Virus record (IMG/VR): IMGVR_UViG_3300010883_000396
Span: 1-25,721 of that record
From: a virus
Length of the DNA: 25,721 nucleotides
Strand: one strand, 5' to 3'
The notes under the pieces were generated by a model. It saw only the letters and a list, made by a program, of their open reading frames with translations, did not search any database and had not been told where the DNA came from. Position numbers and translations under genes: made by a program. Of the stretch, positions 1 to 25,721 are shown in pieces. Position 1 is the first letter of the stretch. Each line of letters opens with the position of its first letter.

Positions 1-3000
1 AGGATTTGGGGGTATAGCACCATCTCCAATTACCACATCAAGTGTGTTTTGAACACCCGCTGGAGAAGCTCCGTAATTCTGGAAGGTAAGTATGTCATAA
101 GTAGCTTCTCCACTTTCTCTACTAAATCTAGCAACAGGGTTATCAACACCTACTGAGACCCCAAAAAAATCGTAAGACACATCATAATCAATCAGGAATG
201 GGTGATTTTGATTATTTTGTCCAAAGTAGAGGGCGTCTTCCCAGTAAGGGTATTTACCATTACATCTATTGTATCCACTGTTTTGTATACCATAATCATA
301 TCGCTTAACCCCTTGTGGTCCATTGGTGCTAAGTACACTAGCCGGTGGTGTTTTCACCGCGAATACAGTATTATTCGCCGAATTAACTGGGTCAAGTTGA
401 TAGAAACAGCAACAACCTAGTGGGTTAGTTACCAAACTCTGCATCACTCCATTTGAGTCATTAACACAAGGACCTCCTTGAATCGCAGCATCATTATCAC
501 ATGGTACTGTCGCGAAAGGATTGTAATTACTAGAAACAATATCCATACAACCAAAAATTATAATTGTGTTACCATTCCCGTTGGTACCCCCTAGTTGGTT
601 CGGTGTTAACCCAACAGTTAGATTTAACGTTGCATCTACATAATGTTTGCCGTTTAGAAATGGGTAATCAACACCAATAGTAAAATCAATATCTTCAAAA
701 TAACCAACATCTAATAAATCTCTCCAATACCATAAACCATCAATAAAAGTGGCGTAGTCTGGAACCCCTAAAACTTTAGGGTCAGCAACTTCAATAAAAT
801 CAGAATATCTTCTTATTGTATACTCCTCGAATGGGTCGTATATCCATCCAGAAAATTGAGGTGTGCCGTAGTATTTCAAAATTTGTAAGCCACTATACTT
901 CCCTTCAAAAGTAGAAGTTGTAACCGTACTACCCCCTACGTCTACATACGTTTCTGGATAATTACTCAACCCTAATAAGATTTTATGCGTTCCTGTTTGA
1001 GTGGGTGTGAATGTTGCCGAGAATGTTCCTTGTTGTGCACTACCATCAATGTCCGCAGCATTCCCCGGAAATATAATTGTAGAAATTATTTGTGACCCTC
1101 CTGGGTCTAAAATTTTAACAATTCCCGTAGATGTTACTTGGGTATATTCAAAGGTCATGTATAGTTCCTGGTTCTGGTACGAAGTAGTTACGATAAAACT
1201 TTGTTCGATAAAATTACCGGTGCTAAAGTTGTTCTCTATCGGTCCAACCCAAGAGTTAGAAGAATTAAGTACCGCTCCGTTATTAGCTGTATTAGTTAAG
1301 GTACCGGAATTATTCGAGTAAATACCCCACCCTCCGAAGTTATTGTCCCTAACATCTAAAAGCCATTCGTCACATATCCCCTCACCACATTCGCGATAAC
1401 TAGTATTAAATCGATGTTTTAACGTTTCTACCGTTTTTTCTTCAAGAGTAGATTTATTATATTCAGTAAAATCAATATAATAAGTATCACCAAGAAACTC
1501 ACCATAAGCGTCCATCCACCCTTTTGTTACGTCCTTAACATACCCTACATAATCATCGGAGTCTTTACATCTTTTTGAGGCTATTTCTAAACCATCCCCA
1601 GTTTTAACTAATATCTGACTAAAGGAAAATACCCAAGAAAAAAATGTTTCAACGTCAGTAAAATCATAATTTTCTTTACCAGCTCTTTTTGTTAAACTAA
1701 GATATAACTGACTTATAGGTCTACCTAAATTATCTTTTAGTCCCTTAATGTCTATATCTTCTTCAACCACTAGGTTGGAGTTCGTGTCGTTATATATACT
1801 ATTACTCATTGGTAGTTTACTAACTTCAAATTCATTAATAGTTGTAAGTATTTTACCTTTTCTTAAGTAATACTCAGAAGGGTATGGGTTTAGTTTAGAT
1901 AATGTAATATATGTTACTTGAGGTAGGGTACCAAATGTGTATTGGTCTTCCCAATACGCAATACCATCTGATAATTCAGTTGATCTTATTATAAAAGAAT
2001 AATCGTTAACAATGTCAGTAACTTCATACGTCCCACTTAGATTATACAATAGGGGTCTTATTTGATTTGGGAAATGTGTGTCTACAGCATCCTCTCCAAG
2101 AGTTAATAGGATGTTATCTTCTTTTTTTAGTTCATGAATAACCAATAGTGTTACCATCGTACCTCCTGGTACTATACTAAAGGTAGTATTAAGTAGTAGT
2201 TCTGTAGTTATGTCTAGTGTTCCAACCTCAGAATAATTTTTAACTCGTTTAATAAATCCCTGTGATGAACGTACTTTCCAAGAACCACTATTGGGGGCCG
2301 CTGATGTTGTCCAATCTTCATGATACTTTGTTTTATGGTCTATAATAACGTAATATTTATTTTTATTATTTAACACTGAGTTCCATTTAGTATCTATTAC
2401 TCTCTTAAACCCATATAATGATGGGTCGCAAGTATCGTATTGGTTGTTAGAAACATTATATCCTGTAGATGATAACGGCTTAATGAAAAGATAGTCACCT
2501 TCTTCAAAATTATGTGGGAAGGGTGTGTATAACGCAGTAAACCAACCTTGTTCTGTTTTAATAGGTATACTAAAAAGAAAAGGTACTCCGTCTTGTACGT
2601 ACCCTTGGAATTGTTGGTTAGCAATAATTAGGGTTTGGTTATAATCTATTGGTTCTTGTTTAATAAACTGAGCACCAATAAACCAATCTTCTAAAGTAAT
2701 ACCATTAACCATCAAATCTAAGTAATCACTTATTTTTTGATACACTAAATTATCAATACCCGTATCAATAGAGAATCTACTGTCTTCAATATCCGCAGCG
2801 TACGCTTTAGAAGCGTTAAATTGTGGTATGTTATATTTTAATGTGTATTCGTTTTCATAAGGGTATAGTATTTGACCCACCCAATTATCTTTATTACTTA
2901 TTTCCATTTGGGAACTGGTAGGGTTTGGTCCGTTTAATGTTAAAATATTAGGTAAATTATAATTTTGTGTAGATAACGCATTTGTTTGAGAACTGGATGT

Positions 3001-3276
3001 TGCCCCAGTAACAAACTCAAATGCGTTATTTATTTGATTACCTAACCAATAAAAATCTTGGGGGTAATATATCATAGGGGTTATATTACCAGTTAATCTA
3101 TATTTAGTAGATTCTTGTCTTTCTTTTTCAAATTGTTGACCTGCACTAACAATTCTTATTACCTCCCCTGTTGGTAGTGGTTTATTACTATTTTCGAAAC
3201 CAACATTTATGTCATACCCAACATTTACCCCATTGGCGGTCTTAAAAGGCGTACCTACTATTTTTTTTCTTTCCAT
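1..3276 (-). CDS. Giant phage structural protein, C-terminus beyond window (1092 codons visible)
   Basis: Reading the minus strand from the ATG at 3276 gives an open frame of exactly 1092 codons to position 1 with no stop, so the protein continues beyond the left edge. It starts MERKKIVGTPFKTANG and lies 6 bases after the stop of the 1243-residue gene, so it is probably cotranscribed with it. The composition is beta-rich: many Asn, Thr, Gly and Tyr, few Lys-rich helices, and no signal peptide or membrane segment. Around residues 909-930 is a FGCMD...SNYNPFATVPC motif followed by a GCCCF cluster. It resembles the GCxDxxxxNYNPxAxxDDGSC Cys motif common in Bacteroidota surface proteins. The position after gp25 and gp6 suggests a baseplate or tail-fibre component. 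I do not recognise a named family for the whole chain, so function is inferred from context only. Confidence 0.85.
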   Translation of the reverse strand, partial: MERKKIVGTPFKTANGVNVGYDINVGFENSNKPLPTGEVIRIVSAGQQFEKERQESTKYRLTGNITPMIYYPQDFYWLGNQINNAFEFVTGATSSSQTNALSTQNYNLPNILTLNGPNPTSSQMEISNKDNWVGQILYPYENEYTLKYNIPQFNASKAYAADIEDSRFSIDTGIDNLVYQKISDYLDLMVNGITLEDWFIGAQFIKQEPIDYNQTLIIANQQFQGYVQDGVPFLFSIPIKTEQGWFTALYTPFPHNFEEGDYLFIKPLSSTGYNVSNNQYDTCDPSLYGFKRVIDTKWNSVLNNKNKYYVIIDHKTKYHEDWTTSAAPNSGSWKVRSSQGFIKRVKNYSEVGTLDITTELLLNTTFSIVPGGTMVTLLVIHELKKEDNILLTLGEDAVDTHFPNQIRPLLYNLSGTYEVTDIVNDYSFIIRSTELSDGIAYWEDQYTFGTLPQVTYITLSKLNPYPSEYYLRKGKILTTINEFEVSKLPMSNSIYNDTNSNLVVEEDIDIKGLKDNLGRPISQLYLSLTKRAGKENYDFTDVETFFSWVFSFSQILVKTGDGLEIASKRCKDSDDYVGYVKDVTKGWMDAYGEFLGDTYYIDFTEYNKSTLEEKTVETLKHRFNTSYRECGEGICDEWLLDVRDNNFGGWGIYSNNSGTLTNTANNGAVLNSSNSWVGPIENNFSTGNFIEQSFIVTTSYQNQELYMTFEYTQVTSTGIVKILDPGGSQIISTIIFPGNAADIDGSAQQGTFSATFTPTQTGTHKILLGLSNYPETYVDVGGSTVTTSTFEGKYSGLQILKYYGTPQFSGWIYDPFEEYTIRRYSDFIEVADPKVLGVPDYATFIDGLWYWRDLLDVGYFEDIDFTIGVDYPFLNGKHYVDATLNLTVGLTPNQLGGTNGNGNTIIIFGCMDIVSSNYNPFATVPCDNDAAIQGGPCVNDSNGVMQSLVTNPLGCCCFYQLDPVNSANNTVFAVKTPPASVLSTNGPQGVKRYDYGIQNSGYNRCNGKYPYWEDALYFGQNNQNHPFLIDYDVSYDFFGVSVGVDNPVARFSRESGEATYDILTFQNYGASPAGVQNTLDVVIGDGAIPPNP

Positions 3277-3282
3277 AATATT

Positions 3283-6200
3283 CTAAATTAAACCTGTTTT
3301 ATATCCCAATATTCTTTTTAGTTTTTCAGCTGGACTTAAATTATAAAAACAACTAAAGAAATAATATTTTCTTTTAGGGTAAGCATCAACCACAGCGTTA
3401 TTTCCTCCTTTTTCATTATTAAAAGCATTAGTGTCTCCAATAACTGTTAAGGGACCTGGTTGTATCGTTGACCACCAAAAGGTGTTATTATCATACCATT
3501 CTTTAGGTACCCTTCTTATCCAAGGTGTCCAAAGTGCGTTTTCGGACATAATCGGAGGTGATACCTTAAAAACATGGTAGTTAGAGAATGTTAAATAACC
3601 ATTAGGGTTGTACGTTACTTGCACAGGGTACATTAAGTTATTATACCAATTCGAACTTACCCAGTCATAGGTCATTGGTATTGTACTTTCAGGACAAAGT
3701 ATGTCACTACCATCCTCTCCTTCATCTCTTGGCCATTGTTGACTAGTCCTAAGTAAGAGATTATCATATGGTGCGAAATATTTGTGTTGTGTGAATTGGA
3801 TTCCTGTCCCATCTCCATTTGTGTCAAAATCTTCTTCATTATTTTCCCGAGTACTGAGAGGTGCGTTCATCTCTATCGTTGGGTTTGCTGAAGAACTTGG
3901 TAAATGTCTATCTATTGATGCCCACTGATTAACTCCTTGTTGGTAATTTGGTATGTCTTTTGTTATTTCTGTGATTTTTGTCTCTCCAATGGTGTTTACG
4001 TTATAGTATTTAGCATTTACGATTGTTTGCCCACCTAAAGGGTCATTCCCGGAGTTATTATAGTTTCTATATTCTGTACTGGAGTTAGCTAAGAAAGTAC
4101 CGGCATAAAGTAAGGAGTTATTTTGCCAATTTTCAGTCCTTTGACGTCCACTTATAGTATTAGTTTTGTCCCACCTTTGGTTGGGTTTGTTATTACTTCG
4201 ACTACAACATTCTGAATCACTATCCCCCACATAGTATTGTGGAAAATATAAAGACCCGTGGATAGCTTCTTCTATATTTCTATTATCATAATTCATAATA
4301 TCTTGAGCTGATATAACTCCGAAAGAAGAGACTTCTCTACCACCACAACCAGCTTCGTATGTTGGTGTACATGCGTAACAAATAGCAACGCTACTACTAC
4401 CCCTATCATTATTTACCGGATTCAAACTTTCGTCAGATAGTGTTGGTCTAACGGTAACCCTTACCCCCATACCTTCTTTTAATAAGATATTATACCAAGT
4501 GATTTGCCCATACTCAGTAACCTTAAAATTATAAGTTGGAACAACTGGATCAGCAGGTTGAGCCCCTGACCAAGTAAAATCTATTTGTGCGATGTTCTCT
4601 TTCTCAGGTACTGTTCGTGAATCCTCGCACCACCCGTCGTCTTTCGTTTTACCATAATAAGCGGTAGCTCCTGAAAAAGCCCAGTTACCATTACTATTAC
4701 AATCATATACCGTTGCGTCACAATAAGATAACCCCACAACAACCCAGTCATTACTACTGGAAGTTTTAGTAGTGATAAGATTTGCACTTAGTGCATATTT
4801 AGCGGCGTAAGTAGCTACAAAACCACCCATCATTATATTACCTGTTATTGTTTTAGTACTTGATTGACCCGTCGTCCCATCCCACGCAGTATTTGATGGA
4901 TTTATCAGACTAAAGTTAGTCTGACCATAATATGGGGTTGCGTCAACATTAAACCAAGAACCATTATTATTCTGACCATTATCTAGGTAATTACCTGAAG
5001 GTATGTAGGATCCAAAAGTCAAACACCCAATACAACCATCCATAGTTGCATTATCATACCAAAGACTTATCGTTGTATCAATAGCATTAGTTATTTCTTC
5101 ACCCCTTCCAAATTGTTGGGGTCCTCCATTAGAACCATCTAGATTTTGTGAATTTCCAAAACTTGAGTCACCAGCCCCGTTTACTAACTCCATATCAGTA
5201 TTACCACTATCAAACCCAAGACCTCTGTAACTAGCTTCAACCTCCCTATTAATAGTGTAGTTAGAGATAAACCCACCGATCATAGATAAATCAGAGTCTA
5301 ATAAAGTATTTTGTTTGGCTGGGGCTTTCATATAATAGTCACCAAATAGGTAATTCGTTGGGAAAAGATTTCTACTTGTTACATCCCCCTCTGAGTATAA
5401 ATCAGTAAACACATAACTACGACTAATTATCCAAGGATTTGTCCCCACACTATTACCAACCCAATCTGGACTATTTCCACCATAGGCACTGCTATAATAA
5501 TGACTATAATTTATAGCAGTGCCTTGGGTTTGTTCAAAATACCAATTAACCCCGTGTTGGTTGTCCCCTAAATCCTGGACCGCTGAGTCAAAGTCCGCAA
5601 TATAATTAAAATTCTGTCCAACAGTATAAAAACTACCCATACGAATTCGAGAATAATTACGATATTCCTCAAGTTTTAACCCAAATTGGTCTTTCATATT
5701 ATATGAGTACCCACCATTATCAACTTCTTCTGGTTCAGCATAAAAAGTATATTTGTTTTCATCACCCCCTCCATCACGTGTATTGGGCGCGTAAAAGACA
5801 CCCCTGTTTGTTTTTGAGTTTAGTTTTACGTCAGCAAACCCAAGTTCATTTACATCTGATTGTCCCTCAAAATAAAATTTGAATCTGTAGTCCGCGTAAG
5901 TCGCAACACCTTCTTGCTCGTCATCTCTCCAACCTTGTAAATCTTCATCCCAAATTTTCTTACCTAAATTCAAAGGTAATGGTATAACAAAACTACCATT
6001 TTCGTCTGTTTTCCATTTTCCTACATATTCCGGCCCATCTTCACCTATCCTAACAGCTTCTATTATTCCGATTGGTATCCCATTTTGACGACCATTTCTT
6101 AAACTTTGTGCCGAAACTGTTCTGGAAACACCAGCCTTAAACCCAATTTCCTCAGTGTTAGTGTAAGCAAATTTTTGCCAACAAGCAGAGGGAACGTAAG

Positions 6201-7014
6201 TATTATTACCAGTATCCGGGTCATCGTCAGTATAAAAACTACCAATAAGATAAGCTTTAGGGTTTACGAATCTTGACACAGCAAAATCTAGTCTCGTTAG
6301 TCCAAACTCACATTGGTCTGGATCTCCCCAAAAAGGATTAACAAAAGTGGTGTTATTTATCCCTATTACTTGGGCTAACTGGTTTAGGTCATTCGCTGTC
6401 TTAAATTCGGTGTCCGAATTAAAAAGGTATGGGGAGTACCCAAGGTTAATTAAATCTACCGGTGTTACCGAATTAGTACCTATATCACTTATATCAACGT
6501 CACAATGAATAATATGGGTACCACTAGGTAACCCAAAAAACATATAGTCTCCGTTTTCATTTGTGGTTGTAGTATACTTATAATATTTTTCATGAATATA
6601 TTTCAAAGTAGGATTAGTTAGTAAATCATATTTCGATGGGAATGTTCCCACCGGAACGTGGTCAGCGGGAGTACCTAGTTGTTTGTCCCTAGGTAATAAG
6701 TTATATCTTTTACCACTTGGTAGTGTGTCATTTGGCGTGGTAAATGGGTAGATACTTCTTATTGTTGAGTTCTGTATGTCCTCGTTATCTATAGGTATAA
6801 AGACTGAAATTTTAGCATTTTGTATTGGGAATCCTCCGTTTGCTCGCACTTTACCAACTAAAACTCCCTTATCCGAACAAAATATTCGATAAGCGTCTTT
6901 TTGTAATATCTTAAGACTTAAAACTTCTAAATAATCGAAGTCTTGCTCAATATTTAAGTTAATATTTTGAGTCCCTTCTTTGGGTAGTATTCTTATTACT
7001 TTGGATTCTTTCAT
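3283..7014 (-). CDS. Large baseplate/tail structural protein with N-terminal Ig-like (carboxypeptidase-regulatory-like) domain
   Basis: This 1243-residue protein directly follows gp6 in the same direction, the place where T4 has the large wedge protein gp7. I see no convincing gp7 signature. Residues about 50-176 look like a CarboxypepD_reg/Ig-like beta-sandwich: a GxVxxNGGxPIxNAxISVF start, then TNENGDYMFFGLPSGTH near 151-167. A second similar segment may lie near residues 310-350 (EYVGKWKTDENGSFVIPLP). The rest is rich in Asn, Tyr, Gly and Trp, with several close Cys pairs (CIGC, CYAC, ECC) that could bind metal or form disulfides. There is no signal peptide or membrane segment. A virion structural role, probably baseplate wedge or fibre attachment, is inferred from size, composition and neighbours. 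The 55-base leader carries a 14-bp palindrome and a variant of the recurrent upstream motif. Confidence 0.85.
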   Translation of the reverse strand: MKESKVIRILPKEGTQNINLNIEQDFDYLEVLSLKILQKDAYRIFCSDKGVLVGKVRANGGFPIQNAKISVFIPIDNEDIQNSTIRSIYPFTTPNDTLPSGKRYNLLPRDKQLGTPADHVPVGTFPSKYDLLTNPTLKYIHEKYYKYTTTTNENGDYMFFGLPSGTHIIHCDVDISDIGTNSVTPVDLINLGYSPYLFNSDTEFKTANDLNQLAQVIGINNTTFVNPFWGDPDQCEFGLTRLDFAVSRFVNPKAYLIGSFYTDDDPDTGNNTYVPSACWQKFAYTNTEEIGFKAGVSRTVSAQSLRNGRQNGIPIGIIEAVRIGEDGPEYVGKWKTDENGSFVIPLPLNLGKKIWDEDLQGWRDDEQEGVATYADYRFKFYFEGQSDVNELGFADVKLNSKTNRGVFYAPNTRDGGGDENKYTFYAEPEEVDNGGYSYNMKDQFGLKLEEYRNYSRIRMGSFYTVGQNFNYIADFDSAVQDLGDNQHGVNWYFEQTQGTAINYSHYYSSAYGGNSPDWVGNSVGTNPWIISRSYVFTDLYSEGDVTSRNLFPTNYLFGDYYMKAPAKQNTLLDSDLSMIGGFISNYTINREVEASYRGLGFDSGNTDMELVNGAGDSSFGNSQNLDGSNGGPQQFGRGEEITNAIDTTISLWYDNATMDGCIGCLTFGSYIPSGNYLDNGQNNNGSWFNVDATPYYGQTNFSLINPSNTAWDGTTGQSSTKTITGNIMMGGFVATYAAKYALSANLITTKTSSSNDWVVVGLSYCDATVYDCNSNGNWAFSGATAYYGKTKDDGWCEDSRTVPEKENIAQIDFTWSGAQPADPVVPTYNFKVTEYGQITWYNILLKEGMGVRVTVRPTLSDESLNPVNNDRGSSSVAICYACTPTYEAGCGGREVSSFGVISAQDIMNYDNRNIEEAIHGSLYFPQYYVGDSDSECCSRSNNKPNQRWDKTNTISGRQRTENWQNNSLLYAGTFLANSSTEYRNYNNSGNDPLGGQTIVNAKYYNVNTIGETKITEITKDIPNYQQGVNQWASIDRHLPSSSANPTIEMNAPLSTRENNEEDFDTNGDGTGIQFTQHKYFAPYDNLLLRTSQQWPRDEGEDGSDILCPESTIPMTYDWVSSNWYNNLMYPVQVTYNPNGYLTFSNYHVFKVSPPIMSENALWTPWIRRVPKEWYDNNTFWWSTIQPGPLTVIGDTNAFNNEKGGNNAVVDAYPKRKYYFFSCFYNLSPAEKLKRILGYKTGLI

Positions 7015-7020
7015 TAAGTG

Positions 7021-7034
7021 ATTTATTAATAAAT
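7021..7034. repeat. 14-bp perfect palindrome upstream of the 1243-residue gene
   Basis: The sequence ATTTATTAATAAAT is its own reverse complement. It lies 7 bases before the ATG at 7014, between gp6 and the 1243-residue gene. It partly overlaps a variant of the recurrent ATATTTATA motif (7028-7036 on the plus strand). It could be an operator-like site, or a chance product of AT-rich leader DNA. Confidence 0.4.
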
Positions 7035-7036
7035 AT
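7028..7036 (-). promoter_or_regulatory. Variant of recurrent ATATTTATA upstream motif
   Basis: On the coding strand this reads ATATTTATT, one base different from the ATATTTATA found before three other genes. It lies 14 bases before the ATG at 7014, similar to the 13-20 base spacing of the other copies. The downstream TAAA(A)GAA element is missing here. Its role as promoter or leader signal is inferred only from recurrence. Confidence 0.3.
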
Positions 7037-7069
7037 TTTTAATGATATTTTTTCAAAAGTAAATGAGAT

Positions 7070-8878
7070 TTACTTAGCAATCACCTTAATATCGTTTTCT
7101 GGGTACTTAATTTCGTACATAGTGTTAAAGTTACCAAACAAAGTTAAGTTATTCTGAGTATTGATTTCTCTCTTCGATTGGTCAATATATGGTTGTGGTA
7201 CTTCATCAATAGAGTACTTCCCACCAACTAGGTTGAAAACTTTCATCTCCGTTACATTTAGAACTCCTTCTATTGAGTTTACAGTTCTCGATAAGTCAGC
7301 TAGGTAAATATTTTGCCCCATCTCTTGATTATTAATATTCATGTAATCTCTGACAGCGTTAATCATTTCACCGGATACCAATGAACGGTTAAAGTTATCA
7401 TCGAGATAAGCGTATATCTCAAAACCAACATTTAGTATCTGTCCACCACTTATTGTTATATAGTCATTTATCATCCTATAATTAGAAAGATATCTAGAAA
7501 TATTATCTTTTAGTGTTAGTGTTGATCCATCTGAAAGTTTTCTAGAAGGAGAAAGACCCAGTGTAGATATTTCTATTTTGTTTTGTGTTTCTGCAACCCC
7601 TACTCTAAACGGTACTCCAAATTTACTACCCATCTTACTTAGTAACGATAGGTAATCTCTAACAGTAACAGCCCTATTTTGACTAGCAAAATTATATTTT
7701 ATAAGATATCTTAGTTCTTCTATTGTTGGGGTGTCCGCACCACCTATCGCAGCGACTGGGTTATTAGCGACTAAGGTACTATTAACCAATTCAACTGTAT
7801 TAGTATTACCACCTAAACTTGTTAATTCAACAATACCAGTAGTATTCAAAACATTTGGTCCAATGTTTGATCTTTGTCCCCCACCCACTCGATACCTTAC
7901 ATAAATTGTTGAATTAGCTTTAGGTAACTCACCAAGACTTTTATTATTTATAAGTGTTTGGACTTGTTGTGTAAATCCGTTGCTAATGTAGTTGTTAATT
8001 GGTGAAGAATCTGAAGTACCACTACCAAAAGTAACCTTACAAAACCCCTTATCTGTGTATTCTTTAATAAACTTTTTATCAACCTCAACCCATTTACCTG
8101 GTGTGATTGATGAGTTATCTGTACTTCTTGAGTAGTCGTCTAGGAATATTTGATTTTCTGCTAAAGACTCTACTTCAAAAAATCTATCATCAAATGCGAT
8201 AAATTGACTTAGTGTTGGTTGAGCTGCGTCTATACCATCAACCATTTTAATCTGTTCCACACTTATAACATTTGTGTCTGGTAAAACTACTTGTAAAAAT
8301 GGTTTAAGGTCTTCTGGTCTTATATTCCTTTTTAATATTTTTGTAGACCCATTAATAATTAACTCTCTTTTTGTTATGTAATATGAAACTATAACTCCGT
8401 TGGTGTCGGTATTAGGTTTTACTGTTCTGTTGGGTATCCCTCCAGATGATAGTGGAGAACCAAAGTTAATATCGTCGTTTACTTCAAATGTTTGCCCACC
8501 TCCTTGTACTTGTGAACCATATTTTAGTATTGGACAATAAGTATTATCGAAACTGTCTCCTTTTGGTGGTACTGTAACTCTGAAGTCTACTAGACACACA
8601 CTGGGACTAACACCTGGTATGTTTAGTCCTAAGGTCCTACCTATCCCTAACAATGAAGATTTTTCTTGAGCGTAGTCTATTTGGGTTTCTTGAAACATTC
8701 TATCGGTATTAAACGATAACATGTCGGCAACCGCTGCGTTTAACTCCAATAACATTTGTCCTACGGATGCGTCGTTAAAATCACTAAATAATTCAGGATA
8801 GTATTGTTTAACGAAATTTATTAATTCAGATCTTACCTCTAAGAAGTTACGTGCGTTATAATTAATACGTTTTGCCAT
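7070..8878 (-). CDS. gp6: Baseplate wedge protein, gp6 / Baseplate_J family
   Basis: At 602 residues this is close to the usual length of T4-type gp6. Gp6 forms the ring of the contractile-tail baseplate and joins neighbouring wedges. The N-terminal segment FNDASVGQMLLELNAAVADM (about 34-53), followed by a LGIGRTLGL stretch, is the typical Baseplate_J start. The GGADTPTIEELRYLIKYNFA segment with QNRAVTVRDYLSLL (about 378-412) is the conserved core of the family. The C-terminal third is a mixed alpha/beta region ending in NDIKVIAK. The ATG lies two bases after the stop of the gp25-like gene, so the pair is probably translationally coupled. Gp25 and gp6 homologues contact each other in known sheath-initiation complexes, which fits this adjacency. 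Confidence 0.93.
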   Translation of the reverse strand: MAKRINYNARNFLEVRSELINFVKQYYPELFSDFNDASVGQMLLELNAAVADMLSFNTDRMFQETQIDYAQEKSSLLGIGRTLGLNIPGVSPSVCLVDFRVTVPPKGDSFDNTYCPILKYGSQVQGGGQTFEVNDDINFGSPLSSGGIPNRTVKPNTDTNGVIVSYYITKRELIINGSTKILKRNIRPEDLKPFLQVVLPDTNVISVEQIKMVDGIDAAQPTLSQFIAFDDRFFEVESLAENQIFLDDYSRSTDNSSITPGKWVEVDKKFIKEYTDKGFCKVTFGSGTSDSSPINNYISNGFTQQVQTLINNKSLGELPKANSTIYVRYRVGGGQRSNIGPNVLNTTGIVELTSLGGNTNTVELVNSTLVANNPVAAIGGADTPTIEELRYLIKYNFASQNRAVTVRDYLSLLSKMGSKFGVPFRVGVAETQNKIEISTLGLSPSRKLSDGSTLTLKDNISRYLSNYRMINDYITISGGQILNVGFEIYAYLDDNFNRSLVSGEMINAVRDYMNINNQEMGQNIYLADLSRTVNSIEGVLNVTEMKVFNLVGGKYSIDEVPQPYIDQSKREINTQNNLTLFGNFNTMYEIKYPENDIKVIAK

Positions 8879-8880
8879 TT

Positions 8881-9261
8881 TTATAAAATAATTTCAATGT
8901 TGTCATTTTCCTGAAACGAAGCACTATTAACAGAATAGTCTAAATTTACCTTTATGTGGTTTTCGTCTGGGTTAGGGGTTATCAGTATTTCATTAATCGT
9001 AACGTTTGGTATGTATCTACCAATACTGACTTCGAGTTCTTGTTTAACGTCCGCAATTGTCGTTTCGTCTATTTGTTCAAATAAATAATCATACAACCCT
9101 GAACCGAATTCTGGATTGTATAGTCTATCCCCTTTTCTCGTTAAGAGTAAGTGTGTTATGTCCGCTTTAACCGCTTTTCTAGTCGTGGCGTTAACTCTTA
9201 GGAAGTCCCCTAAAGGAGAGGTTTCAAAAGGAAAATTAATATTTATATTTTTAGTTGCCAT
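8881..9261 (-). CDS. gp25: Baseplate wedge / sheath initiator, gp25-like
   Basis: At 126 residues this matches the GPW_gp25 family (T4 gp25, about 132 residues). These are lysozyme-related-fold proteins without lytic activity that nucleate sheath polymerisation at the baseplate. Family landmarks are seen: the I-HLLLTRKGDRLYNPEFGS stretch at about 35-54, the LFEQIDE stretch at 60-66, and the GRYIPNVTINEILI stretch at 81-94. The gene ends with a TAA two bases before the gp6 ATG. A 48-base leader separates it from the small DUF5522-like gene and holds a copy of the recurrent ATATTTATA motif, so a new transcript may start here and open the second structural block. Confidence 0.95.
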   Translation of the reverse strand: MATKNININFPFETSPLGDFLRVNATTRKAVKADITHLLLTRKGDRLYNPEFGSGLYDYLFEQIDETTIADVKQELEVSIGRYIPNVTINEILITPNPDENHIKVNLDYSVNSASFQENDNIEIIL

Positions 9262-9273
9262 ATATTTCTTTAA

Positions 9274-9282
9274 TATAAATAT
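9274..9282 (-). promoter_or_regulatory. Recurrent ATATTTATA motif before gp25-like gene
   Basis: The coding strand reads TAATATTTATATTAAAGAA and ends about 8 bases before the ATG at 9261. Closely similar stretches occur before the helicase gene and before the 67-residue gene. It marks the switch from the replication module to the structural block, as expected of a promoter, but no transcription start is known. Confidence 0.45.
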
Positions 9283-9309
9283 TAATCGTTTTAATTTGTA
9301 GTCCTTTTG

Positions 9310-9528
9310 TTAACTTTTATCTTCTTTTAACTTTTTGTTCATTTTTAAGTGTGGGGGTGAAAATGGACAATGTTTACAACCATTACCACAACAACTACCT
9401 CTTTTTTTATGATATTGTTCAGTCATAACCATAGTGCCGTTCTTCCAATAAAAATCTTCTCCACTTAGTTTAGGTTTAGTAAACTCTTTATAGTGTAATT
9501 CACTAATCCAATCATCGTCTCTTTTCAT
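9310..9528 (-). CDS. Small Cys-rich DUF5522-like protein
   Basis: This 72-residue protein carries the pattern DFYWKNGTMVMTEQYHKKRG followed by CCGNGCKHCPF (residues 25-56). I recognise it as the DUF5522 signature, a short bacterial family of unknown function. Cys46, Cys47, Cys51, His53 and Cys54 could form a zinc or iron-sulfur site. Pro/Lys-rich ends flank the core. The gene lies 15 bases after the ribonucleotide reductase stop and is very probably cotranscribed with it. A redox or metal-linked accessory role is possible from this context but is not shown by the sequence. Its intact motif argues against a spurious reading frame. Confidence 0.85.
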   Translation of the reverse strand: MKRDDDWISELHYKEFTKPKLSGEDFYWKNGTMVMTEQYHKKRGSCCGNGCKHCPFSPPHLKMNKKLKEDKS

Positions 9529-9543
9529 CCTGATTCATCTTTT

Positions 9544-11454
9544 TTACATATCGTTTAATTCTAACTCTTCTGTGTCTTCAAGGTTTTTAAGATCCACATC
9601 TATTTCGCAATTACCACCAGAACAAGCTAACTCCCCACTTAAATCAGTATTGTCATCCAACTCTACAACATTAGATAAATCTACATTTGTTAAAGATTCC
9701 ATCATTTCTTCATATTTTTCTTTTGTTATATCTTCAAATGGTGCTTGTTTGTACGTACCACCATTGTAAGGTAATACCGCTAACCCATTATAATAATTTC
9801 TGTTTTCCCACATCCATTCACCAGCCGGATCCCATTCATGCTCTCTTAGTGAAATAGTTGCAGATACGTTATGACTATTAGAACCTTTTCTATGTCCCGA
9901 ATTTACCCATTCAGTCGCGACTTTTTTAACTCTTTCTAGTAATTGGAATGGTGATTCTGTTCTCATAATAGCTCCGTCAGGTGCTTTTTGTGGAATACTA
10001 ATAACCGCAGTGTCGTGTGGTCTAAAATACTCGTCCTCCACTAGTTCTGGGTGGTTAATTGTTAAATACGTATAAATAGCCTCATTTTTACCAACTCTAA
10101 GTCTTCTGATATAATAATCATTGTGCCAAGCGTGAATACCAGAACTAGTACCTAATGTTAGTGAAGTAGTCCCTGCAGGTTTAACTGTTGTTGTTCTAGC
10201 GGCTTGATTTATCCCTAGTAATTTAGCGACTCTAGTGTTTTCTCTTTTTACCAAACTAGCAGATTTAGCCATATCATAGTTAAGGACTTTACCTGACCCA
10301 ATACCTGTCATTGAGACACCAATTAAGGCATCTTTTTCTGTTGTTTCTCTCCAAATATCTCTTAAATAATGGAAAGAAGTGTACCCAGCTTGTAACGTAC
10401 CTATAAAAGTGGCTACCTTAACTCGTTCATTAAGATCTTCTTGTGATTCGATATTTGAAACATTTACCTCACAAAGATTACAGAACTGATTTGGTCTTAG
10501 TGCTATTTCACAACATGGATTAGTCCCCCAGTCTTTATCGTTATTTAGATAGATTCCTGGTTCTCCAGACCCCGACAACTCTACACGTTTCCATATTTCC
10601 ATAAAAAACCCTTTAGTTACTTTGTGTCTCATTAGAACCGCAGAATTGTTAGACCTTCCTCTTTGTGGGTTCATTTCCCACCAATTACCCGATTTACAAC
10701 CAATCATCGCGTCATCGTCTGCACTAAATAAACTAATCAATGCCGCTCTACGAATACCCCCCGCTAAAACTGCGTCGGCAATATAACAAATGATATCGTG
10801 TACTTCAATCGTGGATAACTGTGTACCATTATCCTTTTGGTTCAATATTCCTTCTATTTTAACCAAACATTCTTTAAGTGGTTGAGGACCTGGAGCTTTA
10901 CCACCTGAAGTGATTAATCTAGCTCCTTTTGGTCTAACGTCTGAATAGTCAAATTCAATCCTACTACCACCACCATTCATATATGACTTCATTAACACTT
11001 TGATTGAATCCGCCCACCCTTCGATAGAGTCCCCTATTAAAAATCTTCTTACCCTTTTTGCATATGGTTTTTGGATTACTGGTAATTTTTCAACATGATG
11101 TCTTTGTACGGAGTATCCTACCCCCGTTCCACCTAATAAAAGGAACATTGTTTCTGAAAAAGAATCTATGTGGTCAATCGGCATATAAGCACAATTATAA
11201 ATTCTGTTTGGTGATATTTCAATTGGTTTTCCTCCGAATTGCATACTCCTCATTGATGGTAGTACTTTCTTATCGTAAACTAGTTTATATTTTTCATTTA
11301 TTTCATCTTTTAATTTCGGATATGTTTTAATATGCATATTCTTATTCCTTGTAACTAGTTCTTCCCAAGTCTCTCTTCTATTTAACTCTGGGAGGTACTT
11401 TGCATATTTCATATACACAGTAATATCCGACAAAATTCTATTTGATACGTCCAT
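9544..11454 (-). CDS. nrdJ: Adenosylcobalamin-dependent (class II, monomeric) ribonucleotide reductase
   Basis: The enzyme reduces ribonucleoside triphosphates to deoxynucleotides for phage DNA synthesis, using a coenzyme-B12-generated thiyl radical. At 636 residues it is shorter than the 739-residue Lactobacillus leichmannii enzyme RTPR. The key residues are in place: Cys88 in YNCAY, the NPCCE active-site loop (Asn312, Cys314, Glu316), and Cys325 exactly 11 residues after Cys314, the same spacing as RTPR Cys408/Cys419. The C-terminal CSGGNC pair (Cys611/Cys616) has the CX4C form of the RTPR swinging-arm cysteines. The TTTVKPAGTTSLTLG stretch (421-435) is the phosphate-binding loop. The extra Cys315 and Cys328 are noteworthy. 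The gene sits between the helicase and the DUF5522-like gene. Host B12 supply would be needed. Confidence 0.96.
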   Translation of the reverse strand: MDVSNRILSDITVYMKYAKYLPELNRRETWEELVTRNKNMHIKTYPKLKDEINEKYKLVYDKKVLPSMRSMQFGGKPIEISPNRIYNCAYMPIDHIDSFSETMFLLLGGTGVGYSVQRHHVEKLPVIQKPYAKRVRRFLIGDSIEGWADSIKVLMKSYMNGGGSRIEFDYSDVRPKGARLITSGGKAPGPQPLKECLVKIEGILNQKDNGTQLSTIEVHDIICYIADAVLAGGIRRAALISLFSADDDAMIGCKSGNWWEMNPQRGRSNNSAVLMRHKVTKGFFMEIWKRVELSGSGEPGIYLNNDKDWGTNPCCEIALRPNQFCNLCEVNVSNIESQEDLNERVKVATFIGTLQAGYTSFHYLRDIWRETTEKDALIGVSMTGIGSGKVLNYDMAKSASLVKRENTRVAKLLGINQAARTTTVKPAGTTSLTLGTSSGIHAWHNDYYIRRLRVGKNEAIYTYLTINHPELVEDEYFRPHDTAVISIPQKAPDGAIMRTESPFQLLERVKKVATEWVNSGHRKGSNSHNVSATISLREHEWDPAGEWMWENRNYYNGLAVLPYNGGTYKQAPFEDITKEKYEEMMESLTNVDLSNVVELDDNTDLSGELACSGGNCEIDVDLKNLEDTEELELNDM

Positions 11455-11470
11455 TTTTTATAAATTTTTA

Positions 11471-12844
11471 TTAATTATTATTTAGTTTTTCATTCCTTTT
11501 TTGGATAGCATCCAAAACTCTATTGGCTTTCTTTTCTTGTTTAACACCCTCAAAACCTAAAAAAGATACTTGGTCATCGGTGTCTATATACACCTTACCA
11601 TTGTCAAACACACAATCCTCAAAGATAACACCATCTTTACCAAATCTAGATTTAAGTACAGCGATAGTTGCCCTCCCACTTTCTTTTTGTTCTAAAGTTT
11701 TAGCAATTGACATAATAAAGTGACCTATTTGTCCTTTTTTAATTGACCCTCCTATCTGATGTGCTTCAACAACATCAGCACCAATTGAACTTCTGTTACC
11801 TTGAACCGCAGTCCAACCTACCATATCAAATTCATGGACTAATGTTTCAAACTCTCTCATTACATTCCCTTCTCCAGCGTATTCATCGTTGAACTGTCTA
11901 CTTGGTACAACACAATCGATATAATCCAAAATGATCACATCTGGTTTTATCCCTCTAGTTATTAGTTTCCTAACGTAGTGTTTTATTTTAGCGACTGTTG
12001 TGCCATCTGAAGCCATTTTTTTAATTATAAGGTTCCCTCTATCTTGCTTAAAAGGTTTTAATTTTTCTTTAACCTCCTCTTTTCTATCCGATAAATCGTT
12101 TAACTCAATACCAGTCCAACATGATATGTGTTTTCTTTGTATAACCTTAGGGTTATCTTCGAATATTATTTGGACAACATTATGTCCTAGATTATAAGCA
12201 GTGTTGGCAAATTTAGTTAATACCGTAGACTTACCAACACCAAAAGGTGCTAACACGACCCCTAACTCACCTTTGGAGAGTCCTCCATTAGTGATATTAT
12301 CTATCCCTGTAATACCAGTAGCCACTGGGTGTCTAAAATCAGACGATAATACGTCGTCTAACGAGTTAAACACATCAATACCATCTTCTTTATCATTACC
12401 CACACTAAGAGCCTTTCTAAATAAATCTTCTATCTTATCGTAGTCTTCAAAATTACCATTAGCCATTATCTTTTCTGAATTAGATATTGCCTTTTTAATC
12501 TCTTGTTGTTTACAAAACTTCAAAGCCGTTTGTTGTGTAAATTCAGCATCTGCAAAATCTTGGTCTTTTAGTTTCTTTAGTGTGTCCTTTAAGTATTCTT
12601 TTGCGGTTTCATTAGCAACCTCTATTCTAATGAGTTGGTCAAGTGAATCATGGGTAGGTACTGTTTCATATTTAGTATAATATTCTTTTATTAATTGCAT
12701 CAATAATCTACAGTATTGATCATCAAAATACGTTGGTTCAATCGATTCTACTATGTTGTCTGCGAATTTACTATCAACTATTAAAAGTGAAAGTAATTTT
12801 AACTGGAACTTATCCCCTAAGTAACCAAAATTTCTATCTGTCAT
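11471..12844 (-). CDS. gp41: Replicative DNA helicase, T4 gp41 / DnaB type
   Basis: At 457 residues this matches T4 gp41 (475 residues), the hexameric 5'-3' helicase that opens the fork and works with primase. The N-terminal helical domain occupies about 1-150. The RecA-like motor follows, with GITGIDNITNGGLSKGELGV (177-196), Walker A APFGVGKST (199-207), a catalytic Glu in IIFED (about 229), and Walker B DVIILDYID (302-310). A Gln-containing segment with VQGNRSS (347-353) fits the DnaB Q motif region (motif H3). The C-terminus is Lys/Asn-rich. It lies downstream of the two-repeat unknown protein across a 39-base gap holding a copy of the recurrent upstream motif, and 16 bases before nrdJ. 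Confidence 0.95.
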   Translation of the reverse strand: MTDRNFGYLGDKFQLKLLSLLIVDSKFADNIVESIEPTYFDDQYCRLLMQLIKEYYTKYETVPTHDSLDQLIRIEVANETAKEYLKDTLKKLKDQDFADAEFTQQTALKFCKQQEIKKAISNSEKIMANGNFEDYDKIEDLFRKALSVGNDKEDGIDVFNSLDDVLSSDFRHPVATGITGIDNITNGGLSKGELGVVLAPFGVGKSTVLTKFANTAYNLGHNVVQIIFEDNPKVIQRKHISCWTGIELNDLSDRKEEVKEKLKPFKQDRGNLIIKKMASDGTTVAKIKHYVRKLITRGIKPDVIILDYIDCVVPSRQFNDEYAGEGNVMREFETLVHEFDMVGWTAVQGNRSSIGADVVEAHQIGGSIKKGQIGHFIMSIAKTLEQKESGRATIAVLKSRFGKDGVIFEDCVFDNGKVYIDTDDQVSFLGFEGVKQEKKANRVLDAIQKRNEKLNNN

Positions 12845-12863
12845 TCTATTAATTTTCTTTTAT

Positions 12864-12872
12864 TATAAATAT
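12864..12872 (-). promoter_or_regulatory. Recurrent ATATTTATA motif before helicase gene
   Basis: The coding strand reads ATATTTATAATAAAAGAAA and the nonamer ends 20 bases before the ATG at 12844. The copy at 18634-18642 shares both the core and the downstream TAAAAGAA. An internal promoter for the helicase and nrdJ genes is a reasonable reading. An A-rich translation enhancer is the alternative. Confidence 0.45.
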
Positions 12873-12883
12873 ACTACCTATCT

Positions 12884-13351
12884 TTAATTACTAATCTCAA
12901 TAGGATAATGTTCTTCCACTGTCGAGTACTTTCTTTGACTCAACCCTCGTTGGATCTTTGATATTAGTGATGGTATCAACGATTTTATATTAACAGAATA
13001 TCTTACTTTGGGTGGGAAGTCCATCCCTGTAAATCTTTCTATTATTATTATCTTTCCATCGACCCTAATTTCAAAGGTAAAGTAGTCTTCCTCTTGTTTA
13101 TCTACTTCTTTTACTACGGAGTTTTTTGAAGTGTAGGGGTTATAATTTAACCAAAGAAATTCTTCTGTTTGTTTTCTCAAATAACTTTGTATTGTGTCGA
13201 CTATGTCCCCTAAGTCCCACCTTATATCCATAGAGTCTTTAGCCTTATTGTTATACCCTCTGATGTTAAAGTACCTTTGACAAATTATGTTGCCATTAAT
13301 CCTTAAAATAAACTCGAATTTATCTGTGTATTTATTCTTTGCTCTTTCCAT
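12884..13351 (-). CDS. Unknown protein of two tandem repeats between 5' nuclease and helicase
   Basis: I recognise no family for this 155-residue protein. It is built from two similar halves. Residues about 12-60 (FEFILRINGNIICQRYFN...) and about 91-140 (FTFEIRVDGKIIIIERFT...) share the pattern FxFxIRxxGxIIxxxRF, followed by a strand and an amphipathic helix ending near a Leu. They are joined by a polar linker of roughly 30 residues. This looks like a small beta-alpha domain duplicated in tandem. The ATG lies inside the 3' end of the nuclease gene (20-base overlap) directly after a run of ten A, so the two are probably translationally coupled. The location between a nuclease and the replicative helicase suggests a replication accessory role. 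It does not resemble the gp59 loader by length or composition. Confidence 0.8.
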   Translation of the reverse strand: MERAKNKYTDKFEFILRINGNIICQRYFNIRGYNNKAKDSMDIRWDLGDIVDTIQSYLRKQTEEFLWLNYNPYTSKNSVVKEVDKQEEDYFTFEIRVDGKIIIIERFTGMDFPPKVRYSVNIKSLIPSLISKIQRGLSQRKYSTVEEHYPIEISN

Positions 13352-14363
13352 TTTTTTTTTCGTTATTTTTTAGTGTTATAAAAGGAATTAAAAATTCTGA
13401 CTGGTCCTCATATGAAGCTGGTATTATATTCACAATTCCATCGTCAATCATCATTCTAATTACGTTCTTGTAATCTCGTCCTGTAGGATCTAGTTTTAAG
13501 TTTACTAAATCTTCTACATTTTTCCTAGCCCCTTCAGTAATAAAAGGTTCTTTTAAGTTAATTATTTTTTTATTTATATTGTAGAGTTCGTCTCCAAACA
13601 CCCCACCGTTACTTGTACCTGTTTTTATATTATTCAATACCTTAATAATCCTCCAGTTATCCCCCTCATATTCTAATTCTTTAATCTCTTTTAATTCTAC
13701 TTTTCTAGTTTTAAGGTCTGGGACTAACTCCCCTAGTCTTTTGGGTGATAGTCCTTTTATACCCAAAATATTATCTGAGGAGTCACCTATTAACATTTTA
13801 ACTAAACATACGTTTTTAGGTAGGTATTCTAACTCTCTAGTTATTAAAACCGTGTCTTCTTTTACTAATTCTTTCTTATCTAATAAAAAAACATGTACGT
13901 TTTTGTTCACTAATTGCACAATATCCCTATCTGCGGTATATATCGTAATTATTTCATTTTCTTTTTTATTAAGACAGTAATGGGCAATTAAATCGTCGGC
14001 TTCTGTATCCTTATCTACATGTTGTCTAACATATAACTCTTCTAGGTATTGTTGTGTTTTTAATTTCTGTCGTAGGAAGGATCCCTCATCGTAATTACTT
14101 GATTTTTTTCTGTTGGTTTTGTAATTAGGATAAACTCTTCTTCGGGTTAGGTTTCCATTTTTTCCGTCCCAAAAAACCACTACTTTGTCATAGTATTTTT
14201 CTGACAACGTTTTTCTAAGAATGTTTATAAATTGATATAACCCTCCAATATGTTCTTTTTTTTCATTAAAAACATCTTTTGCACCGAAGAATGACCTCTT
14301 TAATAGGGCATCTCCGTCTACTACTAAAGTCTCTATTTGTTTTTGATTGTTTCTTCGTCTCAA
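13332..14363 (-). CDS. rnh: 5'-3' nuclease, T4 RNase H / FEN-family
   Basis: At 343 residues this matches T4 Rnh (305 residues), which removes RNA primers and adjoining DNA from Okazaki fragments. Metal-binding acids of the FEN fold are seen: Asp16 and Asp18 in VVDGDAL, Asp66 in VFWDGKNG, Glu121/Asp123/Asp124 in EADDLIA, Asp145/Asp147 in YTADRDIV, and Asp194/Asp197 in IGDSSDNILGIKGL. The last stretch continues into the helix-3-turn-helix DNA-binding motif. A basic stretch RRRVYPNYKTNRKK (74-87) fits the helical arch. It lies 18 bases after uvsX, and its 3' end overlaps the next gene by 20 bases. The C-terminal extension beyond about residue 215 is less conserved in my reading. Confidence 0.94.
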   Translation of the reverse strand: MRRRNNQKQIETLVVDGDALLKRSFFGAKDVFNEKKEHIGGLYQFINILRKTLSEKYYDKVVVFWDGKNGNLTRRRVYPNYKTNRKKSSNYDEGSFLRQKLKTQQYLEELYVRQHVDKDTEADDLIAHYCLNKKENEIITIYTADRDIVQLVNKNVHVFLLDKKELVKEDTVLITRELEYLPKNVCLVKMLIGDSSDNILGIKGLSPKRLGELVPDLKTRKVELKEIKELEYEGDNWRIIKVLNNIKTGTSNGGVFGDELYNINKKIINLKEPFITEGARKNVEDLVNLKLDPTGRDYKNVIRMMIDDGIVNIIPASYEDQSEFLIPFITLKNNEKKNGKSKE

Positions 14364-14381
14364 CTCATGGTAATTAAAAGG

Positions 14382-15380
14382 TTAAACATTAGATTCTGTT
14401 AGGTCAAAGTCGTCATTGTCAACTTTTTCACCTGCTTTTTCAAATTGTTCAACCCAATAACTTGAGTGATCTTCTTTGTACTTCTTTATGTCGTTAGGGT
14501 CGTCATTAATAAAACTGTGTGGAGTTACAATTACCCTACCATCTGAAAAACCGATACCGTTAACGTGGTTTTTAAGTATCGACACTTTTGTACGTGTTGC
14601 AAATGATACTTTCCTACCATTCTTCGTTGCACTAATTTTTGAAGTTCCACTATTTTTTTGGTTACCAAATAAAAAGACTAGTGTGGAGTTAAGAAAAATC
14701 GCCTCTCCTCCTTTCATTTTAATTCTTGGTTGACTAAAAGGGTTATCTGGTAATTCGACCCATGGTTGGTTAACAATTATAAGAGTATTGGTAAATTTAG
14801 AACTTTCCTTTCTTGAACCTGTGATTCTCTGGTTAATCCCCATACCTATCTTATCAGCTAAGGTACTCGCATTATGCATCTTACCTCCTTTCCCTTCAAA
14901 GGTCATTTTACAAGGTACGGAACCCACAGAATCCCAAAAGAAAACTAAATCATATGGTATATTACCTTTTTGTTGTTCGTCTATTAATTCATTTATATAA
15001 TCAGTGATTTGTTCTATATAAGAAAAACCATCGTTAAATAAAAAAGTTCCACTCCATTCTCCTTCTTCGTTTAATTCACAATCAAAACCCATTAGTTTTG
15101 CGTGTTCAAAATCCCACTTTTGTTCGGTTATTAGAAAAACTGGTAATTTACCTTTTTTTTGCACATCAACAGCCGCCTTTACTAAAGCTGTGGTTTTTCC
15201 AGTGTCTGAATGACCTAAAAACACATTTATATGTCCTTCTGCCGGTCCTGGGATACCACAAGCTTTATAAAATGCTTCTCCGACATCAAAGAAACTATCT
15301 TCTTTATATTTTGCCTTTGTACTATATTTTCCTTGTAAGTCTTCTAATGAAAACGCTTTTTTCTTTATTGATTTCGCCAT
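14382..15380 (-). CDS. uvsX: Recombinase UvsX (RecA/Rad51-like)
   Basis: At 332 residues this is somewhat shorter than T4 UvsX (391). UvsX forms filaments on gp32-coated ssDNA and catalyses strand invasion for recombination-dependent replication. Walker A is GHSDTGKTT (56-64). The strand VFLITEQKWD (81-90) holds the catalytic-Glu position. Walker B is LVFFWDS (145-151). The IIVNQPW segment (201-207) lies before the disordered DNA-binding loop L2, and MKGGEAIFLNSTLVF (222-236) is typical of phage RecA-like proteins. The C-terminal end is acidic (DNDDFDLTES), a common regulatory tail in this family. It lies 9 bases after the gp32-like gene, which fits the known functional partnership. Confidence 0.95.
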   Translation of the reverse strand: MAKSIKKKAFSLEDLQGKYSTKAKYKEDSFFDVGEAFYKACGIPGPAEGHINVFLGHSDTGKTTALVKAAVDVQKKGKLPVFLITEQKWDFEHAKLMGFDCELNEEGEWSGTFLFNDGFSYIEQITDYINELIDEQQKGNIPYDLVFFWDSVGSVPCKMTFEGKGGKMHNASTLADKIGMGINQRITGSRKESSKFTNTLIIVNQPWVELPDNPFSQPRIKMKGGEAIFLNSTLVFLFGNQKNSGTSKISATKNGRKVSFATRTKVSILKNHVNGIGFSDGRVIVTPHSFINDDPNDIKKYKEDHSSYWVEQFEKAGEKVDNDDFDLTESNV

Positions 15381-15389
15381 ATCTATAGA

Positions 15390-16208
15390 TTAAAATGGCA
15401 TATCGTCCATGTTAATCTCACTACCTTTGTCCAACTCATTCATAGTTGTATCACTGACAGGTGTACTTGTTGGTCTCACCATCTCTTCTTTTCTCTCGTA
15501 AGGGTTTTCTCCTTTAGCTACTTTTTCAAGAAATTGTTCATCTTTTTTAACGTAAACGTCTCTGTATGTTTCAGTATTAGACATCCAAAGGTTAGCCTTT
15601 TCTGTTTCTGTTGTTAACATAGCTGGGTCCTCAGTGATAATTGTCGAAACCGTAGTATACATTCCATTACCACTTGGTAATTTAACAGCTTTAAGTATTA
15701 GGTTAATGTCTCTACCTTCTCTTGGGTCGGTAATATCTCCTTTCTTTTGAAATAGTGGGATTAGTTTATCCATTATACCATCTCCTTTGAAGTTGTGTTT
15801 GAATCTCCAGAACTTAACCCCGTCTTCTTCGTTGTCTCTATCAATAACTCTCACAACATAGAATTTTCTTGGTCTATATTGTCTTGCTAATACTTTATCC
15901 TCAGGGTCTCCTGTCATTAATAAAGCTTCATTAACCTCAGTAATAGGACTTCTTTCATTATCATTCTTACCTGGGTCGTAAAGTTTTTGCCATTTACCGT
16001 CAATTTGTACTTCATGGAACCAAGCCTCTTGGAAAGGGGATGTCCCATCTTTAGGTGGTAAAATTCTAATTGTTCTTTCTCCACTTGTTTCCCCCTTTGG
16101 TAAAAAAGGTGCGAAATATCTCCTAAGGTCTGTTTTCTTTTTTTCGGTCCCTGCCCCAGGTTTGTTGGACTCGTACTGTTTAAGAATTGTGTCTAGTATG
16201 TTACTCAT
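15390..16208 (-). CDS. gp32: Single-stranded DNA-binding protein, gp32-like
   Basis: This 272-residue protein has the layout of T4 gp32 (301 residues): a short N-terminal region with basic residues (KKKTDLRRYFAPFLP, 23-37), an OB-fold core from about 45 to 220, and a flexible acidic tail ending NMDDMPF, the kind of tip by which ssDNA-binding proteins recruit partners. The core has the aromatic-rich stretches WFHEVQIDGKWQKLYDPG (63-80) and KFYVVRVIDR (115-124). The whole protein lacks cysteine, so the zinc site of T4 gp32 is absent. It is the first gene of the replication block, followed closely by uvsX. The 152-base region before it holds a terminator and an A-rich leader that could allow autogenous control, as known for T4 gene 32. 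Confidence 0.92.
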   Translation of the reverse strand: MSNILDTILKQYESNKPGAGTEKKKTDLRRYFAPFLPKGETSGERTIRILPPKDGTSPFQEAWFHEVQIDGKWQKLYDPGKNDNERSPITEVNEALLMTGDPEDKVLARQYRPRKFYVVRVIDRDNEEDGVKFWRFKHNFKGDGIMDKLIPLFQKKGDITDPREGRDINLILKAVKLPSGNGMYTTVSTIITEDPAMLTTETEKANLWMSNTETYRDVYVKKDEQFLEKVAKGENPYERKEEMVRPTSTPVSDTTMNELDKGSEINMDDMPF

Positions 16209-16300
16209 GTCTTTGTCTTTAATTTTTTTTTAACTGTTAATAATATTTTTACTTCTTAAGTATACAAAACAAATACTGTAAAGTAAACACCCTCATATAC

Positions 16301-16330
16301 ATAAAAACCCAACTTTATTAGGGTTGGGTT
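16301..16330 (-). terminator. Rho-independent terminator after the S74 gene pair
   Basis: On the minus strand an 8-bp stem AACCCAAC/GTTGGGTT (arms at 16323-16330 and 16306-16313) closes a 9-base loop and is followed by a T-run (TTTTTATGT, counting the last stem bases). It lies about 30 bases past the stop of the 216-residue gene, where a transcript should end before the replication block. It is the only strong G+C-containing hairpin in the non-coding DNA of the window. Confidence 0.8.
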
Positions 16331-16331
16331 A

Positions 16332-16360
16332 ATATTATAATTTTTTATGTTGTGTGTCAA
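16332..16360 (-). promoter_or_regulatory. Sigma70-like promoter candidate between the S74 genes and gp32
   Basis: The minus strand shows TTGACA (16355-16360), a 17-base spacer and TAATAT (16332-16337), a near-perfect housekeeping-type promoter. The -35 box starts directly after the stop of the 216-residue gene. The predicted start would fall within the hairpin at 16306-16330, an odd placement. It could be an early promoter for the replication genes or a chance match in AT-rich DNA. Confidence 0.35.
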
Positions 16361-17011
16361 CTATACGTTCAATTTTTCGAATTGTACGTCTAGTTTTGAG
16401 TAGTCTACCATTAGTGTCCCTTCTGGGCCGACAATAGACGCCGATGGGACTTCCTGTGCCATAACTCCACGATATCTACCATTACCGTATTTTTTATTAA
16501 TATAATCAAATTCGTAAATATTAATCCCTGATTTTGACTTACCTACTAAGTTTATGTTTTCTTTTAGTGTCATGTCAGACTGTTCGTAAGGGTATCCACT
16601 CCATCCAGGTCCATAACACAATGCAACCATTAAACCAATCAAAATACCTGCTAATATCCACATCATACCTACAACTGGGTCATTATCACCACCACCATTA
16701 TCAGTTACAACTTTATCAGCTGTTCTTTTAATTTCTTCTGGGGTTGGCATACCTTTTGTATTAGATTGACAATTGTATGTTATTTCATAACGACTTACCA
16801 ACTCCTCCATAGTTTTAGGGAATCCTATTACTTTGTTCAAATCACTCAAACCATTTATAGTAATTTTCTCACCTTTTTCTTCATAGTCACGTTTACCTGG
16901 TCGTGTTTTAGACATATCTCCTTTGTTACCTCCATATCGACTATCTTCTCTCAGTATTCTCCTAACAATATTAGTGATATCTGACTCTTTTAATTTTATT
17001 ATTCTTGCCAT
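16361..17011 (-). CDS. Membrane-anchored protein with C-terminal S74 chaperone domain, paralogue 2
   Basis: This 216-residue protein has three parts. Residues 1-48 are a basic tag, MARIIKLKESDITNIVRRIL then a KTRPGKRDYEEKGE stretch. The middle is variable and has one predicted membrane helix at about 112-132 (VVGMMWILAGILIGLMVALC). The C-terminal ~70 residues are a peptidase-S74/intramolecular chaperone domain with QSDMTLKENI (Ser145, Lys150), INIYEFDYI, YRGVMAQEVP and VDYSKLDVQ. S74 domains assist trimeric fibre folding and can cut themselves off before a Ser. Here the domain is on a short membrane protein instead of a long fibre. The ATG follows the stop of the other paralogue after two bases. 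A terminator lies downstream. The exact role is unknown. Confidence 0.88.
   Translation of the reverse strand: MARIIKLKESDITNIVRRILREDSRYGGNKGDMSKTRPGKRDYEEKGEKITINGLSDLNKVIGFPKTMEELVSRYEITYNCQSNTKGMPTPEEIKRTADKVVTDNGGGDNDPVVGMMWILAGILIGLMVALCYGPGWSGYPYEQSDMTLKENINLVGKSKSGINIYEFDYINKKYGNGRYRGVMAQEVPSASIVGPEGTLMVDYSKLDVQFEKLNV
16455..16524 (-). repeat. 70-bp exact direct repeat, copy in paralogue 2
   Basis: Identical base for base to 17105-17174. It encodes the NIYEFDYINKKYGNGRYRGV part of the S74 domain. The flanking homologous DNA of the two genes has many substitutions, about a dozen in the roughly 75 bases on the C-terminal-coding side, so this is an island of perfect identity. Confidence 0.9.
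16872..16907 (-). repeat. 36-bp exact direct repeat, N-terminal tag, copy in paralogue 2
   Basis: Identical to 17504-17539. It encodes the TRPGKRDYEEKGE part of the conserved N-terminal segment. It shows that both ends of the paralogues are conserved in DNA while the middle has diverged. Confidence 0.85.
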
Positions 17012-17013
17012 GG

Positions 17014-17643
17014 TTAATTTAATTCTTCGAATTGTACATCTAGTTTTGAATAGTCTACCATTAATGTACCTTCTGGTCCAACAAAAGATGCTGAAGGTAC
17101 TTCTTGTGCCATAACTCCACGATATCTACCATTACCGTATTTTTTATTAATATAATCAAATTCGTAAATATTAACACCTGATTCTGATTTTCCAACTAAT
17201 TCTATATTTTCTTTTAGTGTTATATCTGAATTCCATGACCATGGTGGCTCATGTGTGTTAATCCATCTTATCGTTAAAGCTACTGCTATTCCAGCAAACC
17301 ACCACAACATCATTTGTGGTCCATCATCACCACCACCTGTTTCTTCATCAATCTCTTCCGCTTTAGTTCTAAACTCTTGTGGTGTTGGTACTCCTGGTAC
17401 ATTATCTGAAGCATTATACATTTCTGTATATACTTTAACACAGTCTTTCAAAGTTCTACATCCTCCGAAAGCTTCTTTGATTGATTCGTGAGTCATTTCT
17501 TCCCCTTTTTCTTCATAGTCACGTTTACCTGGTCGTGTTCTAGATTTATCACCTTTGTTCATACCATAGTGACTATCTTCTCTTATAATTCTTTTAACAA
17601 TCTTAGTGATGTCTGATTCTTTAAGTTTTATTACTCTTGCCAT
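17014..17643 (-). CDS. Membrane-anchored protein with C-terminal S74 chaperone domain, paralogue 1
   Basis: At 209 residues this has the same plan as its downstream neighbour. There is an N-terminal tag MARVIKLKESDITKIVKRII with the shared TRPGKRDYEEKGE stretch, then a variable middle with two Cys (62 and 68). A hydrophobic segment at about 109-127 (PQMMLWWFAGIAVALTI) is probably a membrane helix. The S74-type domain starts at NSDITLKENI (Ser139, Lys144) and ends VDYSKLDVQFEELN. The likely self-cleavage site would be just before the Ser of the SD motif, as known for endosialidase-type chaperones. The gene lies 14 bases after the coiled-coil gene and 2 bases before its paralogue, so the set is one operon. 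A virion or envelope-interacting role is inferred, not shown. Confidence 0.88.
   Translation of the reverse strand: MARVIKLKESDITKIVKRIIREDSHYGMNKGDKSRTRPGKRDYEEKGEEMTHESIKEAFGGCRTLKDCVKVYTEMYNASDNVPGVPTPQEFRTKAEEIDEETGGGDDGPQMMLWWFAGIAVALTIRWINTHEPPWSWNSDITLKENIELVGKSESGVNIYEFDYINKKYGNGRYRGVMAQEVPSASFVGPEGTLMVDYSKLDVQFEELN
17105..17174 (-). repeat. 70-bp exact direct repeat, copy in paralogue 1
   Basis: Partner of 16455-16524, 650 bases away in the same orientation and the same reading frame of the S74 domain. Confidence 0.9.
17504..17539 (-). repeat. 36-bp exact direct repeat, N-terminal tag, copy in paralogue 1
   Basis: Partner of 16872-16907, in the conserved tag region of the first paralogue. 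Confidence 0.85.
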
Positions 17644-17657
17644 AGTTTAATTCTTTT

Positions 17658-18410
17658 TTAGTTTATTTCGTCGTCATAGTTAGGGTTAAACGATTTCCCT
17701 ATTGAGTTATCATCCCATTCTTCTGCCTCTCCGGCAGTTAGTGTATATTCTTTCTCGGTAAAGGTCTGGTCTTCTGTGTCCAAATCAATTCCTCGTAATC
17801 TTTTATATTGTGTTTTTTTTTCGTCAAAATAATCATCCAGTCTTTGGTTATATGGAAAACTATCTAATGACCTTAACTCCATTTTTTCTATCGGGGTAGG
17901 TGGTGCCATTTTTTGTATCTCACCTTCTAAATTATCAATTTTCTGGAATAATAAATCCATATTATCTAATTTATCGTTTAATTCTGTAAATTTTGTCTCG
18001 ATGTCCACTAGTTGGGTTGAGAATTTTTCAACAGTATCTCCTATCTGGTCGTTTTTCTTAACTAGTTCTGTTACATCTACTTCTTCTACCTCATCTTCTA
18101 CTGGAGTAATTGGCGCTAACTGTTCACCTGGTGGTGGTGGTGGTGGTGGTAATGTTGTGTCAGTACCTACTGGAGGTACAGGTGTTTCTATAGTGTCGTC
18201 ATTAGGCATTTCCAAAGTATCATCAATAGGTGCAGCGTCCATATCTGGAAGTTCTTCTCCAACAGCATCCTCTGGTTCGAGTTCAGGTTCTTGTTCTTGG
18301 AAAGTTACCTTAAACTTTTCTTCTATAACATTATTAGACACTTTATTACTGTAATCTAGTATTTCCAAGTGTCTTTTCAACTCTTCGTTAACTAATGTAT
18401 TTCTTTTCAT
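17658..18410 (-). CDS. Proline-rich acidic coiled-coil protein of unknown function
   Basis: I recognise no family for this 250-residue protein. Residues 36-85 are acidic and Pro-rich, ending in seven consecutive prolines (88-94) coded by seven CCA triplets. Residues about 113-167 are a probable coiled coil with heptad-like hydrophobics (VEKFSTQLVDIETKFTELND and following). The C-terminal part is acidic with Tyr and Phe (NYDDEIN end). There is no membrane segment or signal peptide. It starts two bases after the stop of the 67-residue gene and is followed by the two S74 genes. The layout (linker, polyproline, trimer-like coiled coil) would suit a virion spacer or fibre-associated protein, but this is only inference. 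Confidence 0.82.
   Translation of the reverse strand: MKRNTLVNEELKRHLEILDYSNKVSNNVIEEKFKVTFQEQEPELEPEDAVGEELPDMDAAPIDDTLEMPNDDTIETPVPPVGTDTTLPPPPPPPGEQLAPITPVEDEVEEVDVTELVKKNDQIGDTVEKFSTQLVDIETKFTELNDKLDNMDLLFQKIDNLEGEIQKMAPPTPIEKMELRSLDSFPYNQRLDDYFDEKKTQYKRLRGIDLDTEDQTFTEKEYTLTAGEAEEWDDNSIGKSFNPNYDDEIN
18129..18149 (-). repeat. (CCA)7 trinucleotide tract coding polyproline
   Basis: Seven perfect CCA codons in a row on the coding strand (TGG units on the plus strand) encode Pro88-94 of the 250-residue protein. Use of one codon throughout makes it a microsatellite that could vary in length by slippage. Confidence 0.85.
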
Positions 18411-18412
18411 TT

Positions 18413-18616
18413 CTATTCGTGCTTAAAAGTTACTTCTCTTAATAATTCTCTACCGTCTTCTACAATCACTTTTTTATTAATAATTTTTGTAGATTCAATT
18501 AACCCATCTTTAGATTTAATTGAGTTGTTAACAACATTTTCATCAATTAAAAATTCATTAATCGCGTTTGAAGTCTGAGTTAAGTTCTCTTTCGAAGTTT
18601 TAGTTTCATTTTTCAT
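18413..18616 (-). CDS. Small hypothetical protein (67 residues)
   Basis: I recognise no family. The protein is polar and Asn/Lys/Glu-rich (NAINEFLIDENVVNNSIKSK...), with no membrane segment or signal peptide. The last half (IINKKVIVEDGRELLREVTF) may form two strands and a short helix. Support comes from context: it begins 18 bases after a clear copy of the recurrent ATATTTATA motif and ends two bases before the next gene, so it heads the operon of the coiled-coil and S74 genes. The start MKNETK is the first ATG after the motif. Confidence 0.72.
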   Translation of the reverse strand: MKNETKTSKENLTQTSNAINEFLIDENVVNNSIKSKDGLIESTKIINKKVIVEDGRELLREVTFKHE

Positions 18617-18633
18617 AATTATAATTCTTTTAC

Positions 18634-18642
18634 TATAAATAT
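18634..18642 (-). promoter_or_regulatory. Recurrent ATATTTATA motif before 67-residue gene
   Basis: The coding strand reads AATATTTATAGTAAAAGAA, the longest match to the helicase-leader copy (12864-12872). The nonamer ends 18 bases before the ATG at 18616, in the 93-base gap after the giant hub gene. It is the best-placed promoter candidate for the operon of four small genes. Confidence 0.5.
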
Positions 18643-18680
18643 TAGTTATCTAAGAAAACGTCCACAAATGTTCAAACAAG

Positions 18681-18700
18681 TAAAGATTTTTTTATCTTTA
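18681..18700 (-). terminator. Weak AT-only hairpin after giant hub gene
   Basis: A perfect 7-bp inverted repeat TAAAGAT/ATCTTTA with a 6-base loop lies 9 bases past the stop of the giant gene. It has no G+C-rich stem and no clear T-run on the minus strand, so termination is uncertain. It could also protect the mRNA 3' end. Confidence 0.35.
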
Positions 18701-18709
18701 ATGAGTTTA

Positions 18710-21700
18710 TTATGTTGATTCTTCATTTATTTTACTAGTTTGTTCTTTTATGAAATCAGCTACTGGTCCGGACTTAGTAATACTATCATACCCCCCATTA
18801 CTACCAAACACATTAGCATAAGACCAGTATCTAACTTCTGTTGGTTTGTAACTACTACTTGCTATTGGTTGTACTCCTCCATTCCAAGCTTCCACTAAAG
18901 CTTCAGATATTGTGTGGTCTTCAAATTTCTGATGATACGCAGCTAATCCCATAATTAAATATGGTTTACCATTTGTTGGGTCCGCTCCGTTGAAGTTGGA
19001 TTCAGATATTTTTTTAACTGTATTACCACTAAACCTTTGATAGTTACCTGGTCCTGCGTACCCACCCCAACTATAATCAGTATTGTAACATTTTTTACCC
19101 TTACCATTCCCCATATCACCACAAAAAGCACCTTCTACACAATCAGTATCAAGTGTACAAGATTTACAGTTTTGAGGTTTACATTTTGCGAAAGTGTAAG
19201 CTTGTACAGCTACGTAATCAGCGAGGCAAGAATATTCAGGATGTGCTGGGTCTTTCCAATAATTCTCATTAGTACTAACAGTCTTCCCCACATAAAGTGT
19301 AGTACCTACTTCTGTACCTGTTGGTAGGGTGTCTCTTAATTTTTTCATAACCGCTTTGGCCAAATCTTTCTTATTTACACTATCGTCGTATCCCAATGGT
19401 TTTTCTCCAGTTTTCCACCCTGAAGAATACACAGTTTTCCTATAATGCCCCTCAAGGTCAAATTCTATAGCATCTACTTTACATTTAGTACAGTGATTGT
19501 TTAACTCATTAACTAATTCTGGTATAGTGAAAGGAGTGTCAATATTTTGGGAAGCATAATCTTTTTTAAGATAATCGGTGGTTCCATTTATGTTCTTCAT
19601 CCCACTACCACCACACATAGGTTCGATATAGTTATAGTTTGGGTTAAAATATAACATTAGTGTTATGTAAATATCGGCTTCACTTAATAATTTAACCACG
19701 TTTTTTAATCCGTCTAAAGTATACCTAGCATTTTTCGTCCAATCAGCTTGTTTACCATTATCAAATTGTTTATAAGGTTGCCAATCCCATGAATCACCTT
19801 TCCATCTTGTACTACCTCCACTAACTTCTGCCCAATCAGTCTCAATCGCTAAGGCAACACTATTTACCCCTAATTTTTGTATCCCTCCCAAAGTTGATTC
19901 CTTGAAAGTTCCTGACCTCCATAACCCCACTCTTTCAACATCCCCTGATAAAACGTTTAAGTCTCTTGTGTCTAACTTTTCGTTATATATTATGGGACTT
20001 GATTCACTCGAATCTTGTATCGCAGTTAAAAACCCACTCACGTATGGTATTACTGATTGGGAGACTCTAACCCCTTCGAACGATGTCGACACATCTCCTT
20101 GTGTTACTTTATGTTCCACATTAGTTATAAGATAAGCACCATGAAACATTGGTACATTATTTAATTGGAAATATTGTAGTGGTAATATAGACATCATCCC
20201 AAAGGCTTCCACTTTACAAGTATAACTTCTTTTTTGATACACATTTAATAAATTTTGTCCTTTCAACATCGGATCTTTAGTTGTCCCCTCTTCGTGAGAT
20301 AAAGCATCTATGATTAATAATGATTCTTGTGTCTCTTGAAATTCCGCTTGATCTAGCGCAATAGATTTGAAGAAGTTTTGATTGTCTTGAGCGTAATTTA
20401 TAGCGAACGCTTTTAATTCTGGTTTTTGTATTTTACAATCCCCAAACCCTGAATTTCCAACACATTTCCAGTTTCCATACGAAGGTACCGAGATTGCACC
20501 ACCAGGTCCTCCTATCCTAAACCCCCCATCATCTTCTGCTTGTCCTTCTATTAGTAATACTGCGTTTGGTAAACTCTCTTGATTTGATATTGTGGTTATG
20601 TCTCCTTTATAAAAATCAGCTGGGCAATCGATACACGGTTCTGGTGTAATATCAAACCCATCGTTAGCAAACTCATAAGTACTACTCTCCATATCTAAAC
20701 TATCTGAAAACCCACCCATATACATCACATAGAATCTAGGGTTTTGGTCAATACTTTCTTTATCCACGGTTAAATGTGGGATAAACGACTTTTCAAAATT
20801 CTTACTAGCAAAATCCACTGTAGTAGGAAGTGGAAAAAACTCAAACTGATTATGAGCGATTAAATCATACATTAAAGTGTAAAGACTTATTTTAGGATTT
20901 TCTTTAAGGTTTAGTAAGGGGGTTGGGTCAATTACTTTATGACTTATATCTGTATATGCCCTATCAACAAAACTAAATTGTGAAAATAACCACGACTCTT
21001 TATTTTGGTTAAAATCATAGGTTGCGTTTAGTTTAACCTTTCTTAGTCCTTCAGCGGCAGAACCCGTTAACCACTTATCATGTATATTTTTTAAGGTGAG
21101 GTAGGTGTCTAACTTGATGTCATTGTCATCCAGTATCCCCTCCTCTTTTGCAATATTTTTCCTGTCTTCTTTTTCATCACCTTTATCTATATAATCCGCC
21201 AATTTATTAATAAAACCATCAAAGTACCTAGTTAGAAACTCTTTACTAGTGAATATTGTAGAAAAATTATTATAAACTTGTTTAGTAGAATCGTTAGTCC
21301 CTACCCCAAGCCATTGTCTCCACGTCACATTTTTAACCACAACCCTATTTTTCATGAAAGTCTCTAACATTTCATATAGTTCGTTTCTTTGTGTTGGCAC
21401 ACTACCACCAATAATATTATTATCTATTGCATATGATTCGTTGTTATTATTTGGAGATTCAATATAGTTTGGATTGTAGTGAGTTCTAGACATATAAAAA
21501 GTTGGTTTACCGTTAAATGCTGGAGTCTCAGAAGTTAGAAAAGACCACTCTTCTTTTAGGAAAGGGTGTGTCTCGTCATAATTAATACTACTATAGTCAC
21601 CAATATCATCTTCTTCCATCTTTCCTGTGAACCATTGACTTCTAATTGGGTGACGATAGTGTAAGTTCATATAAACTTCTTGACCCACTTCAGGAAAACC

Positions 21701-24700
21701 ATTATAACTGTCATTGTAATACCATTTACCGTTCTGTTCTATTTGTATTTCTTCTGAAGCAGGTGGACGCATTAAACCATTATTATTATCACCAACACCT
21801 GGCCAATCCCAAGAACCAACAACCCGTTCCTGGTTTGTTCCCATATTGAACTGAGCAATTCTATTGGTGTGACTAGCCTTTCTTATAAAGAAATAATTAA
21901 CCCCACCTCCCGCTGTTGGGTGATATAGGGTTTCTTGCATAGCTCCACCTTCATTGTTTATGTTCGTTGTCCTATCATGTAACCCCGTATATGACACCGC
22001 GTCAGTTTGGGCACCGGGTCTAGGTTTTTTACCATTGAAATTATCCTGTCCATGGTTTTTAACATTGTTAACAAATCCGTTATATAATAGAGGTAGTGTG
22101 AAGGTCCCGTATGAATGTTTTATCTCGTCGTTAACAAAGTTATGTAAATAGTTGTCGGTTGTTGCTGACATATCGGTTTCCCTTGTAGCGAAAGACACTT
22201 GACCATAAGGTTTTTTTACGTGATACGCGATGTCAGATCCGCCGAAAGCTTGAGACAAATTATAAGTACCCTCAATAGTACCTGTACTCAGTCCATTATT
22301 AAAATCAAATTGTTTCATATTATCCGAAAAGAAGTCACTTGTGACGACCCCAACTTGTGCTGGAGGTGTCCACACTGGTGTGTCGTTCAAAACAGCGTGT
22401 CCTGTAAATCCAACCCCTGGATATGCAAAATCTGAATCATAAGTACCAACTAATTGACGGTCACAAAAAGATGTCCATAGTCTGGATTTTGGGTTTAGGT
22501 TGGGGGTTGGGGGGGTACTATTACTCATACAACCAGCGCACTGGCTTAGTGAATAATCCGACATATCAAAACAAAATCCCCTATCTTCCCATAGGTTTTC
22601 CTCAACTTTAACTGTTGCCGTTAGAGCTCTTTTAATGTCTGGGAATGAAGGTCCTAAATTATATGTTTGTGTTTCTAAAGGTCTCCCTGTTGCCCACATA
22701 ATAAACGCATCTACGAATTGACTTTTTATTTCTGGGGCTAACATCTTAAAAACACTACCTATATCATCATAACCAAAATCTTCGGCTTCCTTAAAAAGCT
22801 GACCACCATTTAGACTTTTCCAATCAGTCCTCTGTCCCGCAATAAACCAACAAGTATTATTAAAATCCGAGGCACCCATCCAGTTTAAGTCATTTTCTAT
22901 ATTAGCATTAAAACCCCGTTTGTTAATTCTTCTGTAAGTCGTTGACCATACATATGTCATATCTCCATATCCAGTTGGTTGTTTGGCCGATATCATATCT
23001 CCTTTTGGTTGTGGTCTTTCTCCCTTCTTTGGTATCCTAAAAGTCCACTGTCCATTCTTTTTAACCCCAGTAGTAGTAAAATAATTAGGCCACCTAATTA
23101 TGTCGTTTTCTTCTTGGTATCGATACAACCACGAACCTATTTGTAAAACAATGTATTCTGGAACCGTTGAGTATCCAGCGAATTGGTCAAAAAATCTTGT
23201 AATGTCAAACTTTTGAGTAAAGGGTGTTGATCTAGGGGTACTGGAAGCTGCATAATATTTACCTACGTTATTAATATATAAATAACCTAACGCTAAATTA
23301 CTAGCCGCTTGTGGATTTACCACCCCACTCCCTGCACTGTTTAACGCTTCTGTATATCCATTACTATCGGCGGCCCTACTATAAGGAATGTATTGGTACT
23401 CTCCATTGTCATCTTGTACCGTATAATTATTTATTGTTGTGTTTTCCCAATCATTTTTAATCCATAAAAAATCTTCCAGTATTAGAGTTTGTCTATCGGA
23501 GTTCCACCCCCATTCCCTTGACGATCCCTCCCCCTTACTTCTAAGTTTAGTTGGCATTGAGTATTTGAGTGCGTGTGGTGCAAACTGATCCGGTTTTGTA
23601 TGATTCTCACTACTGAAGTTATTTGTTTCTAGGTCAACCTCAACTTTTTTCTGATATTTCGCTCTAGACCACAAAGAAAAGAAATCCCACCCAAGCCAAC
23701 GTTTATAATCATAATCTAACGTACCTTGTGGTCCTATAATTAATTTACCAACTCTACTATATTCAGAATCTTCCCCACCAGATTCACCATAACACATTTC
23801 ATACCATTTAATTAATTTTTCACCCGCACTGTCTGTCTCTACTTTTTGTGCTTCAGATAGTTCATTGTTTTCCTCGTAGAACGCCACTGAAGAGATATAA
23901 AATCCTTTACACTCCATTGCATAATCAGCACCACTACAAGTATCGTAGAATATGTTAGTACTAAGTTTTGTGTCTATGTTAGGTAACCAAAATTCATTTA
24001 TAGTATTAACTTCTTGCCCTATTTCCCCAACAACACTATTATACGTATACACATTTGCTAATGGTTCTTTAGCTCCTCGGTAACCGATAAACTCATCACC
24101 GTCTGTACCTGATTTTGTCTCTATATAATACCCAGCGTCTTTTAATAATTTCAAAGATTGGTCTACCGCGCTACCCCCCTTTCCTCTTTGTGTGTTTGTT
24201 GAGTAACTATTGGTTAGAATTTTAAGTAATTCTTTAAGTCTTTTTTTACCAGTGTCTAACATTCCGGCAAACAATGTCTCCGCTTCTAACTCCCCAAGGG
24301 CCCCGAGAGCGTCGAATCCCCCATTATCTTTGGATGGTACCGACTCAGAACTGTCGTTACTTAACGCCGTTTTTATTACAGATATGGTGTCATCGTCTTC
24401 ATCTCCAAAACCAGGATAGTCAGTGGTTTGACTGTACACTGGAAAATTGTTTGTATGTCCTAACCTCATCATGGACCTAATCATAAGAAGGGGTATTATT
24501 TGTGTCTCAATATTTGTGAGTCTTAGATAAGGACTGATAGGGAGTAGTGGTGTTTCTTCAACCAATGCTGGTATATATCCATTTGTGAATTCATTATCCT
24601 CTGGATCAAAAGATTGTTTTAATTCCTTTTGTTTTTTTATTATAAACGATATAAGATTTTCAACTAAGGTAATTTCTGGCCATTTTTTTGGTGTTATGAA

Positions 24701-25721
24701 GTCTGGCCTACCATAAGTCGAGGAGTCTACCTTCCAACCAGGAAATTGTTTTTCCACTCTACTCACTGGTTGTGGTTTACCTGTCGTCCCTAAAGGTATA
24801 GAATCGGTTCTAGTTTCATAATATAATGGAAAGGCATACATTTTAGACTCATTACTCTCCAGACTTTTTATATCTGAACCTCCACTGTTAAGCAAAAGAG
24901 ATTTAATCTTTTCGTCATTATTGTGTTGATCATACGCCAAAACCCCAACTTCAACTAAAACTTTTTGGAATGCCGTTATCCCATTACACAATAACTTAAA
25001 AACATTTTCAAGGGTGGGTGGCATAACAAGAGTATCTAATTTTAATGCGTTCTCTTGTTCGTTCATTTTTCTTTTAAGGTCTACCTCTTTTTGTTTCCCC
25101 CTTGCTATGTAATTTCTTAATTGCTTAAAATATTCCTGAGCATCTATCTCCCCAATTCCAAACCTTTGAGTACTTCCTTTAAGTTCTTGGGAAACGAGAA
25201 AGTCTACCTTTGACTTTCCGAAGACTTCGTAGTTATCATCACCTTGGTTTATTAGACTAGGTGACGGTGGACTACCTAAAAATCCGGTGGTGATTTCGTC
25301 GATATTGTCATAAATATTCTTAACAAAACCAAGAAAATTTGATTCATTTGAGGACACGGTATTTACTTGAGCTTTGTTTGTGTCGTTTCCTCTAAGTTGT
25401 AATAATAGTAGTCTATAGACATCTTGGTAGTTTTGTCTCCTCAGTTCCTTGGCCTCGGAAATTGTTACCATGTTCCGAGGTCCTGTCCAAGTATCAAAAT
25501 CTCCATCTACTTTTTTGAATAGTGCTTTACACGTTATCACCATACTAGTAGAATATCTATAAAGACAAGCGTTAGCCGACACACCTTCACACCCTAAGTT
25601 CACAAAAATACGACTAAATCTTTTTTCTATTCTTTCTAGTTCTTTAATGGACTTCTGTACTAAGTAGTAGTCATCGGCTATCGAGTCGTCGGCAAAGTGG
25701 TCCATTTTTGCCGCCAATGTA
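18710..25721 (-). CDS. Giant baseplate-hub/tail protein with C-terminal GH18-like glycosidase, N-terminus probably beyond window
   Basis: The frame is open to the right edge. A TTG at 25717 and an ATG at 25705 are possible starts, but the G+C-richer DNA before them is unlike the AT-rich leaders of the other genes, so the protein probably begins outside. About 2335 residues are visible. Numbering below is from 25717. The first ~1800 residues are unassigned virion-like sequence rich in Asn, Tyr and Trp. Residues about 1826-1887 (YTCKVEAFGMMSILPLQYFQ, then VPMFHGAYLITNVEHKV) resemble the end of late-control-D/gp27-like hub proteins. From about 1927 (VGLWRSGTF) to the end is a TIM-barrel glycosidase. 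It has VDAIEFDLE (2081-2089), a GH18-type DxxDxDxE variant with Asp2087 and Glu2089, and a late-barrel Trp in VRYWSYANV. A six-Cys insert lies at 2179-2210. It probably cuts host cell-wall or surface glycan at injection. Confidence 0.88.
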   Translation of the reverse strand, partial: TLAAKMDHFADDSIADDYYLVQKSIKELERIEKRFSRIFVNLGCEGVSANACLYRYSTSMVITCKALFKKVDGDFDTWTGPRNMVTISEAKELRRQNYQDVYRLLLLQLRGNDTNKAQVNTVSSNESNFLGFVKNIYDNIDEITTGFLGSPPSPSLINQGDDNYEVFGKSKVDFLVSQELKGSTQRFGIGEIDAQEYFKQLRNYIARGKQKEVDLKRKMNEQENALKLDTLVMPPTLENVFKLLCNGITAFQKVLVEVGVLAYDQHNNDEKIKSLLLNSGGSDIKSLESNESKMYAFPLYYETRTDSIPLGTTGKPQPVSRVEKQFPGWKVDSSTYGRPDFITPKKWPEITLVENLISFIIKKQKELKQSFDPEDNEFTNGYIPALVEETPLLPISPYLRLTNIETQIIPLLMIRSMMRLGHTNNFPVYSQTTDYPGFGDEDDDTISVIKTALSNDSSESVPSKDNGGFDALGALGELEAETLFAGMLDTGKKRLKELLKILTNSYSTNTQRGKGGSAVDQSLKLLKDAGYYIETKSGTDGDEFIGYRGAKEPLANVYTYNSVVGEIGQEVNTINEFWLPNIDTKLSTNIFYDTCSGADYAMECKGFYISSVAFYEENNELSEAQKVETDSAGEKLIKWYEMCYGESGGEDSEYSRVGKLIIGPQGTLDYDYKRWLGWDFFSLWSRAKYQKKVEVDLETNNFSSENHTKPDQFAPHALKYSMPTKLRSKGEGSSREWGWNSDRQTLILEDFLWIKNDWENTTINNYTVQDDNGEYQYIPYSRAADSNGYTEALNSAGSGVVNPQAASNLALGYLYINNVGKYYAASSTPRSTPFTQKFDITRFFDQFAGYSTVPEYIVLQIGSWLYRYQEENDIIRWPNYFTTTGVKKNGQWTFRIPKKGERPQPKGDMISAKQPTGYGDMTYVWSTTYRRINKRGFNANIENDLNWMGASDFNNTCWFIAGQRTDWKSLNGGQLFKEAEDFGYDDIGSVFKMLAPEIKSQFVDAFIMWATGRPLETQTYNLGPSFPDIKRALTATVKVEENLWEDRGFCFDMSDYSLSQCAGCMSNSTPPTPNLNPKSRLWTSFCDRQLVGTYDSDFAYPGVGFTGHAVLNDTPVWTPPAQVGVVTSDFFSDNMKQFDFNNGLSTGTIEGTYNLSQAFGGSDIAYHVKKPYGQVSFATRETDMSATTDNYLHNFVNDEIKHSYGTFTLPLLYNGFVNNVKNHGQDNFNGKKPRPGAQTDAVSYTGLHDRTTNINNEGGAMQETLYHPTAGGGVNYFFIRKASHTNRIAQFNMGTNQERVVGSWDWPGVGDNNNGLMRPPASEEIQIEQNGKWYYNDSYNGFPEVGQEVYMNLHYRHPIRSQWFTGKMEEDDIGDYSSINYDETHPFLKEEWSFLTSETPAFNGKPTFYMSRTHYNPNYIESPNNNNESYAIDNNIIGGSVPTQRNELYEMLETFMKNRVVVKNVTWRQWLGVGTNDSTKQVYNNFSTIFTSKEFLTRYFDGFINKLADYIDKGDEKEDRKNIAKEEGILDDNDIKLDTYLTLKNIHDKWLTGSAAEGLRKVKLNATYDFNQNKESWLFSQFSFVDRAYTDISHKVIDPTPLLNLKENPKISLYTLMYDLIAHNQFEFFPLPTTVDFASKNFEKSFIPHLTVDKESIDQNPRFYVMYMGGFSDSLDMESSTYEFANDGFDITPEPCIDCPADFYKGDITTISNQESLPNAVLLIEGQAEDDGGFRIGGPGGAISVPSYGNWKCVGNSGFGDCKIQKPELKAFAINYAQDNQNFFKSIALDQAEFQETQESLLIIDALSHEEGTTKDPMLKGQNLLNVYQKRSYTCKVEAFGMMSILPLQYFQLNNVPMFHGAYLITNVEHKVTQGDVSTSFEGVRVSQSVIPYVSGFLTAIQDSSESSPIIYNEKLDTRDLNVLSGDVERVGLWRSGTFKESTLGGIQKLGVNSVALAIETDWAEVSGGSTRWKGDSWDWQPYKQFDNGKQADWTKNARYTLDGLKNVVKLLSEADIYITLMLYFNPNYNYIEPMCGGSGMKNINGTTDYLKKDYASQNIDTPFTIPELVNELNNHCTKCKVDAIEFDLEGHYRKTVYSSGWKTGEKPLGYDDSVNKKDLAKAVMKKLRDTLPTGTEVGTTLYVGKTVSTNENYWKDPAHPEYSCLADYVAVQAYTFAKCKPQNCKSCTLDTDCVEGAFCGDMGNGKGKKCYNTDYSWGGYAGPGNYQRFSGNTVKKISESNFNGADPTNGKPYLIMGLAAYHQKFEDHTISEALVEAWNGGVQPIASSSYKPTEVRYWSYANVFGSNGGYDSITKSGPVADFIKEQTSKINEEST

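Follow-up and report, generated by a model that had tools for sequence, protein, structure and literature searches.

Does the giant baseplate-hub-like protein of this virus end in an enzyme, and if so, to which family does the enzyme belong and what would it cut? The window analysed here is the whole 25.7-kb record (25,721 nt) of an uncultured IMG/VR virus (IMGVR_UViG_3300010883_000396), and the hub-like gene (18710..25721, minus strand, as are all of its parts given below) is the largest gene in it. A first-pass annotation had proposed that the protein carries a GH18-type glycosidase barrel at its C-terminus and uses it to penetrate the cell wall. The best explanation, to which we assign a probability of roughly 0.58 as a whole, is that a phage with a T4-type baseplate carries a TIM-barrel glycosidase whose family is not represented in the searched libraries, fused to the C-terminus of its giant hub and probably cutting peptidoglycan glycan strands under the tail tip during infection.

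The hub gene is 5'-truncated at the window end. A full-length homologue (on contig L003) has 2611 aa and an ATG start compared to 2335 residues in the window, so that about 276 N-terminal residues are absent from the window ORF and 2335 of about 2610 residues are present; the length of 2335 residues first given for the protein therefore reflects an ORF cut by the window edge. Residue numbers (Glu2089 and others) are counted from the TTG at 25717. Giant hubs have a well conserved N-terminal part of ~230 residues, separated from the C-terminal region by a long middle that is less conserved. Conservation of the C-terminal hub region is highest in one segment (QKRSYTCKV...FEGVRVSQSVIPYVSGFL; 20027..20236), which was kept across 17 diverse giant hubs and contains the stretch GAYLITNVEHKV...FEGVRVS, which lies directly before the barrel as first described, with a linker of 27 residues (19946..20026) that is variable among relatives.

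Profile matches of the C-terminal hub region were weak, with four of the 17 members matching phrog_196 'baseplate hub' (best 4e-4) and 13 matching phrog_52 'tail protein' (best 2.7e-3). No solved structure matched the hub by sequence. Genes coding for gp25- and gp6-like wedge proteins are present in the window, and on L003 the hub gene comes after a gp53-like wedge gene (phrog_7145, 1.4e-6). We infer with moderate support that the carrier protein is a baseplate hub.

Several other genes of the window were also recorded. Two more giant proteins (1092+ and 1243 aa; 1-7014, minus strand) are encoded beside the baseplate genes and had no PHROG match, the second giving a weak CarboxypepD_reg match (E=3e-4) that was below the cut-off. 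Between the replication genes and those for the baseplate wedge lies a gene (9544-11454, minus strand) for the large subunit of a ribonucleotide reductase, which has an insertion domain of class II (B12-dependent; PF21995, E=2.3e-6). Two tandem, related small proteins of 216 and 209 aa (16361-17011 and 17014-17643, minus strand) end in an S74 peptidase/intramolecular-chaperone segment but are not fibres; PF13884 matched the 216-aa protein over the cut-off (E=8.9e-6). Copies of these S74-ending proteins were found on L002 (two), L009 (one) and L010 (one), with none on L003.

The last 411 residues of the hub protein (18713..19945) make up the domain in question, a (βα)8 barrel and putative peptidoglycan glycosidase. 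An AlphaFold2 model of the window domain with six relatives was of low confidence (pLDDT 59, pTM 0.68) and displayed the full β/α order of a (βα)8 barrel, in which β4 spans domain residues 157-164 and the Glu is residue 165. For the compact homologue L067 (275 residues), a 13-sequence alignment yielded a confident, clean (βα)8 barrel (pLDDT 88.4, pTM 0.89) with β4 at residues 101-105 and the equivalent Glu at 107. Both the TIM barrel proposed for the C-terminal ~400 residues and the placement of Glu2089 (codon 19451-19453) at the end of strand 4 were thus borne out by structure prediction. The β4 sequence VDAIEFDLE (19451..19477) contains Glu2085, Asp2087 and Glu2089, and this E-x-D-x-E was invariant in the 13 relatives. 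The first-pass annotation had read the whole of VDAIEFDLE as a near match to the GH18 active site; its D-x-E end is kept, but conservation is confined to E-x-D-x-E and does not extend to the first Asp. The pattern [DE]xx[DE]xDxE occurs a single time in the giant ORF, and the fuller motif did not occur in 1000 shuffles, so that the motif is more than a chance occurrence. On β6 (DYVAVQAY; 19196..19219), Gln2172 was invariant and Tyr2174 nearly invariant in the 13-sequence alignment. A Cys-rich insertion in the β6-α6 loop (19082..19183) is present in hub barrels and missing from compact homologues, with one member giving a weak match to the Cys-rich repeat TIGR04201 (NCBIfam; E=0.007). Glu, Arg, Ser and Asn of β8 (EVRYWSYAN; 18812..18838) are conserved in hub barrels, and ExR-x-WS is retained in the compact forms. 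With a dN/dS of 0.09-0.23 the barrel shows purifying selection, and the β4 motif is retained even in relatives that are only 30 % identical.

Searches with the hub and the barrel found seven more hub barrels (L002, L003, L009, L010, L011, L018 and L064, the last truncated upstream), ~30-80 % identical where full length; L019 is a near-copy of L018 and L001 is identical to the window. With the barrel profile, L065 was identified as well, and L065 in turn led to a further four (L067, L068, L069 and L072), all on other phage contigs. Three of these, L065, L067 and L072, consist of 271-280 residues and are stand-alone proteins. An Amidase_2 (N-acetylmuramoyl-L-alanine amidase) gene starts four bases downstream of L067 (E=6.9e-8, over the Pfam cut-off), and L065 is preceded by small membrane-protein-like ORFs, a possible lysis cassette, in which the spanin match was not significant. 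L072 lies near a terminase-like gene with no evident lysis neighbour. L068 and L069 both have PG_binding_1 at the N-terminus (E=4.5e-8 and 5.8e-8; over the Pfam cut-off). Behind this domain the barrel is circularly permuted (L068:534-1613 and L069:5731-6837), with β7-β8 first and then β1-β6, and an independent profile search of the L069 contig likewise matched the C-terminal part of the profile upstream of the remainder. Homology between hub and compact barrels was firm by hhalign (99.2 %, E=7e-20, 255 columns), and L065 matched the window by blastp (E=9e-9). Across all three architectures the β4 E-x-D-x-E, the β6 Gln of Q-x-Y and one Gly after β6 were invariant in the 13 sequences. No barrel or hub homologue was found in the bacterial genomes, cultured phages or plasmids searched, and L069 matched cultured phage endolysins through its PG-binding part only. 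In three of the hub-barrel phages the contig encodes an Amidase_2 protein at a separate place; this amidase is a candidate for the ordinary endolysin, in which case the hub barrel would be left to act in entry.

Among the relatives, the fusion to a PG-binding domain and the neighbouring amidase gene make peptidoglycan the most likely substrate. The wall penetration proposed in the first-pass annotation is a plausible purpose; of the targets it had listed, peptidoglycan is the one that these relatives point to, and nothing supports chitin or N-glycans. Alternatively, the barrel could be a glycosidase whose target is a glycan of the outer surface (capsule, exopolysaccharide, LPS sugar or S-layer glycan), opening a way to the membrane and leaving peptidoglycan uncut. 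Specificity may have changed in the hub barrels, which have long insertions and the Cys-rich insert that the compact forms do not have, and the fold neighbours include enzymes for many glycans. However, the closest non-hub relatives resemble lysins in having PG_binding_1 or a neighbouring amidase gene, and the same catalytic-type residues are found in hub and non-hub forms, and we consider a surface-glycan substrate unlikely, though the likeliest of the alternatives.

The barrel was without a sequence match in Pfam, NCBIfam, PHROG or PDB; matches of the compact profile to antibody chains in PDB were dismissed as weak chance matches. A true but very diverged GH18 enzyme of the chitinase or endo-N-acetylglucosaminidase type would account for several features, since the domain shares with GH18 chitinases and SleL-type N-acetylglucosaminidases the (βα)8 barrel (seen in both the window and L067 models), the D-x-E ending β4 at the place of the GH18 catalytic Glu, an aromatic residue on β6, the strand that in GH18 bears a Tyr contacting the N-acetyl group (Q-x-Y in nearly all members, with Asp for the Tyr in compact L065), and the WS of β8. 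The β4 and β8 motifs of the compact profile also fell in register with GH18 in hhalign, and SleL, a GH18 cortex-lytic enzyme, was the first Foldseek match of the low-confidence window model. Against this, PF00704 gave no match at E<=10 in a search in which controls matched in six genomes, so that the profile check first suggested for GH18 came back negative with its controls working, and Pfam scans of all members likewise lacked this family. In hhalign comparisons with seven GH18 domains (E. coli ChiA and relatives) the compact profile reached a probability of 5.9 %, the hub-barrel profile 0.4 % and the joint profile 2.4 %. The β3 SxGG of GH18 is absent (ITLMLYFNP in the window, LTVWPEP in compact forms), and the β4 pattern departs from DGxDxDxE: conservation does not include the first Asp, and all 13 members have Glu for the middle one, giving E-x-D-x-E where GH18 has D-x-D-x-E. 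With the confident L067 model SleL was no longer first: GH18 structures appeared only from rank 24 on, and the SleL match was dropped as proof of family. GH18 membership, as originally proposed, was rejected on these profile and motif grounds, and a diverged GH18 is accordingly an improbable reading. Fold neighbours were mostly glycosidases; those of L067 (GH5, GH20, GH53, GH164 and GH18 barrels together with several non-glycosidases) lay close together at TM 0.5-0.63, and L067 resembles many glycosidases and no single family. Among viral predicted structures the best match was an uncharacterised 255-residue phage protein. In its action the domain probably resembles the glycosidases among these neighbours, yet it cannot be filed under GH18.

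Membership of the GH-A clan of retaining glycosidases (e.g., GH5 and GH53, with an acid/base Glu on β4 and a nucleophile Glu on β7) was also considered and rejected. The β7 region reads GLAAYxxK, and no conserved acid was present at the β7 end in either the hub-barrel or the 13-sequence alignment, which argues against a two-carboxylate GH-A mechanism. Strand β4 closes with a Glu that has an acid two positions earlier, an arrangement reminiscent of the substrate-assisted N-acetylhexosaminidases of GH18, GH20, GH84 and GH85. In the mechanism that we propose, the hub would hold the barrel at the distal tip of the tail, and contraction of the tail would bring the barrel to the cell wall. Glu2089 would then serve as the catalytic acid with the assistance of Asp2087 (and Glu2085), and Gln2172 and Tyr2174 of β6 would sit in the cleft that binds the sugar, the whole resembling the substrate-assisted N-acetylhexosaminidases.

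A scan with the conserved hub N-terminus identified 46 loci of the giant-hub family, with complete ORFs of ~1780-2750 residues. The barrel was restricted to the group with a hub N-terminus at least 55 % identical, and since more distant hubs end in other sequences, the C-terminal slot varies between phage groups. Hubs of L025-L043 end in another domain, different from the barrel. Hubs of L044-L061 carry in the barrel slot a conserved C-terminal domain of ~200 residues (e.g., L060:15662-16915) with an NNxFG/NNNFA motif, often followed by Pro/Thr-rich or β-rich tails. This domain had no Pfam or PHROG match, and its identification as a glucosaminidase, suggested by an NNNFG seen by eye, was not supported in that search. 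One hub ORF near a contig end (L024:10001-15343) is without the conserved C-terminal hub segment and ends, as judged by eye, in a Hint/intein-like sequence (CFTYGHKVRQTFNKVKNIEDINIGDTVLSYD...YIVNNVYTHQ). Domains in the same slot that have no enzyme-family match speak for a reading in which the barrel is itself no longer an enzyme and serves as a structural or sugar-binding hub tip, but the β4 acids and β6 Gln are invariant in hub-fused and stand-alone forms alike and dN/dS is low, leaving this the least probable of the readings.

For a glycosidase on the hub tip, the three architectures would amount to a new GH family marked by the β4 E-x-D-x-E, occurring as a stand-alone lysin, as a permuted lysin with a PG-binding domain and as a fused giant-hub tip, with the slot exchanged between phage groups, a proposal to which we would give even odds. 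Weighing against the glycosidase reading are the spread of structural similarity over many TIM barrels, non-glycosidases included, the lack of the β6 Tyr in L065, the weakness of the hub profile matches and the low confidence of the window model; moreover, no curated family matched the barrel and all members are putative enzymes.

In T4, gp5 carries a tail lysozyme domain of the lysozyme fold and is separate from the gp27 hub. The likeness to gp5/gp27 lies in a wall-cutting domain placed, as it would be here, on the central hub of a T4-type baseplate, and on the best reading the hub barrel would be comparable in role to the gp5 lysozyme; the difference is that a TIM barrel is here fused to the C-terminus of a ~2600-residue protein. 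A precedent for a glycoside hydrolase in the virion is found in a Bacillus jumbo phage, whose virion GH25 enzyme degrades material of the host wall and has a baseplate protein as interaction partner (PMC4870245). That enzyme differs in being a separate protein with LysM that is not fused to the hub (PMC4870245), and no sequence relation to it was found. Judged by the gp6-like wedge protein, Microcystis phage Mel-JY01 and Flavobacterium phage immuto came closest among cultured phages (26-27 % identity). Next to its baseplate genes Mel-JY01 has a gene for a 'putative chitinase' (COG3179), but in both phages the enzymes are separate genes; no giant-hub or barrel homologue was detected in either, and comparison of the region with the giant hub was unconvincing.

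The locus probably encodes a tail-tip wall hydrolase of an apparently undescribed TIM-barrel family, fused to a giant hub. The compact relatives, at 271-280 residues, are small enough for direct expression and assay. If activity is confirmed, the lytic enzymes of phages would gain a glycosidase family that includes a natural circularly permuted form, and some large phages would be seen to fuse a wall-cutting enzyme to the hub itself, in a slot exchanged between lineages.
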